Shown here: piece by piece, positions 1-64,000 of the stretch
Position numbering within the stretch: the stretch's first letter is position 1
How the letters are laid out: each line of letters opens with the position of its first letter
Assembly (NCBI RefSeq): GCF_013170845.1
Contig: NZ_CP033367.1
Location: 3,907,001 to 3,971,000, forward strand
Source: Mesorhizobium loti R88b
GTDB lineage: Bacteria; Pseudomonadota; Alphaproteobacteria; Rhizobiales; Rhizobiaceae
DNA length: 64,000 nt
Reading direction: 5' to 3'
Notes under the pieces: model-generated
What the model was told of the DNA's origin: nothing
The model's input: the letters and a program-made list of their open reading frames with translations, nothing else
Database searches by the model: none
Translations under genes and position numbers: made by a program

Positions 1-14
1 GGGCCGACAAGACG

Positions 15-788
15 CTACCAGATGCCGGTTCGGAGACCCGTCCAGAGGTAGAACCAGATCGTCGGGTGATACCATTGCCGTGACGGCAGGCCGGGATCGA
101 TGGTGGCGACTTTTCCAGCCAGCACGTCGCGCACCGCCTCCACGCAGATGTCGCGCGAGAACGAAGCCTGCCGCAGCGCATAGCTTGAAATGCTATCTCC
201 GCGTCCGGGTTTGCCGCGCGCTTGCTTGAGCGCACCGCCGGTGTCGACGCCGGCATCGACCAACAGCACGGTGGTGCCGAAATTTTGCGTATCGCCTGAT
301 ACCAGCGCCCAGTAGCCGCCGTTCATGCCCCGGTATTTGGGCGTGATGCCAGCATGGTAATTGACGACGGGACAGGCGATTTTCGACAGCGTGTCGCGGC
401 TCAGCATGCGGCAGCCGGCAAGAAACACAACGCCAGGCTGGAGCCTTGCTATGGCGTCCAGGCATTCCGGCGCGTTGGCGGAGGGGACGTGGATGATCGA
501 CTGCCCGGGTTTCGGTTCGGTCTGCATTTTCTGCTCAGCGATCATCTCATCGGCATGACCGGCGAAGAAGCGCTTTCCCAGGCGCGTCAGCACCATCGTG
601 CCCAACTGGCCGATGACCGAGACCCAACCCTGGCGCCGGGCACGCCTGACCAGCAATTGCTTTTTTGATTCAGGCGTTTCGAGGATGACGTTGACGGGAC
701 CCAGACTGTCGACGATGGCGTTGATGACCGCCCAGATGTGCGGGCCACCTTCGGTGACGACGACAATGTTCGACTTCTGGGGTTCCAT
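15..788 (-). CDS. Formyltransferase family protein
   Basis: This 257-residue protein has the fold signature of the methionyl-tRNA/GAR formyltransferase group, which move a formyl group from 10-formyl-tetrahydrofolate to an amine. The diagnostic stretch NYHAGITPKYRG supplies Asn143 and His145, and VDAGVDTG supplies Asp182, matching the Asn-His-Asp catalytic triad of the family. It is shorter than Fmt (about 310 residues) and lacks its C-terminal tRNA-binding domain, so the substrate is more likely a sugar nucleotide or small amine. The start ATG at 788 has only a weak ribosome binding site. It stands alone, with the next gene on the same strand about 95 bases away. The fold is well supported; the substrate is unknown. 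Confidence 0.8.
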   Translation of the reverse strand: MEPQKSNIVVVTEGGPHIWAVINAIVDSLGPVNVILETPESKKQLLVRRARRQGWVSVIGQLGTMVLTRLGKRFFAGHADEMIAEQKMQTEPKPGQSIIHVPSANAPECLDAIARLQPGVVFLAGCRMLSRDTLSKIACPVVNYHAGITPKYRGMNGGYWALVSGDTQNFGTTVLLVDAGVDTGGALKQARGKPGRGDSISSYALRQASFSRDICVEAVRDVLAGKVATIDPGLPSRQWYHPTIWFYLWTGLRTGIW

Positions 789-883
789 GGTGCGCGCCGG
801 AAAGATGCAGCCGATGCCGGATCCCGGCGCCCGCTATGCTAGAGCGTCCGGGTTAATCCTTGGTGATCGGCAGCCGGTACGGC

Positions 884-1459
884 TCAGCGTTTGAATTCGA
901 TGATGTCGAGCTTCGATTCATAGTAGGGCGCGGGAAATTCGATGCGCCATTCATTGGGGCCGGTGCGGAAGGCATAGCCAACCTGGTCGGTCTGCGGGCC
1001 GCTGCCATAGGGTTTTGCGGGATCGCTGTTGACGTAGCCCACGCCAAGATAGATCGCGCGTTTGTCGCCATCGTCGAAGAAGCGGCCCTTGGTGCGCTGC
1101 GAGCCGCTGATCTTTTCCAGCCGCCAGCCCGAGCCATCGTCGGTCACCTTGCACTTGAACCAGCCATAGATGACGAGCGGGCTGGTCTCGCCGGCCTTGA
1201 TGGTGCGGCATTGCCAGTTACCGGTCAAATCCTTGTCGGAGAACGCCACCAGCGGCTTGGCCAGCAAGGCATCGAGCTGCTGGACATCGGCGGGGTCGCC
1301 TGCTTTCGCTTCGGCCAACGCCCCTTTGCGCGTTTCATCATATTTGTCGAGCCGCGCCTTGTCGGCGGGGGTGATGATTTTCTGCGCCTGGCCGTCGGCC
1401 AGGGCGGGCAGGGCGCAGCAGAACAGGCCGATGGCGGCAACCAGTGGGCGAAGGATCAT
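884..1459 (-). CDS. DUF4893 domain-containing secreted protein
   Basis: A 191-residue protein with an N-terminal signal peptide (roughly residues 1-21, ending ALPALA). The mature part resembles the DUF4893 proteins of alphaproteobacteria, which have no known function. Features consistent with that family are the central WQCRTIK segment followed by YGWFKCKV, which gives two cysteines that could pair in the periplasm, and the C-terminal ending KLDIIEFKR. No catalytic motif is visible. It is divergent from the epimerase gene, with about 130 bases between the starts. The family assignment is from memory of the pattern and is moderately secure. Confidence 0.7.
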   Translation of the reverse strand: MILRPLVAAIGLFCCALPALADGQAQKIITPADKARLDKYDETRKGALAEAKAGDPADVQQLDALLAKPLVAFSDKDLTGNWQCRTIKAGETSPLVIYGWFKCKVTDDGSGWRLEKISGSQRTKGRFFDDGDKRAIYLGVGYVNSDPAKPYGSGPQTDQVGYAFRTGPNEWRIEFPAPYYESKLDIIEFKR

Positions 1460-1592
1460 CCGGGACTCCCGAGGCTAATGGCAGTTGATGTCTGGAGCGG
1501 CGCTCCTGCCGGCCGCTGCCTGACTTAATCGGGTCGATCACGCCTGTCATCCATGCTTAACAGCGTGACCGTCAAAAATCATGGTGTGGCAC

Positions 1593-2512
1593 ATGCGAAT
1601 CTTGCTCACGGGGTCGTCGGGTTGGCTGGGCAGCGCACTGGCGCCGCGCCTGCGCGGTCTTGGCCATGAAGTGATCGGTCTGACCCTGTTCCATCCGTAG
1701 AAACACAGATGATCGGCTCGATCGCCGATCGTGACCTGGTCATGCGGGCGGTCAGGGACAATCGAATCGAGGCCATCATTCACAGCGGCGCTCTGCACAA
1801 ACCCAATATAGAGAACCGCACCAACAGCGATTTCGTCGCCACCAATGTGCAGGGCACGCTCAACCTGCTCGACGCGGCGGTGGCGAACGGCGTGCAGCGC
1901 TTCGTCTTCACCTCGACGACCTCGCTGATGATCTCGCAAGCGATACGCGACGGGTTCAGTGGCGGTGCGCGCAAGGCGGCCTGGCTGACGGAAGAGATGA
2001 CGCCCGAGCCGCGCAACATCTATGGCGTCACCAAGCTTTCAGCCGAACATCTTTGCCGTCTCTATCATCTTCAGCACGGCCTGCCGGTGGTCGTGCTACG
2101 CACGGCCCGCTTCTTCCCCGAAGCCGACGACATGGCGCATGCGATCGAGCAGTCGGATGCCAATACCAAGGCCAATGAGGTCTTGTTTCGCCGGCTGACA
2201 GTGGAGGATGCGGCGCATGCTCATGTCGCTGCATTGGAGAAAGCGCCGCAGCTCGGCTTCGATACTTTTATCATTTGTGCGCCGACGCCGTTTCGGCCTG
2301 ATGACTGCGCTGCGCTGATCGCCGATGCGCCGTCGGTCGTGGCGCGCTATTTTCCGGACTTTCCGGCGCTTTACGCGCGAAAGGGCTGGACGATGTTTTC
2401 CTCCATCGACCGGGTCTATGACGCGTCGCGAGCGAGAGACCGGCTGGGCTTTGTCTGCAGGACGAGCTTTGCTGATGTGCTGGTGGCGTTGCGGGCGGAG
2501 GAGAGGGCCTAG
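1593..2512 (+). pseudogene. NAD-dependent epimerase/dehydratase with a one-base frameshift
   Basis: The ATG at 1593 opens a Rossmann start (MRILLTGSSGWLG, the TGxxGxxG dinucleotide motif), but this frame stops at 1698-1700. The frame that reads on from 1682 continues the protein without a break: restoring one missing base at 1680-1682 gives VIGLDPVPSVETQ joined directly to the MIGSIADRD segment at 1709. The downstream 267 codons contain the extended-SDR YxxxK motif (YGVTKLSAEH) and a typical substrate domain. It is therefore an extended short-chain dehydrogenase acting on a nucleotide sugar or similar substrate, broken by a single-base deletion. Whether this is a true mutation or a sequencing error cannot be told from the sequence. 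Confidence 0.85.
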
Positions 2513-2522
2513 CGCACTTGGG

Positions 2523-3152
2523 CTAGGCGACCTTCGCGGCGTGCGCCATTCCGGTCGTCAGGTCGCCATAGCCGGTCGGGCGCCGCTCATAGGCGAGGCC
2601 GAGCAAGACCGCTGCCTTTTCCGCGACCTTGTCGAGTTCGGGATCGTTGGTCTGGGCGAGATAGATCAGCTTCTCGTAATTGCCGAAATAGTCCTTGATC
2701 AGCTCCGGATGCTTGTCGAGACCGAGCGGTTTCATGAAGAAGGCATCGAACTGACGGCACAGGAAATCGGTCATGTAGAAGGACATCATGTCGTCGTCGG
2801 CGATTTTCGCATAGGCTTCCATGCCTTGATAGAAGGCGAAGCAATGCGGGCCGGCCATGCGCTCGACGTGATGCTTCTCCAGGACGCGGTCAAGCAGGCC
2901 ACCGGTGCCGCAATCGGCATAGCCGACGAAGATGTGCTCGTAACCCTCGGCCCTGGCCTTCTCGATCGCCTTGTCCATGGCGGGCGCGATGCGGTCGGGA
3001 TAGAAATGGAATTCCGCGGGAAGACAGGTCAGTTCCAGATGGTCGAGCTTGAGCTGCTCCTTCACGGCCAGAACTTCGCGCGCGAGCATGCCGCAGGCAA
3101 TGACCAGAACCCTGCCTGCTTGATTCTGCTTGGATCTGGGCATCTTGACCAT
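2523..3152 (-). CDS. DUF1638 domain-containing protein
   Basis: This 209-residue protein matches the DUF1638 family, whose members are repeatedly found beside MttB-type methyltransferases and corrinoid proteins in methanogens and proteobacteria. Visible family features are the N-terminal VLVIACGMLAREV segment, HIFVGYADCGTGG in the middle (a cysteine in a Gly-rich turn) and CRQFDAFFMKPLGL. The biochemical role is not known; a role in corrinoid or methyl transfer is an inference from gene neighbourhood. Here it lies about 2 kb from the corrinoid protein gene on the same strand, but an AT-rich island now separates them. It is convergent with the broken epimerase, with a 10-base gap. Confidence 0.82.
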   Translation of the reverse strand: MVKMPRSKQNQAGRVLVIACGMLAREVLAVKEQLKLDHLELTCLPAEFHFYPDRIAPAMDKAIEKARAEGYEHIFVGYADCGTGGLLDRVLEKHHVERMAGPHCFAFYQGMEAYAKIADDDMMSFYMTDFLCRQFDAFFMKPLGLDKHPELIKDYFGNYEKLIYLAQTNDPELDKVAEKAAVLLGLAYERRPTGYGDLTTGMAHAAKVA

Positions 3153-3581
3153 GGGACTAGCCGAGCCGGCCTTCGTAACTATCGGGCGAATTTATCGGGA
3201 GAGGGATAATCCGTCCACGAAAACATTTAGATATGCAGTCCTAGTGCTGATCGATAGTGCTGATGGTCTCGGCGCGCACCAATACGGCGCTACCAAGAGC
3301 GCCGGCAAGAAAAGTCGCCAACGCGACGCAGTGACGCGATCATTTCCGCAAGCAGGCCTATTCATGGTGCTCGCCGCTAAAGGCCGCCGGAGAGCGGCCG
3401 CTTTTGACCGTCTCGACCGTTGTCGACGGATAGGCGCGCTACTTTCTCAATTAGATTGTAATTGTCATGCGGAAAAGTCGCTCTCCCTTGGCAATAGCAG
3501 CGAGGACGAATCATAGATCACCAATATAAGTGAAAACGTTGACACAAATAGATAAATGCGTATGCTTGGTGAGGGGGTACA
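3153..3581. other. Intergenic stretch at the edge of the AT-rich island
   Basis: No convincing gene lies in these 429 bases; the open frame on the plus strand here has no family-like features. Base composition drops across the stretch as it enters the island. It holds a perfect 10-base direct repeat, TAGTGCTGAT, at 3242-3251 and 3255-3264, separated by CGA. Its right end must hold the promoter of the GTPase gene. Confidence 0.6.
3539..3566 (+). promoter_or_regulatory. Possible promoter of the GTPase gene
   Basis: A perfect TTGACA at 3539-3544 is followed after 16 bases by TATGCT at 3561-3566. The predicted transcription start would fall only a few bases before the strong ribosome binding site GAGGGGG at 3571-3577, which leaves a very short leader and lowers confidence. 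Confidence 0.3.
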
Positions 3582-4625
3582 ATGAAACGACAGCGGGTCG
3601 CCTCGACGGCTATTTTTCTTTGCTTGATGACAAGCCTTGGCTTTGCGAAGGATTTTGTTCCATCAATATCGTATTGTGAGGCGAAATCTTTCGCCGATCA
3701 ATGTGAGGGTTTGGTGCCGGATTCCGCTGAGTGTAAGACAAAAATTGAAATTGCCACAAAGGGGTGCGACGAATATCTCGGTAGCACAACTATTATTGTC
3801 TGGAAAAAATTCAACGAGAATATAGCCGAAATTGTCGCTACCTTGTTCCTGGCATTGTCATTGCTTTTGGCTTCTCTGAATCAATTCATGCGCAACCAAA
3901 TAGCGAGATTTAAGGCTCGGTTAGCCGATCCATATATTCAACGCGCACCAAAGTATGAAACCTTCGGTCTTAGCGCTATGGTGGTTGGAATTGGTGGCTG
4001 TGGCAAAACGTCCATTGTGAAGGCGCTCTCTGCTTCAGAGCACGCGGATCCTGATGTCGCTACTGCGGAGGCTCTAACTTATTCACTTGTTAACGAGGTA
4101 ACTGTCAGGAAGCAAAATCAGACCTTCCGAAGGCTCGTGCGGATGTACATCAGCGACCACGTCGGCCAGAATTTCCGATCAATATTTTCAACCGACTTCT
4201 TCAAGGATTCAGAAATTGCGCTTTTAAAAAAATGCGTCATTGTCGTTGTTGATCTGTTTCCGCCAGTTGGCCACCTCGACGGCGTTCCGCGGCGAAAAGA
4301 ATTTAATCTTGAAAGAATAGCGGAGAATCTGGAAATATATAGCGACGAAATGGTGCAATTGATCACGCAGAACACAAAGTCTGGAGATTCGGTCGTCTTG
4401 TTTATTAATAAAATAGATCAGTTGCAGGAAATCGACGACACGGCGATAAAGCGAGCAAAGGGACACTATCGCCCCCTCGTAAACAGGCTTGCAGGAATCA
4501 AAGGGCTGAAACTAAGTGTCTTGGTAGGTTCGGCCGGGACTGGGATGGGTATTTGCGGGACGGAGGCTGGGGGGAGCGAGGGCGGATTGCTGGGAATCTT
4601 GGTCGAGGCGTCTGGACCGATATGA
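3582..4625 (+). CDS. Membrane-anchored Ras-like GTPase with Cys-rich periplasmic domain
   Basis: A 347-residue protein with three parts. Residues 1-22 look like a signal peptide. Residues 23-80 form a small extracytoplasmic domain with four cysteines (32, 41, 51, 62). A membrane segment follows at about 82-104, and the rest is a cytoplasmic small-GTPase domain. The G motifs are in order: P-loop GIGGCGKT (136-143), the Ras/Arf-type DHVGQ (192-196), NKID (276-279) and GSA (316-318). The ATG at 3582 follows a strong GAGGGGG ribosome binding site. Base composition is far more AT-rich than the surroundings (hand count 21 G+C in 60 at 4201-4260), suggesting transfer. I recognise the GTPase class but not this architecture; the Gly-rich C-terminus (about 318-347) is unusual. 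Confidence 0.8.
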   Translation: MKRQRVASTAIFLCLMTSLGFAKDFVPSISYCEAKSFADQCEGLVPDSAECKTKIEIATKGCDEYLGSTTIIVWKKFNENIAEIVATLFLALSLLLASLNQFMRNQIARFKARLADPYIQRAPKYETFGLSAMVVGIGGCGKTSIVKALSASEHADPDVATAEALTYSLVNEVTVRKQNQTFRRLVRMYISDHVGQNFRSIFSTDFFKDSEIALLKKCVIVVVDLFPPVGHLDGVPRRKEFNLERIAENLEIYSDEMVQLITQNTKSGDSVVLFINKIDQLQEIDDTAIKRAKGHYRPLVNRLAGIKGLKLSVLVGSAGTGMGICGTEAGGSEGGLLGILVEASGPI

Positions 4626-4634
4626 GATAACCAA

Positions 4635-5018
4635 ATGGTAAATTGGCGAGATAAGAGGCCGGAAGATTTTTCCGTTGAACATCAGGGCTTGCGCGACAGC
4701 GCATCCGAATTCAGGAAAGCCGAATCCAGACCACCGGTTTCTTACCGTCTTTTAATTGTGGCTACGCCGATTTTTCTCATGTACTCGCTTTTAGTCTCCT
4801 ATCTTTACTATCGAGATGTTGTTCTTGACGTTAAGCCAGGGAATGATCGGTTGCTGGCTCTGTCCAAGCAGATCGATGGCTTGAATAGTAGAATTGCACC
4901 TCTTCAGCAGCTTTCGGACTTCGTAAAAAAGGAATGCGCCAACGTCGACGCAGTTAAAGTATCAAAAGTCAATTTTTGTAAGGATCTAACGGACAACTAT
5001 CTGAAGAACATCAATTAG
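4635..5018 (+). CDS. Small single-pass membrane protein, partner of the GTPase
   Basis: This 127-residue protein starts 9 bases after the GTPase stop, so the two are almost certainly co-transcribed. It has a charged cytoplasmic N-terminus (about 37 residues), one membrane segment at about 38-59, and a C-terminal part with a heptad-like helix (about 70-100) and two cysteines (101 and 115). The predicted orientation puts the cysteine-bearing tail on the same side of the membrane as the cysteine-rich domain of the GTPase, so direct contact is plausible. It shares the AT-rich composition of its neighbour. I do not recognise a family. The role as a partner is inferred from position and topology only. 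Confidence 0.65.
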   Translation: MVNWRDKRPEDFSVEHQGLRDSASEFRKAESRPPVSYRLLIVATPIFLMYSLLVSYLYYRDVVLDVKPGNDRLLALSKQIDGLNSRIAPLQQLSDFVKKECANVDAVKVSKVNFCKDLTDNYLKNIN

Positions 5019-5087
5019 ACATCGCAAAAACTACTCTAATCCTAAGCCTCAGATCTCTCTCCAGCCGCCTTGCAAAGGTGCTCTTGT

Positions 5088-5786
5088 TTAGGCCGAAGCG
5101 CGCACGTTGTGCTTACGCTTCATGAAGTCCTTGGCGGTCTCGACAGCCACCGCGGCATCGCGGCAATAGGCGTCGGCGCCGACGGCCTTGCCGAATTCCT
5201 CGTTCAGCGGCGCGCCGCCCACCAGCACGACATAGTCGTCTCGGATGCCCTTTTCCTTCATCGTGTCGATGACGACCTTCATGTAGGGCATGGTGGTGGT
5301 CAGCAGTGCCGACATGCCGATGATGTCGGGCTGGTGCTGTTCGATCGCATCGAGATATTTCTCGACCGCGTTGTTGATGCCAAGATCGATGACGTCGAAG
5401 CCGGCGCCTTCCATCATCATGCCGACGAGGTTCTTGCCGATGTCGTGGATGTCGCCCTTGACGGTGCCGATCACCATCTTGCCCTGCTTGGGCGCGCCGG
5501 TGGCGGCGAGCAGCGGACGCAGGATGAACATGCCGGCCTTCATGGCGTTGGCCGACAACAGCACTTCGGGAACAAACAGGATGCCGTCCCGGAAATCCTC
5601 GCCGACGATGCGCATGCCTTCGACCAGCGCTTCGGTCAGCACCTTGTAGGGCACCCAGCCGCGTTCCAGCAGGATGTTGGTGCCTTCCTCGATCTCTTCC
5701 TTCAGCCCGTCATAGAGGTCGTCGTGCATCTGCTGCACCAACTCATCGTCGGAAAGTTCGGAAAGGATGATCTCGTCGTCGGACAT
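5088..5786 (-). CDS. Corrinoid (B12-binding) methyl-carrier protein, MttC/MtbC type
   Basis: A 232-residue corrinoid protein that carries the methyl group between a substrate:corrinoid methyltransferase and an acceptor:corrinoid methyltransferase. Residues 1-90 are the helical cap region and residues 100-232 the B12-binding Rossmann domain. The DxHxxG motif, whose His is the lower axial cobalt ligand, is DIHDIG at 112-117, followed by the SALLTTT and VGGAPLN segments typical of the fold. I chose the ATG at 5786, 13 codons inside the longest frame, because GGAG lies about 10 bases before it. It is divergent from an MttB-type gene across a 289-base gap, so the two are likely partners under shared control. 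Confidence 0.93.
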   Translation of the reverse strand: MSDDEIILSELSDDELVQQMHDDLYDGLKEEIEEGTNILLERGWVPYKVLTEALVEGMRIVGEDFRDGILFVPEVLLSANAMKAGMFILRPLLAATGAPKQGKMVIGTVKGDIHDIGKNLVGMMMEGAGFDVIDLGINNAVEKYLDAIEQHQPDIIGMSALLTTTMPYMKVVIDTMKEKGIRDDYVVLVGGAPLNEEFGKAVGADAYCRDAAVAVETAKDFMKRKHNVRASA

Positions 5787-6075
5787 ATGTATCGAGCTCC
5801 TGCCGGCATCGCGACTGCGTCGCAAGGCACAAAATATTCGCGTTCATACCTAACCCGCTGGGGGCGTGTATCCATAGCTGATTTGCGACTTCCCGCAAAA
5901 GGAAAGCGACTGGAAAATCTATTGGTTTTCTTGTCGATTTTGCGACAGGCGTTGGCGCGGACGGGCCGTTTCGAATAGGGTGCATGGCTACGATCCGGGC
6001 AAAGCCGCGCCATGCGGCTACAACGGTTACGGACCAGCCATCGTCAGGCCAGGCCATATTTAGGGAAGAGCGATC
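5787..6075. promoter_or_regulatory. Divergent control region of the corrinoid protein and mttB-like genes
   Basis: These 289 bases must hold both promoters. An 8-base direct repeat, TTTGCGAC, occurs at 5882-5889 and 5939-5946, 57 bases apart, and could be a regulator site. No clear palindrome of more than 6 bases per arm was found. Confidence 0.4.
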
Positions 6076-7650
6076 ATGAGCGAACACGCGGCAGTCGACC
6101 AGGAAGCGTCAAACGCGCGGCGTGGACGCGCTGCCAGCGGCGGCGCGGCGGCAAGACGCGCGGCACGCTCGGGCGGTGGCCCAGGCACGCAGCTCACCTA
6201 TATCAAGCGCAAGATCAACGTTTATGAGGTGCTGAACGAGGAAGGACTGGCGCTGATCGAGAAGAACACCGACACGGTGCTCGAAGAGATCGGCATCATC
6301 TTCCGTGACGATGCCGAAGCGCTGCAGCTTTGGAAAGAGGCCGGCGCCGACGTCAAGGGCGAGCGCGTGCACTTCCCGAAGGGACTGTGCCGCTCGCTGC
6401 TCAAGACCGCTCCGTCCATCTACACCCAGCATGCCCGCAATTCCGAGCGCTCGGTACAGATCGGCGGCAACGCCACCGTCTTCGCGCCGGTCTATGGCCC
6501 GCCCTTCGTGCGCGACCTCGACGGTGTCAGGCGCTACGCGACGATCGAGGATTTCCAGAATTTCGTGAAGCTCGCCTATATGGCGCCGTCGATCCACCAT
6601 TCGGGTGGCACGGTGTGCGAGCCGGTCGACGTGCCGGTCAACAAGCGCCATCTCGATATGATCTATTCGCACATAAAGTATTCGGACAAGCCGTTCATGG
6701 GCTCGGTGACCGCGCCGGAACGCGCCGAGGACACGGTGGCCATGGCCAAGATCGTGTTCGGTGACGACTTCGTCGAGAACAACACGGTGTTGACCAGCCT
6801 GATCAACGCCAACTCGCCGATGGTGTTCGACGAGACAATGCTCGGCGCGCTGAAGGTTTATTCGCGTCACAACCAGGCCTGCATCGTCACGCCGTTCATC
6901 CTCGCCGGCGCGATGAGCCCGGTGACGGTCGCCGGCACGCTGACGCAGGTCCTGGCCGAAGTGCTGGCCGGCGCGTCGTTCACGCAGCTGATCCGGCCGG
7001 GCGCGCCAGTGCTGTTCGGCACCTTTGCCTCGTCGATCTCGATGCAGTCGGGCGCGCCAACCTTCGGCACGCCGGAGCCGTCGCTGGTATCCTATGGCGC
7101 CGCACAGCTCGCACGCCGCCTCGGCCTGCCGTTCCGTACCGGCGGTTCGCTCTGCGCATCAAAGGTTCCGGACGCTCAGGCCGCCTACGAAAGCGCCAAC
7201 ACGCTGAACTCGACCATTTTGGCAGGCACCAACTTTGTCCTCCACTCGGCCGGCTGGCTCGAGGGTGGGCTGGCGTCCTGCTACGAAAAATTCATGATGG
7301 ACATCGACCAGCTCGGCATGACGCAGAAATTCTCCGAAGGCGTCGACCTGTCGGAGAACGGCCAGGCGATGGACGCCATCCGCCAGGTCGGACCGGGCAG
7401 CCACTATCTCGGCTGCGACCACACACAAGCGAATTTCCAGACCGCCTTCTACCGCTCCAACATCGCCGACAACAATTCCTACGAGCAATGGCTGGCCGAA
7501 GGCGAGAAGACCGCGCCGCAACGTGCCAACGATCTCGCCCGCCGCTGGCTGGAAAGCTATGAGGCGCCTTATCTCGATCCGAGCATCGACGAGGCGCTGA
7601 AGGACTTCATCGCCAAGAAGAAGGGGTCGATGCCCGACGCCTTCACTTGA
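6076..7650 (+). CDS. Trimethylamine methyltransferase (MttB) family protein, non-pyrrolysine
   Basis: A 524-residue member of the MttB superfamily, TIM-barrel enzymes that transfer a methyl group from a quaternary amine to a corrinoid protein. The frame has no internal amber codon, so it belongs to the pyrrolysine-free branch, whose characterised members act on glycine betaine, proline betaine or carnitine. Family-like segments include GTPEPSLVSYGAAQLARR and LHSAGWLEGGLASCYEKFMM. The N-terminus (about residues 1-40) is a basic, Ala/Gly/Arg-rich extension. An AGGGA ribosome binding site precedes the ATG. It lies divergent to the corrinoid protein gene and upstream of a 4Fe-4S protein. The substrate cannot be read from the sequence. 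Confidence 0.92.
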   Translation: MSEHAAVDQEASNARRGRAASGGAAARRAARSGGGPGTQLTYIKRKINVYEVLNEEGLALIEKNTDTVLEEIGIIFRDDAEALQLWKEAGADVKGERVHFPKGLCRSLLKTAPSIYTQHARNSERSVQIGGNATVFAPVYGPPFVRDLDGVRRYATIEDFQNFVKLAYMAPSIHHSGGTVCEPVDVPVNKRHLDMIYSHIKYSDKPFMGSVTAPERAEDTVAMAKIVFGDDFVENNTVLTSLINANSPMVFDETMLGALKVYSRHNQACIVTPFILAGAMSPVTVAGTLTQVLAEVLAGASFTQLIRPGAPVLFGTFASSISMQSGAPTFGTPEPSLVSYGAAQLARRLGLPFRTGGSLCASKVPDAQAAYESANTLNSTILAGTNFVLHSAGWLEGGLASCYEKFMMDIDQLGMTQKFSEGVDLSENGQAMDAIRQVGPGSHYLGCDHTQANFQTAFYRSNIADNNSYEQWLAEGEKTAPQRANDLARRWLESYEAPYLDPSIDEALKDFIAKKKGSMPDAFT

Positions 7651-7739
7651 AAGGAGCCCGAATCAGGCGGGGCTAAAGTCGCCAACATCATCCACAAGGA
7701 AGTCTGGCGGAGCGCCTTCTCCGATCCGGACAAGAAGGG

Positions 7740-8435
7740 ATGACTGCGCGCGGAGGCATGGCTGATGAGATAGCCGCCGCGCTTTCCGCCAATGGCCTCG
7801 TTCTGCGTGGTGGGGTGGCGTTCGCCGGAGGTGAGGAAGCACCCTCCGGTTTGTCTGGTGCTTCAGCCAAATCCGCGCTTTTGATCGGGCAGGCGGGGGC
7901 GGAACCCTGGCCGCATTTTCTGCGCTGGCGCGAAGGGCAGCCACAGACAATCGCCAATCCGCTCGACAGCTGGTCACGGCAGGTGATTGGCGCTGTAGCG
8001 GAGGCATTCGGCGCACGCGCCGTTTCGCCCTCGGACAAGCCTTACCTGCCGTTCCAGCAATGGGCGATGCGGGCCGAAGGGCTGAAACCATCGCCGCTCG
8101 GCATCCTCATGCATCCGCAATACGGGCTTTGGCATGCCTATCGCGGCGCGCTGCTGTTCGAGGAGGAAATCGCGCTTCCGGAGCAGGGCGAGGCAACCCA
8201 CCTTTGCAACGCCTGTGTCGACAAACCCTGCCTGAAATCCTGTCCGGTCGATGCCTATTCCAGGGAAGGCTTTGCCTACCAGGCCTGCCTGGCACATGTG
8301 CGGGGAGCAAATGGCGAGCCGTGCCGCAGCGGCGGCTGCCTTGACCGCAATGCGTGCCCCTATGGCACGTCTTATCGGTATCCACCTGAGGTCCAGGCGT
8401 TTCACATGGTGAGTTTTTCACGGGTCGCCAGCTAA
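7740..8435 (+). CDS. 4Fe-4S cluster protein (ferredoxin-like), downstream of mttB
   Basis: This 231-residue protein has no recognisable N-terminal domain (residues 1-150) and a cysteine-rich C-terminus. Cysteines 156, 159, 164 and 168 form a CxxCx4CxxxCP cluster motif, and four more follow at 183, 195, 200 and 206, enough for a second cluster. The two ATG choices are 7740 and 7758; the first overlaps in ATGA fashion with a short open stretch that continues the mttB frame. Because it sits directly after mttB and no RamA-type reactivase gene is in the window, it may supply electrons to restore Co(I) in the corrinoid protein. That role is inference. Confidence 0.72.
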   Translation: MTARGGMADEIAAALSANGLVLRGGVAFAGGEEAPSGLSGASAKSALLIGQAGAEPWPHFLRWREGQPQTIANPLDSWSRQVIGAVAEAFGARAVSPSDKPYLPFQQWAMRAEGLKPSPLGILMHPQYGLWHAYRGALLFEEEIALPEQGEATHLCNACVDKPCLKSCPVDAYSREGFAYQACLAHVRGANGEPCRSGGCLDRNACPYGTSYRYPPEVQAFHMVSFSRVAS

Positions 8436-8495
8436 TCGACGCCACCGCTTGGTGAGCTTCTGTCTCGATCAGTAGCTTGACGGTTCCCGGAAGGT

Positions 8496-8536
8496 GGCCT
8501 ATTCATCAAGTCATCCGATGACTTGATGAATAGGCC
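8496..8536. promoter_or_regulatory. Perfect 41-bp palindrome at the FadR-type regulator start
   Basis: Two 20-base arms flank one central C at 8516; the left arm (GGCCTATTCATCAAGTCATC) is the exact reverse complement of the right. It ends one base before the ATG at 8538, so it covers the ribosome binding region. The core half-site TGATGACTTGATGA suits a GntR/FadR-type dimer, making it a likely autoregulatory operator. There is no T-run, so it is not an ordinary terminator. Confidence 0.8.
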
Positions 8537-8537
8537 G

Positions 8538-9215
8538 ATGCAACCTGCCATCCGAACCAATCTCACCGACAGCGCGACCGGGAGCTTGCGCGCTGAAATC
8601 GTCGGCGGCCGCTGGGGCGTCGGCGAGCGTATTCCCAATGAGGCGGCTCTCAGCGACCTTCTGTCGGTCAGCCGAGGCACCGTGCGCGAGGCGGTGAGGG
8701 TGCTGGTCTCACAAGGATTGCTGGATACGCGCCAGGGTTCGGGCACCTATGTGCGTTCGACTGTCGATTCGTCAGCGGCGCTCGACCGCGTCAAGCGGAC
8801 TGGTTTGCGCGACCAATGGGAGGCGCGGGCCGCACTCGACCTGGAGGCCGCACGGCTTGCCGCCTTGCGTCACACACCTGTCGATCTTGAGAGGATGCGC
8901 CGGCTGCTTGCCGAACGCGGCACTGTCGCCGACGGTGGCAGCGAAGCCTTCATCCGGCGCGACCTCGCTTTCCACAAATCGGTCGTCGCGGCGTCCGGCA
9001 ACAGAGCGATGATGGAGCTTTACGACTTCTTCACCGCCGCCATCACCGAAACCATCCACGCCACCATCGGCGGCGAGCTGCCCGAGCCTGATCAGCAGGC
9101 CCACGCGGCAATTGTCGACGCCATCGCCGCGAACGATCCGGACCGTGCGGTTGCCGCCGTCCGCGCTTTCATGGCGCCGGTGCTTGCCCAGCTTGAAAGA
9201 CTGCTTTCCCAATGA
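8538..9215 (+). CDS. FadR/GntR-family transcriptional regulator (FCD domain)
   Basis: A winged-helix GntR domain (LRAEIVGGRWGVGERIPNEAAL, then VSRGTVREAVRVL and the wing RQGSGTYV) is followed by an all-helical FCD ligand-binding domain containing the FHKSVVAASGN segment that usually carries metal-binding residues. The start chosen is the ATG at 8538 (225 residues), just outside the palindrome; TTG at 8523 and ATG at 8526 lie inside it. The stop overlaps the start of the MFS transporter by four bases, so the regulator and transporter are translated together and the regulator probably controls its own operon in response to the transported compound. Confidence 0.9.
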   Translation: MQPAIRTNLTDSATGSLRAEIVGGRWGVGERIPNEAALSDLLSVSRGTVREAVRVLVSQGLLDTRQGSGTYVRSTVDSSAALDRVKRTGLRDQWEARAALDLEAARLAALRHTPVDLERMRRLLAERGTVADGGSEAFIRRDLAFHKSVVAASGNRAMMELYDFFTAAITETIHATIGGELPEPDQQAHAAIVDAIAANDPDRAVAAVRAFMAPVLAQLERLLSQ

Positions 9216-10513
9216 ACCAGATTTTTCACCAGTCCGCCCCGAAGGCTAATGCGGTCGAGGGGCTGGACCTCATCGATGCCGAAGCCGACAGCCTGCCGCA
9301 GCCGCAGCCGCCGGAACTGCGCAACCGTGCCGGGCGCATCGTGCTTGGCGCGAGCCTCGTGCTGATCGCCTTCAATTTGCGGCCGCTGTTTTCCAGCCTG
9401 TCGGTGCTGTTGCCCGAAGTGATGCAGGCGACCGGTCTTTCGACGACCGGCGCCAGTCTGCTGACGACGCTGCCCGTGCTGTGCCTCGGCCTGTTCGCGC
9501 CCTTTGCGCCCAGACTTGCCCAGCGCTACGGGGCGGAGCGCACCTTGCTCGGCGCGCTGGTGCTGTTGGCGCTGGGAACCGGGCTACGCTGGTTCGGCTC
9601 GGTGCCGCTGCTGTTTGTCGCCACCTTCCTTGCCGGCGGCGCCATTGCCATCGGCAACGTGCTGCTGCCGGGTCTGGTCAAGCGCGATTTTGCCGACAAG
9701 GCCGCCGTCATGACCGGACTTTACACCATGGCGCTGTGCGCCGGTTCGGCCGCTGCCGCCGGCCTCACCCTGCCGATCGAGCATTTTGTCACAGGTTCGT
9801 GGTCCGGCGCGCTCGGTGCGTGGGCGCTGCCGACATTGCTTATGCTGTTGATCTGGATTCCGCAGGCGCTGGGCAGCCGGCGTCAAGTCAGCCATCGCGG
9901 CTTTCGCGTCGTCGGCCTGTGGCGCGACCGCCTGGCCTGGCAGGTGACTTTGTTCATGGGCCTGCAGTCAGCGCTTGCCTATTGCATCTTCGGCTGGCTG
10001 GCGCCGATCCTGCGCGAACGCGGCTTCGACGGACCAACCGCCGGCGCCATCGCTTCGGTGTCTGTGATGGCGCAGGTCATCACTTGCCTTGCCGTGCCAT
10101 CCATTGCCGTGCGGCTCAAGGACCAGCGCGGCATCAACGTGGCGCTGGTCGGCATCGCCGTGGTTGCGCTGCTCGGCATTCTGTTTGCGCCGACCTCGAC
10201 CGTGCTGTTCTGGGCGATCCTGCAAGGCATCGGGCAGGGTGGCCTGATCGCCGCCGCCATGACCCTGATTGTACTGCGTTCGCCGGACTCGCATGTCGCG
10301 GCGCATCTTTCGGGCATGGCGCAAGGCGTGGGCTATGTGCTTGCGGCGTTCGGTCCGCTGCTGGTGGGTCTGATCCGCGGCTGGACCGGCAGTTTTTCGG
10401 AATCGGCTTTCCTGTTCGTGCTGCTCGGACTAGGTGCTGCCATCATGGGGTTCGGCGCCGGACGTGCGTTGCATGTCGGCGCCAGGACCATGTCCGTCGA
10501 GGATCAGGGCTGA
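9212..10513 (+). CDS. MFS transporter, CynX/NimT family
   Basis: A 433-residue major facilitator with about 12 membrane segments. After a soluble N-terminus of about 45 residues, the FNLRPLFSSLSVLLPE segment in the first helix is the hallmark of the cyanate/nitroimidazole (CynX/NimT) family. The ATG overlaps the stop of the upstream FadR-type regulator in an ATGA arrangement. Known family members move cyanate or 2-nitroimidazole, but most are uncharacterised, so the substrate is open; a small organic acid sensed by the FadR regulator is a reasonable guess. Confidence 0.88.
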   Translation: MNQIFHQSAPKANAVEGLDLIDAEADSLPQPQPPELRNRAGRIVLGASLVLIAFNLRPLFSSLSVLLPEVMQATGLSTTGASLLTTLPVLCLGLFAPFAPRLAQRYGAERTLLGALVLLALGTGLRWFGSVPLLFVATFLAGGAIAIGNVLLPGLVKRDFADKAAVMTGLYTMALCAGSAAAAGLTLPIEHFVTGSWSGALGAWALPTLLMLLIWIPQALGSRRQVSHRGFRVVGLWRDRLAWQVTLFMGLQSALAYCIFGWLAPILRERGFDGPTAGAIASVSVMAQVITCLAVPSIAVRLKDQRGINVALVGIAVVALLGILFAPTSTVLFWAILQGIGQGGLIAAAMTLIVLRSPDSHVAAHLSGMAQGVGYVLAAFGPLLVGLIRGWTGSFSESAFLFVLLGLGAAIMGFGAGRALHVGARTMSVEDQG

Positions 10514-10646
10514 CCCGAACAAGTCTGCCCGGGCCACAAACGCGTCACGTGATCCTGCACGAAATGTTGACCGGCCGGCTCGGGGAACGCCTTGCCGTGG
10601 CGGTTTGCGCGGATATGTATCGCCCATCGGATGAACGGAGCAGGCA

Positions 10647-11384
10647 ATGACGAAGCAGGACCTTCAGATCAAGACGAGGGATGGTACGGCGAAGGCGGGC
10701 CTGTTCCGCTCGGCCAAGACGTCCCCGGCCAAGGCCGGTGTCATTCTCTACCAGGACGCCTTTGGTCCGCGCCCGGCGCTCGACGACATGGCCGAACGGC
10801 TGGCGAATGAAGGTTATGCGGTGCTGGTGCCCGATCTATTCTATCGCAACGCCCCCTATGGTCCGTTCGATGCCAAGACCGCGTTTATCGAGGAAAAGAC
10901 CAAGACAGCGCTGATGGCGCTGGTCACCGGCACGACGCAGGAAATGACCATCAGTGACAGCGCCGCCTTTCTCGATGCGCTCGCCGCCGAAGGCGTCACC
11001 GGGCCGATCGGCACCGTCGGCTATTGCATGGGCGGCGCGCGGGCACTGAATGCCGCCGCGACCTATCCCGACAGGATCAAGGCCGCCGCCAGTTTTCATG
11101 GGGGCAATCTCGCCAGCGATGCCGAGGACAGCCCGCACCGCAAGGCGGCATCCTTCAAGGCGCGCGTCTATGTCGGCATGGCGGGCGTCGACCGGAGCTT
11201 TCCGCCGGAGCAGTCGACGCGCCTGGCCGAGGCGTTCAGGGATGCGGAAGTCGATCATGTGCTGGAGAATTATGTCGGCATGGCACATGGCTGGTGCGTG
11301 CCGGATCACAGCGTCTATAACGAAGCTGGCGCTGAGCGCCATTGGAAGCGATTGACGGCGCTGTTCGCCGAAACGCTGATCTGA
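10647..11384 (+). CDS. Dienelactone hydrolase family protein
   Basis: A 245-residue alpha/beta hydrolase of the dienelactone hydrolase group. The nucleophile is Cys127 in GYCMGG, with Asp182 (GVDRSFPPEQ) and His214 (GMAHGWCV) completing the Cys-Asp-His triad, which distinguishes this group from serine hydrolases. The length is normal for the family. It could act in aromatic-compound breakdown, but no other genes of that pathway are nearby. It follows the transporter by about 130 bases with its own upstream region. Confidence 0.9.
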   Translation: MTKQDLQIKTRDGTAKAGLFRSAKTSPAKAGVILYQDAFGPRPALDDMAERLANEGYAVLVPDLFYRNAPYGPFDAKTAFIEEKTKTALMALVTGTTQEMTISDSAAFLDALAAEGVTGPIGTVGYCMGGARALNAAATYPDRIKAAASFHGGNLASDAEDSPHRKAASFKARVYVGMAGVDRSFPPEQSTRLAEAFRDAEVDHVLENYVGMAHGWCVPDHSVYNEAGAERHWKRLTALFAETLI

Positions 11385-11475
11385 GTTTTAGCGCGGCTGT
11401 TCTTGCCTGTTGGCTGCCCGAACCGTTCGCGGTATCAGGCAGCGGCGGCTCCCTGAATGAGCGGGCCGAGCGGGA

Positions 11476-12666
11476 ATGGTTCGCCTGATGCAATCCTACG
11501 ATGTCGTGATCATCGGCGCTGGTGCCGCCGGAATGATGTGCGCCGTGGAGGCGGCCAAGCGTGGCCGTTCGGTGCTGATCCTCGATCATGCCGCGATGCC
11601 TGGCGAGAAGATCCGCATCTCCGGCGGCGGCCGGTGCAATTTCACCAACATCCACGCCAGCCCGAAGAACTTTCTCTCCGGCAATCCGCATTTCTGCATT
11701 TCGGCGCTCAGCCGCTACACGCAGCGCGACTTCATCGGGCTCGTCGAACGGCACAGGATTGCCTATCACGAAAAGACGCTGGGACAGCTATTCTGCGACG
11801 GTTCCGCGCGCCAGATCATCGACATGCTGGTCTCGGAAATGCAGGGCAGGGGCGTCGAACTGGCCCTGTCGACGCTGGTCAGGGATGTGCGCAGGAGCGG
11901 GGAAGGGTTCGTGCTCACACTCTCCACCGGCACGGTCACCTGTCAGTCCCTGGTCGTCGCCTGCGGCGGCAAGTCGATACCGAAAATGGGGGCGACGGGC
12001 TTCGGCTATGAGATTGCCGAACGGTTTGGGCTTGGCATTGTCGAAACGCGGCCGGCGCTGGTGCCGCTGACCTTCGACGCCAAAACGCTCGAGCGGCTGG
12101 CGCCGTTGGCCGGCAATGCCGTTGACGCGGAGGTTGCCTGCGGCAAGGTGCGGTTTTTAGAAGCGATGCTGTTCACGCATCGCGGTGTCAGCGGACCGTC
12201 CATCCTGCAGATCTCTTCCTATTGGCGCGAGGGCGACGAAATCCGCATCGCCATGCTGCCGGGGCTGGATGTGGCTGATATCATTCGCACTGCCAGGCGC
12301 GGCAATGGGCGGCAAGCGGTGCAGACAGTGCTGGCAAATCATCTGCCGAAGCGCCTTGCGCAATCGATCGCCGAGCGCACCGGCATCGATGGCAATCTCG
12401 CCGACCTGTCGGACGCGCAGATCAAAACGGTCACGGCCGCGGTCAATGACTGGCGCATCAAGCCGGCGGGTTCCGAGGGTTACCGTACCGCCGAAGTGAC
12501 GCTGGGCGGGGTCGATACCAACGCACTTGATCAGAAGACGATGCAGGCGAAATCCGTGCCGGGGCTGTTTTTCATCGGTGAAGTCGTCGATGTCACCGGC
12601 TGGCTTGGCGGCTACAATTTCCAGTGGGCATGGTCATCGGGCTGGGTGGCGGGACAGGCCGCATAG
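11476..12666 (+). CDS. NAD(P)/FAD-dependent oxidoreductase, HI0933/BaiN family
   Basis: A 396-residue flavoprotein. The N-terminal dinucleotide motif is GAGAAGMMCAVEAAKRG, followed by the family signature ISGGGRCNFTN. Near the C-terminus lies the second FAD segment, GWLGGYNFQWAWSSGW, seen in YhiN/BaiN-type proteins. Some relatives act on steroid-type substrates, but most are uncharacterised. Either ATG 11476 or ATG 11488 could be the start; the second leaves only the usual short lead before the FAD motif. It is convergent with the chromate transporter genes. Confidence 0.9.
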   Translation: MVRLMQSYDVVIIGAGAAGMMCAVEAAKRGRSVLILDHAAMPGEKIRISGGGRCNFTNIHASPKNFLSGNPHFCISALSRYTQRDFIGLVERHRIAYHEKTLGQLFCDGSARQIIDMLVSEMQGRGVELALSTLVRDVRRSGEGFVLTLSTGTVTCQSLVVACGGKSIPKMGATGFGYEIAERFGLGIVETRPALVPLTFDAKTLERLAPLAGNAVDAEVACGKVRFLEAMLFTHRGVSGPSILQISSYWREGDEIRIAMLPGLDVADIIRTARRGNGRQAVQTVLANHLPKRLAQSIAERTGIDGNLADLSDAQIKTVTAAVNDWRIKPAGSEGYRTAEVTLGGVDTNALDQKTMQAKSVPGLFFIGEVVDVTGWLGGYNFQWAWSSGWVAGQAA

Positions 12667-12677
12667 GCTGTGGTTGC

Positions 12678-13229
12678 CTAGACCAGGTTCATAGCGTGAA
12701 GTCCGATAAAAATAGCCACGCCGGCGCCAATCAACAGAAGCGGATTGACCCTGGTCCAAAGCAGTGTTGCCGTTGATGCGAATGCCACGGCGCGTGCGAA
12801 CCAGCCGCCATCGATGGCCTGCAGCAACACGTAGGTCGCAGCTAAGATCATCCCGGCGGCGACCGGCCGGAGCCCGGTCTCCAGAGCTCGCTTCCAGCGC
12901 GCGCCGCTGTTGCGGGACCACATATGAGCGACCGCGTAGATCAGAAAGGTGGTTGGGCCGAAAATCGCCACCGTTGAAACGACAGCGCCCCAGAACCCTG
13001 CGACTTGCCAGCCAATTAAGGTAACCAGCAGGGATCCCGGCCCCGGGGCCATGCGCGAAATGGCAAACGCATCGACGAATTGCGCCTGGGTCATCCACTG
13101 GTGGACATCGACGACCTGCCGGTTGATGTCGGCAATGGCGCTTTGTCCGCCGCCGATGGTCACGAGCGAAAGTGGAGCAAATACCGCCAGCAGGCTCAGC
13201 AACAACGAATTGTGTGGGTCGTCGCTCAT
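12678..13229 (-). CDS. Chromate transporter, second half (short-chain ChrA type)
   Basis: A 183-residue membrane protein forming one CHR domain, with the family start VFAPLSLVTIGGGQSAIADI and the ISRMAPGPGSLLVTLIG segment. Its ATG overlaps the stop of the upstream half in an ATGA arrangement, so the two are made together. Short-chain CHR pairs of this kind form the equivalent of the single two-domain ChrA protein, which exports chromate using the proton gradient. The true substrate may be sulfate-like oxyanions. The longer open frame that runs on to 13652 is a shadow of the other half. Confidence 0.88.
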   Translation of the reverse strand: MSDDPHNSLLLSLLAVFAPLSLVTIGGGQSAIADINRQVVDVHQWMTQAQFVDAFAISRMAPGPGSLLVTLIGWQVAGFWGAVVSTVAIFGPTTFLIYAVAHMWSRNSGARWKRALETGLRPVAAGMILAATYVLLQAIDGGWFARAVAFASTATLLWTRVNPLLLIGAGVAIFIGLHAMNLV

Positions 13230-13807
13230 CAACTTGCCCTGGCGTAGGCATAGGCCACGCTGACGAAACCGGCGGCGAGGACGACCCAGAAGAGCGGCCA
13301 GTGCAGAAGTGCGACGGCAACGAATGTGGCGGCCATGATCGCAATGGGAAAGGCGTTTCGAGGCACGGCTCGCGCGGCGGTGATGCCCATCGACAGCGAA
13401 AGACCAACGGCTGCCGCCGCGGCTCCGGTCAACGCCACATGCGTCAGCGGATAGCGCGATAACGAGGAGAACAGCGTTCCCAACAGGACGATGACGATGG
13501 CTGGCGGAACGATGATGCCGACAAAACCAATGATGGCGCCGCGCCAGCCGAGCAGCCGGTAGCCGATCCAGACCGCCATGTTCTTGACGTTCACACCCGG
13601 CAGCGCCTGGGAAATCGACAAGCCGTTGAGAAATTCCTCCTGCGTCATCCATTTGCGGTTTTGAACAAATTCCCGCAGCAGCCAGCCGCTCAGTCCACCG
13701 CCGAAACTCGTCAAGGCGATGCGGGTGAAAATCCAGAACAGCTGCGAACTGCTGGGGGCGGATGGTGCTTCCGGTTCCGACATGTTCAACGTTCCGGCTG
13801 TGGCCAT
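13229..13807 (-). CDS. Chromate transporter, first half (short-chain ChrA type)
   Basis: The first CHR-domain protein of the pair, about 192 residues, with FTRIALTSFGGGLSGW near the N-terminus and SISQALPGVNVKNMAVWIGY matching the conserved motif of the family. Starts are possible at TTG 13822, ATG 13807 and ATG 13783; ATG 13807 is listed, but MSEPE at 13783 is equally possible. The stop overlaps the next start by one base within ATGA. No chrB-type regulator is visible next to it. Confidence 0.85.
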   Translation of the reverse strand: MATAGTLNMSEPEAPSAPSSSQLFWIFTRIALTSFGGGLSGWLLREFVQNRKWMTQEEFLNGLSISQALPGVNVKNMAVWIGYRLLGWRGAIIGFVGIIVPPAIVIVLLGTLFSSLSRYPLTHVALTGAAAAAVGLSLSMGITAARAVPRNAFPIAIMAATFVAVALLHWPLFWVVLAAGFVSVAYAYARAS

Positions 13808-14003
13808 CTCCTTGTTGGGCAAGAGAACCAGAGACCCGAGTCGAGATGGAATTGCCAGTGTTATGGCCGATGACGACAGGTCACGCTTTCTTGCGCCTCA
13901 TGTGAAGCCATCCGAGCGGGCATCCGAGCGTCAAAAGCGCTGCGCTGAAAAAAATCTTTCCATAACCCCAAGGATTGGCCATTAGCCTTCGTCCAACTGA
14001 CAA

Positions 14004-14567
14004 ATGATGGCGATGATGCTGGATGAGAGCGAAGCCTCCGACGCCGAACTGATCGGGCGGGCGAAGGGCGGAGACAGGGGGGCCTTCGGCAAATTGCTGG
14101 AGCGTCACTACGACTTCGTCTATCGCGCCGCTTATCGCTGGTGCGGCAAGAAGGCCGATGCCGAAGACATCGCCCAGGAAGTCTGCGTCCGGCTCGGCAA
14201 GGCGATCCGCGACTATCGCGGCGGTGGCGCTTTCACGACATGGCTCTATTCCGTGACGATGAATGCGGCGCGCGACATGATGCGCAAGACCGCGCGCGAG
14301 ACGGTGAAGACCGAGGCTTACGGCGTCCATGCCCTGATTTCAGGAGAGACACCGGCCGAGAGCGAGGATCCCGCCGAGGCACTCTGGGCGGCGGTGCGGC
14401 AATTGCCGGACAAGCAGCGCGACGCGGTGCTGCTGGTCTATGGCGAGGGCTGGAGCCACGCGGCCGCCGCCGAGGCGATGGCGATCTCGGAGACGACGGT
14501 TTCCTGGCACATCCATGAAGCGAAGAAACGGCTGAAGACGCTGATGCGTTCGGCCGGGGAAGTGTGA
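14004..14567 (+). CDS. ECF-type RNA polymerase sigma factor
   Basis: A 187-residue sigma-70 family protein of the extracytoplasmic-function class. Region 2 includes RAAYRWCGKKADAEDIAQEV (core binding and -10 recognition), and region 4 the helix-turn-helix HAAAAEAMAISETTVSWHI (-35 recognition). The stop overlaps the next gene region, so it is co-transcribed with the VWA protein, which starts at GTG 14564 or ATG 14570. The membrane-anchored partner is a good candidate for the anti-sigma role, since no separate anti-sigma gene is present. Confidence 0.92.
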   Translation: MMAMMLDESEASDAELIGRAKGGDRGAFGKLLERHYDFVYRAAYRWCGKKADAEDIAQEVCVRLGKAIRDYRGGGAFTTWLYSVTMNAARDMMRKTARETVKTEAYGVHALISGETPAESEDPAEALWAAVRQLPDKQRDAVLLVYGEGWSHAAAAEAMAISETTVSWHIHEAKKRLKTLMRSAGEV

Positions 14568-14569
14568 CC

Positions 14570-16684
14570 ATGGTCGACGACAACGAACTCAACAGACTGC
14601 GCGACGCAGCCGTACCGGCACCGGGCGAGAGCGCGAAGGCGCGCGCCTTCGAAGCCGCCCTGCGCGCCTATGATCAGGAAAATATTTCCGCTGTCACCCA
14701 AGGATCGGTCGGCGGCCTTCGTCTCACAGAGCGAGCACAAAAGCTCTGGAGCGAGATCATGCAAAAGAAACTCATTGCCACGCCGGCCCTTGCCGGGCTT
14801 GTCGCCCTGCCGATCGCCGGATACGCCACCTTCCATCTGCTGAGGGAGCAGCCGCCCAAATTCGGCGGCGACCAGAAGATCACCGAGACGCTGGCCGACA
14901 AGCCGGCGACCTTGAAGCCGATCGCCGCCGAGCCGAAGCAGGCTCCGACGGAACTGGCGAAGGACAAGAAGGCCGACGCGGATGTGGAAAGCCGCGATGT
15001 CCGCGAGGTCCTGGTTGCGCCGTCAGACCCGGCAAAACCGGAAGCGCCCCAGGCCGGTGGGACCGCTCAGCAGACTGCTGCGGAGCGTGGCATAGTTGCC
15101 GAGCCGGCACCGCCGGCGCCGACTGGTGAATTCGCATTGGATGGAGCTGCAAGCGCGCCCAGCACGTCGCGGGTTGCCCGTATGCCGGCTGCTGAATCCA
15201 AGCTGATGGCGCCGCTGCCCACCGCACCGGCGGACCAGATCGCGCCGCAAGAGGAAAACCGCAACCGCATCGAGGACTTCAAGACCAATCCCGTGCATGC
15301 GGCACTCGCAGACCCGGTCTCGACCTTCTCGATCGATGTCGACACTGCCTCCTATTCCTTCGTGCGCCGTTCGCTGAAGGAAGGGTCGGTACCGCAGGCC
15401 GACACGGTGCGTGTCGAGGAGATGATCAATTACTTCCCCTATGACTGGAAGGGGCCGGACTCGGCGTCGACGCCATTCAACTCGACCGTCAGCGTCATGC
15501 CGACGCCGTGGAACGAGCACACCAAGCTGATGCATGTCGCCATCAAGGGCTTCGACATCAAGCCGACCGAGCAGCCGAAGGCCAATCTGGTGTTCCTGAT
15601 CGATGTCTCGGGTTCGATGGACGAGCCGGACAAGCTGCCGCTGCTCAAATCGGCATTCCGCCTGCTGGTCAGCAAGCTGAAGGCCGACGACACGATCTCC
15701 ATCGTCACCTATGCCGGAGAGGCCGGCACCGTGCTGATGCCGACCAAGGCTGCCGAAAAGGACAAGATTCTCAATGCCATCGACAATCTGACGCCCGGCG
15801 GTTCGACGGCCGGTGAGGCCGGCATCAAGGAAGCCTACAAGCTTGCCCAGCAATCCTTCATCAAGGACGGTGTCAACCGGGTGATGCTGGCCACCGATGG
15901 CGACTTCAATGTCGGCCAGAGCGACGATGATGATCTGAAGCGCCTGATCGAACAGGAGCGCAAGTCCGGCGTCTTCCTGTCGGTGTTCGGCTTCGGCCAC
16001 GACAATCTGAACGACCAGATGATGCAGACCATTGCCCAGAACGGCAACGGCACCGCTGCCTATATCGATACGCTGGCCGAAGCGGAGAAGGTGCTGGTCG
16101 AGGATGCCTCTTCGACGCTGTTCCCGATCGCCAAGGACGTGAAGATCCAGGTCGAGTTCAATCCGAACAAAGTCTCGGAATACCGGCTGATTGGCTACGA
16201 GACCCGGGCGCTCAACCGCGAGGACTTCAACAATGACCGGGTCGATGCCGGCGATATCGGCTCGGGCCATTCCGTCACCGCGATCTACGAGATCACGCCG
16301 AAAGGCAGCGGCGGCGAACAGATCGACCCGCTGCGCTACGGCCAGGCAACGGTGAACAATGGCGGCGTCGCCAATGCGGACGAATATGCCTTCGTCAAGA
16401 TCCGCTACAAGCTGCCGACCGAGGACGTCTCGAAGCTGATCACCACGCCGGTGACATCAGCCAACGAGGTGGCGTCCTTCGACCAGGCCAGCACCGACCA
16501 GCGTTTCTCCGTCGCGGTTGCCGCCTTCGGCCAGAAGCTGCGCGACGAAGATGCGACCGCCAAGTTCGGTTACGACAAGATCATGGAGATTGCCACTGCC
16601 GCCCGAGGAGCCGACCCGTTTGGGTACAGGTCAGAGTTCCTCTCACTCGTGCGCCTTGCCTCGGCGCTGGGCGGTAACCGGTAG
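14570..16684 (+). CDS. VWA domain protein (YfbK-like) fused to an anti-sigma-like N-terminus
   Basis: About 704 residues. Residues 1-65 form a charged cytoplasmic segment, a membrane helix lies at about 70-92, and a proline- and alanine-rich stretch leads to a YfbK-type region followed by a von Willebrand factor A domain. The metal-binding MIDAS motif is DVSGSM at about residues 344-349. The C-terminus contains the DUF3520-like region. Its start overlaps or abuts the sigma factor stop. The N-terminal layout (helical segment plus single helix) is what a membrane anti-sigma factor looks like, so the protein may hold the ECF factor at the membrane and sense through the outer VWA part. The sensing role is inference. 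Confidence 0.85.
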   Translation: MVDDNELNRLRDAAVPAPGESAKARAFEAALRAYDQENISAVTQGSVGGLRLTERAQKLWSEIMQKKLIATPALAGLVALPIAGYATFHLLREQPPKFGGDQKITETLADKPATLKPIAAEPKQAPTELAKDKKADADVESRDVREVLVAPSDPAKPEAPQAGGTAQQTAAERGIVAEPAPPAPTGEFALDGAASAPSTSRVARMPAAESKLMAPLPTAPADQIAPQEENRNRIEDFKTNPVHAALADPVSTFSIDVDTASYSFVRRSLKEGSVPQADTVRVEEMINYFPYDWKGPDSASTPFNSTVSVMPTPWNEHTKLMHVAIKGFDIKPTEQPKANLVFLIDVSGSMDEPDKLPLLKSAFRLLVSKLKADDTISIVTYAGEAGTVLMPTKAAEKDKILNAIDNLTPGGSTAGEAGIKEAYKLAQQSFIKDGVNRVMLATDGDFNVGQSDDDDLKRLIEQERKSGVFLSVFGFGHDNLNDQMMQTIAQNGNGTAAYIDTLAEAEKVLVEDASSTLFPIAKDVKIQVEFNPNKVSEYRLIGYETRALNREDFNNDRVDAGDIGSGHSVTAIYEITPKGSGGEQIDPLRYGQATVNNGGVANADEYAFVKIRYKLPTEDVSKLITTPVTSANEVASFDQASTDQRFSVAVAAFGQKLRDEDATAKFGYDKIMEIATAARGADPFGYRSEFLSLVRLASALGGNR

Positions 16685-16756
16685 TGGCGATGACGGCCGG
16701 TTTCTTTCAGATGGGATCGTTCTGATACGGGAAACCGGCCTACGGGCGGGTGAGGC

Positions 16757-16794
16757 AGGCCGGCGAGGGGTTATTCCCTTGCCGGCCTTTTTTT
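16757..16794 (+). terminator. Rho-independent terminator after the VWA gene
   Basis: The stem AGGCCGGCGAGGG pairs with CCCTTGCCGGCCT around a short loop (one G-U pair), followed by seven T residues. It lies about 70 bases past the VWA stop codon. Confidence 0.9.
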
Positions 16795-16853
16795 CGGATC
16801 CGTCGATATTCAGGTGAGGCCCGCCTGCAAACGACGGCTTCCTGTGCTTCCCC

Positions 16854-16976
16854 GTTCTACTGCGTCGCAGTAGAACTGTGCTCACGTACCCAAAAGTACG
16901 CTCCGCTCCGGCCTTCGCCGGCCGAAGCCCTCAGAAATGCCTCCGCTCTATGAAGGCTACGGCCGGCGAAGGCCGG
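16854..16976. repeat. REP-like extragenic palindromic element
   Basis: A perfect 23-bp palindrome (16854-16876, GTTCTACTGCG either side of one T) is followed by a perfect 16-base inverted repeat, CCGGCCTTCGCCGGCC at 16908-16923 and its reverse complement at 16961-16976. Between them is the AGTACGCTCCGCTCCGG motif, which I recall as common in rhizobial intergenic repeats. The inverted repeats are certain; the multicopy nature is from memory. Confidence 0.7.
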
Positions 16977-17138
16977 TTCTCGGAAACAACCATACTCAGC
17001 GCGGCCTGACCTGAATCTCAACAGATCCTAGGCCCAGCCCTAACCGCATGATCGTTAAATTGCGCGGTATTTCCGGTACCGGATCGCAATGTCCTCTTGT
17101 TACATCAGACATATCTACGGGGCTTGAGGGAGCCGGAA

Positions 17139-17408
17139 TTGCAGATCAGGACTATCGCCAACTCGACACCGCCGGCACGAGACGCTTCGGCAGTTTCGTC
17201 AGCCCCGTCATCCGAATCCAGGCGCATCAGCGACGATGTCGCACAGGCGCGCAATACCGCCATGTCGGCACTGACCAACGACCGCTTTCGCGCCATGCTG
17301 GAACAGATCACCGATCCGGGCGCCTCGGGCGCCCTGATGACGATGCGCGGCGACAATGTGGTCGATTTCAAGTCGGCGCAGTCGAGCTACGCTGACAACA
17401 GCGAATAA
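17139..17408 (+). CDS. Small hypothetical protein with TTG start
   Basis: An 89-residue reading frame. The chosen start is TTG 17139 because GAGGGA lies 7 bases before it; no ATG occurs until codon 42. The C-terminal half (LTNDRFRAMLEQITDPG, then MRGDNVVDFKSAQ) reads like a real soluble protein, whereas the first 35 residues are low complexity (Ser, Ala, Pro). It is convergent with bmt, with a 9-base gap. I do not recognise a family; the gene is plausible rather than certain. Confidence 0.5.
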   Translation: MQIRTIANSTPPARDASAVSSAPSSESRRISDDVAQARNTAMSALTNDRFRAMLEQITDPGASGALMTMRGDNVVDFKSAQSSYADNSE

Positions 17409-17417
17409 TCAGAAGCT

Positions 17418-18440
17418 TCAGGCCCGGCTGCGGCGCCGTTCGCGGCGGGCTTCGCTGGTCTCGGCGGTGTTTTCGGTCGCCACCTTGTTGCGCATCGGGC
17501 CGATGCGCTCGACAATTGCCGCGACCGTCGGGCGATCCGCCTTGGTGTGCGCGTCGAGCGCCTTGCGCATGGCGGCAAGATGCTGGAACGAGGTGCCGCA
17601 GCAGCCGCCGATGATTTTCGCGCCGCTATCGACCGCAAGGCGGACATAGTCGGCCATCAACTCGGGCGTGCCGGAATAGTGGATCTCGGTGCCGCGGAAT
17701 TCGGGAATGCCGCAATTGCCCTTGACGATGACGGTTGCCTGCGGTTTCGCCTCGGTCATGTCGAGCAGCGATGCAAGGATGTCGGAGGCACCGACGCCGC
17801 AATTGGCGCCGACGCCGAGCGGTGCTTCAGACAGCCCGTCAACGACGCCGTGGATATCCTTGGGCAGCAGGCCCATCATGGTGCGGCCCGCGGTATCGAA
17901 CGACCCGGTATAGGTGTAGGGCAGGCCGACGCGGATCGCCGCTTCGGCGGCAGCGCGGATTTCGTCGGGCGCCGACATGGTTTCGATCCAGGCGACTTCA
18001 GCGCCGCCTTCCTTGAGTCCCTCGATCTGTTCGGCAAAGGCCTCGACCGCCTCGTCATAGGTCATGGCGCCGAGCGGTACGAGCAGTTCGCCGGTCGGGC
18101 CGACCGAGCCGGCAACGATCACCTTGCGGCCGGCCTTGTCGGCAACCGCGCGCGCAATCTCGGCGGCGCGCTTGTTCAGCGCATGCACACGGTCCTGCGC
18201 ATGGTGGAGCTTGAGCCGATGGCGGGTGCCGCCAAAGGAGTTGGTGAGGATGATGTCGGCGCCGGCATCGACGAAGTTCTGATGCAGGCTGGTGATGGTG
18301 TCGGGCGCTGTCTCGTTCAGCAACTCCGGCGCCTCGCCGGCCTCCAGGCCCATGGCGAACAGATTGGTGCCGGTGGCGCCATCGGCCAGCAGCACACCCT
18401 TTTCAGCCAGCAGCGCATCGATCGGGTTGGTCGTCGTCAT
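17418..18440 (-). CDS. bmt: Betaine-homocysteine S-methyltransferase
   Basis: A 340-residue zinc-dependent methyltransferase of the homocysteine S-methyltransferase family. It opens with LLADGATGTNLFAMGL, and the three zinc cysteines are Cys214 (GANCG) and Cys280-Cys281 (GGCCGT). In rhizobia this type moves a methyl group from glycine betaine to homocysteine, giving dimethylglycine and methionine; related proteins in corrinoid systems move methyl groups to folate instead. It lies downstream of DUF1989 and an XRE regulator on the same strand, with two palindromes before its start. The presence of dimethylglycine dehydrogenase-like genes in the window fits betaine use. Confidence 0.87.
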   Translation of the reverse strand: MTTTNPIDALLAEKGVLLADGATGTNLFAMGLEAGEAPELLNETAPDTITSLHQNFVDAGADIILTNSFGGTRHRLKLHHAQDRVHALNKRAAEIARAVADKAGRKVIVAGSVGPTGELLVPLGAMTYDEAVEAFAEQIEGLKEGGAEVAWIETMSAPDEIRAAAEAAIRVGLPYTYTGSFDTAGRTMMGLLPKDIHGVVDGLSEAPLGVGANCGVGASDILASLLDMTEAKPQATVIVKGNCGIPEFRGTEIHYSGTPELMADYVRLAVDSGAKIIGGCCGTSFQHLAAMRKALDAHTKADRPTVAAIVERIGPMRNKVATENTAETSEARRERRRSRA

Positions 18441-18457
18441 CGGATTGGCTTTCGTGT

Positions 18458-18492
18458 TTCGAATTCGAATAAGGATATAAAGAAGTCTTTAT
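18458..18492 (-). promoter_or_regulatory. Two palindromes upstream of bmt
   Basis: A perfect 16-bp inverted repeat, ATAAAGAAGTCTTTAT (18477-18492), lies 37-52 bases upstream of the bmt start, and a 12-bp palindrome, TTCGAATTCGAA, sits at 18458-18469. The first has the shape of an ArsR-family operator such as those controlling methionine-cycle genes; that link is inference. Confidence 0.6.
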
Positions 18493-18536
18493 GTCTAGTC
18501 AATGTTTTGCCGCAACCTTCCGGCTGAAGCCGTTGC

Positions 18537-19139
18537 TCACGATCCGGAGGTGATCTCGACGGCGATTTCGGTGCAGACCCCGCCATTGGTCGGGTAATAG
18601 TCGACCGAACAGGCGGTAACCACCAGCAGCAAATCCTGTTCGGCGCGCAACGTCACATTGCCGCCAGGCGGATTGATCGAGGCCTCGACCACCAGCCGTC
18701 CGTCCGGCTGCGGCAAGGAATTCTGGAAGAGATCGACGGGATCGGGGGCAAAGGGCAGCAATATGCCCTCGCTGGCCAACGCCTGCATCAGATTGTCCCG
18801 GCAATTCGGGTGGTTGGGAAAGCCGGCGCGTTCGTAGAGGGCCGAGTCACAAGCGGGGTAGAGCATGTCATGCGGGCCGGGCGATGCATTCTCGACCAGT
18901 GTCAGCATCGGCTTGGCGGCGGCACTGTAGAAATGGTCGCCAATGCCGGGGAAAAGGCGCTCGGTGATGTCGCGGGTCTGCGACGTGCTCAGCCAGTCGA
19001 GTTGATCGGCGGTGGCGAACGCCCAGAGATCGGCGACCTGCTGACCCTTAGGGTCGATGATGCGGATGAGATCGCCGCGTTTGACGTGGATGGAGCGGCC
19101 CGACTGGGGAGGGACGACGATACGGCGTGGCTCTGGCAT
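18537..19139 (-). CDS. DUF1989 (urea carboxylase-associated) family protein
   Basis: A 200-residue protein of the DUF1989 family, seen next to urea amidolyase and to aminomethyltransferase (GcvT-type) genes. Family features are the early RGDLIRIIDPKGQQVADLWAF segment and the central SPGPHDMLYPACD with a His and a Cys, as well as CRDNLMQAL. I chose the ATG at 19139, well inside the longest frame, because AAGGA lies six bases before it. It sits between the XRE regulator and bmt on one strand, so it probably belongs to the same methylated-amine operon. Its reaction is unknown. Confidence 0.85.
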   Translation of the reverse strand: MPEPRRIVVPPQSGRSIHVKRGDLIRIIDPKGQQVADLWAFATADQLDWLSTSQTRDITERLFPGIGDHFYSAAAKPMLTLVENASPGPHDMLYPACDSALYERAGFPNHPNCRDNLMQALASEGILLPFAPDPVDLFQNSLPQPDGRLVVEASINPPGGNVTLRAEQDLLLVVTACSVDYYPTNGGVCTEIAVEITSGS

Positions 19140-19215
19140 GGATTGTCCTTCGGCAATAGTTCTGGCCCTCGACCATGTAGGGGTCAGGGACTCCAATGAC
19201 CACGGTTGCGGCCGA

Positions 19216-20073
19216 TCAGACAGAGCCTGATGGAAACGACATGCCGGCCAGATTGCGCGCGAAAGCGGCGGCCTCGTGCGGGTTGATGTCGGCAACGCGG
19301 ATCAGATTGTCGAAATGCTGGGTCAGCGCCTGGACCGGTTGCGTGGCGTTCAGCACGACATACATGTCGCCGACATAGATGGCGGCCCGGTAAGGGCCGA
19401 AGATGGTCAGCGGGATCGAATACCGCATGCGGCCATCATAGAGGAACAGGCGGAAGGTCGGATAGAGATCGTCAAGCAGCGTCGCCATATGGGCGAGCTG
19501 CTGCCGGCGGTCAGCCTCCGGAAAACGGTCCCAGACGCCGAGGCCGCGCGCAAAAATCTCCAGCGTGTGGCGCGGCATGCAGACCTCCATGTCGGTCTCA
19601 GGACGCCGGTTGTATTCGATGCGGTACTGGGTTTCGTTAGCCTGCGTCAGACGGCTCCGGTTGGTGATGTTGGCTTCGTAGTCGACAAGCGCGTGCGTTC
19701 GCAGAAGATCGGGAATGCCGGCCGGTACATAGCGGATCTTGGTGCCCGCCGCTTCGGCGAACCATTTGGCGAGCAGCGTGCGGTCGAAACCGTCGCGTGC
19801 TTCCTCGATCTCCAGGCTTTCGCGGATTTCACCGGTGACACCTTCGTCCTGGCTGAGGCCAAGCAGCCAGTCCAGCGACACCTTGAATTCAGCGGCGATG
19901 TTGAGCAGCGTTTCGGCACGCGGCAGGCGCGTCGAGGCGCCGGACATCAGCTGCGATAGCGCCGACCGATCGATGCCGACAGCAGACGCGAATGCCGACT
20001 GGTTGAGATCGGATCGTGTCAGGAGAAGCTTCAGACGCTCCCTAAAGATTGCTGACAGGTCGCGTTTGTCCAC
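19216..20073 (-). CDS. XRE-family transcriptional regulator
   Basis: A 285-residue regulator with an N-terminal helix-turn-helix of the XRE type (NQSAFASAVGIDRSALSQLM, residues about 24-43). A larger C-terminal domain without a recognisable enzyme motif probably senses a ligand. It is divergent from a desaturase gene across about 230 bases that contain several inverted repeats, and is followed on its own strand by DUF1989 and bmt after 76 bases. It is therefore well placed to control both directions. The ligand is not known; a methylated amine is an inference from the neighbours. Confidence 0.87.
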   Translation of the reverse strand: MDKRDLSAIFRERLKLLLTRSDLNQSAFASAVGIDRSALSQLMSGASTRLPRAETLLNIAAEFKVSLDWLLGLSQDEGVTGEIRESLEIEEARDGFDRTLLAKWFAEAAGTKIRYVPAGIPDLLRTHALVDYEANITNRSRLTQANETQYRIEYNRRPETDMEVCMPRHTLEIFARGLGVWDRFPEADRRQQLAHMATLLDDLYPTFRLFLYDGRMRYSIPLTIFGPYRAAIYVGDMYVVLNATQPVQALTQHFDNLIRVADINPHEAAAFARNLAGMSFPSGSV

Positions 20074-20241
20074 CGTTCGTTCTCCACCTGCTCTTAGGAA
20101 AAATTTGCGCCGAGGTCCACCGATCAGGCTCCCCAGGCGTAAATGAATCCCTAAGGTTGTTTACAATGTGCAACATATGCAGCCAAAAATGCGCAATGGC
20201 AACATTTTGTGCACTTTGTCGCGTTGAGTGGAATCATTTCT

Positions 20242-20277
20242 CCTGACACTATGCTGTCAGGAACCAATTGGGGTTCC
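20242..20277. promoter_or_regulatory. Two adjacent inverted repeats before the desaturase gene
   Basis: CCTGACA-N6-TGTCAGG (20242-20261) is followed immediately by GGAACC-N6-GGTTCC (20260-20277). Both have perfect arms and equal 6-base centres. They could be sites for the XRE regulator or hairpins in the leader. Confidence 0.6.
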
Positions 20278-20304
20278 GGCGACTGAGGGACAGTGGTCGA
20301 TAGC

Positions 20305-21315
20305 ATGGCAGGCAAGAGCATCAAGCGACGCAGCGCAACGGCCATCGAGTGGCCGACCGTGGTCCTCGCAGTCTTCTGTTACGGAACGTGGCTCGCCGCC
20401 GGGTTCCTGCTCTGGCCGTCCTACCCGATCCTGGCTCTCCTCATTCTCGGCTTTGTCCTGGCACTGCAGTCGTCGATCATGCACGAAGTGCTGCATGGCC
20501 ATCCGACGCGCAGCGCGTTGATCAACGAAGCCTTCGTCTTCCTGCCGATCGGCCTCGTCTGGCCGTTCCGCCGCTTCAAGACGCTGCACTTGCGCCACCA
20601 TGCCGATGAGCGGCTGACCGATCCCCTCGACGATCCCGAGAGCTATTACAAGGCGCTGTGGCATCACGACGATCTGCCGCCGACGATGAAATTCCTGCTC
20701 AAGATCAACAACACCATGGCCGGTCGTTTCTTCCTCGGCCCCTGGCTGTCCTGCATCGGCTTCTTCATCGACGACGCCAAGCAGATTATGGCCGGCGACA
20801 AGGCGATCCGCAAAGCCTGGCTGCTGCATGCGATCGGCCTCGCCATCGTGGCCCCGATCGTGCAGTTCGGGTTCGGCATTCCGCTGTGGCTCTACATTCT
20901 GGCGCCGGTCTGGCTCGGCCAGTCGCTGATTGCGATCCGCACCTTTGCCGAGCATCAATGGTCGGAGCATCCGGAAGGCCGCACGGTGATCATCGAGCGC
21001 TCGCCGCTGTCGTTCCTGTTCCTCAACAACAATCTGCACTTCGTGCACCACAAGACGCCGACTGTGGCCTGGTACAAGCTGCCCAAGCTGTTTCGCGACC
21101 GCCGCGACGAGTGGCTGCGGATGAACAATGGTTATGCCTATCCGAACTATTTTGCGCTGATCAAAGCCTACGCTTTCAAGGCGAAGGAGCCGATCGTGCA
21201 TCCGGTGCTGCGTCGCCAGGCCGAGCCGGGCAGGGCCTTCAAGCCGCGTATCAGGGCGCGCAGCATCAATGGGCTTGGCAGCGCACCGGTTCCGGCCGAG
21301 CCGCCAAAGGAATAA
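20305..21315 (+). CDS. Fatty acid desaturase family membrane protein
   Basis: A 336-residue (from ATG 20305) membrane di-iron protein. The three histidine boxes are HEVLHGH (about residue 60), HLRHH (about 95) and HFVHH (about 245), the pattern of membrane desaturases and hydroxylases, with about four membrane segments between. GTG 20293 is the alternative start; GAGGGA lies just before it. Its place between an XRE regulator and a PhnD-like protein, next to betaine genes, is odd for lipid desaturation and suggests an oxygen-dependent hydroxylation or demethylation of another substrate. That is inference. Confidence 0.87.
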   Translation: MAGKSIKRRSATAIEWPTVVLAVFCYGTWLAAGFLLWPSYPILALLILGFVLALQSSIMHEVLHGHPTRSALINEAFVFLPIGLVWPFRRFKTLHLRHHADERLTDPLDDPESYYKALWHHDDLPPTMKFLLKINNTMAGRFFLGPWLSCIGFFIDDAKQIMAGDKAIRKAWLLHAIGLAIVAPIVQFGFGIPLWLYILAPVWLGQSLIAIRTFAEHQWSEHPEGRTVIIERSPLSFLFLNNNLHFVHHKTPTVAWYKLPKLFRDRRDEWLRMNNGYAYPNYFALIKAYAFKAKEPIVHPVLRRQAEPGRAFKPRIRARSINGLGSAPVPAEPPKE

Positions 21316-21404
21316 TCCCGGGCCCCCGAACCCGTGTCGCCCAATTCTGATTGGGCGCCGCGTTTTTGCGATCCTTTCTCCAGACGTGATGATTTGATAT
21401 CGGC

Positions 21405-22232
21405 ATGAGTGAATTGATTGCGGCGTTGCCGATGTATGACTGGCCCGAAGTCCGCGGCGAGGTCGACGCGCAATGGGCGCTTTTGCGCGACGCCTTCCGG
21501 CAGAAGGGTATCGATGCGCCGCAAACCATCGTGCACCGCAATGGCGATCTGCCGCCGGTGCCGGGCGGTATTAGCGATGCCGAGGGCAAGCTGATCGCGC
21601 CCGATCCGGCGGCATTGCCGCCCGACGAACTCGATCATCACAAACTTTGGCTGCACCCGGCGCTGCTGTTCGCGCAGACGTGCTGGGGGCCGATGGAACT
21701 GGGTCTGTCGAGCCATGTGCAAGTGGTTGGCCAACCGAGCTACGACGCCTTTGAAGGCGGGCGGGGCGAACTCTATTCAAGCGCGCTGGTGATGCGGACG
21801 GGCGAGGGGCCGGAGCTCCGCTCACCCGCGGACGGCAAGGCCTCGCTGCCGCTCGATCTCATCCGCAGCAAGCGCTTCACTTTCAATGGCACCGATTCGA
21901 TGTCTGGAATCATCGGGTTGACGCGCGATTTGCAGGCGGCCGGCGAAAGCCTCGACATCTTTTCCTCGCGCAGCGCAAGCGGTGGCCATCGCGCCTCGAT
22001 CGTCGCCGTCGCGGAAGGTAAGGCTGATATAGCCGCGATCGACTGCGAAAGCTGGGCGCTGGCGCAGCGTTTCGAACCGGCGGCGCGGAAAGTGGCCATC
22101 GTCGGCTGGACGGCACGGCGCAAAGGCCTGCCCTTCATCACCGCCGCAACGACGCCGGAAAACACAGTCCGGGCCATGCGCGAGGCCCTTGACGGGTTAT
22201 CCGAGCAGCCTCGCATCCAACGGGTAGGTTGA
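21405..22232 (+). CDS. PhnD/SsuA-type substrate-binding-like protein without signal peptide
   Basis: A 275-residue protein with the fold pattern of periplasmic phosphonate/sulfonate-binding proteins: FTFNGTDSMSGIIGL and GHRASIVAVAEGKADIAAID are typical ligand-binding loops. It begins MSELIAALPMYDWPEV with no signal peptide, so it is probably cytoplasmic, unlike a transporter component; no permease or ATPase gene is adjacent. It may be a ligand sensor or carrier. Its last 36 bases overlap the end of the convergent dddP-like gene. The function is unknown. Confidence 0.75.
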   Translation: MSELIAALPMYDWPEVRGEVDAQWALLRDAFRQKGIDAPQTIVHRNGDLPPVPGGISDAEGKLIAPDPAALPPDELDHHKLWLHPALLFAQTCWGPMELGLSSHVQVVGQPSYDAFEGGRGELYSSALVMRTGEGPELRSPADGKASLPLDLIRSKRFTFNGTDSMSGIIGLTRDLQAAGESLDIFSSRSASGGHRASIVAVAEGKADIAAIDCESWALAQRFEPAARKVAIVGWTARRKGLPFITAATTPENTVRAMREALDGLSEQPRIQRVG

Positions 22233-23552
22233 AAGCTGCTCGTTGCCGGTCCCGGTGATCAGGATCTGCTCCTCGATCTTGACGCCCTCGCGCCCACCAA
22301 GCCTGCCGATATAGCTTTCCACGCACAACACCATGCCTGGTTCGAGCACGCCGTCCGGCGTGTCTGACGTCCAGTCGCTGGCATGCGGCAGTGTAGGATA
22401 TTCGTCGGCCAGGCCAACACCGTGATAGAGCACGCCGTAGCGCGTCGGGAAGCAGTCGCCCGGCGGCACGACCGAACGTTCGACAAGGTCGCGGAACGAG
22501 ATGCCTGGCTGCATTAATTCAGTGTTGTGCATGATCTGGTCGGCGGCGATGCGGAACAGGTCGCGCTGCTCGTTGGTCGGCTTTGTATCGCCACACAGCC
22601 AGGTGCGCGACAGGTCGGCGCAGAAGCCATAGGGGCCGATCAGGTCGGTATCGAAGGCAACGAGGTCGCCTGCCTCGATGATGCGTGACGAGCATTCCTG
22701 GAACCACGGATTGGTGCGCGGGCCTGACGCCAGCAGCCGCGTCTCGATCCATTCGCCGCCGCGCGCAATGTTGCCGCGATGCAGTTCGGCCCACAATTCG
22801 TTCTCGGAGATGCCGGGCCTCAGCGCCTGTTCCATCTCGCCCATTGCCGCCTCGCAAGCGACGATCGCCCGGCGCATGGCGAGGATTTCATCAGGCGATT
22901 TGATCAGCCGTGCATTCTCCATCACCGCTTCGCCATTGCCGATCGAAATGCCGAGGCGGGCGAGTTCCTCGACACCTTCCGGATTGAGGTGATCGACCGC
23001 GATGCGGTTGTTGCCGCCGCCATGTTCCCGCACCAGATCGGCAATACCGGCGGCCCAGCGGCGGACCTTCTGCTCGGTCAGCTCACCGCCATAGAGATAC
23101 ATCCAAGATACCGCTGGCCGTACCTCGTCGACGACGCCGGAATGGTCGGACAGATGCTCGCAGGAAAAATAGTCGAACAGCACCACCGGCCCCTCGGTGG
23201 CGACGAAACAATGACGCGTCGGATTGTGCGCGACCCACAGCTGCATGTTGGTGCTGTCGGTGGCGTAGCGGATGTTGACGGGGTCATAGAGCAGGGCGCC
23301 GGCATAGCCGCGCCGCTTCAGTTCGGCGCGGATCCGCTGCAGCCGGTATTTGCGCATCGCCGGCAGATCGGGCGCGGCAATGCCTGCCGCCGCCCATTCC
23401 GCTTCAGCCTGGACGCCATAGCCGAGCACATGCTGGTTGAGTGACGCCGCCTTCTGGCGGGAGGCGTCGCGCAAAGCCTCGACCGATCCTGATACAAACG
23501 GCATGATCTTGCGATGGCGACCGAAGCTGCCTTTGGCCCCCGCGGCGTCCAT
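22197..23552 (-). CDS. dddP: DMSP lyase DddP-type metalloenzyme (M24 fold)
   Basis: A 451-residue M24-fold protein whose metal site matches DddP, which splits dimethylsulfoniopropionate into dimethyl sulfide and acrylate. The ligands Asp301, Asp303, Asp313, His377, Glu412 and Glu427 have exactly the spacing I recall for Ruegeria DddP (D295, D297, D307, H371, E406, E421), and the proposed catalytic Asp377 and substrate Tyr366 of that enzyme correspond to Asp383 and Tyr372 here. Ordinary Xaa-Pro peptidases differ in this arrangement. It starts 9 bases after the GcvT-fused dehydrogenase stop, so it is the third gene of that operon. Activity is not proven by sequence alone. Confidence 0.82.
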   Translation of the reverse strand: MDAAGAKGSFGRHRKIMPFVSGSVEALRDASRQKAASLNQHVLGYGVQAEAEWAAAGIAAPDLPAMRKYRLQRIRAELKRRGYAGALLYDPVNIRYATDSTNMQLWVAHNPTRHCFVATEGPVVLFDYFSCEHLSDHSGVVDEVRPAVSWMYLYGGELTEQKVRRWAAGIADLVREHGGGNNRIAVDHLNPEGVEELARLGISIGNGEAVMENARLIKSPDEILAMRRAIVACEAAMGEMEQALRPGISENELWAELHRGNIARGGEWIETRLLASGPRTNPWFQECSSRIIEAGDLVAFDTDLIGPYGFCADLSRTWLCGDTKPTNEQRDLFRIAADQIMHNTELMQPGISFRDLVERSVVPPGDCFPTRYGVLYHGVGLADEYPTLPHASDWTSDTPDGVLEPGMVLCVESYIGRLGGREGVKIEEQILITGTGNEQLSTYPLDARLLG

Positions 23553-23561
23553 CGTCGAAAC

Positions 23562-26144
23562 TCAGGTCCGCATCTTCTCGCCGCTCGGGTCGAAGGGCGC
23601 CTCGACATTGATGCGCGCCGGGCGCCGGTGACCGAGGATCTCAATCTCGAATAGTCCGGCACTCTCGTCTTCGGCAAGGGCCGCCGGCACATAGCCCTGC
23701 GCCATCGACTTCTGGACATAGTGGGCATAACCGCCCGACGTCACCCAGCCAACCACGCGCCAGTCGCCATCGACGATGCCGCGCACGGCAGAAGCGCCTT
23801 CAGCAGCTTTGGAACCACGGATTTCCTTGCCGGATGTATCGAAACGCGGCGCGCCGTAGCCATGCGGCTTTTCCACCGTGCCATAATCCTTGCTGACCTT
23901 GGCCCAAATCGGCTCGTCGCCCATCACGTCGGCATCGGCAGCGTCGACGATGAACGAGACACGGCGCAGTTTCGGTCCTTCCGCCTGTTCCTTGGCGGCG
24001 GCCTCGCGGCCGATAAAATCGTTCTTCTCGAGCTTGATGAAGCGGTCCATCGAACCTTCGAACGGTCCGTAGATCGGCCTGAGCTCGCGGAACCAGGTCG
24101 GGAAGTTCTTTTCCAGGCGCATAGACAGCAAAGCGCGCATGCCGAAATCGACCAGGCCGAATTCCTCGCCGGCATCCTTGATCGCCTTGTACACCAGCCG
24201 CTCATAGGCCGGCGCCATCCAGATCTCGTAGCCGAGATCGCCGGTGTAGGTGATACGGTTAACCATGCACGGCGCGCCGCCGACCGCCATTTCGCGGAAA
24301 TCCATGAAGCGGAAGGCTTTTGTCGAGATGTCGACATCGACGAGCTTCTGCAGGAGGTCACGCGATTTCGGCCCGGCGATCGACAGGCCGACAAGCGTCT
24401 GGTCGAAGCGGTGGATGCGCACCTCTGATCCCCTTGGGCCATCCTTCGGAAGATGCTTTTCGAACCAGCGCATGTGGTATTTCTGCGCGGCCGACGAGCC
24501 CCAGATCATGAAGCGGTCTTCAGCGGCCTTGGCGATGGTAAAGTCGCCGATCAGTTTGCCGAATTCGTTGACCATCGGCGTCAGCACGATGCGGCCGGTC
24601 TTCGGCATGCGGTTGGTCATCTGCCGGTTGAGGAATTCTTCCGCGCCCGGCCCCGATACTTCGTATTTGGCGAAGTTGGCGATCTCGGTGACGCCGACAC
24701 GCTCGCGCGTGGCGCGCACTTCCTCGCCGATCGGGCCGAAATCGTTGGAGCGGTGGAAGGAGACGATGTCCTTGGGCTCTTTGCCCTTTGGCGCGAACCA
24801 CAGCGGGGTTTCCAGACCCCAGCTATCGCCCATGACGGCATTGTTGGCGAGCATCGTGTCGTAGAGCGGCGTCGTCTGCGCCGGGCGTGCCGCCGGCAGC
24901 TCTTCATTGGGGAAGCGGATGGAGAAGCGGCGCGAATAGTTTTCGCGGACCTTGGCGTTGGTGTAGCGCAGGCCGGCCCATTCGCCGAAGCGGGCGACAT
25001 CCATGCCCCAGACGTCGAAACCGGGATCGCCATGCACCATCCAGTTGGACAGAGCGAGACCGACGCCGCCGCCCTGGCTGAAGCCCGCCATGACGGCGCA
25101 GGCGCACCAGAAATTGGTCAGGCCCTGCACCGGGCCGACCAGCGGGTTGCCGTCAAGCGCGAAGGTGAACGGGCCGTTGATGATCTGCTTGATGCCGGCC
25201 TTCTCGATGCCGGGGAAATGCTTGAAGCCGATCTCCAGCGACGGCGCGATGCGGTCGAGATCTGGCGGCAGCAGTTCGTGGCCGAAATCCCAGGGGGTGT
25301 TGACCGGCGACCACGGCTTGCAGGCCTTTTCATAGGTGCCGAGCAGGATGCCGTTGCGCTCCTGGCGGGTGTAAATCTCGCCCTTGAAGTCGAGCACGCC
25401 GATCATCTCGCGACCGGTCGACTTGTTGAATTCCTCGACCTCCGGCATCGGCTCGGTCAGCAGATACATGTGCTCCATGGCCAGCACCGGCAGTTCGACG
25501 CCGACCATGCGGCCGATCTCGCGCGCCCACAGGCCGCCGCAATTGACGACGTGCTCGGCGTGGACCGTGCCCTGTTCGGTGACGACGTTCCAGGTGCCGT
25601 CCGGCTGCTGCGTCAGGTCGACGACGCGGTTGCGCAGCACGATGTCGGCGCCGAGTTTCTTGGCCGCCTTGGAGTAGGCGATGGTGGTGCCGGAGGGATC
25701 GAGATGGCCTTCGACCGGGTCCCACATGGCGCCGACGAAATTGGTCTCGTCCATCAGCGGGAACATCGCCTTGGCTTCGGATGGGGTAATTAGCTCGGTG
25801 TCCATGCCGAGATAGCGGCCCTTGGCGTGGGCCAGCCGCAGAAAGTCCATGCGTTCGGGCGTATCGGCCATCATCACGCCGCCGGTCAGATGCAGCGAGC
25901 AGGACTGGCCGGAGATTTCCTCGATCTCCTTGTAGAGCTGCACCGTATAGGCCTGCAGCTTGGCGACGTTGGGATCGCCGTTGAGTGTGTGGAAGCCGCC
26001 CGCCGCGTGCCAGGACGAGCCGGAGGTCAGTTCCGAGCGCTCGATCAGCATGATGTCGGTCCAGCCGGCCTTGGCCAGATGGTAGAGAACCGAGCAGCCG
26101 ACGACGCCGCCGCCAATGACAACCGCTTTAACGTGGGATTTCAT
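23562..26144 (-). CDS. FAD-dependent oxidoreductase fused to GcvT (sarcosine/dimethylglycine dehydrogenase-like)
   Basis: An 860-residue two-domain enzyme. The N-terminal half is a DAO-type flavoprotein with GGGVVG (residues 11-16) and SSWHAAG, where His46 corresponds to the residue that holds FAD covalently in dimethylglycine and sarcosine dehydrogenases. The C-terminal half is a GcvT-type folate domain that captures the released formaldehyde as methylene-tetrahydrofolate. It likely oxidises an N-methyl amine produced by the MttB enzyme encoded just upstream (69-base gap). A paralogue lies at 38419-40854. The exact substrate is not resolved. Confidence 0.9.
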   Translation of the reverse strand: MKSHVKAVVIGGGVVGCSVLYHLAKAGWTDIMLIERSELTSGSSWHAAGGFHTLNGDPNVAKLQAYTVQLYKEIEEISGQSCSLHLTGGVMMADTPERMDFLRLAHAKGRYLGMDTELITPSEAKAMFPLMDETNFVGAMWDPVEGHLDPSGTTIAYSKAAKKLGADIVLRNRVVDLTQQPDGTWNVVTEQGTVHAEHVVNCGGLWAREIGRMVGVELPVLAMEHMYLLTEPMPEVEEFNKSTGREMIGVLDFKGEIYTRQERNGILLGTYEKACKPWSPVNTPWDFGHELLPPDLDRIAPSLEIGFKHFPGIEKAGIKQIINGPFTFALDGNPLVGPVQGLTNFWCACAVMAGFSQGGGVGLALSNWMVHGDPGFDVWGMDVARFGEWAGLRYTNAKVRENYSRRFSIRFPNEELPAARPAQTTPLYDTMLANNAVMGDSWGLETPLWFAPKGKEPKDIVSFHRSNDFGPIGEEVRATRERVGVTEIANFAKYEVSGPGAEEFLNRQMTNRMPKTGRIVLTPMVNEFGKLIGDFTIAKAAEDRFMIWGSSAAQKYHMRWFEKHLPKDGPRGSEVRIHRFDQTLVGLSIAGPKSRDLLQKLVDVDISTKAFRFMDFREMAVGGAPCMVNRITYTGDLGYEIWMAPAYERLVYKAIKDAGEEFGLVDFGMRALLSMRLEKNFPTWFRELRPIYGPFEGSMDRFIKLEKNDFIGREAAAKEQAEGPKLRRVSFIVDAADADVMGDEPIWAKVSKDYGTVEKPHGYGAPRFDTSGKEIRGSKAAEGASAVRGIVDGDWRVVGWVTSGGYAHYVQKSMAQGYVPAALAEDESAGLFEIEILGHRRPARINVEAPFDPSGEKMRT

Positions 26145-26213
26145 GAAGATAGGTCCGTTTTTGCGTAACTGAATCAGGTTTTGGTGAGCGGGCGTGGCGA
26201 CGGGGCTTGCCGC

Positions 26214-27791
26214 TCAGAAATCGGTCGGCGCGCCGCCTTCGGACGTGCGCTTTTCGACGAAGGCGTTGAGCTCTTCGCGGATTGCCGGGTCCATGTAGGG
26301 TTCTTCGTAGGACGCCAGCCGTTCCTTCCACACCCGGTTGGCCTTTTCCATCGCCGTCGGCGAGCCGGCTTCCGCCCAGGTCTCGAAATTGCGCCAGTCG
26401 GACAGGATCGGTGAATAGAAGGCGTTCTTGTAGCGGTCCTGAGTGTGCTGGGTGCCGAAGAAATGGCCGCCGGGGCCGACTGACTGGATGGCGTCGAAGC
26501 CGAGCGCCTCGTCGGACATGTCTAGTGGGGTGAGGAATTCGGCCACCATCTGCAGCAGGTCGATGTCGAGAATGGTCTTCTCATAGGAGCAGCGCAGGCC
26601 CCCCTCGAGCCAGCCGGCGGCATGCATCATAAGATTGCCGCCGCCCTGGATGGCGCCCCACAGCGAGAAGACGCTTTCGTAAGCTGCCTGCGCGTCGACC
26701 GTGTTGGCTGCACAGGTGTTGGAGGTGCGGTAGGGGATCTTGTAGCGGCGGGCGAGCTGGCCGCCGACGAGCTGCGCTTTCATGTATTCCGGCGTGCCGA
26801 AGGCCGGCGATCCGGACTTCATGTCGACATTGGAGGTGAAGCCGCCATAACCGACCGGCGCGCCCTTGCGCACCATCTGGGCAAAGGCGATGCCGGACAA
26901 TGCCTCGGCATTCTGCTGCACCAGCGCGCCTGCGATGGTCACCGGCGCCATGGCGCCCGACAAAGTGAACGGGGTGACGATGACGACCTGACCCTTGCTC
27001 GACATCTGGATGATGCCTTCCATCATCGGCACGTCGAGCTTGAGCGGCGAATTGGTGTTGATGATGGTGAAGACGGACGGCTCTTCCAGCAACTGCTCGT
27101 GGCTGATGCCGCGCGCGATGCGGGTGATCTCGATGCCGTCGACATTGCGCTCCTTGCCCAGCGAATAGATGTGGAACACCTTGTCGGTCAGCGTGGCGAG
27201 GTCGCGGACGCATTCGAGGTGGCGGACCGACGGATGGATATCGGTCGGCTCGACCGGGTAGCCGCCGGTGCAGTTCAGAATGTTGTGCATCTGCGCCAGA
27301 CGCAGGAAGTTGCGGTAGTCGGCCTGGTTGCCCGGCCGGCGGCCGCGATCGATGTCGGAGCAATTGGGCGCGGAGGCCATCATCGAGATGATCAGATTGT
27401 CGCCGCCGAAGCGCACATTGTGCGCGGGATTGCGGGAATGGATGGTGAATTCGGACGGGCAGTTCGAAACCAGGTCGAGGATCATGTCGCTGTCGAAGCG
27501 CACCCGCTCCGAGCCTTCGCGAACATCGGCGCCATGCGCCTTCATGATGCGGCGGGCTTCGTCGTGCAGAACGTCGACGCCGATTTCCCGGAGCACGCGC
27601 AAGGAGGCGAGGTGGATCGATTCGAGCTCGTCATCGGAGACCAGCTTGGTCGGCGTGAGCGGATTTCTCAGCTGGCGGTAAGCCGGCTGCTCGAACGCGG
27701 CCGAGCCTCCGGCACGCTTTCCGGCGCGGCCGCCACGGCGGGCACGGTCAGGTGCCTGGGCCGGTTCTAGGGGTTGTAGGGCGGCGGTCAT
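26214..27791 (-). CDS. Second trimethylamine methyltransferase (MttB) family protein
   Basis: A 525-residue MttB-superfamily protein from ATG 27791, chosen because GAGGA lies about six bases before it and the longer frame has no family-like sequence. Like its paralogue at 6076 it has an Arg/Gly/Ala-rich N-terminal extension and no amber codon, so it is a pyrrolysine-free form. Shared segments include PAFGTPEYMKAQLVGGQLARR and MHAAGWLEGGLRCSYEK. It heads an operon with a GcvT-fused dehydrogenase and the DddP-type gene. No corrinoid protein gene is next to it, so it may use the one at 5088. The substrate is unknown. Confidence 0.9.
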   Translation of the reverse strand: MTAALQPLEPAQAPDRARRGGRAGKRAGGSAAFEQPAYRQLRNPLTPTKLVSDDELESIHLASLRVLREIGVDVLHDEARRIMKAHGADVREGSERVRFDSDMILDLVSNCPSEFTIHSRNPAHNVRFGGDNLIISMMASAPNCSDIDRGRRPGNQADYRNFLRLAQMHNILNCTGGYPVEPTDIHPSVRHLECVRDLATLTDKVFHIYSLGKERNVDGIEITRIARGISHEQLLEEPSVFTIINTNSPLKLDVPMMEGIIQMSSKGQVVIVTPFTLSGAMAPVTIAGALVQQNAEALSGIAFAQMVRKGAPVGYGGFTSNVDMKSGSPAFGTPEYMKAQLVGGQLARRYKIPYRTSNTCAANTVDAQAAYESVFSLWGAIQGGGNLMMHAAGWLEGGLRCSYEKTILDIDLLQMVAEFLTPLDMSDEALGFDAIQSVGPGGHFFGTQHTQDRYKNAFYSPILSDWRNFETWAEAGSPTAMEKANRVWKERLASYEEPYMDPAIREELNAFVEKRTSEGGAPTDF

Positions 27792-28051
27792 GATGGTCCT
27801 CGTAGGATGCGATAGCGGCCGGCATAATGGACCGGCGGCCCGCCGGCCATTGCGGAGGCGGCGACCACTAGGGCGAGGGAAGCGACATGCCGGAACGGCA
27901 GTTGCGTCGCCGCGACATTCGTCCTGGCCGCACCGGTGCACCGGCAGGGCCTGAGTGCAGCCGATCGGTTGGATGCCAATTTGAAGTGCGTTACAGTACT
28001 GTCTTTTACTTCTGACATACTTGCACGTTGAACTTTTCTGGAGGGACAGCC
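27792..28051. other. Divergent intergenic region between mttB2 and the PLD-like gene
   Basis: These 260 bases must carry promoters for both directions. A perfect 10-bp palindrome, ACAGTACTGT, lies at 27993-28002. No other clear element was seen. Confidence 0.5.
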
Positions 28052-29985
28052 ATGCCTGATGTCGTCAAAGTGCGTGCCGCGACAAACAACGAAGTCGCCT
28101 TCCTTGCCTGGGATATTGACGGGATGATCCCTGACTGCCTCGGCTTCGAGATCGTTCGCCTCTATCCCGCGACAGGCGAGGAACGCTGCCTGGCGTCCTG
28201 GGTGCCTTTCAAGGGGCAGCGCAATCCGCGATGGATTCCGCAGGACACCGGCGTGTGGCCGGTGCAGAAGACATTCTGGCGCGATCTCACCGTGCGGCGC
28301 CGGCGCGACAGCATCGACGTCAGGCCGGACGGCGAGATGATCGCCTACCGGGTGCGTCCGGTCGGCGACATGAAACCGGGCCTCGATCCCGTGCCGGTAC
28401 GCCCCGATAGGTCGTCGACGACAAGCCCGCCTATACCGGACCGGCGCGGCCGCTCGGCTATCTCGGCCAGGGTGCCGTCAGCCCGCCGATCTTCCTGGGA
28501 CAGATGTTCGGCAAGGCGCGTGTCGCCTTCACCAATGGCGTGCTGTCGACACAATGGATGTCGCACGCGTTGCAGAAGGCCGGCATCAAGGTCGGGCAGC
28601 GCGAGAAGATCGCTGCGATCCTGCAGGACCCGACCAGCAAGATACGCGCCTATCTGCATGGCGATGTGCCCGATGTGCTGACCAGTCTCCTGAAACGCGC
28701 CAAGGCCGAGGGCGGCACGGTCAGGCTTGCCCTCTATGAGCTTGGTGATGACGAATTGTGCGACGCTATCATCGCCGCGAAGGATGTCGTCGAGGTCATC
28801 CTTTCCAATTCTGGCAAGGGCAAGCTTGCAGACGCGGCCGAAGACGACAAGACCGAGGTTTGGGATGCCGGCAACTTTCGCTACAGGCAGCGCCTGCGCG
28901 ATGCGGGCGTGGTGGTGACGGACCGGCTGTTCAACAACAACCATATCGGCCACAACAAATTCGCTGTCTACCGCGACGCCCAGGGCAAGCCGCTGGCGGT
29001 GATGACCGGCAGCACCAACTGGACCTCGACGGGCATTTGCGGACAGTCCAACAATGCCTTTGTCCGTGACGATCCCGCGATGGCCGAGGTCTTCAATGAC
29101 TATTGGCAGCGCATGAAGGCGGACGTGTTTCCGCCACCAGCCAGCGAAACCGCTGCCGGGCACGTCGCACAGACGCAAGGTGTGCCGTTCCGCAGGGACA
29201 ACCATTTGCCCAATCCGCTGAACGGCGCGACCTCGGCGCTGGACGGCATGACGGTCTGGTTCTCCCCGAACGACCCGAAGCGCAGCAAGAAGGATATTTC
29301 TGTGCGGCCGGTGGACCTCGAGGATGTCTTCGCGCGCATCAAGGCGGCCAAGCGCGCCGTTCTGTTCCTCGTGTTCAACCCTTCATTGCTCGGCGACAAC
29401 TCGATCGTCGATCAGGCCGTCGCCGCCGCGAAGGCCGATCCAAATCTGATCGTGCAGGGCGCCATCAGCGACGAGACCGCCATGCCCAACTATGTCGCGC
29501 CGCCCAAGGATCCGGTCACACATAAGTCGATCAAGGGCGGCGGCAAGTCGCCCTTCGTCTATCCGGAAAATGTCTGGGAGGCGCCGAACGTCTCCATTGT
29601 GCGGGCGGCGAACCTGACCGGCGCCACCATCGCGCGCGACTTCCAGGCCGAGGTGCTGACCGTCGGCCATGCGATCGTGCACGACAAGATCGTCATCATC
29701 GATCCGATGGAGGACAACGCCACCGTCATCACCGGAAGCCACAATCTCGGTTACAAGGCGTCCTACGAAAACGACGAGAATCTGGTGATCGTGGAAGGCG
29801 ACAAGACGTTTGCCGCAGCCTACGCCGTGCACATGCTCGACGTCTACGACCACTACAAATTCCGCGCCTGGCGCCGGACGATCGGCAAGGGACCATCGGA
29901 CGATGACGGGATTTCCATCGACGACAAGTGGCTGAAGCCCTACGCGGATGGCAAGAAAGGCGCGATTGCCCGGTATTTTCCTTAA
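28052..29985 (+). pseudogene. Phospholipase D-like protein with a one-base frameshift
   Basis: ATG 28052 follows a good GGAGG ribosome binding site and opens a domain ending in RPVGDMKPGLDPVPVRPD. The frame then goes wrong at 28409-28412: adding one G to the G-run there gives DRVVDDKPAYTG and joins smoothly to the second frame, which runs to 29985. The downstream part has two phospholipase D-type active-site motifs, HNKFAVYRD...TGSTNWT and HDKIVIIDP...TGSHNLG, the usual HxK pairs of a two-domain PLD fold. The intact protein would have about 645 residues. It is either a recent pseudogene or a sequencing error in a homopolymer. Confidence 0.85.
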
Positions 29986-29992
29986 TGCATGG

Positions 29993-30054
29993 CGCCCAAA
30001 AGTGACCTCGGTTTTGGGGGAACGACATGCTTAAAAACAAAGAGCTTTAAGCGC
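29993..30054. repeat. REP-like element with two hairpins
   Basis: CCCAAAA (29995-30001) pairs with TTTTGGG (30012-30018), and GCTTAAA (30029-30035) pairs with TTTAAGC (30046-30052), separated by the short motif AACGACATGC. I recall near-identical two-hairpin sequences between genes in many Rhizobiales genomes. The hairpins are certain; the repeat status is from memory. Confidence 0.65.
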
Positions 30055-30087
30055 AGCCGGGCACTCGCGCCAAACCGTCCTTCGATT

Positions 30088-30119
30088 TCAGACCGCTCGG
30101 TATCAACCGATCGGTCTGA
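30088..30119. promoter_or_regulatory. 32-bp inverted repeat upstream of the MFS pair
   Basis: TCAGACCGCTCGGT pairs with ACCGATCGGTCTGA around ATCA, with 13 of 14 positions matching. It lies about 100 bases before the first MFS start and has the look of a TetR-family operator. No regulator gene is adjacent. Confidence 0.7.
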
Positions 30120-30214
30120 ATTGTTGGTGCAAGCGGATTTCCCCACCAGCCCTTCCATTCCCGCAAACGAGTCAGTAGCTAGTCGGCTTGCTGGCCGCAT
30201 GGCCAGCATCTCAC

Positions 30215-31408
30215 ATGGATGACGGCATGGTGGCGACCGGCTCGAGCGAAGGCGAAGCGGGAACGCAGTGGGCAGCGCTTGCTGGCGTCACCGCCGCCCT
30301 TGCCATGTTCGGCGCCGCGCAAGGGCTGAGCTCGCCGCTGTTCACGCTCCTGATGCAGAAGCAAGGCATGTCGCCCGGATTGATCGGCCTGTCGGCGGCG
30401 ATGATGCCGCTTGGGCTGATCCTGTCGGCATCCTTCGTGCCGGCGGCGGTGCGGCTGGTCGGCGCGCGCAACTTGGCGGTCGGTTGCTCGCTGATCGGCG
30501 CGCTGTGCTTCCTGGGCATTGGCTATTTGCAGAACTGGGTGGCCTGGTATCTCATCCGCCTCATCATCGGCGTCGTCATCAACCCGCTCTATATCCTCGG
30601 CGAGGTCTGGGCGCTGTCACTGGCGCCGCCTTCGCGGCGCGGCCGGGTGATGGGCGTGTTCAACACCCTGATGGGCGCCGGCTACGCCGCCGGTCCCTTC
30701 ACCTTGACCCTGGTCGGCACATCGGGCTGGGCTCCGTTCAGCGTCGGCGTCGGCGGATTCTTGCTTTGCGCGGTCATCCTGCGCCTTGTCTCGTCAAAGC
30801 TCACCGGCTTCGAGGATGACGGCCAGCCCGCCGGCAGCTTTGTCGGTTTTGCCCGGCTGGCGCCGGCGCTGCTGCTGGCCGTTCTGGTCTCGGCCGCCGT
30901 CCAGCAAAGCACCTATGCGCTGGTACCGGTGTTCGGTGCCGGCTATGGCCTGCCGGAAGCGATCCTCGCAGCGCTGGTGATGGCGCTTTCCCTGGGCAAC
31001 ATCCTGCTGCAGATCCCGCTCGGCCTGCTGGCGGAGCGATTCGGTGGCCGCCCCATGATCCTGGCCTGTGCCATGGCGACGACCGTCTGCGCCGTTCTGC
31101 TGCCGTTGCTGATCATGACCCCGCTGATCTGGCTTGTGCTGCTGGTGATGGGCGCGGTCGGCTACGGCGTCTATACGATGGCGCTGGTCGAACTCGGCAG
31201 CCGCTTCAAGGGCACGCTGCTGGTCACCGGCAATGCGGCTTTCGCCTTGTTGTGGGGCGTTGGCGGCATCGTCGGCCCTCCTGGCGCCGGCCTGCTGATG
31301 CAAGGCATTGGTCCACTCGGCCTGCCGATCGTGATCATCGGCCTCGATGCCTTGCTGGTGATCTTCGCGCTGTATCGCTCGTCGGTACGCCGGAGCGCCA
31401 AGGCATGA
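30215..31408 (+). CDS. MFS transporter, first of a tandem pair
   Basis: A 397-residue (from ATG 30215) major facilitator with about 12 membrane segments, resembling the YcaD-type branch. ATG 30227 and TTG 30188 are other possible starts. Segments such as GLIGLSAAMMPLGLILSA and SRRGRVMGVFNTLMGAGYAAGP are typical MFS loop and helix motifs. The second MFS gene starts inside its stop codon (ATGA), and the two proteins align along their length, so this is a tandem duplication translated as a unit. The substrate is unknown. Confidence 0.87.
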   Translation: MDDGMVATGSSEGEAGTQWAALAGVTAALAMFGAAQGLSSPLFTLLMQKQGMSPGLIGLSAAMMPLGLILSASFVPAAVRLVGARNLAVGCSLIGALCFLGIGYLQNWVAWYLIRLIIGVVINPLYILGEVWALSLAPPSRRGRVMGVFNTLMGAGYAAGPFTLTLVGTSGWAPFSVGVGGFLLCAVILRLVSSKLTGFEDDGQPAGSFVGFARLAPALLLAVLVSAAVQQSTYALVPVFGAGYGLPEAILAALVMALSLGNILLQIPLGLLAERFGGRPMILACAMATTVCAVLLPLLIMTPLIWLVLLVMGAVGYGVYTMALVELGSRFKGTLLVTGNAAFALLWGVGGIVGPPGAGLLMQGIGPLGLPIVIIGLDALLVIFALYRSSVRRSAKA

Positions 31409-32568
31409 TTGCGGCCGGTTCGGGCAACAGCCAGGCAGGGATGCAATGGGCCGCCATTACCGGCGTGATCGCCACCGTCTCGGTCTTCGCGATCGCGCAG
31501 GGGCTGTCCTATCCGCTGTTGAACTTCATCCTGCAACGCCAGGACGTTTCGCCAGCGATGATCGGCCTGTCGGCGGCGATGACACCGATCGGTTTCATCG
31601 TTTCGTCGCCGCTCATTCCAGCGCTGGCGCGACGGTTCGGGGCAGGGCGCGCGGCGCTCACCTGTGCCGCACTCTCGGCAATCGTGCTGGCGCTGATCGG
31701 CTGGACGCAGAATGTCTACCTCTGGTTTCCGCTGCGCTTCCTGATCGGCGTGGTGACCAATCCGCTCTATGTCTTAAGCGAAATCTGGGTGATCGCTCTG
31801 GCGCCGCCGGCACGGCGCGGGCGCATCATGGGCGTCTATTCGACGATCATCTCGGCCGGCTTCGCCGCCGGACCGCTTTGCCTGCTTGCCGTGGGCACGC
31901 AGGGATGGCCGCCCTTTCTCGTCGGCATTTGCGCCTTCGTCCTGTGCGGCATCTGCCTGGCGTCGGTGCTGTCGCGCCTACCGAAGGTGGACGAGGCCGG
32001 TCACCAGGTTTCCGTCCTGGGCTTCGTGCCGATGGCGTGGCTGCTTTTGTTTGCCGTCATCGTGGCCGCGGGCTTCGAACAGGGGGCGCTGGCCTTGCTG
32101 CCGGTCTATGGCACCCATCACGGCATTGCGGAGGTCCGCATGTCGGCGCTGCTGTCGGTGATGATCGCCGGCAACATCGCCATGCAGGTGCCGCTTGGGC
32201 TGCTGGCGGAGAGGCTTTCCGCGCGTCTGGTGCGACTTGCGTGTGTTGCCTTGACCGTGCTTGGGTGCGGTCTTCTGCCGCTTCTTATCGAGACGCCGCT
32301 GATTTGGCCGATGATCTTCGTCTGGGGCGCGGTTTCCTACGGCATCTACACGATGTCGATCATTGAGCTTGGCCAGCGCTTCACCGGCTCGACACTGGTT
32401 GCCGGCAACGCCGCCTTCTCGCTGATGTGGGGCGTCGGTGGCATAGCCGTGCCGCCGCTGGCTGGTACCGCCATGGACATGCTGGGCGCAAAGGGCCTGC
32501 CGATCACGCTTGGTGTGATGTGCCTGATACTGGCGATTGCGAGTGTTTTTGGCAGCAGATCAGCCTGA
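31405..32568 (+). CDS. MFS transporter, second of a tandem pair
   Basis: A 387-residue major facilitator starting at ATG 31405, overlapping the upstream MFS stop by four bases. It is clearly a paralogue of its neighbour: MIGLSAAMTPIGFIVSS, NPLYVLSEIWVIALAPPARR and FSLMWGVGGIAVPP match equivalent stretches in the first. The pair may form two transporters of different specificity or a heterodimer; full-length tandem MFS pairs of this kind, coupled by overlap, are uncommon. It is convergent with the hypothetical gene at 32574. Confidence 0.87.
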   Translation: MIAAGSGNSQAGMQWAAITGVIATVSVFAIAQGLSYPLLNFILQRQDVSPAMIGLSAAMTPIGFIVSSPLIPALARRFGAGRAALTCAALSAIVLALIGWTQNVYLWFPLRFLIGVVTNPLYVLSEIWVIALAPPARRGRIMGVYSTIISAGFAAGPLCLLAVGTQGWPPFLVGICAFVLCGICLASVLSRLPKVDEAGHQVSVLGFVPMAWLLLFAVIVAAGFEQGALALLPVYGTHHGIAEVRMSALLSVMIAGNIAMQVPLGLLAERLSARLVRLACVALTVLGCGLLPLLIETPLIWPMIFVWGAVSYGIYTMSIIELGQRFTGSTLVAGNAAFSLMWGVGGIAVPPLAGTAMDMLGAKGLPITLGVMCLILAIASVFGSRSA

Positions 32569-32573
32569 GCCTC

Positions 32574-33113
32574 TCATTTGCTTTGCCGTCTGAAAATTGC
32601 CCAGAGGTCACAATCGGCATGGTGTTCTGGCGGGTAATATTTGCTGCGCAGAATCCTTTGAATTTCAACAGCGCGATCAAAGTCTGGGATCAGTCCGACA
32701 TCGGACAGCTCGGAGTTCTCAAATGCTTCTGGAAAGCCACCGCAGTTGGTCAGTGCGCTTGTTGAAACGTCCTGGTCCAGCAGGTCGTAGCCGAGGAACG
32801 CAAATCCGTCCCAGTCAAGTTGGCGCACGTCCGTCGAAGGTCTTCGAATCACGCCAAGGATGTTGACGCCGCTGACATCGGCCAACTCTGAAAGAAGGAA
32901 GTTCAGGTCGACGAAGAAATCGAGCATATAATCTTCGTTCACAATGTGGGGCCAATAGCTGTCCTTTGTGTCTTCAAGAGCGGCGGGGCAAAGCATTGTG
33001 TCGAGTGTGACGACCTCGGTCAGTTGGGTGAGGCCCGACCACTCGACGTATTTGGTCCATCCGGTGCCGTCGGATGGACCAAATCTCTCTTTCGCAATGT
33101 ACAGACGCTGCAC
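32574..33113 (-). CDS. Hypothetical protein, function unknown
   Basis: A 179-residue protein from GTG 33113, chosen because AGGGGG lies six to seven bases before it; the longer frame to 33236 has no protein-like N-terminus. The sequence is acidic and rich in aromatic residues (for example TGWTKYVEWSGLTQLTEV, and PPEHHADCDLWAIF near the end), with no signal peptide or membrane helix. I do not recognise a family. Small acidic soluble proteins of this sort are sometimes immunity proteins, but no toxin gene lies beside it, so that is speculation. Confidence 0.65.
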   Translation of the reverse strand: MQRLYIAKERFGPSDGTGWTKYVEWSGLTQLTEVVTLDTMLCPAALEDTKDSYWPHIVNEDYMLDFFVDLNFLLSELADVSGVNILGVIRRPSTDVRQLDWDGFAFLGYDLLDQDVSTSALTNCGGFPEAFENSELSDVGLIPDFDRAVEIQRILRSKYYPPEHHADCDLWAIFRRQSK

Positions 33114-33265
33114 GCGTTTCCCCCTATGGCGATCGTGGCTCGATAAGGTTTTCGCAGTTGATACGGTATCGCTGGGATCGCTTCTTTCGTGCGTTCCAAT
33201 TGAATTTCGGTAGTGGCATGACGATGTTTGCGACACCGCGCCTTGATGAGTTTACCGGAGACCAT

Positions 33266-35335
33266 ATGACCAAGTCGACTTCACAGACCCCGCCAAATTC
33301 CACGGCTGAAGATCCCTTCCTGTGGCTGGAAGACCGGACCAGCAAACAGTCGCTCGACTGGGTGCATGGCCAGAACGAGATCACGGTTGGGCAATTGCAG
33401 GGCGATCCGTCCTATCAGGCGTCGTTCCAGACGGCGCTCGATTTGATGACGGCCGAGGACAACATTGCCGTCGGCAATGCCATTGGCGGCCACGTCTATA
33501 ATTTCTGGCAGGACAAGACCAATGCGCTCGGCCTGTGGCGCCGCACGACGGTCGCTTCCTACAAGACCGAGAAGCCGGTGTGGGAAACGATCATCGACTT
33601 CGACCAGCTTGCGGCGAAGGAGGGGATCAAATGGGTGTTCAGCGGCGCCAGCCGGCTCTATCCGGACTTCAGCCGCTGCTTGCTGTCGATGTCGCCCGAC
33701 GGTGGTGATGCCAGCGAGATGCGCGAATTCGACATCGAGACCAAGTCGTTCATTGAAGGCGGGTTTCGTGCCCCGGCCTCGAAGTCGGGTTTCAGCTGGC
33801 TGGACAAGGACACGGTCATCGTCTCGGCGGCATTCGAGGAGGCTGACAAGACCGAGTCTGGCTATCCGCGCGTGATCAAGCTCTGGAAGCGCGGCACCAA
33901 GCTGGAAGAAGCGACACCGATCTTCGAGGCCGAAAAGCAGGATCTCGCCGTGGGAGCGGGCGTCGAGTTCGACGGCGACAAGCGCCATCTGTTCCTGGCG
34001 CGAACGCTCAATTTCTTCGCATCGCATAGCTTCCTGCATCTCCCGTCGGGTGAAAACAGGCGCATCCCGCTGCCTGACGACGTCACCGATACGGCGCTTT
34101 TCAAGGACCAACTGGTGTTCGGGGTGCGCACGCCCTGGACAGCGCCGGACGGTACGGCGTGCCAGCCGGACGGGCTCTATTCGCTCGATTTCGCGCACTG
34201 GATCGAAACAGGCAGTTTTGGCGCCATCGAAACCCTGTTCGCGCCGGCGTATCGCGTGTCGATCGCTGGCATTGCCCGCACGCAGGACCGGCTGTTCATC
34301 AGCCTGATGGACAATGTGCGCGGCAAGGTCATTGTCTGCCAGCGCAAGGACGGCGCCTGGTCGATGAAACCGGTAGCGTTGCCTGAAAACGGCACTGTCG
34401 GTATCAGCCATGCCGAGCACTTTGGTTCCAGCGTGTCGTTCTCCTTCACAGATTTCCTGACGCCGAGCTCTATCATCTGGTCGGATGATGATGGCGAGAC
34501 ACTCGCCACCGTGAAGTCGCAGCCGGCGCGTTTCGATGCCGCGCCGCTGATCTCCGAGCAGTTCGAGGCACGCTCGAAGGACGGGACGATGATCCCTTAT
34601 TTCGTCGTCAGGCGACGCGATCAGAAGGGGCCGGTGCCGACGCTGCTCTATGGCTATGGCGGCTTCGAAGTGCCGCTGCTGCCCGGCTATGCCGGCGTGC
34701 GCGGCAGGCTGTGGCTGGAGAAGGGCAATGCCTATGTGCAGGCCTGTATCCGCGGCGGCGGCGAGTTCGGCCCGGCCTGGCATCAGGCGGCGTTGAAAGG
34801 CAATCGCCAGAACGGTTTTGACGATTTTGCCGCGGTGGCGCAGGACGTCGTCAGGCGCGGCATTGCCACGGCTCAATCGCTCGGCATCCAGGGCGGCTCG
34901 AATGGCGGTCTGCTGACCGGCGTTTCCCTGACGCAGCATCCGGAGCTTTTCGGCGCCGTCATCATCGAGGTGCCGCTGCTCGACATGCTGCGCTACACGC
35001 AATTGCCGCCCGGCGCGTCGTGGATGGCCGAATATGGCGATCCGTCAAAGCCGGAAGACGCCGCGTGGCTTTCCGCTTATTCGCCCTATCAGCATGTCGA
35101 GGCTGATGTCGCCTATCCATCGGTGCTGCTGACAACGTCGACCGCCGATGACCGGGTCCATCCCGGCCATGCGCGCAAGATGGCGGCCCGCTTGCAGGAG
35201 GCGGGGCATGAAAAGACGCTGTTCTTCGAGGAGACGGAAGGCGGACATGGCGGCCGCGGCGACCGTCGCCCGCAAGCGGCGCAGACGGCGATGAAGTATG
35301 TGTTCCTGCAGCGGGCGCTGGCCGCCAAGGCATAG
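33266..35335 (+). CDS. Prolyl oligopeptidase family serine peptidase (S9A)
   Basis: A 689-residue enzyme with an N-terminal beta-propeller (about residues 70-410) and a C-terminal alpha/beta hydrolase domain. The nucleophile is Ser545 in GGSNGG; the DDRVHPGHA and EGGHGG segments supply the Asp and His661 of the triad. The start ATG 33266 follows GGAG. Members cut short peptides after proline or related residues in the cytoplasm. It is near normal length for the family and stands alone. Confidence 0.92.
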   Translation: MTKSTSQTPPNSTAEDPFLWLEDRTSKQSLDWVHGQNEITVGQLQGDPSYQASFQTALDLMTAEDNIAVGNAIGGHVYNFWQDKTNALGLWRRTTVASYKTEKPVWETIIDFDQLAAKEGIKWVFSGASRLYPDFSRCLLSMSPDGGDASEMREFDIETKSFIEGGFRAPASKSGFSWLDKDTVIVSAAFEEADKTESGYPRVIKLWKRGTKLEEATPIFEAEKQDLAVGAGVEFDGDKRHLFLARTLNFFASHSFLHLPSGENRRIPLPDDVTDTALFKDQLVFGVRTPWTAPDGTACQPDGLYSLDFAHWIETGSFGAIETLFAPAYRVSIAGIARTQDRLFISLMDNVRGKVIVCQRKDGAWSMKPVALPENGTVGISHAEHFGSSVSFSFTDFLTPSSIIWSDDDGETLATVKSQPARFDAAPLISEQFEARSKDGTMIPYFVVRRRDQKGPVPTLLYGYGGFEVPLLPGYAGVRGRLWLEKGNAYVQACIRGGGEFGPAWHQAALKGNRQNGFDDFAAVAQDVVRRGIATAQSLGIQGGSNGGLLTGVSLTQHPELFGAVIIEVPLLDMLRYTQLPPGASWMAEYGDPSKPEDAAWLSAYSPYQHVEADVAYPSVLLTTSTADDRVHPGHARKMAARLQEAGHEKTLFFEETEGGHGGRGDRRPQAAQTAMKYVFLQRALAAKA

Positions 35336-35579
35336 ACCTATTCCGTCATGTGCCAAGCAAAGGGTGGTTCACCTCGGCCAGCCTTTGCTCTAAGGTGCCG
35401 GCCATGGCTCCTGCTACGACCTTTGTCTGCACGTTCGGGGTCGCGGTGACACCGTCACCGCGCACGCTGCGCGCGGAGCTTTTGCGGCTGTGCGCCCGCA
35501 TCGGCTATTCGCCACCTGCCTGCCTCTGACGAATGCGCCCCGGCATCGCCGGAATGATTTCAGAGGAAAGATCAGAGAC

Positions 35580-36959
35580 ATGACCTATCAGAATTATTCG
35601 CTGAAGCAGCTTCAGCAGATTGACGCCGCGCACCATCTTCATCCCTTCACCGATCACAAGGAACTGCGTGAGGCCGGGTCACGCATCATCACCCATGCCA
35701 ACGGCCCGTTCATCTACGATTCCGAAGGGGCTGAAATCCTCGACGGCATGGCCGGGCTGTGGTGCGTCAACATCGGCTATGGTCGTGACGAACTGGCCGA
35801 GGCCGCTTACGCCCAGATGAAGGAACTGCCTTACTATAATTCCTTCTTCAAATGCTCGACGCCGACGCCTGTGCTGCTGTCCAAGAAGCTGGCCGAGATC
35901 GCGCCGAAGCACGTCAACCAGGTATTCTATGGCTCCTCCGGTTCGGAAGCCAACGACACGGCGCTGCGCCTAGTACGGCATTACTGGGTGCTGGAAGGCA
36001 AGCCGGAAAAGAACCGCATCATCTCGCGCAAGATGGCCTATCACGGCTCGACCGTCGCCGGCACGTCGCTTGGCGGCATGGATGGCATGCACAAGCAGCT
36101 CAATGGGGCGGTACCCAACATCGTCCATGTGATGATGCCCTATGCCTATGAACTGGCGCTGCCCGGCGAAAGCGATCATGATTTCGGCCTGCGCGCGGCC
36201 AAGGCCGTCGAGGACGCGATCCTCGAAGCCGGCGCCGACAAGGTCGCGGCGTTCATCGGCGAGCCGGTGATGGGGGCGGGGGGTGTGAAGATACCGCCGG
36301 CCGGCTACTGGCCGGAGGTGCAGCGCATCTGCCGTAAATATGATGTGCTTCTGATGCTCGACGAGGTCATCACCGGCTATGGCCGCACCGGCGAGTGGTT
36401 CGCCGCGCAGACACTCGGCATCGAGCCGGACACCATCACCACGGCCAAGGCGCTGACCTCGGGTTATCAACCGCTGTCTGCCTTGCTGGTCGGCGACCGC
36501 ATCGCCTCGACACTGGTCGAGAAGGGCGGCGAGTTCAACCACGGCTACACCTATTCCGGCCATCCGGTCGCCTGTGCCGTGGCGTTGAAGAACCTGGAGA
36601 TCATCGAGCAGGAGGGTCTGGTCGACCGCGTCAGGAATGACACCGGGCCTTATTTCGCCAAGGCCCTGCAGGAGCGCATCGCCGGGCATGATCTGGTTGG
36701 CGAGGTGCGTTCGATCGGCCTGATGGGCGCGATCGAGATCGTCAAGGACAAGGCGAGCAAGGAACGGTTCCTGCCGTCGGGAAGTGCGGCGGTTGTTGTG
36801 CGCGACCATGCGATCGCCAATGGCATGATGCTGCGCGCCACCGGTGACACGATGATCCTGTCGCCGCCGCTGATCTGGACCCGCGACACGATCGACATGG
36901 CCTGCGAGCGCATCGGCAAGGCGCTGGATCTGGCCCAGGCCGATCTGCGCAAGCGCTAG
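35580..36959 (+). CDS. Class III aminotransferase (omega-amino acid:pyruvate type)
   Basis: A 459-residue PLP enzyme of fold type I, class III. The PLP-binding Lys290 lies in TTAKALTSGYQPLSA, preceded by the LMLDEVITGYGRTGEWF motif with the Asp that contacts the pyridine ring. The start ATG 35580 follows AGAGG. This branch usually moves amino groups from omega-amino acids or amines to pyruvate. The frame extending upstream to 35490 has no family-like sequence. No dedicated transporter is adjacent. Confidence 0.9.
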   Translation: MTYQNYSLKQLQQIDAAHHLHPFTDHKELREAGSRIITHANGPFIYDSEGAEILDGMAGLWCVNIGYGRDELAEAAYAQMKELPYYNSFFKCSTPTPVLLSKKLAEIAPKHVNQVFYGSSGSEANDTALRLVRHYWVLEGKPEKNRIISRKMAYHGSTVAGTSLGGMDGMHKQLNGAVPNIVHVMMPYAYELALPGESDHDFGLRAAKAVEDAILEAGADKVAAFIGEPVMGAGGVKIPPAGYWPEVQRICRKYDVLLMLDEVITGYGRTGEWFAAQTLGIEPDTITTAKALTSGYQPLSALLVGDRIASTLVEKGGEFNHGYTYSGHPVACAVALKNLEIIEQEGLVDRVRNDTGPYFAKALQERIAGHDLVGEVRSIGLMGAIEIVKDKASKERFLPSGSAAVVVRDHAIANGMMLRATGDTMILSPPLIWTRDTIDMACERIGKALDLAQADLRKR

Positions 36960-36971
36960 GAGCGAACCTCG

Positions 36972-37002
36972 ACCGGGCGTTTCCTCGATGGAAATGCCCG
37001 GT
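36972..37002 (+). terminator. Hairpin after the aminotransferase gene
   Basis: ACCGGGCGTTTCC pairs with GGAAATGCCCGGT (12 of 13, one G-U) around TCGAT, 13 bases past the stop codon. There is no T-run, so it may mark RNA 3' end processing rather than a classical terminator. Confidence 0.5.
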
Positions 37003-37100
37003 CTGGAGAAAGATGCTGTCGTCCTAGGGAACGAATTCCACTCGCGGCGCGTAGTGTGTCAGGCAGCGGCCGAGTCGGCCGCGACAAGGGGTTTGTTTCC

Positions 37101-37466
37101 ATGAAAAAGATCGTCAAGAGCCGACGCGTGCAAGACGCGGCCAGCATCGGCGCGGACCTGATGCTGGCGCCGCTGGTGGCGATGATGCGTCTGCCGCTTA
37201 TGGCCAAGGATGCCGGCAGCAATCAGCCTTGGGGTACCGAGACGGCCCGCGCGGTCAATGAGAAGACCGCCGCGATGGCCGAAGGGGCGTTCGCGGCGCA
37301 AATGTCTGTCCTGCAGTCGGCATCGCGTTTCTGGCCTGAGGTTCTGTCCGGCCGCACACCGTCGCTGTTCAACGGCGTCGCGGCTGAACGGTCGATCAGC
37401 GCCGCGCTGAAGCCGGCCAGCCGCGCGGTGAAGGCGAATTTTCGCCGGCTTTCAAACAAGGCCTGA
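37101..37466 (+). CDS. Small hypothetical protein
   Basis: A 121-residue protein from ATG 37101, preceded by AAGGGG. It is basic and helical with many alanines (AEGAFAAQMSVLQSASRFWP), without signal peptide or membrane helix. The overall look is somewhat like small phasin-type proteins that coat storage granules, but the similarity is not strong enough to assign. It is followed by a membrane protein of the Coa1 type after about 115 bases. Confidence 0.65.
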   Translation: MKKIVKSRRVQDAASIGADLMLAPLVAMMRLPLMAKDAGSNQPWGTETARAVNEKTAAMAEGAFAAQMSVLQSASRFWPEVLSGRTPSLFNGVAAERSISAALKPASRAVKANFRRLSNKA

Positions 37467-37581
37467 TGAGGTTTGCAGGCACTGCATTGTGCCGATGCCG
37501 GAACGCGACGGAATTTTGATTTTGCGTATTGTCGAATTCATACGCTAGAACCGATCGGTATGCGCACCGATGGGGGACATC

Positions 37582-38226
37582 ATGGCCGGACAACCGCTCA
37601 ACCAGCCGGCTGAAATTCCAGCCGGACTCGACCGCTGGAACTGGGGTGCCTTTTTCCTCAACTGGATCTGGGGCATCGGCAACAGCACCTTCATCGCGTT
37701 GCTGGCGCTGATCCCCATCGTCAACCTCATCATGATCTTCGTGCTGGGCGCGCGCGGCAGCCGCTGGGCCTGGCAGAACCGTGCATGGCGCGACGCGGAA
37801 CATTTTCGCAGGACGCAACGCAATTGGGCGATCGCCGGGCTGGTCGTCTGGGTGGTCGGGATCGGCGGCTGTGCGGCAACCGTCGGCAGCATACCTTATG
37901 TCCTGAAAGGCAGCGATGCCTACCACATGACGATGGACAAGCTGCGCGCCGACGATCGTGTCAAGGCTGCTCTCGGCGACGGCGTAACCGACGGTTTCTG
38001 GGTCGGTGGCAGTCTCAACGTCAATGCCAATGGAGCGGGCAGCGCGCAGTTCAGCATCCCGGTTCACGGCGCCAAGGCAAAGGGCACCGCGTACTCGACC
38101 GCGATCAGAACGGCGGGGACGTGGAGCCTGCGCCTGGTTGTCGTCAAGGTGGATGGCGTCGACGCGCCGATCGTACTGCTCAACGAGGATCACGTTCCGA
38201 TCCCGAATGCGGCGATCGGGATATAG
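37582..38226 (+). CDS. Coa1/Tim21-like membrane protein
   Basis: A 214-residue (from ATG 37582; 37570 is an alternative) membrane protein. Residues about 30-60 and 80-105 form hydrophobic segments (WNWGAFFLNWIWGIGNST, then AIAGLVVWVVGIGGCAAT). The remainder (about 105-214) resembles the Coa1/Tim21 domain, which in mitochondria assists cytochrome c oxidase assembly; bacterial members are common but poorly known. A GGGGG stretch precedes the start. Confidence 0.7.
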   Translation: MAGQPLNQPAEIPAGLDRWNWGAFFLNWIWGIGNSTFIALLALIPIVNLIMIFVLGARGSRWAWQNRAWRDAEHFRRTQRNWAIAGLVVWVVGIGGCAATVGSIPYVLKGSDAYHMTMDKLRADDRVKAALGDGVTDGFWVGGSLNVNANGAGSAQFSIPVHGAKAKGTAYSTAIRTAGTWSLRLVVVKVDGVDAPIVLLNEDHVPIPNAAIGI

Positions 38227-38418
38227 CAGGGCAAAACGCAACACTACGTTGGCTCTGCCGGGGTGGCGGTCGGCTGTCCGGCGAGCATCGTGGCCCAACG
38301 GCCCGGTGATTGGTGCTGCGCTCCAGGCAAGGAAATGTGCTGAAAAGCCAGGCGCTGTCTGGCACTATACACACGCGTCCAGTTGGATCCGGGGCATTTC
38401 AAACGAGGGCATGCGCAT

Positions 38419-40854
38419 ATGGTGAGTTCCGTCCGTGCGGTGGTGGTCGGTGGCGGCTGCGTGGGCGCCGGCATTCTCTACGGCCTGGCAAAGCGCGGCT
38501 GGACCGATGTGGCACTGCTGGAGCGGACGCAGCTCACGGCTGGTTCGACATGGCATGCCGCGGGGCTCATCCCCTCTTACGCGCGCAGCCGCAATGTCGG
38601 CCGCATGATCGCCCGGTCAATCGAAATCTACGAGGGCCTGGAGGCCGAGACCGGCCAGAAGGTCGGCTGGCACAAATGCGGCCAACTGCGCATCGCCAAC
38701 ACGCGCGACCGGCTCGACGAGTACAGAAGCTATATGGACGTCGCCGAGGTCCAGGGTGTGCGCGCCCGGATCGTATCGCCCGCGGAGGCGCGTGAGATCT
38801 GGCCGCTGCTCGACAACAACAGCATGCTGGGCGCCCTCTACCATCCCGATGACGGTCACATTGCACCGGCTGATGTCACCCAGGCCATGGCCAAGGGCGC
38901 GCGCGATCTCGGCGCGAAGATCCATCTTGGCACCGAAGTCGTGGGTTTCGAGCGGATGGCGAGCGGCGAATGGAAGGTGAAGACCACCCGCGGCGACTTC
39001 GTTTGCGAACACGTCATCCTTGCAACCGGCAACTACGCACGCCAGACAGGCGCCATGCTGGGTCTGGATATTCCGGCGATCCCCATCCTGCATCAGTACT
39101 GGATCACCGAAGCGGTTCCGGAGGTTGTGGAACGCAAGCGGCTTGGTCTTCCGGAGATGCCGATCCTCAGGGACGAGGGTTACGAGGGCTATCTGCGCGA
39201 AGAAGGCGACGGGCTGATGTTCGGCCCCTATGAGCGGACCGAACAGCTCAAGCTGTTCGCCGAAAACGGCGTCCCGGAATGGTTCGGCGCCGATCTGCTG
39301 GACGAGGATTTCGACGCCGTGTCCTGGAACTGGGAGCGCGCGACCGAACTGGTCCCCGCGCTCGGGCGCGCCGGCATCAAGCGCAATGTGCGCGGACCTT
39401 TCCAGATGACGGCCGATGAGCTGCCGCTGATGGGGCAGGCGTGGGGCCTGGAGAATGTCTGGTTGGCCGAAGGGGTGCCCGGGGGCATCCTTTGGGGCGG
39501 AGCGATCGGCTATTACCTCTCCGAGCGGATCGTGGAGGGCGGCAACAGCATCGACACGGCAGAGCTCGATCCCCGCCGGTTCGGCCACTATGCCAACAAG
39601 AACTGGACCCGGGCAAAGGTCAGGGAAGCCTGGGGTACCCACGCCGCGCAGCACTATCCAGGCCAGGACATGCCGGCGGCGCGACCGCAGAAGACGGCGC
39701 CGTCCTATAATCGCCTGAGCCAGCTCGGCGCGGTATGGGATGTGTTGAACGGCTGGGAGATGCCGAGCTGGTTTGCGCCCAAAGGTGTCGAAGCGCGCAA
39801 CGTCTACAGCTGGCGCTGGACTGCCAAGGGGAATTACGTCGGCAAGGAGGTCCGGGCTGTCCGCCAGGCCGCCGGGCTGGTCGAGATGACGCCAATGACC
39901 AAGTTCGAGGTCAGCGGGCCGGGCGCCGGCGACTGGCTCGACGCAATCCTGGCCAACAAGTTGCCGCGCCCCGGGTGTGTCGCCCTTGCCCATCATTTGA
40001 CACCGGCCGGTGGCGTGCAGGCGGAGTATGTGGTGGCACGGCTGCAGAACGACCTGTTCTATCTCATATCGACGCCGCGGGCCGAACGCTGGAACCTTGA
40101 CGATTTGAGCCGGCTGCTGCCGAAGGACGGCAGCGTGCAGCTGCGCAATGTCACCGATGATCGCGGCAGCTTCACAATCGTTGGGCCGAAGGCGCGCGAC
40201 ATATTGCAGCCGCTGACGGAGATCGACCTTTCCAACGAAGCCTTTTCATGGTTCGGGGTGCAGTCCGGCACCGTCGGCATGGCCAGCGATGTGCGGCTGC
40301 TGCGCGTCAATTATAGCGGCGAACTCGGATGGGAACTCTACCACCCGCTCTGCTATCAGCGGCACTTGCTGGACGCACTCCTGGCGTCGGGAGAAGCGCA
40401 CGGGCTGAGGCTGGTCGGACTTCAAGCGCTGGAATCGCTGCGTCTCGATAAATCCTACCGGGCCATGTATCGCGATATGAATCTCGAGATATCAGCCTGG
40501 GAAAGCGGCCTCGACCGTTTCATCAGCCTCGACAAGGGGGATTTCATCGGCCGGGCGGCACTGGTCGCAAAACAGAAACAAGGGACACGCCGGATCGCCA
40601 CACTGTCGATCGATACGGATGGTGCGAGCGCATTCGCCTTCGAGGGCGTTTACCACCAAGGCAAGCTAGTCGGCCACGTCACGTCGGCGGGCTACTCCTA
40701 TACTTTCGGTCACGACATCGCACTCGCGCTGCTGCCGCTGGACCTTGTATCGCCAGGTACCGAGCTCGAGGTTTCGATTCTCGGCGAGCGCCGTGCGGCA
40801 AAGGTGATCGCCGACTCGCCCTATGATCCGGAAGGCGCCCGCGGGCGCCTGTAA
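38419..40854 (+). CDS. FAD-dependent oxidoreductase fused to GcvT, second copy
   Basis: An 811-residue relative of the 23562-26144 enzyme. The FAD domain has GGGCVGAG (residues 11-18) and STWHAAG with His46 in the position used for covalent FAD attachment. The C-terminal half contains the GcvT folate domain (for example RDILQPLTEIDLSNEAF and NYSGELGWELYHPL). ATG 38419, preceded by GAGGG, was chosen over an upstream start. It probably oxidises N-methylated glycine derivatives (dimethylglycine, sarcosine) and passes the one-carbon unit to tetrahydrofolate. It stands alone, away from the mttB operon. Confidence 0.9.
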   Translation: MVSSVRAVVVGGGCVGAGILYGLAKRGWTDVALLERTQLTAGSTWHAAGLIPSYARSRNVGRMIARSIEIYEGLEAETGQKVGWHKCGQLRIANTRDRLDEYRSYMDVAEVQGVRARIVSPAEAREIWPLLDNNSMLGALYHPDDGHIAPADVTQAMAKGARDLGAKIHLGTEVVGFERMASGEWKVKTTRGDFVCEHVILATGNYARQTGAMLGLDIPAIPILHQYWITEAVPEVVERKRLGLPEMPILRDEGYEGYLREEGDGLMFGPYERTEQLKLFAENGVPEWFGADLLDEDFDAVSWNWERATELVPALGRAGIKRNVRGPFQMTADELPLMGQAWGLENVWLAEGVPGGILWGGAIGYYLSERIVEGGNSIDTAELDPRRFGHYANKNWTRAKVREAWGTHAAQHYPGQDMPAARPQKTAPSYNRLSQLGAVWDVLNGWEMPSWFAPKGVEARNVYSWRWTAKGNYVGKEVRAVRQAAGLVEMTPMTKFEVSGPGAGDWLDAILANKLPRPGCVALAHHLTPAGGVQAEYVVARLQNDLFYLISTPRAERWNLDDLSRLLPKDGSVQLRNVTDDRGSFTIVGPKARDILQPLTEIDLSNEAFSWFGVQSGTVGMASDVRLLRVNYSGELGWELYHPLCYQRHLLDALLASGEAHGLRLVGLQALESLRLDKSYRAMYRDMNLEISAWESGLDRFISLDKGDFIGRAALVAKQKQGTRRIATLSIDTDGASAFAFEGVYHQGKLVGHVTSAGYSYTFGHDIALALLPLDLVSPGTELEVSILGERRAAKVIADSPYDPEGARGRL

Positions 40855-41158
40855 GGGCATCCCGGAGCACATTCATCCGGGTTAAACGCGGTTGTGCGGG
40901 GCGAAAATGCAAAAACCGCGCTCCATCGGGAACGCGGCTTTGCCAGATACGCATGGCGCTTCGCTACTCGAACACTTGCGAAACTAACGGGCTCCGGTAC
41001 GCGAGACCTGATCCGGAGCGCCGGGCGGATGCGATATGTCCGCCTCGCAGTCCATTTTATAGGGACATCGTTACCGCCGAGTTATCGAGAGCTTAAGCAA
41101 ATCTAAATTTGGCGATTTTCTCGCAAGACAGGCGTAAAAACCCAATTGTATTAGCAAC
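40855..41158. other. Intergenic stretch between convergent genes
   Basis: These 304 bases hold no supported gene. The left part has a terminator hairpin (40911-40940); the right part is relatively AT-rich (TATCGAGAGCTTAAGC and TTTGGCGATTTTCTCGC) with no feature I can name. Confidence 0.7.
40911..40940 (-). terminator. Terminator between the convergent dehydrogenase and mmsB genes
   Basis: CCGCGCTCC pairs with GGAACGCGG (8 of 9, one G-U) around ATCG. On the minus strand it is followed by five T, and on the plus strand by CTTTG, so it probably serves mainly the minus-strand mmsB transcript. Confidence 0.6.
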
Positions 41159-42043
41159 TTATGGATTGGCGCCGCGCAGAAAATTAATGATCCCGGAAAA
41201 GTCGGCGCCGGCATGGCCTTGCGCATTGAACAGCGCGTAGAGCTGTGCCGCTTCGGCACCCAGCGGGGTGACGGCGCCAGAACCCTGGGCTGCTTCCTGC
41301 GCCAGTTTCAAATCCTTCAGCATCAATGCGGCGGCAAAGCCGGGCTTGTAGTCGCGATTGGCGGGCGAGGTCGGCACCGGGCCGGGCACCGGGCAATAGG
41401 TGGTCAGCGACCAGCACTGGCCCGATGAGGTCGAGGCGACGTCGAACAGCGCCTGATGCGACAGGCCGAGCTTTTCCGCCAGCACGAAGGCCTCGGCGAC
41501 GCCGATCATGGAGATGCCGAGGATCATGTTGTTGCAGATCTTTGCCGCCTGGCCGGCGCCATCGCCGCCGCAATGGACGATGCGCCCGGCCATGGGCTTC
41601 AGGATCGGCTCTGCAGCAGTGAAAGCTGCATCGGAGCCGCCGGCCATGAAGGTCAGTGTGCCGGCTGTCGCTCCGCCAGTGCCGCCGGAGACTGGCGCGT
41701 CGATGGAAAGCAGGCCGTGTTTCGCGGCAATCGCGTGCGCCTTGCGCGCCGACTCGACGTCGATCGTTGAGGAATCGATGAACAGCGCGCCCTTTTTCGC
41801 CTTGGGCGCGATGTCCTCATAGACCGACAGCACGTGCTTACCGGCTGGCAGCATGGTGATCACCACGTCGGCGTCTTTCACCGCTGCCGGCGCGTTGGCC
41901 ATGACGACGATGCCGTGGTCGCGCGCAACGGTCAAATTCTCCGGCATCAGGTCGAAACCGTTTACAGCATGTCCCGCCTTGACCAAATTGGCGGCCATCG
42001 GATTGCCCATGTTACCGAGGCCGATGAAGGCGATCGTCGTCAT
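41159..42043 (-). CDS. mmsB: 3-hydroxyisobutyrate dehydrogenase
   Basis: A 294-residue beta-hydroxyacid dehydrogenase. It has the NAD-binding start IGLGNMGNPMAANL (residues about 6-19), the substrate-binding DAPVSGGTGGATAGTL and the catalytic lysine in AGQAAKICNNM. It oxidises 3-hydroxyisobutyrate to methylmalonate semialdehyde in valine breakdown. The start ATG 42043 follows GGGAG. It is 26 bases downstream of an acyl-CoA dehydrogenase, which is the usual pairing for this pathway. Confidence 0.93.
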   Translation of the reverse strand: MTTIAFIGLGNMGNPMAANLVKAGHAVNGFDLMPENLTVARDHGIVVMANAPAAVKDADVVITMLPAGKHVLSVYEDIAPKAKKGALFIDSSTIDVESARKAHAIAAKHGLLSIDAPVSGGTGGATAGTLTFMAGGSDAAFTAAEPILKPMAGRIVHCGGDGAGQAAKICNNMILGISMIGVAEAFVLAEKLGLSHQALFDVASTSSGQCWSLTTYCPVPGPVPTSPANRDYKPGFAAALMLKDLKLAQEAAQGSGAVTPLGAEAAQLYALFNAQGHAGADFSGIINFLRGANP

Positions 42044-42069
42044 TGTCTCTCTCCCGGAGTTTGCTGGCT

Positions 42070-43236
42070 TCAGCGTCCGATCAACGCCCGCGCGATGATG
42101 ACGCGCATGATCTCGTTGGTGCCTTCGAGGATCTGGTGCACCCTGAGGTCGCGCACCAGTTTCTCGATGCCGTAATCGTGCAGATAGCCGTAACCACCGA
42201 GCAATTGCAGCGCATCGTTGGCGACGGTGAAGCCGGTGTCGGTGACGAAGCGCTTGGCCATAGCTGACCATTTGCCGGCATCGGGCGCCTTGCGATCGAG
42301 TTTGGAGGCGGCGGCATAGAGGAAGATGCGCGCCGCCTGCAATTCTGTCTCCATGTCGGCCAGCCTGAACTGCAGCGCCTGGAACTGGTTGATCTTCGAA
42401 CCGAAGGCCTTGCGCTCGGCGGTGTAGGACAGCGCCTTGTCAAGCGCCGACTGGGCGCCGCCCAGCGAACAGGCGGCGATGTTCAGCCGGCCGCCATCGA
42501 GCCCGGCCATGGCGATGCCGAAACCAGCACCTTCGCCTGACAAGAGATTTTCGGCCGGCACCTTGCAATCCTCGAAGATGACCTGGCGGGTCGACTGCAT
42601 GTGCCAGCCCATCTTGTGCTCGTTGGCACCGAAGGAGAGGCCTGGCGCATCTTTTGGCACGACGATGGTGGAAATGCCTTTCGGCCCATCGGCACCGGTG
42701 CGCACCATGACGGCATAAACGTCGCTGTCGCCAGCGCCCGAGATGAACTGCTTGGCGCCATTGAGAACATAGTCGCCACCGCTCTTCACCGCGCGGGTCT
42801 TGAGCGCCGCTGCGTCGGAGCCGGAGCCCGGCTCGGTCAGGCAATAGCTCGCCAGCCATTCCATCGAGGTCAGCTTCGGCAGGAAGCGTTGGCGCTGCTC
42901 GTCATTGCCGAAACGGTCGATCATCGACGCGACCATGTTGTGGATCGAGATGAAGGACGAAAAGGCCGGATCGGCATGCGACAGCGCCTCGAAGATCAGC
43001 ACCGCATCGAGGCGGCCGAGCGCGGAGCCGCCGACATCGTCCCTGATGTAGATGCCGCCGAGACCAAGCGGGCCGGTTTCGCGGATCACGTCGGCGGGAA
43101 AGTGCCTCCTGCGGTCCCAGTCGAGCGCATTCGGCGCGACACGGTCGGCGGCGAAGGCCTGCGCCATCTCCTGGATGGCGCGCTGTTCCTCGTTCAGTTC
43201 GAACTGGCTGGTGCTCGCATCGACCGCGGCGTCCAT
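42070..43236 (-). CDS. Acyl-CoA dehydrogenase, likely isobutyryl-CoA dehydrogenase
   Basis: A 388-residue flavoprotein of the acyl-CoA dehydrogenase family, with the SYCLTEPGSGSDAAAL flavin-binding motif and LEGTNEIMR near the C-terminus, which carries the position of the catalytic Glu in this branch. In valine catabolism it makes methacrylyl-CoA from isobutyryl-CoA. Its gene precedes mmsB by 26 bases on the same strand, so the two form an operon; mmsA is not in the window. Confidence 0.9.
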   Translation of the reverse strand: MDAAVDASTSQFELNEEQRAIQEMAQAFAADRVAPNALDWDRRRHFPADVIRETGPLGLGGIYIRDDVGGSALGRLDAVLIFEALSHADPAFSSFISIHNMVASMIDRFGNDEQRQRFLPKLTSMEWLASYCLTEPGSGSDAAALKTRAVKSGGDYVLNGAKQFISGAGDSDVYAVMVRTGADGPKGISTIVVPKDAPGLSFGANEHKMGWHMQSTRQVIFEDCKVPAENLLSGEGAGFGIAMAGLDGGRLNIAACSLGGAQSALDKALSYTAERKAFGSKINQFQALQFRLADMETELQAARIFLYAAASKLDRKAPDAGKWSAMAKRFVTDTGFTVANDALQLLGGYGYLHDYGIEKLVRDLRVHQILEGTNEIMRVIIARALIGR

Positions 43237-43380
43237 GGCGTGCTCCCTATGTGCTGACCAGCTAGCCCGCTGGCCTGTTGTTTTTGGCTTTGCGCGCGCA
43301 CCAATCTAGACCAATGATGCCGCCGCGCAACCCGACCCTCCGCAGAGCGGCTGTGCATCAATGTATGTCCGGAGCGAGAT

Positions 43381-43995
43381 GTGACGACAAAATTCAATGA
43401 ACTGCTGGGACAGTTCCACGCCTATCTCGCTTGCGTGGACAACGCCCTGGTGCTCGACGCCGTGGCGCGGATCGGCTGGGACATGCCGGCCCGTGCGTTG
43501 GAGCCGTATCCGCTTGCCTGCCTGCATCACCTTGATCGGGCCGCCGAACTGGCCCCGCCGGCTGCGGAACCATTGGTGCAATTGCTGGCGCAGCAGCGCA
43601 ACGCATTGCGCTGGGGGCAGACCTACACCGAGGCTGACTTCGGCCAGGCGTTCATTGACAATTACGGCTGGCTGGAAATGTTCGGCACGCGCGGCCATTT
43701 CGCCAATGACGAGGCTGCGGCCGGCCTGCTGATCCTTGGACCCGAGATTGTCTATCCCGACCATCATCACGTCGCCGAGGAAATCTACATTCCGCTGACG
43801 GGCGGCACGGAATGGCGCATGGGCGAGGGCGGTTTTCGCAAGCGGGAGGCCGGCGAGGTCGTCCACCACGCTTCCAACGTCAACCACGCCATGCGCACCG
43901 GCAAAGAGCCGCTGCTGGCACTCTACATCTGGCGCGGTGGCCCGCTGGCGGCGAAATCCACCATCACTGGAAATGCGACGCAGGGCCAGCGCTGA
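43381..43995 (+). CDS. Cupin protein resembling DMSP lyase (DddL/DddQ type)
   Basis: A 204-residue protein with a C-terminal cupin. The metal-binding motif His128-x-His130-x3-Glu134-x-Tyr136 lies in YPDHHHVAEEIY, with a fourth ligand at His169 (SNVNHAMR). This is the arrangement I recall for cupin DMSP lyases (DddK, DddQ, DddL, DddW), including the Tyr that acts as base. The flanking NYGWLEMFG and LLALYIWRGG also look like that family. Start is GTG 43381 after GGAG. Its stop overlaps the cobQ start (TGATG). The pairing with a cobalamin gene is unexplained; activity is unproven. Confidence 0.72.
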   Translation: MTTKFNELLGQFHAYLACVDNALVLDAVARIGWDMPARALEPYPLACLHHLDRAAELAPPAAEPLVQLLAQQRNALRWGQTYTEADFGQAFIDNYGWLEMFGTRGHFANDEAAAGLLILGPEIVYPDHHHVAEEIYIPLTGGTEWRMGEGGFRKREAGEVVHHASNVNHAMRTGKEPLLALYIWRGGPLAAKSTITGNATQGQR

Positions 43996-45464
43996 TGGCC
44001 AGGGCGATCATGCTGCAAGGCACGGGTTCGGATGTCGGCAAGACGGTGCTGGTCGCGGGGCTGTGCCGCGCCGCGAAAAAGCGAGGACTGAAGGTGCGGC
44101 CATTCAAGCCGCAGAACATGTCGAACAACGCCGCCGTCGCCGACGGCGACAACAATCATGGCGGCGGCGAGATCGGCCGCGCGCAGTGGCTGCAGGCCAT
44201 CGCTTGTGGCGTTGCGCCGTCGATCCACATGAACCCGGTGTTGCTCAAGCCTCAGACCGATGTGGGCGCGCAGGTCATCGTCCAGGGCAAAGTGTTTGGC
44301 GAGGCACGAGCACGCGACTATCAGGCGCTGAAGGGCCGGCTGATGGATGCAGTGCTGGACTCCTGGGCAAAGGTCGGCGAGGGCGCCGATCTGGTCATTG
44401 TCGAGGGCGCCGGCTCGCCGGCCGAAATCAACCTCAGAAGCCGCGACATCGCCAATATGGGCTTTGCCACGCGTGCCAATGTGCCTGTCGTGCTGGTCGG
44501 CGATATCGATCGCGGCGGCGTCATCGCCTCTGTCGCCGGCACGCATCTGATCCTGCCGGAAGAGGACCGGCGCATGATCGTCGGCTATCTCATCAACAAG
44601 TTCCGCGGCGATGTCTCGCTGTTCGATGACGGCCTGAAGGCGATCGAGAAATTCACCGGCTGGCGCTGTTTCGGCGTCGTGCCCTGGCTGAAGGCGGCAG
44701 CGCGGCTGCCTTCGGAAGATTCGGTGGTGCTGGAGCGGCTGGCATCCGGTGAGGCGCGCGCGCTGAAGGTGGCGGTGCCGATGCTTGGCCGCATCGCCAA
44801 TTTCGACGATCTCGATCCGCTCAAGGCCGAACCGCAGGTGGAGGTGGTGTTCGTGCCGCCTGGAAAGCCGCTGCCGGCCGATGCCGGGCTGGTGGTCATT
44901 CCCGGCTCCAAGTCGACGATCGGCGATCTCCTGAAATTCCGCGAAAATGGCTGGGACCGGGACCTTGCCGCGCATCGCAAGCGTGGCGGCCATGTCGTCG
45001 GCATTTGCGGCGGTTTTCAGATGCTTGGCCGTAGGGTGCGCGATCCTGACGGCATCGAAGGCAGTGTCACTGAAGCAGAAGGGCTCGGCCTGCTCGATAT
45101 CGAAACGGTGATGGAGCCGGAGAAGACGGTGCGCAATGTCAGCGCGCGCTCGGTGCCGTTCGGCCTGCCGCTCGTGGGCTACGAAATCCATCTCGGCCGC
45201 ACCACCGGACCGGATACACTGCGGCCATCCGCCGTCATCAATGGCATCGATGACGGCGCGATCTCGGCCGATGGCAAGGTGATCGGCACCTATATGCACG
45301 GCCTGTTCGGTGCCGACGCCTTTCGCGGGAAATTCCTTGAAAGCCTCGGCATCAGAGGCGGCGGCATCGACTATCGCGCCGAGGTCGAGCGGGCGCTGGA
45401 CGAGGTCGCCGCCGAGCTGGAAAGCCATCTCGACTGTGACGCGATTTTTGCATTGGCTCGTTAG
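43995..45464 (+). CDS. cobQ: Cobyric acid synthase
   Basis: A 489-residue enzyme that amidates adenosylcobyrinic acid a,c-diamide to adenosylcobyric acid in cobalamin synthesis. The N-terminus has the ATP-binding GTGSDVGKTVLVAG. The C-terminus is a glutamine amidotransferase domain with the nucleophile Cys in GICGGFQMLG and the catalytic His in YMHGLFG. ATG 43995 overlaps the upstream cupin stop by one base (TGATG). No other cob genes lie nearby. The product is the cofactor of the corrinoid methyl carriers encoded in this window. Confidence 0.95.
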   Translation: MARAIMLQGTGSDVGKTVLVAGLCRAAKKRGLKVRPFKPQNMSNNAAVADGDNNHGGGEIGRAQWLQAIACGVAPSIHMNPVLLKPQTDVGAQVIVQGKVFGEARARDYQALKGRLMDAVLDSWAKVGEGADLVIVEGAGSPAEINLRSRDIANMGFATRANVPVVLVGDIDRGGVIASVAGTHLILPEEDRRMIVGYLINKFRGDVSLFDDGLKAIEKFTGWRCFGVVPWLKAAARLPSEDSVVLERLASGEARALKVAVPMLGRIANFDDLDPLKAEPQVEVVFVPPGKPLPADAGLVVIPGSKSTIGDLLKFRENGWDRDLAAHRKRGGHVVGICGGFQMLGRRVRDPDGIEGSVTEAEGLGLLDIETVMEPEKTVRNVSARSVPFGLPLVGYEIHLGRTTGPDTLRPSAVINGIDDGAISADGKVIGTYMHGLFGADAFRGKFLESLGIRGGGIDYRAEVERALDEVAAELESHLDCDAIFALAR

Positions 45465-45467
45465 GAC

Positions 45468-45887
45468 CTATGCCTTTTCGCCCGCCTTCGGCCAGTAGGT
45501 GCCGAACGACCAGACACCGCCTTCCGGATCGCGGCAGATGAACTCGCGGCTGCCATAGTCACGGTTGATCAATTCCTGGATGATCGTGGCGCCGGCTTGC
45601 CTGGCCTTGGCATACGCCGCATCGGCATCTTCGACGGCGATATAGATCGATTTGCCGCCGCCTGTGCCGGGCTCGCCGACCATCTTGCCATAATCGTCAT
45701 CGCGCACCGTGCCCAGCATGATCATCGAGGAGCCGAAGACCAACTCGGCGTGGTGCACGATATCGCCTTCACCGTAGCGGGCGCGGACGCTGAAGCCGAA
45801 GGCTTTGCAGAGCCAGTCGATCATTTTCGCCGCATTTTTGTAGCGCAAAGCAGGGTAGAGCCGAGGGGCTTCAGTGGTGGTGGGCAT
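45468..45887 (-). CDS. VOC (glyoxalase) superfamily protein
   Basis: A 139-residue two-repeat betaalphabetabetabeta protein of the vicinal-oxygen-chelate superfamily. ATG 45887 follows a strong AAGGAGG. The C-terminal EFICRDPEGGVWSFGTYWP resembles PhnB-like members, whose metal-binding residues are only partly conserved. It is transcribed after the AraC regulator, with a 72-base gap, and that pairing is common. It is convergent with cobQ, with 3 bases between the stops. Confidence 0.85.
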   Translation of the reverse strand: MPTTTEAPRLYPALRYKNAAKMIDWLCKAFGFSVRARYGEGDIVHHAELVFGSSMIMLGTVRDDDYGKMVGEPGTGGGKSIYIAVEDADAAYAKARQAGATIIQELINRDYGSREFICRDPEGGVWSFGTYWPKAGEKA

Positions 45888-45959
45888 GGGAACCTCCTTC
45901 ATTTGGGTTGGTCGATAACCCACTCTGGACAAAGGCCGTTCCAGGGTCTTGAAGAAATG

Positions 45960-46790
45960 TTACCTGCCGACAAGCGCTGTTGGCGTCTCGCCGGCAAGCA
46001 CTCGGAACTCGCGCACCAGATGCGCCTGGTCGGCGTAGCCGCAATCGGCGGCGATATCCGCCCAGTCGACAGCCGACTGCCGCGACAGGCCGAGCGCCCG
46101 GTTGAAGCGCACGATGCGCGACAGGGTTTTGGGGCCGATGCCGGTCGCGTCAGTGAATTTTTCGGCGAGATGTTTGCGGCTCCAGCCCAGTCGTTCGGCG
46201 AGCGATGCAATGCGGGTGCGGCCACCTGACGTGATGATGCGGTCATAGGCCCAGGCGATTTCCAGCGGCGTTTCGGCTGCATTCGCAAGACGGGCGGCGA
46301 CGAAGGCTTCGGCAAGGTCGAAACGCGCTGCCCAGTCCGGCGCATTGCCAAGCTGTTCGCGCAGCGCCATGCCCTCGGTGCCCAAGACGTCGTCGAGCAC
46401 GACCATGCTGTCGGCCAACTCGCTCATTGGCAGGCGGAAGAAACGGCGCGCGCCAAGCGGGGTGAAGTTGACCTGGACACAGTAGGCGGCACCGAAGGAT
46501 TCGATCATCACCGGCCCGGCAAAGAGGCCGGCGGCGAAACTGGCAAAGCGGTCATTGTCGCCAGGCGTTTTGCCGAGACCGATGGCGAAAGGCTCGGCGA
46601 AGCTGATCACCAGTGGCACGGTCAGCGATGCGTATTCGACATTGCGGAAATGGCCAGGTGCCGTTTCGCGATAGCCGCAAATGTCTGACACGATGCCCTC
46701 AAGTCCAGGATCGGGAAGGCGCCGGCGCATCTCGAAACGCCCTGCTATGGAGCGGTCCTGTTCCTTCCGGCGCTGCATCTCGATCGGCAT
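45960..46790 (-). CDS. AraC-family transcriptional regulator
   Basis: A 276-residue protein with an N-terminal domain of unknown ligand (about residues 1-160) and a C-terminal AraC double helix-turn-helix. The first is around RIASLAERLGWSRKHLAEKF and the second around WADIAADCGYADQAHLVREF. It precedes a VOC gene on the same strand and probably controls it. A terminator at 46841-46865 separates it from the upstream small membrane protein. Confidence 0.9.
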   Translation of the reverse strand: MPIEMQRRKEQDRSIAGRFEMRRRLPDPGLEGIVSDICGYRETAPGHFRNVEYASLTVPLVISFAEPFAIGLGKTPGDNDRFASFAAGLFAGPVMIESFGAAYCVQVNFTPLGARRFFRLPMSELADSMVVLDDVLGTEGMALREQLGNAPDWAARFDLAEAFVAARLANAAETPLEIAWAYDRIITSGGRTRIASLAERLGWSRKHLAEKFTDATGIGPKTLSRIVRFNRALGLSRQSAVDWADIAADCGYADQAHLVREFRVLAGETPTALVGR

Positions 46791-46840
46791 TGGCCATCCT
46801 TCTGCCCGGCGAATCTAGCAGACCCTTGCTCAGAATCAAA

Positions 46841-46865
46841 AGCGCCCGGCTTTTGGCCGGGCGCT
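46841..46865 (-). terminator. Terminator of the small membrane protein gene
   Basis: AGCGCCCGGC pairs perfectly with GCCGGGCGCT around a 5-base loop; on the minus strand four T residues follow the hairpin. It lies about 30 bases past the stop of the small membrane gene at 46894. Confidence 0.75.
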
Positions 46866-46893
46866 CTCCGTCCCCACTTCAAGGGAAACTTTG

Positions 46894-47064
46894 TCAGGCG
46901 CCGCGCATCAGGCAGCCGATGGCCAGGACGACGAATGCGATGGTAACGATCCAGACCGAGGCCAGGGGAATGAACGCCACAATGCCGAGAGCTGCGAGAA
47001 CGCCGATGATGGCGATAACAACTGCAATGATGAAAACGATCTGTGTGGGTGCGCTGAGATTCAT
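46894..47064 (-). CDS. Small two-helix membrane protein
   Basis: A 56-residue protein from ATG 47064, which follows the very strong GAGGAGGAG. It is almost entirely hydrophobic, with two membrane helices (IVFIIAVVIAIIGVLAALG and VWIVTIAFVVLAIGCL). Similar short proteins with a terminator of their own are common in rhizobia and function is unknown. It sits between AraC and TauE-type genes on the minus strand. Confidence 0.8.
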   Translation of the reverse strand: MNLSAPTQIVFIIAVVIAIIGVLAALGIVAFIPLASVWIVTIAFVVLAIGCLMRGA

Positions 47065-47117
47065 GTTTGGCTCCTCCTCAACATGATTCGAACAGCGGCA
47101 TTGTAACAGGTGCGTGA

Positions 47118-47903
47118 TCACACACCAATCATGACACGCAGCTGGTTGGCGGGATCGGCCAGCAGCTTCACCGCCAGAGCCAGGCAGACGACCACCAGCA
47201 GCGGCTTGATCAGTTTGGCGCCGATGCGCATGGCAAGGCTGGCGCCGAGGCGGGCGCCGAGGAACTGGGCAACGCCCATCATCAGCCCGATCTTCCAGGA
47301 GATGACGCCGACGGCGGCAAAGACGATGAAGCCGCCGATGTTGGAGGCGAAGTTGAGCAGCTTGGTATGCGCCGTCGCCTTGAGCACGCCGTAGCCGGCA
47401 AGCGCGACGAAAGCCAGCATGTAGAAGGAGCCGGCGCCGGGGCCGAACAGGCCATCATAGAAGCCGATCGCCGGCACCAAAGTCAGTCCAAACAGGAATG
47501 GCGACAGGCGCTCGGCCCGGTCGACATCGTTCATGTTGGGCTTGAGGGCGAAATAGAGCGCAATGGCGATCAGCACCAGGGGGAGGATGGCGCGCAGGAC
47601 GTCGCCCGGCACGATGGTGGCCAGCAAGGCGCCGATAGCACTCCCGACCAGTGCCAGCAGCGCCGATGGCAATTGCCTGCGCAGGTCGACATGGCCCTTG
47701 GAGGCATAGTGGATGGTCGCCGACCCCGAGCCGAACATGCCTTGCAGCTTGTTGGTCCCAAGCGCCTCAACCGGTGAGAACCCGGCCAACAGCAGTGCGG
47801 GAATGGTGATCAGCCCGCCGCCACCAGCAATCGAATCGACAAAGCCCGCGGCAAAGGCGGCGAAGGCGAGCATGGCGATTGTCTGGGTGGTGAGGTCGAT
47901 CAT
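47118..47903 (-). CDS. Sulfite exporter TauE/SafE family transporter
   Basis: A 261-residue membrane protein with about eight helices. The family motif SIAGGGGLITIPALL lies near the N-terminus and GFYDGLFGPGAGSF marks the second repeat. Members export sulfite, sulfoacetate or other organic anions, and one branch handles formate or halides. The start is ATG 47903; the frame runs further but without family-like sequence. Neighbours give no clue to the substrate. Confidence 0.88.
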   Translation of the reverse strand: MIDLTTQTIAMLAFAAFAAGFVDSIAGGGGLITIPALLLAGFSPVEALGTNKLQGMFGSGSATIHYASKGHVDLRRQLPSALLALVGSAIGALLATIVPGDVLRAILPLVLIAIALYFALKPNMNDVDRAERLSPFLFGLTLVPAIGFYDGLFGPGAGSFYMLAFVALAGYGVLKATAHTKLLNFASNIGGFIVFAAVGVISWKIGLMMGVAQFLGARLGASLAMRIGAKLIKPLLVVVCLALAVKLLADPANQLRVMIGV

Positions 47904-48038
47904 CTGATATGCGGAGACGTCCGGTCGGCTGGATAGTGGCGTTCGACCACGACCGCCCTGTTTGCGCAAGGCCGATTCCGCGCTACTTCTACTCCAGCGC
48001 GTCGCGCCTGGATTTGTACTGACCGGAAAGAGGCCCTG

Positions 48039-48470
48039 ATGGCATTCGCATTGCTGGACCAGATACGCTCGATCTTCGACGGCGACCCCGGCGTGCGCAA
48101 GGTCGCTGACGATCCGGTGCTCTCGGCGGAACTGCTGATGCTGTTTCGCATGATCCTGGCCGACGGGACCGTCAGCGAGAGCGAGATGATTGCCTTCCGG
48201 CGCATCTGCAAGGATGCGTTCGACATTCCGGAAACCAGCATCGATGCGGTCATCGAATATCTCAACGAGTTCGGCTACGAGACCAATGGCTCGCAGGCGA
48301 TCGCGCTGTTTCGCGATCTCGACATCGAACGCCGCAAGCAGTTGGCGCAGCACATGGCGGAGATCGCCAAGGCGGATTCGCAACTGGCCGAGAGCGAGGT
48401 GCGCCTGCTGCGCCGCACGCTCGACCTGCTCGATATCAGTCCCGTCGATGTGGTGAAGCCGGAAGAATAG
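48039..48470 (+). CDS. TerB-family tellurite resistance-like protein
   Basis: A 143-residue all-helical protein of the TerB/YgfB-type acidic-residue family, with the LADGTVSESEMIAFRRI and IAKADSQLAESEVRLLRR segments that repeat the acidic metal-binding motif. TerB proteins bind calcium-like ions; the link to tellurite is indirect. It is convergent with the ABC operon, with 15 bases between stops. Confidence 0.85.
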   Translation: MAFALLDQIRSIFDGDPGVRKVADDPVLSAELLMLFRMILADGTVSESEMIAFRRICKDAFDIPETSIDAVIEYLNEFGYETNGSQAIALFRDLDIERRKQLAQHMAEIAKADSQLAESEVRLLRRTLDLLDISPVDVVKPEE

Positions 48471-48485
48471 GGCCTAACACCTCAC

Positions 48486-50108
48486 TCACCCTTGCTCTTG
48501 AATCTTTCGGGCGATCGCCCGGTGCAGGTCAGGCGCGGCATTTACAAGTGCCTTGGCGGCCTCGGATTGCGGATGGTCGAGCACCTCGTTCGTCTTGCCG
48601 CGCTCGACGATCTTGCCGTCATGCATGACCAGCACTTCGTCGGTGATCGCGCGGGCGACGGTCAGGTCATGGGTGATGAAGAGATAGGCGATGCCGAGCT
48701 TCTGGTTGAGTTCGGCGAACAAATCGAGGATTTGCGCGCGGATCGAGACATCGAGCGCCGAGACCGGCTCGTCGGCGACGACCAGTTTCGGTCGGGTGAT
48801 GATGGCGCGGGCGATCGACAGGCGCTGGCGCTGGCCGCCGGAAAACTCGTGTGGGTACTTGTCCATGTCGCGCTGATCGAGACCGACCTCGTGCAGCGCA
48901 TGCGCCACCATCTCGCGACGCTCGGCGCGCGTCGGTTTCTTCTCCAGCACATGCAAGGGCTCGGCGACCAGTTTTTCGACCTTCTGGCGCGGGTCGAAGG
49001 AGCCGTAGGGGTCCTGGAAGACGACCTGCATGTCGCGCCTGGCCGGCTTCAACTCGGCTTCACTCTTGCCGGTGATGGTTTCTCCACGAAACCTGATGGT
49101 GCCCGAACTCGGCCGGTCCAGCGCCAGGATCATGCGGGCGAGCGTCGACTTGCCACAGCCGGAGCGCCCGACCAGCGCCACCGACTGGCCCGGCGCCAAC
49201 GACAGGGACACATCGTCGACAGCGCGGATAGCGAGTGCGCGCTGGAACAGAGAGGTGCGCCGGCCCGGATAATCGCGCGACACGCCTTCAACGTCGAGCA
49301 GCGGCTTGGCCGATCCGGCTGCGTGAACCTTGACGCGCGTCGGCACATGCATCGAAGCCTGCGCCAGCTGGCGCGTGTAGGGATGAAGCTGTTCAGACAG
49401 CGTGCGCACCGTGTCGCCGGCCTCCATCACCTCGCCGCGCCGCAGGATAGTGATGCGGTCGGCCATCTCAGTGACTACGGCGAGATCGTGCGAGATCAGC
49501 AGCAGGCCCATGCGGCTCTCCGCGACGAGATCACGCAAGAGGTCGAGAATCTGTGCCTGCAGCACAACGTCGAGCGCTGTCGTAGGCTCGTCGGCGATCA
49601 GCAGCTTCGGCTTCAGCGCGCAGGCGATGGCGATGATGACACGCTGGCGCTGGCCGCCTGACAGTTCGTGCGGATAGCGCGACAGCGGGAATTTCGCCTG
49701 GGGCAGGCCGACGCGGTCGAGCATTTGGCGCGCCCGCTCTTCGGCCGCGGCGCGCGTGGCCTTGGTGTGCCAGCGTATGCCTTCAGCCACCTGTTCCCCG
49801 ATGGTCTTGACCGGATTGAGTGCCGTCATCGGCTCCTGGAACACCATGCCGATGTCGTCGCCGCGCAGCGCGCACATCTGGTCCTCGGTTGCGGCGAGGA
49901 TATCGATGCCGTCGAAGGTGACGCGACCGGTGGCGCGCGCGGCATAAGGTAGAAGCCGCATCACCGTCAGCGCGGTCATCGACTTGCCCGAACCGGATTC
50001 GCCGACCAATCCCATCACCTCACCGGGCGCGACGGAGAGCTCCATGTTCTTCAGGATTTGCGTGCCGCCGATCGTCAGCGACAGGTTCTCGATCTCCAGC
50101 AGGCTCAT
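48486..50108 (-). CDS. Peptide-type ABC transporter ATP-binding protein (two ATPase domains)
   Basis: A 540-residue protein with two nucleotide-binding domains, like YejF and GsiA. The Walker A motifs are GESGSGKS (about 36-43) and GRSGCGKS in the second half, and each domain has LSGGQRQR or FSGGQRQR. It drives the DppB/DppC-type permease encoded just upstream; the start overlaps the DppC-type stop by four bases. The substrate class is oligopeptides or related amides, as judged from the family-5 binding protein. Confidence 0.93.
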   Translation of the reverse strand: MSLLEIENLSLTIGGTQILKNMELSVAPGEVMGLVGESGSGKSMTALTVMRLLPYAARATGRVTFDGIDILAATEDQMCALRGDDIGMVFQEPMTALNPVKTIGEQVAEGIRWHTKATRAAAEERARQMLDRVGLPQAKFPLSRYPHELSGGQRQRVIIAIACALKPKLLIADEPTTALDVVLQAQILDLLRDLVAESRMGLLLISHDLAVVTEMADRITILRRGEVMEAGDTVRTLSEQLHPYTRQLAQASMHVPTRVKVHAAGSAKPLLDVEGVSRDYPGRRTSLFQRALAIRAVDDVSLSLAPGQSVALVGRSGCGKSTLARMILALDRPSSGTIRFRGETITGKSEAELKPARRDMQVVFQDPYGSFDPRQKVEKLVAEPLHVLEKKPTRAERREMVAHALHEVGLDQRDMDKYPHEFSGGQRQRLSIARAIITRPKLVVADEPVSALDVSIRAQILDLFAELNQKLGIAYLFITHDLTVARAITDEVLVMHDGKIVERGKTNEVLDHPQSEAAKALVNAAPDLHRAIARKIQEQG

Positions 50109-50974
50109 CGCTGCCGCCGCGATTTCGGATCAAGAATATCGGCAATGCCGTCGCCGAGCAGGTTCAGGCCGAGCACGGTGATGACGATCGCCACGCCGGG
50201 AAAGATCGCCATCCACGGCGCCACCACCATGCGGGTCTGCGCGTCGAACAGCATGCGGCCCCAGCTCGGCATTGGCGGCTGTGCGCCGAGGCCGAGGTAG
50301 GAAAGCCCGGCTTCGGCCAGGATGCCCAGCGCGAACTGGATGGTGCCTTGCACAAGGAGCAGCGTGGCGATGTTGGGCAGTACATGTTCGATGGATATCT
50401 GCGTGCTGCTTTTTCCGGCGGCGCGGGCGGCAAGGATGAATTCGCGCGGCCAGATCGCCAACGCGCCGGCGCGGGCAACGCGGGCAAAGACCGGAATGTT
50501 GAAGATGCCGATGGCGATGATGGCATTGACGGCGCCTGGCCCGAAAATGGCTGTTATCATGATGGCCGACAGCAGCGCGGGGAAGGCGAAGACGAGGTCG
50601 TTGATGCGCATCAGCGCCTCGTCGACGAGGCCGCCACGCGCCGCGGCAAAGGCGCCTAGCGGCACGCCCACGCCCATGCCGATGCCGACCGCTACAAGTG
50701 CCACCGCGATCGAGTTGCGGGCGCCGACCATGATCATCGACAGGATGTCACGGCCGAAATGGTCGGTGCCGAACCAATGCGCCAGCGAAGGGCCTTGCGT
50801 CTTGTCCGCTATGACCAGCTTCGTCACATCGTACGGCGTCCAGATATAGGAGACGACCGCCATCGCCAGAATCAGCAAGGTGATGACGAAGCCGGCTACG
50901 AAAGCGGTATTCCTGAATGCCTTGGCCAGGATGGAGCTGAACGTCTCCTCGGGAATGTCTAGACGCAGCGTCAT
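50105..50974 (-). CDS. Peptide-type ABC transporter permease (DppC-like)
   Basis: A 289-residue permease with six membrane segments and the EAA-type loop (EFILAARAAGKSSTQISIEH). It follows the DppB-type gene with an ATGA overlap and precedes the ATPase with a four-base overlap. The longer reading frame upstream is a shadow. It forms the transmembrane pore together with its partner. Confidence 0.92.
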   Translation of the reverse strand: MTLRLDIPEETFSSILAKAFRNTAFVAGFVITLLILAMAVVSYIWTPYDVTKLVIADKTQGPSLAHWFGTDHFGRDILSMIMVGARNSIAVALVAVGIGMGVGVPLGAFAAARGGLVDEALMRINDLVFAFPALLSAIMITAIFGPGAVNAIIAIGIFNIPVFARVARAGALAIWPREFILAARAAGKSSTQISIEHVLPNIATLLLVQGTIQFALGILAEAGLSYLGLGAQPPMPSWGRMLFDAQTRMVVAPWMAIFPGVAIVITVLGLNLLGDGIADILDPKSRRQR

Positions 50975-51918
50975 TGCCGGCTTCTCAGGCGCGGATCGAC
51001 GACCGCATAGGAAAGGTCGACGACGAGGTTGACGGCAATGACGGCGGCAACCAGCAGCATGACGACGCTTTCGACGACGATCAGGTCGCGCTGGGTGATC
51101 GCCTGGAACACCAATCGGCCGAGGCCGGGGAGATAAAAGACATTCTCGATGATGATGGTGCCGGCGAGCAGGAAGGCGAATTGCAGGCCCAGAATGGTCA
51201 GCACCGGGATCATGGCGTTGCGCAGCGCGTGGCGCCACAGGACCGTGCGGTAGGGCAGGCCCTTGGCGCGGGCGGTACGGATATAGTCCTCGTTCAGCAC
51301 CTCGATCAGCGCCGAGCGGGTGACGCGCGCCAGGATGGCTGCTTGCGGTAAGGCCAGAGCCACTGCCGGCAGGAGCAGGGATTTCAGTGCCGGCCAGGCG
51401 CCGGCTCCCCAGCCGGGAAAACCTCCGGCCGGCACCAGCCGCAGCCAGACGGCGAAGACGTAGATCAGCATCAGCGCAAACCAGAAATTGGGCACGGCGA
51501 CACCGAGCTGCGCCGCGCCCATGGAAATCGTGTCGCCGGCCCGGCCGCGCCGGCTGGCCGAAAACAGGCCGACGGGAATGGCGATGAGGGTGGAGAGCGC
51601 AAGCGCGATCAGCGCCAGCGGCAGCGAGACGGCCAGCCGTTCGCGCACGAGATCGATGACCGGCACCGAATAGGTGTAGGAGCGGCCGAAATCGAGGCTG
51701 AGCAGGCCGCCGACCCAGTGCAGATAACGCCAGACCAGCGGCGCGTTGAGGCCCATCTGATTGCGAAGCAGTTCGACTTGGTCGGCGCTGGCGTTCATGC
51801 CCAGCATCAGCCGCGCCGGATCGCCGGGCAGGATTTCGAGCACGGCGAACACCACGATGGAAGCCAGCACCAGCGTGGCAAGCGAGATGGCCAGGCGCTT
51901 GAGGAGATAGGCGGTCAT
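50971..51918 (-). CDS. Peptide-type ABC transporter permease (DppB-like)
   Basis: A 315-residue permease from ATG 51918, chosen over TTG 51927 because GGAACGG is next to it. It has six membrane segments, the EAA loop EDYIRTARAKGLPYRTVLWR and the ALRNAMIPVLTILG segment typical of DppB. It lies 79 bases downstream of the binding protein gene and overlaps the DppC-type gene. The pair make the membrane channel. Confidence 0.92.
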   Translation of the reverse strand: MTAYLLKRLAISLATLVLASIVVFAVLEILPGDPARLMLGMNASADQVELLRNQMGLNAPLVWRYLHWVGGLLSLDFGRSYTYSVPVIDLVRERLAVSLPLALIALALSTLIAIPVGLFSASRRGRAGDTISMGAAQLGVAVPNFWFALMLIYVFAVWLRLVPAGGFPGWGAGAWPALKSLLLPAVALALPQAAILARVTRSALIEVLNEDYIRTARAKGLPYRTVLWRHALRNAMIPVLTILGLQFAFLLAGTIIIENVFYLPGLGRLVFQAITQRDLIVVESVVMLLVAAVIAVNLVVDLSYAVVDPRLRSRQ

Positions 51919-51997
51919 CCGTTCCAACGTGCCGGAAAAAGGCAGGCTCCGGAAGCAGTTTTACTTCCGGAGCAACGCATTTCTCTGAAGGGCGAAA

Positions 51998-53476
51998 TCA
52001 ATCCGACCACTTCACCTTGGTCAGGTCGTTGGCGGGGATCGGCGCGTTTTCCCAGAGCCCTTGCAGCTTGGCGTCCCAGACCCCGACCTTGGGCAGTTCG
52101 TAGAGGAAGCCGACCACGGCGTCGTCGGCAAGGATCTTTTGCGCTTGCGCATACAATTCCTTGCGCTTGGCCTCGTCGGACGTCAGGTCCAGATCGGCAA
52201 TCACCTTGTTGAAGGTGGGGTTGTCGTAATTGAAGTAGTAGTCCTTGCGCGAATAGATATCGATGTCGTTCGGCTCGGTGTGGGAGACGATGGTCAGGTC
52301 GTAATCCTTCTTGGTGAACACCTGGTCCAGCCACTGCGCCCACTCGACCGGGATAATCTCGAGGTTGACGCCGACATCGCGGAGCTGCGAGGCGATGATC
52401 TCGCCGCCGAGCCGTGCATAGGACGTCGGTGGCAGCTTCAACGTGGCCTTGAAGCCGTTCTCCAGTCCCGCCTCCTTCAGCAATTCCTTGGCTTTGGCCA
52501 CGTCGTGCGGATAGCGGCCGGTGAGGTCGACATAATATTTGCTGGCCGGTGACATATGCGAGCCGATCGGCAGGCCGAGCCCGGCCGAGGCGCCGTCGAT
52601 GATCGCCTTGCGGTCGAGCGCGTAGGAGATTGCCTGCCGCACCTGCAGCTTGTCGAAGGGCGGCTTCTTGTTGTTGATGGACAGGATGGTCTCGCCTTCG
52701 GTCGCGCCGACCACGACCTTGAAGCGCGGATCATCCTTGACCTGAGCGACGCTGTCGGGATCGAAGAAGGGGAAAGCCTGTATGTCGCCGGAAAGCAGTG
52801 CCGGCACCGCCGCTGCTGCATCGGGAACGACGCGGAACTCGACCTTTTCAAGGAAAACAGGGGCGCCCCAGTAATGCTCAGCTTTCACCAGGGTGATTGA
52901 TGAACCCTTGGCCCAGCTGTCGAACTTGAAAGGGCCGGTGCCAACAGGCTTTTCCTTGTTGGTATCGGCGGTTTTCGGCGACACGATCACCGCGTCGCCC
53001 CAGCCCAAATTGTAGAGGAACGAGCCCTGCGGGTGGGTGAGCGTCACCTTCACGGTGGCGGGGTCGACCACTTCGACCTTGTCGATGGCGGCAAACAGCT
53101 GCTTTTGCGCGTTGAGGGAGTTTTCCGCGCGGGCACGGTCGAGCGAGAACTTCACGTCGTCGGCGCTGAAATCGGCGCCGTCGTGGAATTTCACGCCGGT
53201 GTGCAGCTTGAAGATGTAGACCTTGCCGTCATCGGAAATGGTCCAGCTCTCGGCCAGATCCGGCAGGACTTCGCTGCTGGGGCCGATGCGGGTAAGGCCC
53301 TCGAAGACATTGGCGTAGGTGACCTCCCTGATGGCCGCGGCCGCTCCTGCCGTCGGGTCGAGATGCGGGGGTTCAAGCGGAATGCCGATGACGAGATCGG
53401 TCCGGGCGGCAAACGCCGAGGTGGCGGTTGCGACCGCCAGCACGGCAGCGGCCAGAAGGGTCTTCCACAGTTTCAT
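51998..53476 (-). CDS. Extracellular solute-binding protein, family 5 (peptide/nickel type)
   Basis: A 492-residue periplasmic binding protein with a signal peptide (residues 1-23, MKLWKTLLAAAVLAVATAT onward). The EPPHLDPTAGAA and VEAEHYWG-type segments (KAEHYWGAPVF) are typical of family 5 proteins such as DppA and OppA. ATG 53476 was chosen because GGGGAG lies ahead of it. It delivers the ligand to the permease genes that follow. The ligand cannot be named, but the M20 enzyme upstream suggests an acylated amino acid or a dipeptide. Confidence 0.92.
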   Translation of the reverse strand: MKLWKTLLAAAVLAVATATSAFAARTDLVIGIPLEPPHLDPTAGAAAAIREVTYANVFEGLTRIGPSSEVLPDLAESWTISDDGKVYIFKLHTGVKFHDGADFSADDVKFSLDRARAENSLNAQKQLFAAIDKVEVVDPATVKVTLTHPQGSFLYNLGWGDAVIVSPKTADTNKEKPVGTGPFKFDSWAKGSSITLVKAEHYWGAPVFLEKVEFRVVPDAAAAVPALLSGDIQAFPFFDPDSVAQVKDDPRFKVVVGATEGETILSINNKKPPFDKLQVRQAISYALDRKAIIDGASAGLGLPIGSHMSPASKYYVDLTGRYPHDVAKAKELLKEAGLENGFKATLKLPPTSYARLGGEIIASQLRDVGVNLEIIPVEWAQWLDQVFTKKDYDLTIVSHTEPNDIDIYSRKDYYFNYDNPTFNKVIADLDLTSDEAKRKELYAQAQKILADDAVVGFLYELPKVGVWDAKLQGLWENAPIPANDLTKVKWSD

Positions 53477-53600
53477 CGCTGAACTCCCCATGTGCTCAAA
53501 TGCTCAAGCCTTGGGATAGAAGCGTGATTTCGCGCGGGAGTAAATTGCGTTTCGTGCTGTCGCGCCGCGCCAGGAGAAATGTTTTTGCGCCGCGGGCCAC

Positions 53601-54878
53601 TCATCCGGTTGTGCCGCGCAGCAGCACGTTGAGCCCGATCGCCATCACCTTGGCCGATTCCACCATGTCCGAAATCCCGACCCATTCGTCCGGCCGGTGG
53701 GCAAGGTCGAGAATGCCGGGTCCATAGGCGATGCAGTCGTAGATATGACCGATGCGGGCAATGTGCTTCTGGTCGTAGGTGCCGGGCGAGATGACATAGT
53801 CGGGCTCGCGGTCGAAGATCGCATGAATGCCTTGCGCAACAGCCTTGACCACTGGCGCGTCGCGCTCTGTCATCAGCGGCAGCACCTCCATCAGGTCACG
53901 GATCTCGTAGTCGAACTTTTTGCGCTCGCGCTTCAGCCGCTCGAGAATGCCGGTCACTTCGCCTTTGACCGTGGCGAGATCTTCCTCGAGCAGGAAGCGG
54001 CGGTCGATGGTCAGCCGGCAGGAATCGGGCACGTTGGGCGAGGGCAGGCCGGGCCGGAAATCCTCGGTCTGGCCGCCATGGATGGAGTTGATGTTCATGG
54101 TCGAGCGTTTCGCACCTTCGGGCACGACCGGCATGCGCGTCATCTTGCGGTCGAGCGCCGGGAACAGTTCGTCCTCGAAAGCTCGCAGCACCGCGCCCAT
54201 GTGGCGCACCGCATTGTCGCCGAGAAACGGCATCGAGCCGTGCGCGATTTCGCCCTTGGTTTCGATTTCCGCCCACCAGACGCCGCGATGGCCAAGGCAG
54301 ATGCGGTCTTTGTTCAGCGGCTCGGGAATGATGACGTGGTCGACCCTGGGTTTCGAGAAATAGCCGAGGCCGGCCAAATGGGCGACGCCACCGAAGCCGC
54401 CGGATTCTTCGTCGACCGTTCCCGATATCTCGATGGCGCCGGGAAAGTCGGGATAGACTTCCATGAAGGCCTCGGCGGCGATGATGGACGCCGCCAGGCC
54501 GCCCTTCATGTCACAGGCGCCGCGTCCATAGACTTTGCCGTCTTTGACAACGCCGGCAAAGGGATCGACGGTCCAGCCGTCGCCGGCCTCGACCACGTCG
54601 ATATGCGAATTGAAGTGGACACAGGCACCGGGTGAGCGGCCGTCGAACCGGGCCACGACATTGATGCGCGGGTAGCGATCGCTGTCACCGGGCGTGCCTT
54701 CGGCGCGGATGAATTCGGTCTCGAAGCCGCTCTTGCTCAACCGCGCGCCAAGATATTCGGCGCATGGCCGGTAGGCTTCGCCGGGCGGATTGACGGTCGG
54801 AAACCGGATGAGGTCGGCGGTCAGCGCGACGACATCGTCGCGCCTTTCATCGATTGCTTGCAGGAGTCGTTCGTTCAT
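53601..54878 (-). CDS. M20 family metallopeptidase (ArgE/DapE-like deacylase)
   Basis: A 425-residue zinc enzyme from ATG 54878. Metal ligand segments are VHFNSHIDVVE (His and Asp), GACDMKGG (bridging Asp) and TVDEESGGFGG (catalytic Glu pair), the pattern of ArgE and DapE, which remove acetyl or succinyl groups from amino acids. Its gene heads the ABC operon (124-base gap), so it probably acts on the compound that the transporter brings in rather than in arginine or lysine synthesis. Confidence 0.9.
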   Translation of the reverse strand: MNERLLQAIDERRDDVVALTADLIRFPTVNPPGEAYRPCAEYLGARLSKSGFETEFIRAEGTPGDSDRYPRINVVARFDGRSPGACVHFNSHIDVVEAGDGWTVDPFAGVVKDGKVYGRGACDMKGGLAASIIAAEAFMEVYPDFPGAIEISGTVDEESGGFGGVAHLAGLGYFSKPRVDHVIIPEPLNKDRICLGHRGVWWAEIETKGEIAHGSMPFLGDNAVRHMGAVLRAFEDELFPALDRKMTRMPVVPEGAKRSTMNINSIHGGQTEDFRPGLPSPNVPDSCRLTIDRRFLLEEDLATVKGEVTGILERLKRERKKFDYEIRDLMEVLPLMTERDAPVVKAVAQGIHAIFDREPDYVISPGTYDQKHIARIGHIYDCIAYGPGILDLAHRPDEWVGISDMVESAKVMAIGLNVLLRGTTG

Positions 54879-55100
54879 GGGGAGAGTTGAGCAACGATCG
54901 ACGCTGCATTGCAAGCCCACCGGCAATCAAGTCCGTGCGACGTGTCGTTGCGGCAACTATTGCGGGAAATCGTTCAAATTCGCTGCTTTGGATTGGCGAA
55001 TTGATCAAGGAGTGTGTGTTATCCCGTTCACCTGCCATTAAAAAGATGAAAAACATCGTGAGGGCAGACAGGCTAAGGGCAATCAAAGGGGTTTGGTCGC

Positions 55101-55532
55101 ATGAATAAGTCTTTTCTAGTCGCAGCCGCGATGCTGGCAACCGCGCTGTTTGGTGCGCCGGCTGCAAGCCACGCGGCCATGTTGGAGGCGAATATCGACG
55201 TCTCGTCGCAGACGATGACGGTCCGATATGGCCTATCGGTTTACCGGTGGACCGTGTCCACCGCGCGTCCAGGCTATTTCACGCCGCGTGGCACCTATCG
55301 GCCGCAACGCCTGGCCCGGATGTGGTATTCGAAAAAGTATCATATGTCGCCGATGCCTTATTCGGTGTTCTTCCATGGCGGCTATGCCATCCATGGAACG
55401 GGTGCTGTCAGGCAGCTTGGGCGGCCGGCCTCGCATGGTTGCGTGCGGCTGCACACGGCCAATGCCGCGACCTTCTACTCGATGGTGCAGGAAGTCGGCT
55501 TCGGCAACACGCGCATTGTCGTGACCAACTAG
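55101..55532 (+). CDS. L,D-transpeptidase (YkuD family)
   Basis: A 143-residue secreted enzyme with a signal peptide (residues 1-26). The catalytic Cys114 lies in SHGCVRL, and His98 (AIHGTG) is the usual partner; these enzymes cross-link peptidoglycan between meso-diaminopimelate residues or attach lipoproteins. It is shorter than average because it has no peptidoglycan-binding domain. A GGGG stretch lies before the ATG 55101. Confidence 0.92.
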   Translation: MNKSFLVAAAMLATALFGAPAASHAAMLEANIDVSSQTMTVRYGLSVYRWTVSTARPGYFTPRGTYRPQRLARMWYSKKYHMSPMPYSVFFHGGYAIHGTGAVRQLGRPASHGCVRLHTANAATFYSMVQEVGFGNTRIVVTN

Positions 55533-55553
55533 CAGCAAGCGAGAATTCTCGTT

Positions 55554-55571
55554 GCCGGGCCGGAGCCCGGC
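55554..55571 (+). terminator. Hairpin after the L,D-transpeptidase gene
   Basis: GCCGGGC pairs perfectly with GCCCGGC around CGGA, 22 bases past the stop, preceded by the palindrome CGAGAATTCTCG. There is no T-run. The gap of 265 bases to the next gene holds nothing else I can identify. Confidence 0.4.
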
Positions 55572-55797
55572 GCGAGACTTTCCACTGATGGCAACAACAA
55601 TCGGCCAAGGTTTTACCTGTTCCGGTATGGACGGCTATTGCCGAGGGATAAGGGGTGTGCTTTGCATGCCGATGCCTGACTGAGGACAATCAACAGTATC
55701 GGGCGGTTTGAATTATTAGAGTTCGCTTAAATATTGCAGGCGGTCAATCGGTTCGCCGGGGAACTTGCCTTTATGTGCCGTTTGCCGGAATTGACAG

Positions 55798-57006
55798 ATG
55801 CCTCCCCAGTCAGAGTTGGACGATCGTGTTCCCAGTCGGCCCGCAGGCGTGGTCATTCTCGGCGGGGCGCACGGGACGCTGGCGCTGACCAGGAGCTTTG
55901 GCATTCAGAAAGTGCCTGTCTGGCTGGTGAGCAACGATACCCCGTTGCCCGGCTTTTCGCGATATGCCCGCAGAACAAGGACGTGGCCCGGCCCCGATGA
56001 TGATGCTGCGGTAGCCTTTTTGCTCAATCTGGCCAAGGCCGAAGGTCTAGGTGGTTTTCTGCTGATCGCTGGCGGCGACCCCGAAGTTCGTTTCGTCTCG
56101 CAATCGATCGACGAGCTGTCCACCGTATTCGACGTGGTGCTGCCACCCTGGCAGCAGCTGAAATGGGTTTGTGAAAAGCCGCTTCTCTACCGCCGGGCGC
56201 GCGAACTGGGGCTCGCCGTTCCGCTGACCTACGGGATCACGTCGCTCGAGCAGGCAAAGGCAGCCGAACTTCGCTTCCCCGTCATCCTGAAACCGAACAT
56301 GGGTGGACGCAGCCGTTTCGCACGCGCCAAGGCTGTTCTCACCAGTGACCTGAAATCGTTTTTGACAGCCTATGCATGGGCTGCCGAAGAGATCGGCAGC
56401 GAGAATATCGTGGTCCAGGAAATGGTACCGGGAGGAGGCGAGAGTCAGTTCTCCTACGCGGCGCTTTGGAACGAGGGCGCGCCGGTGGCGGAATTCACCG
56501 CCCGCCGCACGCGCCAATATCCGGTCGATTTCGGCTACACCAGCACCTTCGTGGAGGTCGTCGACGAACCGCAATTGGTCGACGCCGCGCGCCGGCTGCT
56601 CGGATCGATCGCGCATCACGGGCTGGTGGAGGTTGAGTTCAAGCGCGACGCGCGCGATGGCTCGATGAAAGTGCTGGATGTCAATCCGCGGCCCTGGACA
56701 TGGTTTGGGCTGGGCGCCGCCGCCGGCGTCGACCTCGGCGCCGTGCTTTGGGCGATCAGGTCGGGCCAAACGGTGCAGGCAGCTTCAGCGCGGCCCAACA
56801 CATCCTGGATGTATCTGGTTCGGGACATGGTGGCGGCCGGCAAGCTGATCTCGAGCGGCCGGCTGACGAAGCGGGCCTATCTCGGCTCATTCGCCACCGT
56901 CAAGGCATGGGCTGACTTCACGGCGAGCGACCCCGTGCCAGCTCTGATCGACATACCATTGACGGTGTGGAGAGTGCTGACGAGGCGGATACTTCGTCTC
57001 CGATGA
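55798..57006 (+). CDS. ATP-grasp family protein (carboxylate-amine ligase-like)
   Basis: A 402-residue protein with the ATP-grasp fold. LRFPVILKPNMGGRSRF (about 155-171) resembles the ATP-binding lysine segment, and KVLDVNPRPWTWFG (about 290-303) the metal-binding Asn/Glu region. Members join a carboxylate to an amine or thiol using ATP. It starts an apparent set with a flavoprotein and a methyltransferase that lie next to it, as in small natural-product or envelope-modification clusters. The substrate is unknown. Confidence 0.8.
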   Translation: MPPQSELDDRVPSRPAGVVILGGAHGTLALTRSFGIQKVPVWLVSNDTPLPGFSRYARRTRTWPGPDDDAAVAFLLNLAKAEGLGGFLLIAGGDPEVRFVSQSIDELSTVFDVVLPPWQQLKWVCEKPLLYRRARELGLAVPLTYGITSLEQAKAAELRFPVILKPNMGGRSRFARAKAVLTSDLKSFLTAYAWAAEEIGSENIVVQEMVPGGGESQFSYAALWNEGAPVAEFTARRTRQYPVDFGYTSTFVEVVDEPQLVDAARRLLGSIAHHGLVEVEFKRDARDGSMKVLDVNPRPWTWFGLGAAAGVDLGAVLWAIRSGQTVQAASARPNTSWMYLVRDMVAAGKLISSGRLTKRAYLGSFATVKAWADFTASDPVPALIDIPLTVWRVLTRRILRLR

Positions 57007-57164
57007 AAACAATTAACTGACAGCACCGGTCGATCTGCCATCGAGGCAGCAGGGTGCGGATACTTTCCGCATTCTTAACTCAGGCGCGCTTAGGACAGCG
57101 ATGCGTCCGGTCGAATTCCCGTTTGGGACCAGACGTCGAGAAACAGACCCGCGAGACCGATGAC

Positions 57165-58382
57165 ATGACCGGTTCCATGCCCAGATCCGATTGCGAGGTG
57201 GTTGTGATCGGTGCTGGACCGTTCGGGCTGGCCGTCGCTTCCGCCCTCACGGCAGCGGGCGTCGATACGCTCACGCTTGGCGGCGCGATGTCCTTCTGGC
57301 GCGACCACATGCCGAGAGGCATGAGGCTGCGCTCGCCGTGGCACGCGACCTATATCGGCCACACAAAAGGTCCGCTCTCGCTCGATTCTTACGCGAAGGT
57401 CCTTGGAATCTCGTCGACTGAACCGCTGCGGCTCGAAAACTTCGTCGACTATGGATTGTGGATCCAGGCGCAAGCGGTTCCGGACCTGGATACGCGCAGG
57501 GTAGACAATGTCGAGAAGGCGAATGGCGGATTTCGTCTGGCCCTGGCCGACGGTGATGCCGTAAAAGCGCGCCGCGTCGTCGTTGCCACCGGCCTGATGA
57601 ACCAGCAATTGATCCCTGCCGTCTTCGACGGGATCCCTCGCGAACTTGTCAGCCATGCCAGTGAGCATACGGGTTATGAGGCGTTCCGCGGCAAGCGCGT
57701 CGCCGTCATCGGGCGTGGGCAAAGCGCCTGCGAATCCGCGGTGCTGCTCAAACGCAGTGGGGCCGATGTCGAACTCATCTGCCATGGCGACATCCATTGG
57801 CTGGGGTATCGGGCGCTATCGGGAAAGCAGAGCTGGAGCTTGCGCGACTTCGTTTCGGAGCGGCTGGCATCGCCTTCCAGGGTCGGCCCGTTCCCGATTT
57901 CCTGGCTCGTCGAAGTCCCAGGCCTCGCGCACCGGTTTCCGGAGGCAGCACGGGCCGGGCTCAACAGGCGCAGCCTTGGCGCCGGCGCGACAGGCTGGCT
58001 GAAGCCCGATTTCGACGGCATAAGGGTCAATGCGGGCACCAGGATCGTTGGCGCGTCCGCCAAGGGCAATGCCGTTGAACTGCGGTTGGAGAAGGACGCC
58101 GCCACCTTCGATCACGTCCTGCTCGGCACGGGCTACCGGATCGATATCGCCAGGCTCGGCCTGTTCGCGCCCGATATGCTTGCCGCGATTGCGCGCCGGG
58201 AGGGATTGCCCCTGCTGTCAGCGGGGTTTGAATCCAGCATTCCTGGCCTGCATTTTGTCGGCGCGAGCGCGGTCGGCAGTTTTGGCCCGCTGATGCGGTT
58301 CACCGCCGGCACGCCGTTTGCGGCGCGCACCGTGGCGCGTTTCGTTCAGAAGGCCAGAGACAGAAGTTACGCGGCGGCCTGA
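57165..58382 (+). CDS. NAD(P)/FAD-binding flavoprotein (monooxygenase-like)
   Basis: A 405-residue flavoprotein from ATG 57165 (ATG 57177 also possible). The N-terminal GAGPFGLAVASALTAAGVD is the FAD dinucleotide motif, and GRGQSACESAVLLKRSGAD (about 205-225) is the NADPH-binding motif, an arrangement of flavin-containing monooxygenases and ornithine hydroxylase-type enzymes. The reading frame is uninterrupted. Its end overlaps the convergent methyltransferase gene by 16 bases. It follows the ATP-grasp gene on the same strand after about 160 bases. Confidence 0.82.
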   Translation: MTGSMPRSDCEVVVIGAGPFGLAVASALTAAGVDTLTLGGAMSFWRDHMPRGMRLRSPWHATYIGHTKGPLSLDSYAKVLGISSTEPLRLENFVDYGLWIQAQAVPDLDTRRVDNVEKANGGFRLALADGDAVKARRVVVATGLMNQQLIPAVFDGIPRELVSHASEHTGYEAFRGKRVAVIGRGQSACESAVLLKRSGADVELICHGDIHWLGYRALSGKQSWSLRDFVSERLASPSRVGPFPISWLVEVPGLAHRFPEAARAGLNRRSLGAGATGWLKPDFDGIRVNAGTRIVGASAKGNAVELRLEKDAATFDHVLLGTGYRIDIARLGLFAPDMLAAIARREGLPLLSAGFESSIPGLHFVGASAVGSFGPLMRFTAGTPFAARTVARFVQKARDRSYAAA

Positions 58383-59200
58383 ACCTGAAAGACCGCGTAC
58401 TCGATAGTGCGGATCGCATCGAGGAAGCCTGGCATTTTTGGCACGGCAAGCTCGGTAAAAATGCCGGTTTCGCGGATGGCAGGCCGCGCCCAATCGATGG
58501 CACGGTGGCTTGAGCTTCCATAGACGATGAAGCAATCCCGTGGGCGGCGTTCGAGCGACGACACGAGATTTTTCAGGACGATATCGAAAACGTCCTTCGA
58601 AAAGGGATTGTAGAAATAGACCACCAGGGGCGCTTCGGGAAAATCGTAAGCCGCCGCATCGGCCTCGACGACGCTGAGTGACTGGCATTTTTGCGACGGA
58701 TCCCGGAAACGCTCGATGTTGCTTCGGGCGATATCAACCAGTTCGCGTGCGAACTCCACACCGATGATCTCGGCGAACGTATATCGTGACGCCAGCAACA
58801 GCGTTCGCGACTTTCCGGAGCCGATATCGATGAATGTATGGCCATGGAGATCGCGGGGCAGCGACTTCATGATGAAGTCGAAGGTTCTGGGCGAGGTGCA
58901 GACGGCCTCGTTGCCCTTGGCGCGGTGCGGGCCGACGACATCCAGGGCGCCGAGCTGGATGGAGCCTGCCGTATCGACACCGTGCCGGCGATCCCATTTC
59001 CGGGCGAGACGGTCGGCGACGATGTGCCTGATGTTGCGCTGGACAAAGCCAAGGCTTGTGCCCAGCCCATGCCGGCGAATGAGCCTGACTGGTTCCAGCA
59101 GGCCATGCTGACGGATATGGGACCACGCCCGGCCAAAACGGCCGAACGAACGATCTTCGAGGCCATCCCGATCCAGGCGCGGCATCTCGATATTCGTCAT
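58367..59200 (-). CDS. Class I SAM-dependent methyltransferase
   Basis: A 277-residue protein from ATG 59200. The SAM-binding motif I is FIDIGSGKSRTLLLAS (about 125-140), followed by an acidic residue in GVEFARELVDIARSN. The YFYNPFSKDVFD segment is the post-motif often seen in methyltransferases acting on small molecules or lipids. It is convergent with the flavoprotein, overlapping by 16 bases. The acceptor is unknown. Confidence 0.85.
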   Translation of the reverse strand: MTNIEMPRLDRDGLEDRSFGRFGRAWSHIRQHGLLEPVRLIRRHGLGTSLGFVQRNIRHIVADRLARKWDRRHGVDTAGSIQLGALDVVGPHRAKGNEAVCTSPRTFDFIMKSLPRDLHGHTFIDIGSGKSRTLLLASRYTFAEIIGVEFARELVDIARSNIERFRDPSQKCQSLSVVEADAAAYDFPEAPLVVYFYNPFSKDVFDIVLKNLVSSLERRPRDCFIVYGSSSHRAIDWARPAIRETGIFTELAVPKMPGFLDAIRTIEYAVFQVQAAA

Positions 59201-59332
59201 GCCACGGGCTCCATCCCAGTCGATGAACATCTTCCGGGGTATGTGTACCCCCGTCGTTTAAGATTCCCTGACCAGCAACGTTACGAATGTCTGAATCACG
59301 AGCTTCGCGGGGGATCGTCTTGGACGGACAGG

Positions 59333-60091
59333 CTACTGAGCCGAGGCCTTTGCCGCCCGTTCGATCAAACGCGCCACGTCCTCTGGCTTGGAAAGGTAGA
59401 CCGCGTGGCTGCCGGGAACCTCGATCGTTTCGCTGCCGGCCCGCTTGGCCATGCTGCGTTCGAGATCGGGATTGATGTTGTGGTCCTTGCTCGCGACCAG
59501 CGCCCAACTTTTCTTCTGGTGCCAAGCGGCCGCCGTCACCGGCGCGCCGGCAGCGGCCTTGGCCAGCATCGGTTGGGAATTTGCCATGAATTTCGCTTGG
59601 GCAGCCGGGACGTCGGCGGCGAAATCGGCAGGGAAGGCGGCCGGATCAAGGTAGAGGAAATCGTCCTTGGTGGCGCGCAAGTCGTTGTTGGCGGGGGCGG
59701 CCTGGGAGAGCATGCTGATCGCACTTTCGCCTTTGTCGGGGATGAAAGCGGCGATGTAGACGAGGCCGGCGACGTTAGACGCGTCGCCTGCCTCGGTGAT
59801 GACAACCCCGCCATAGCTGTGGCCGACCAGAATTGTAGGCCCTTGTTGCAGATACAGCACCCGTTTGGTCGCTGCGACGTCTTCGGCGAGTGATGTCAGC
59901 GGCTCCTGCACCACGGTGACCGTATAGCCGTCCTTGCCAAGAATGCTGGCGACATCATGCCACCCGGAACCATCGGCGAAGGCACCGTGGACGATGACGA
60001 CGTTCTTGACTTGCTCGGTCCGCGCCGGGGCGACCGCAGCCGTCAGAAGTGCGATCGCACCAGTCGCTGCGACAATGAGTTTGTTTAGCAT
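59333..60091 (-). CDS. Alpha/beta hydrolase, secreted
   Basis: A 252-residue alpha/beta hydrolase with an N-terminal signal peptide (about residues 1-24). The nucleophile is Ser92 in VGHSYGG, and IVHGAFADGSGWH is the oxyanion-hole segment; the catalytic His lies near PGSHAVYLSKPE. ATG 60091 follows AAGGAG. Relatives are often annotated as esterases or as pyrethroid hydrolases, but the substrate here is unknown. It faces an ArsR-family gene across a region with two matching operators, so it is probably controlled by that repressor. Confidence 0.88.
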   Translation of the reverse strand: MLNKLIVAATGAIALLTAAVAPARTEQVKNVVIVHGAFADGSGWHDVASILGKDGYTVTVVQEPLTSLAEDVAATKRVLYLQQGPTILVGHSYGGVVITEAGDASNVAGLVYIAAFIPDKGESAISMLSQAAPANNDLRATKDDFLYLDPAAFPADFAADVPAAQAKFMANSQPMLAKAAAGAPVTAAAWHQKKSWALVASKDHNINPDLERSMAKRAGSETIEVPGSHAVYLSKPEDVARLIERAAKASAQ

Positions 60092-60119
60092 CGAGCTCTC
60101 CTTCGCTTTCAAATTTGCT

Positions 60120-60133
60120 CAACCATTTGGTTG
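60120..60133. promoter_or_regulatory. Operator site 1 for the ArsR-type regulator
   Basis: CAACC-N4-GGTTG with perfect arms (60120-60133), lying close to the hydrolase start. Its twin at 60160-60173 has the same arms and spacing. Confidence 0.7.
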
Positions 60134-60147
60134 AATAAAGCGTCGGC

Positions 60148-60176
60148 TTGACAGATTGTCAACCTTTGGGTTGAAT
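60148..60176 (+). promoter_or_regulatory. Probable promoter of the ArsR-type gene
   Basis: TTGACA at 60148-60153 and, after 17 bases, TTGAAT at 60171-60176 (4 of 6). The second operator overlaps the spacer, so binding would block transcription. Confidence 0.6.
60160..60173. promoter_or_regulatory. Operator site 2 for the ArsR-type regulator
   Basis: CAACC-N4-GGTTG (60160-60173), exactly 40 bases from the first site, about four turns of the helix, which would put both dimers on one DNA face. The first base pairs on each side also match (CAACC preceded by T, GGTTG followed by AAT). Confidence 0.7.
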
Positions 60177-60211
60177 ATTTTTAGAACGAAGAATCGAGCA
60201 GGTGGATCGCC

Positions 60212-60568
60212 ATGATTGAGATCGAAGCGCGGAGGGTAGCCGCGTCGCGAACCGGGCGCCTCGATGCGGTATTCGCCGCGCTGGCCGATCCGACGCGGCG
60301 TGCGATTATCGAGCGGCTCTCGGCGGGCGAGGCGCGCGTGACCGAGGTTGCCGAACGCTTTCCGATGTCCTTGAACGCGGTGTCGAAACACATCCGCGTG
60401 CTGGAAGCGAGCGGCGTGGTGGAGCGGCACAGGAACGGGCGCGACCACATTCTCTCCATCAATACAAGTTCGCTGGACGAGGTCGATGGCTGGATCGAAG
60501 GGACGCGCCGCTATTGGGAAAAGCGGCTGGATGCCATGGAAAACCTGCTGGGCGAGCTCAACAAGTGA
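60212..60568 (+). CDS. ArsR/SmtB-family transcriptional regulator
   Basis: A 118-residue winged-helix regulator (FAALADPTRRAIIERLSAG, then the recognition helix FPMSLNAVSKHIRVLEASG) of the ArsR type without an obvious metal-binding cysteine set, as in the branch paired with SRPBCC proteins. It is divergent from the hydrolase gene and overlaps the next gene by GTGA. It probably represses both directions through the two CAACC-N4-GGTTG sites. The inducer is not evident. Confidence 0.9.
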   Translation: MIEIEARRVAASRTGRLDAVFAALADPTRRAIIERLSAGEARVTEVAERFPMSLNAVSKHIRVLEASGVVERHRNGRDHILSINTSSLDEVDGWIEGTRRYWEKRLDAMENLLGELNK

Positions 60569-60585
60569 CCCTGTGGGGCCCGGGG

Positions 60586-61041
60586 ATGGCAAGCATGGTT
60601 CGTGATGACGCGACGGCCCCGACCGTGCAGTTACGCCGGCGCGTGAGGGCGGGGGCGGAGCAGATCTTCGACCTGTGGACCCAACCGGAGCTGATGGTTC
60701 GGTGGATGAGCCCCTTTCCGGGCGCGGTCGATTGCAAGGCGAGCTGTGATCTCCGTCCCGGCGGAACCTTCAGCCTCGTCATGTCATCGCAGGAAGCAAG
60801 CCGTGAGGTCTCCGGCACCTATGTGTTGGTCGACCGGCCGCGCAAGCTGGTGTTCACCTGGATTGGCCCGCTGACGAACAATGTGAATACATTGGTGACC
60901 GTCGAACTCAATCCGCTCGGCGATGAAACCGACCTCGTGCTAACCCAGGAACGTCTGCCGACGCAGGCAATTGTCGGAGGTCATACCAAGGGCTGGGGAC
61001 ATATACTGGACCATCTGGCGGACGTGGTTTCCCGGGTTTAG
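60586..61041 (+). CDS. SRPBCC (AHSA1-like) domain protein
   Basis: A 151-residue protein of the START/AHSA1 superfamily with a hydrophobic cavity fold; RVRAGAEQIFDLWTQPELMV at the N-terminus is the typical first helix. Starts are possible at GTG 60565 (overlapping the ArsR stop), ATG 60586 and ATG 60595; ATG 60586 is listed. Such genes are often paired with ArsR regulators and may bind a small hydrophobic ligand or help with a toxic compound. The function is unknown. Confidence 0.8.
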   Translation: MASMVRDDATAPTVQLRRRVRAGAEQIFDLWTQPELMVRWMSPFPGAVDCKASCDLRPGGTFSLVMSSQEASREVSGTYVLVDRPRKLVFTWIGPLTNNVNTLVTVELNPLGDETDLVLTQERLPTQAIVGGHTKGWGHILDHLADVVSRV

Positions 61042-62021
61042 GTGCTCGGGACGGGAGCCGGCTTCGCCCGCTTCTTGCGCCGCCAGTTGCTGATCTCCCA
61101 CCTTTTGTGGAACCACATCCACTGGCCGGGATCCTCGCGCACCCAGCGTTCGACCACGTCGTTCAGCATCTGGGTGGTGGCGTGGACGTCAACGCTGCCG
61201 TCAGCCGTGCGTGGCAAGACCAGCTTGTCCTCGATCTCGAGCCGGAAACGGTTGCCCGGCAGCCTGATGCAACGCGCGGGATAGACGTCGCAATCGTAGT
61301 GGCGGGCAAGGGTGCCGAGCACCCGGTTGCTCTGGCAGGGACGACCGAAGAAGATCGTGTCCAGGCCGTTGGAGAATTTCTGGTCGACAAGGACGCCGAT
61401 ATTGCCGCCATTCTCCAGGACACCTGCCAGGGCGAATGAGGCTCCGGCCATCGACGGCAGCAGCGAGCCCATGGTCGAGCGGCGCGTCGAAAGGATGTAG
61501 TCGGCGAGGTAGGGGTTGTTGGGCGGGCGAAACAGCGCCGTGATGTTCATGCCGAAGGTGGCTGCCGCCACCGGCAGCAGCTCGAAATTGCCGAGATGGC
61601 CGGTAAAGACGATGTGCGGCTGCTTTTCGGCGGCGATCTCGAGGAAATGCTCTATTCCCTTGACCTCGACGCGGCCGGGTTTGCTGGCAGCCGGGTCATA
61701 GTCGAACAGGGCGTCGAGGAAGATGTATTCGGCGGCGAGGCGAGCCATGTTGCCCCACATGTCGGAAGCGATGGCCTGGATTTCGTCCTCGCTCTTGTCC
61801 GGATAGGCCTTGCGCAGATTGTCGATGGCGACCTGGTGGCGTCCGACCCTGGGACCAATGAGGCGTGCGATGCGGTCGGCGAAATTCAACGCGCTGTCGG
61901 CTGGCAGCAGGCGCAGTATCGAGATGATGATCATCGCCGCGCGGGCAACCAGCCAGTAGTTCAGCTGGCGCAGCTGCCTGCCATAGCGATACCTCAGGTC
62001 CCGGCGAAACTTCTTGAACAC
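61038..62021 (-). CDS. lpxXL: Lipid A acyltransferase, LpxL/LpxXL type
   Basis: A 327-residue membrane-associated enzyme. The catalytic HX4E motif is His142-Glu147 (GHLGNFE). One hydrophobic segment lies at the N-terminus (about residues 28-40). It joins an acyl chain from acyl-ACP to lipid A. The start GTG 62021 lies 5 bases after the upstream dehydrogenase stop. In rhizobia the lpxXL gene follows an alcohol dehydrogenase and FabF-type genes to add a very-long-chain fatty acid to lipid A, and that order is seen here. The identity as lpxXL rather than lpxL rests on this context. Confidence 0.85.
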   Translation of the reverse strand: MFKKFRRDLRYRYGRQLRQLNYWLVARAAMIIISILRLLPADSALNFADRIARLIGPRVGRHQVAIDNLRKAYPDKSEDEIQAIASDMWGNMARLAAEYIFLDALFDYDPAASKPGRVEVKGIEHFLEIAAEKQPHIVFTGHLGNFELLPVAAATFGMNITALFRPPNNPYLADYILSTRRSTMGSLLPSMAGASFALAGVLENGGNIGVLVDQKFSNGLDTIFFGRPCQSNRVLGTLARHYDCDVYPARCIRLPGNRFRLEIEDKLVLPRTADGSVDVHATTQMLNDVVERWVREDPGQWMWFHKRWEISNWRRKKRAKPAPVPST

Positions 62022-62026
62022 AGGCT

Positions 62027-63055
62027 TTAGCCGACGCGCAGGATGATCTTGCCGAAGACGTCGCGGCCTTCCATGCGCTTCAGCGCGGCATCGATATCGT
62101 CGAAGCCGACTTCGGTGTCGATGACCGGCGCGACTTGTCCCGCCGCCATTTTCTGCATGGCGTTGGCCATGTTCTCCATGCGGCAACCGAACGAGCCGAG
62201 CAGTTTCAGTTGCTGCTGGAACAACTGCATGAGGTTGATCTGTGTCGACACGCCGGATGTCGAGCCGCAGGTCACCAGGCGGCCGCCGCGCTTCAGGCAC
62301 AGCATCGAGCCGGCAAAGGTGTCGGCGCCGACATGTTCGAACACGACATCGACGCCTTTTTTCTTGGTCAGCTTGCGCACGACGCCTTCGAAACGGTCGT
62401 CGCGGTAGTTGATGACATGGTCGGCGCCGAGCGCCTTGGCCCTGTCGATCTTCTCGTTGGAGCCGACCGTGGTGATGATGGTGCAGCCCATGCGCTTGGC
62501 CAGCTGGATCGCTGCCGAGCCGATGCCGGAGCCGCCGGCGTGGACGAGGATCGTCTCGCCGGGTTGGAGTTTGGCGTTGTCGAACAGCATGTGCTCGACG
62601 GTACCGAAGGTGACGGGAGCGACAGCTGCGCCGATGTCGGTCACGCCCGGCGGGGCGGGGACCAGCAGGCGCGCCGGCAGGTTGATCTTTTCCTGCGCGA
62701 AGCCGTCGAGGTGGAAGCCGTGAACGCCCGAAACATGTTCGCAGAGATTGTCTCGGCCTTCGCGGCAGGCCCGGCAAAGGCCGCAGGTGCGCGCGCCATA
62801 GATCGACACCAATTGTCCAGGCCGCAGGCTGGAAACGCCGGGACCGACGGCCTCGACCTCGCCTGAAGCTTCAGCGCCGACGACCAGCGGCAGCTTGCGC
62901 TTGGCGAAGGCCATGCCGCGCCAGCCCCAGACGTCGATGTGGTTCAGCGCCACGGCCTTGATGCGCAGCGTGACTTCGCCGAGTGCGGGCGGCGGCGGGG
63001 GCGGCAGGTCCACCGTTTCAAGACGGCGGTCCTCGATGAGTTGCAATGCGCGCAT
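62027..63055 (-). CDS. Zinc-binding dehydrogenase of the lipid A long-chain fatty acid cluster
   Basis: A 342-residue medium-chain dehydrogenase. The cysteine set CGLCRACREGRDNLC (about 92-106) binds the structural zinc, and VHAGGSGIGSAAIQLAKRMG (about 170-189) is the nucleotide-binding motif. It lies between FabF and lpxXL, the position in rhizobia of the dehydrogenase thought to take part in chain elongation or hydroxylation of the C28 fatty acid. A quinone-reductase-like role is also possible from the sequence alone. Confidence 0.85.
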   Translation of the reverse strand: MRALQLIEDRRLETVDLPPPPPPALGEVTLRIKAVALNHIDVWGWRGMAFAKRKLPLVVGAEASGEVEAVGPGVSSLRPGQLVSIYGARTCGLCRACREGRDNLCEHVSGVHGFHLDGFAQEKINLPARLLVPAPPGVTDIGAAVAPVTFGTVEHMLFDNAKLQPGETILVHAGGSGIGSAAIQLAKRMGCTIITTVGSNEKIDRAKALGADHVINYRDDRFEGVVRKLTKKKGVDVVFEHVGADTFAGSMLCLKRGGRLVTCGSTSGVSTQINLMQLFQQQLKLLGSFGCRMENMANAMQKMAAGQVAPVIDTEVGFDDIDAALKRMEGRDVFGKIILRVG

Positions 63056-63091
63056 TGGGCCTGTCGGTTCAGTGGGGCTGAAAAAGGTCGC

Positions 63092-64000
63092 TTAGACCGG
63101 TTCCCGCGCCATGACAAGGCAAGTGTTCTGGCCGCCGAAGCCGAAGGAGTTCGACAAAACGCTGCGAACCTCGGCATTGCGCTTCTTGTTGGGCACCACA
63201 TCGAGCACGATTGCCGGGTCGGGGTTGTCGTAATTGATGGTCGGCGGAATGACGCTTTCGCGCATCGTCATCAGCGAGAACGCCGCCTCGACGGCGCCTG
63301 CGGCCGACAGTGTGTGGCCGATCATCGACTTGTTCGACGAGACCGGCATCGAGCCGATCCGCTCGCCAAACACCGTCGACAGCGACAGATGTTCCATCTT
63401 GTCGTTTTCCGGCGTGGACGTGCCGTGGGCATTGACGTAGTCGATCTCGTCTTTGCTCAGGCCGGCATCGGCGAGGGCGGCGCGGACCGCCGCGATTGCC
63501 GGCGACCCGTCGGGCTTGGAGCGGGTACGGTGGAAATCGTCGGCCTTCTCACCGCAGCCGCTGAGGATGCCCAGAACGCTGGCGCCACGCGCAAGGGCTG
63601 CTTCCAGCGATTCCAGCACGAGGGCGCCGGAGCCCTCCGCCAACACGAAGCCGTCGCGATCCTTGGAGAAGGGCTTTGATGCCTTCTCGGGATTGTCATT
63701 GTGGGTGGAAAGAGCCGACAGCAGCGAGAAACGAATCAGCGCCTCGGCGGTTGCCGAACCATCGGCGCCGATCGACAGCGCCCGGTCGCATTCGCCGCGG
63801 CGGATCGCCTCGACGCCGAGCTGGATGGCGGTGGCGCCGGAAGCGCACGCGGTCGACAGCGTGATCGGCAGGCCGCGCGTGCCGAAATGGTCGGCCAGCC
63901 GGTCGGCGATCGAGCCGAACTGGGTGGTCTCGAAGATGTCGAGTTCCTTCAGTCCGCGCGCCACCCGCAGCAGCCTTTCGGCGCCGGCGTCCTGGCTGTC
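63092..64000 (-). CDS. Beta-ketoacyl-ACP synthase (FabF type), partial at the window edge
   Basis: The C-terminal 300 or so residues of a ketosynthase; the N-terminal part lies beyond base 64000. The frame is open to the edge and reads DSQDAGAERLL onward. The active-site Cys is in STACASGATA, and the two histidines are in NAHGTSTPEND and GHTLSAAGAVEA, giving the Cys-His-His triad of KAS II. It elongates acyl-ACP, and its place before the dehydrogenase and lpxXL suggests the fabF gene of the very-long-chain lipid A pathway. Confidence 0.9.
   Translation of the reverse strand, partial: DSQDAGAERLLRVARGLKELDIFETTQFGSIADRLADHFGTRGLPITLSTACASGATAIQLGVEAIRRGECDRALSIGADGSATAEALIRFSLLSALSTHNDNPEKASKPFSKDRDGFVLAEGSGALVLESLEAALARGASVLGILSGCGEKADDFHRTRSKPDGSPAIAAVRAALADAGLSKDEIDYVNAHGTSTPENDKMEHLSLSTVFGERIGSMPVSSNKSMIGHTLSAAGAVEAAFSLMTMRESVIPPTINYDNPDPAIVLDVVPNKKRNAEVRSVLSNSFGFGGQNTCLVMAREPV

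Follow-up and report, generated by a model that had tools for sequence, protein, structure and literature searches.

The DNA analysed here (the window, 64,000 nucleotides) carries a gene pair encoding a membrane-tethered small GTPase and, immediately downstream, a single-pass membrane protein with a conserved NWRD motif at its start. The recurrence of an NWRD-starting small membrane protein beside related GTPases suggests an undescribed two-part membrane switch. The window's pair goes beyond chance, with homologues at 51%, 35% and lower, a modelled GTPase fold and a conserved partner N-terminus. Pairing, tail motif, G motifs and insertion of the pair are all legible in the sequence itself.

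The GTPase (347 aa), delimited by its open reading frame, alignment and a predicted model, occupies 3582..4625 on the plus strand, as do all features of the two proteins described below. A GAGGGGG stretch lies upstream of the ATG at 3582, which makes this a likelier start than the later one used by P0001, a 332-aa database copy. A signal-peptide-like N-terminus (residues 1-23, 3582..3650) is followed by an outer segment (3651..3821) with cysteines at residues 32, 41, 51 and 62, a predicted membrane helix (residues 81-99, 3822..3878) and the G domain (residues 126-347, 3957..4622, from the predicted model). The four cysteines and the helix, both described in an earlier sequence-only reading, were recovered, the helix by a hydrophobicity scan. 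The signal peptide claimed in that reading stands in part: it is recognisable by eye and coincides with a model helix at residues 2-24, but the hydrophobicity scan at its threshold did not flag it in the window protein. The same scan flagged N-terminal segments in P0002, P0003 and the cyanobacterial core copies, and AxA-like cleavage sites can be seen by eye in GTPase N-termini. A second flagged segment, residues 212-230, overlaps a G-domain strand of the predicted model.

Alignment of the core GTPases (eight rows) places motifs G1 to G5 in the right order, as had been noticed before: the G1 P-loop GIGGCGKTS (residues 136-144, 3987..4013), Thr161 as the candidate G2 switch-I threonine (4062..4064), G3 DHVGQ (residues 192-196, 4155..4169), G4 NKID (residues 276-279, 4407..4418) and G5 GSA (residues 316-318, 4527..4535). 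Invariant in 8/8 core rows are G136, G141, K142, T143, Thr161, D192, G195, Q196, N276, K277 and D279. Curated Pfam cut-offs are missed by the window GTPase for Arf (20 bits, 22.3 needed), Roc (20.4 against 27) and Ras (12.9 against 21.6). The G motifs fold as a GTPase in the predicted model, whose structural matches are small GTPases. Fold and membrane segments are predicted features, and GTP hydrolysis is a putative activity.

The partner (127 aa, 4635..5018) begins 9 bases after the GTPase open reading frame ends, as first read, and is known from its open reading frame, with no Pfam, NCBIfam, PHROG or PADLOC match at E<=1. It opens with MVNWRDKRPED (4635..4667), a motif identified by comparison across core loci, and has a predicted membrane helix at residues 39-57 (4749..4805; hydrophobicity scan) and a tail stretch running from Cys101 to Cys115 (4935..4979), which bears out its description as a small membrane protein with two tail cysteines. 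The basic residues flanking the helix, 5 versus 4, weakly favour an N-in orientation.

Downstream DNA is readable for five of the eight core GTPases (P0002, P0003 and P0006 lack readable context). An NWRD single-pass partner follows the GTPase at four of these five loci, the window included, and so at three of the four other loci. This recurrence in distant genomes, with a common partner N-terminal motif, supports the partnership that had been proposed from the window alone. Partner starts are MVNWRDKRPED in the window, MSNWRDRTERD at L007, MSNWRDPTEGD in G1166 and MSNWRDQSERD in G1041, lying 9, 47, 13 and 11 bases after the GTPase, respectively. All four fit the pattern M-[SV]-N-W-R-D-x4-D and are accompanied by one predicted membrane helix. 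Partner lengths range from 52 to 268 aa, with little in common beyond the NWRD tail. The fifth readable core locus, in G153, has a GTPase that lacks a predicted membrane helix in the hydrophobicity scan; 314 bases downstream of it is the gene for a membrane protein of 123 aa, which has no NWRD.

The GTPase is sparsely distributed. Among 146 genomes of the genus, a protein search found it in the window's own genome only. Relatives in the protein database are P0002 (51%), P0003 (35%), P0005 (the G153 copy) and P0006, the last two being all that was gained by the A3 profile search, which scored the 7992 candidates sharing most words. Across 397 genomes of the own order, G153 is the one relative besides the window; a Roc/LRR protein of that order (L006) was dropped as a weak match (20.7 bits). 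The 398 genomes of the own phylum yielded no further convincing relative, eight other matches of about 18-22 bits being set aside by score and range. Three core copies are cyanobacterial: G886 (Synechococcales, locus L007), G1166 and G1041. The search that gave G1166 and G1041 matched 33 genomes, of which G886, G1166, G1041 and G1004 were retained; the others, at about 19-26 bits and mostly over the P-loop region, were dropped on score and range. A further search gave ten rows above ~59 bits, namely G886 and G1166 of the core and eight of a two-helix clade, and a search of 148 genomes, largely overlapping the earlier sample, gave no new locus of interest. The searches of the own order and own phylum scored 5 first-look candidates per genome and the one with 33 matching genomes 7, so relatives may be missed.

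In a tree of 22 rows support for the core group is moderate (84/87, not starred); the window, P0002 and P0003 cluster together (97/98), and the two-helix and myxobacterial groups are supported at 100/98 and 100/99. The tree includes 6/8 polyangial loci, L010 and L013 being left out as similar by eye. Because branches are long, the deeper order is unsure. GTPases of the cyanobacterial two-helix clade (315-364 aa at L056-L062) have two N-terminal predicted membrane helices, found ahead of the P-loop at 8/8 loci. Downstream of these cousins NWR[DE] occurs at 0/8 loci in any same-strand frame over 1230-1401 bases; L056 has one stray WRD far downstream. At one of the eight (L063:1276-2531, in G1220) the GTPase gene is overlapped by a gene for a 114-aa small membrane or coiled-coil protein without NWRD.

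The window's gene pair is rare and apparently horizontally acquired. It lies in an inserted islet (3223..5089): matches to the flanks stop at 3222 and resume at ~5090. Islet GC is 47.6%, versus 61.3% and 62.7% on its two sides, and third-position GC is 51% and 49% in the islet genes versus 80% and 84% in two neighbours. A promoter-like TTGACA-16-TATGCT precedes the pair (3539..3566, plus strand), a consensus match only, with one found versus 2.4 in shuffles. A terminator-like hairpin with a T-rich stretch closes the islet (5066..5080, plus strand), a consensus match only; the region holds 7 such sites versus 2.3 in shuffles, with 3/7 on the plus strand. The islet edges show no clear bounding repeats. 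A DNA search of 41 genomes, including the window's own, found both flanks on one contig in 38/40 relatives among the rows listed. The flank-to-flank gap is 82-395 bases in 35 of these 38, mostly about 180-330, and is 837, 850 and 2334 bases in the remaining three. The 2334 bases, in G102 (L093:488-2449), contain an integrase-like fragment below the Pfam cut-off, so the site may be a shared hotspot for insertion. An acyltransferase-like open reading frame is also visible there by eye. The islet is flanked by genes for DUF1638, a B12-binding protein and an MttB-type methyltransferase (window 2523-7650), and several relatives have extra copies resembling the B12-binding gene region in the DNA search. 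Among plasmids, the best matches of the MttB gene are from Sinorhizobium, at about 80%, which points to a rhizobial lineage.

Another reading, considered unlikely, is a mobile anti-phage defence module that is triggered by the GTPase and has the small membrane protein as its membrane-damaging effector. The rarity of the islet and the longer inserts at the same site in 3/38 relatives, the longest with its integrase-like fragment, are consistent with it, as are an Eco57I-type methylase and a BsuBI/PstI endonuclease adjoining the L007 pair and a PIN-domain gene near the G1166 pair. However, PADLOC-DB 2.0.0 gives no match for the window GTPase at E<=0.001 (best E 0.019) and none for the partner, and the matches of its relatives are to AriA (2/8), Avs4 (1) and mad8 (1), at E 2e-4 to 7e-4. 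The window's scanned neighbours are metabolic, regulatory, transport-related or of no known role, and the GTPase is without a match in phage, plasmid or viral-contig collections. Beyond the GTPase, no third gene, counting open reading frames of at least 60 aa, is common to the five neighbourhoods (blastp E<=1e-4), a test coarse enough to miss the short partners themselves.

The sequence-only reading had seen in the pair an outside-to-inside signalling device. In the corresponding explanation, an outside ligand or redox state would be sensed by a cysteine-rich outer domain, which would then switch the GTPase, and the partner would act as co-receptor. The four outer cysteines recur in P0002 and P0003, and two tail cysteines are present in 3/5 core partners, both of which agree with sensing. 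Yet the four cysteines are seen only in the window, P0002 and P0003; in the cyanobacterial core GTPases, three in number, no cysteine precedes the membrane helix, and only ~10 residues lie outside in one of them (length by eye). Of the core partners, 2/5 have no cysteines. The conserved parts of both proteins, in turn, would face the cytosol according to the predicted topology. Conserved cytosolic parts combined with variable outer parts weaken the receptor reading, which is quite unlikely, and favour a membrane-bound switch; the signalling direction first proposed is not well supported.

The NWRD start could also serve in membrane insertion or another form of targeting that has nothing to do with the GTPase, with the two genes merely travelling together. 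Its position at the extreme N-terminus, shortly ahead of a membrane helix, would suit such a role. The DNA pattern for M-x-N-W-R-D-x4-D was found in 3/194 cyanobacterial genomes (a sample that does not include G886), twice beside a core GTPase and once in an 86-aa open reading frame without a predicted membrane helix; the pattern read backward gave 2 matches in the same 194. In the own order it was found in 1/182 genomes, the match being the window's partner, with 0 for the backward-read control. Outside core GTPase loci there is thus one match in the 376 genomes of Cyanobacteria and own order. One would expect a general targeting signal to occur more often, and this rarity, together with the lack of a predicted helix in the one outside match, makes the explanation decidedly improbable.

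The reading preferred here, and held to be moderately probable, is that of a self-contained module, spread horizontally, whose G domain would bind the NWRD tail according to nucleotide state and thereby gate the partner's outer tail. The GTPase would be anchored in the cytoplasmic membrane, its G domain reaching into the cytosol, and the single-pass partner would present to that domain a cytosolic N-terminal tail, M-x-N-W-R-D-x4-D, its one clearly conserved part. Binding may take place in one nucleotide state, such that GTP loading or hydrolysis would engage or release the partner within the membrane, and the state of engagement would control the action of the partner's variable extracytoplasmic tail. 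The Trp-Arg of the NWRD tail might either reach in beside the nucleotide, the arginine then being an activating one, or act as a docking peptide. Docking is favoured, since a catalytic-type glutamine is already present in the GTPase itself.

A looser likeness is found in RagA-like membrane GTPases at eight polyangial loci (L008-L013, L053 and L054), of which that at L012 matches Gtr1_RagA at E 8.7e-8. The next gene encodes a membrane protein, as in the window, and Trp-Arg precedes its helix at 7/8 loci; L011, the eighth, has Trp without Arg at that position. Because the loci are interrelated and the motif is short, the Trp-Arg is suggestive only. These GTPases differ from the window's in their G3, which is DWGGE in the 6/6 rows checked, and in a coiled-coil-like linker (by eye) ahead of the G domain, and their partners differ in having a large N-terminal domain. 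This domain, conserved over ~300 aa in the partners of the pairs at L009:7389-10608, L012:7680-10565 and L054:6262-8889, matches no Pfam family at E<=0.1 (two scanned) and no PDB sequence, and its model folds poorly (mean pLDDT 48.3).

Taken more broadly, and only tentatively, the pair may represent a class of bacterial membrane GTPase switch that has had no name, with a short, Trp-Arg-containing cytosolic tail of a single-pass partner reading the state of a tethered G domain. Members of the NWRD type would occur in the window's rhizobial lineage and in Cyanobacteria, and members of a WR type perhaps in Myxococcota; their outside parts would be interchangeable, and the tail would be a portable GTPase-docking peptide. 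If so, a compact membrane switch would be spread across distant phyla with a partner recognisable only by its eleven-residue tail, and the NWRD motif would supply both a candidate GTPase-binding peptide and a cheap finder of more such systems.

Several known systems share parts of this layout. The beta subunit of the SRP receptor (SR-beta) has a short outer N-terminus, one N-terminal membrane helix and an Arf-like domain inside. That the window GTPase is its bacterial counterpart, with a role in protein targeting, is hardly credible: the order of parts is alike and 2/8 core members match the SRPRB profile at E<=0.01 (best E 5.3e-5), but the window GTPase has no SRPRB match at E<=1, the partner differs from SR-alpha (127 aa, no SR-alpha-type GTPase domain, no Pfam match), and the module, being rare, is dispensable.

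In MglA/MglB and the conservons (Cvn), as in the window, a bacterial Ras-like GTPase gene adjoins the gene of its cognate regulator. In the available part of one survey, 449/488 MglA-family proteins are under 240 aa and 404/488 are coupled to MglB (PMC4316618). The window GTPase differs from both systems in its outer segment, membrane helix and DxxGQ, and its partner is a small single-pass protein. The roadblock (MglB) family has no match in the 9 flanking open reading frames scanned (E<=1e-5), nor does the partner match any Pfam family at E<=1. Rup group 1 likewise comprises prokaryotic Ras-superfamily GTPases with membrane-linked neighbours, but lacks the G3 glutamine in the same part of the survey (PMC4316618), whereas the window's core family has DxxGQ and exceeds 240 aa, each in 8/8 core rows. 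Since proteins above 240 aa were dropped from further analysis there (PMC4316618), the window's architecture would fall largely outside that survey's view, as far as the available part describes it. A Rup group 1 member is reported there for Mesorhizobium loti (PMC4316618), and a further 172-aa open frame in the window's genome (L001), matching the Arf profile at E 2.4e-11, is perhaps its counterpart. DO-GTPase/GAP1 pairs a TRAFAC GTPase, with N-terminal membrane segments in about 13%, with a conserved partner, according to the available part of its description (PMC7159879). GAP1 has three globular domains in that account, unlike the small single-pass partner of the window. Pfam, which presumably includes DO-GTPase and GAP1 models, matches neither to either window protein at E<=1. 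In the literature searched, no paper describes this GTPase-partner pair, judged by title or abstract start, and the first impression of an unrecognised architecture thus holds within the profile libraries and literature covered. The pair is rated as a known kind of system, a small GTPase with its cognate partner, in a new form: a membrane-tethered GTPase with an NWRD-tailed partner.
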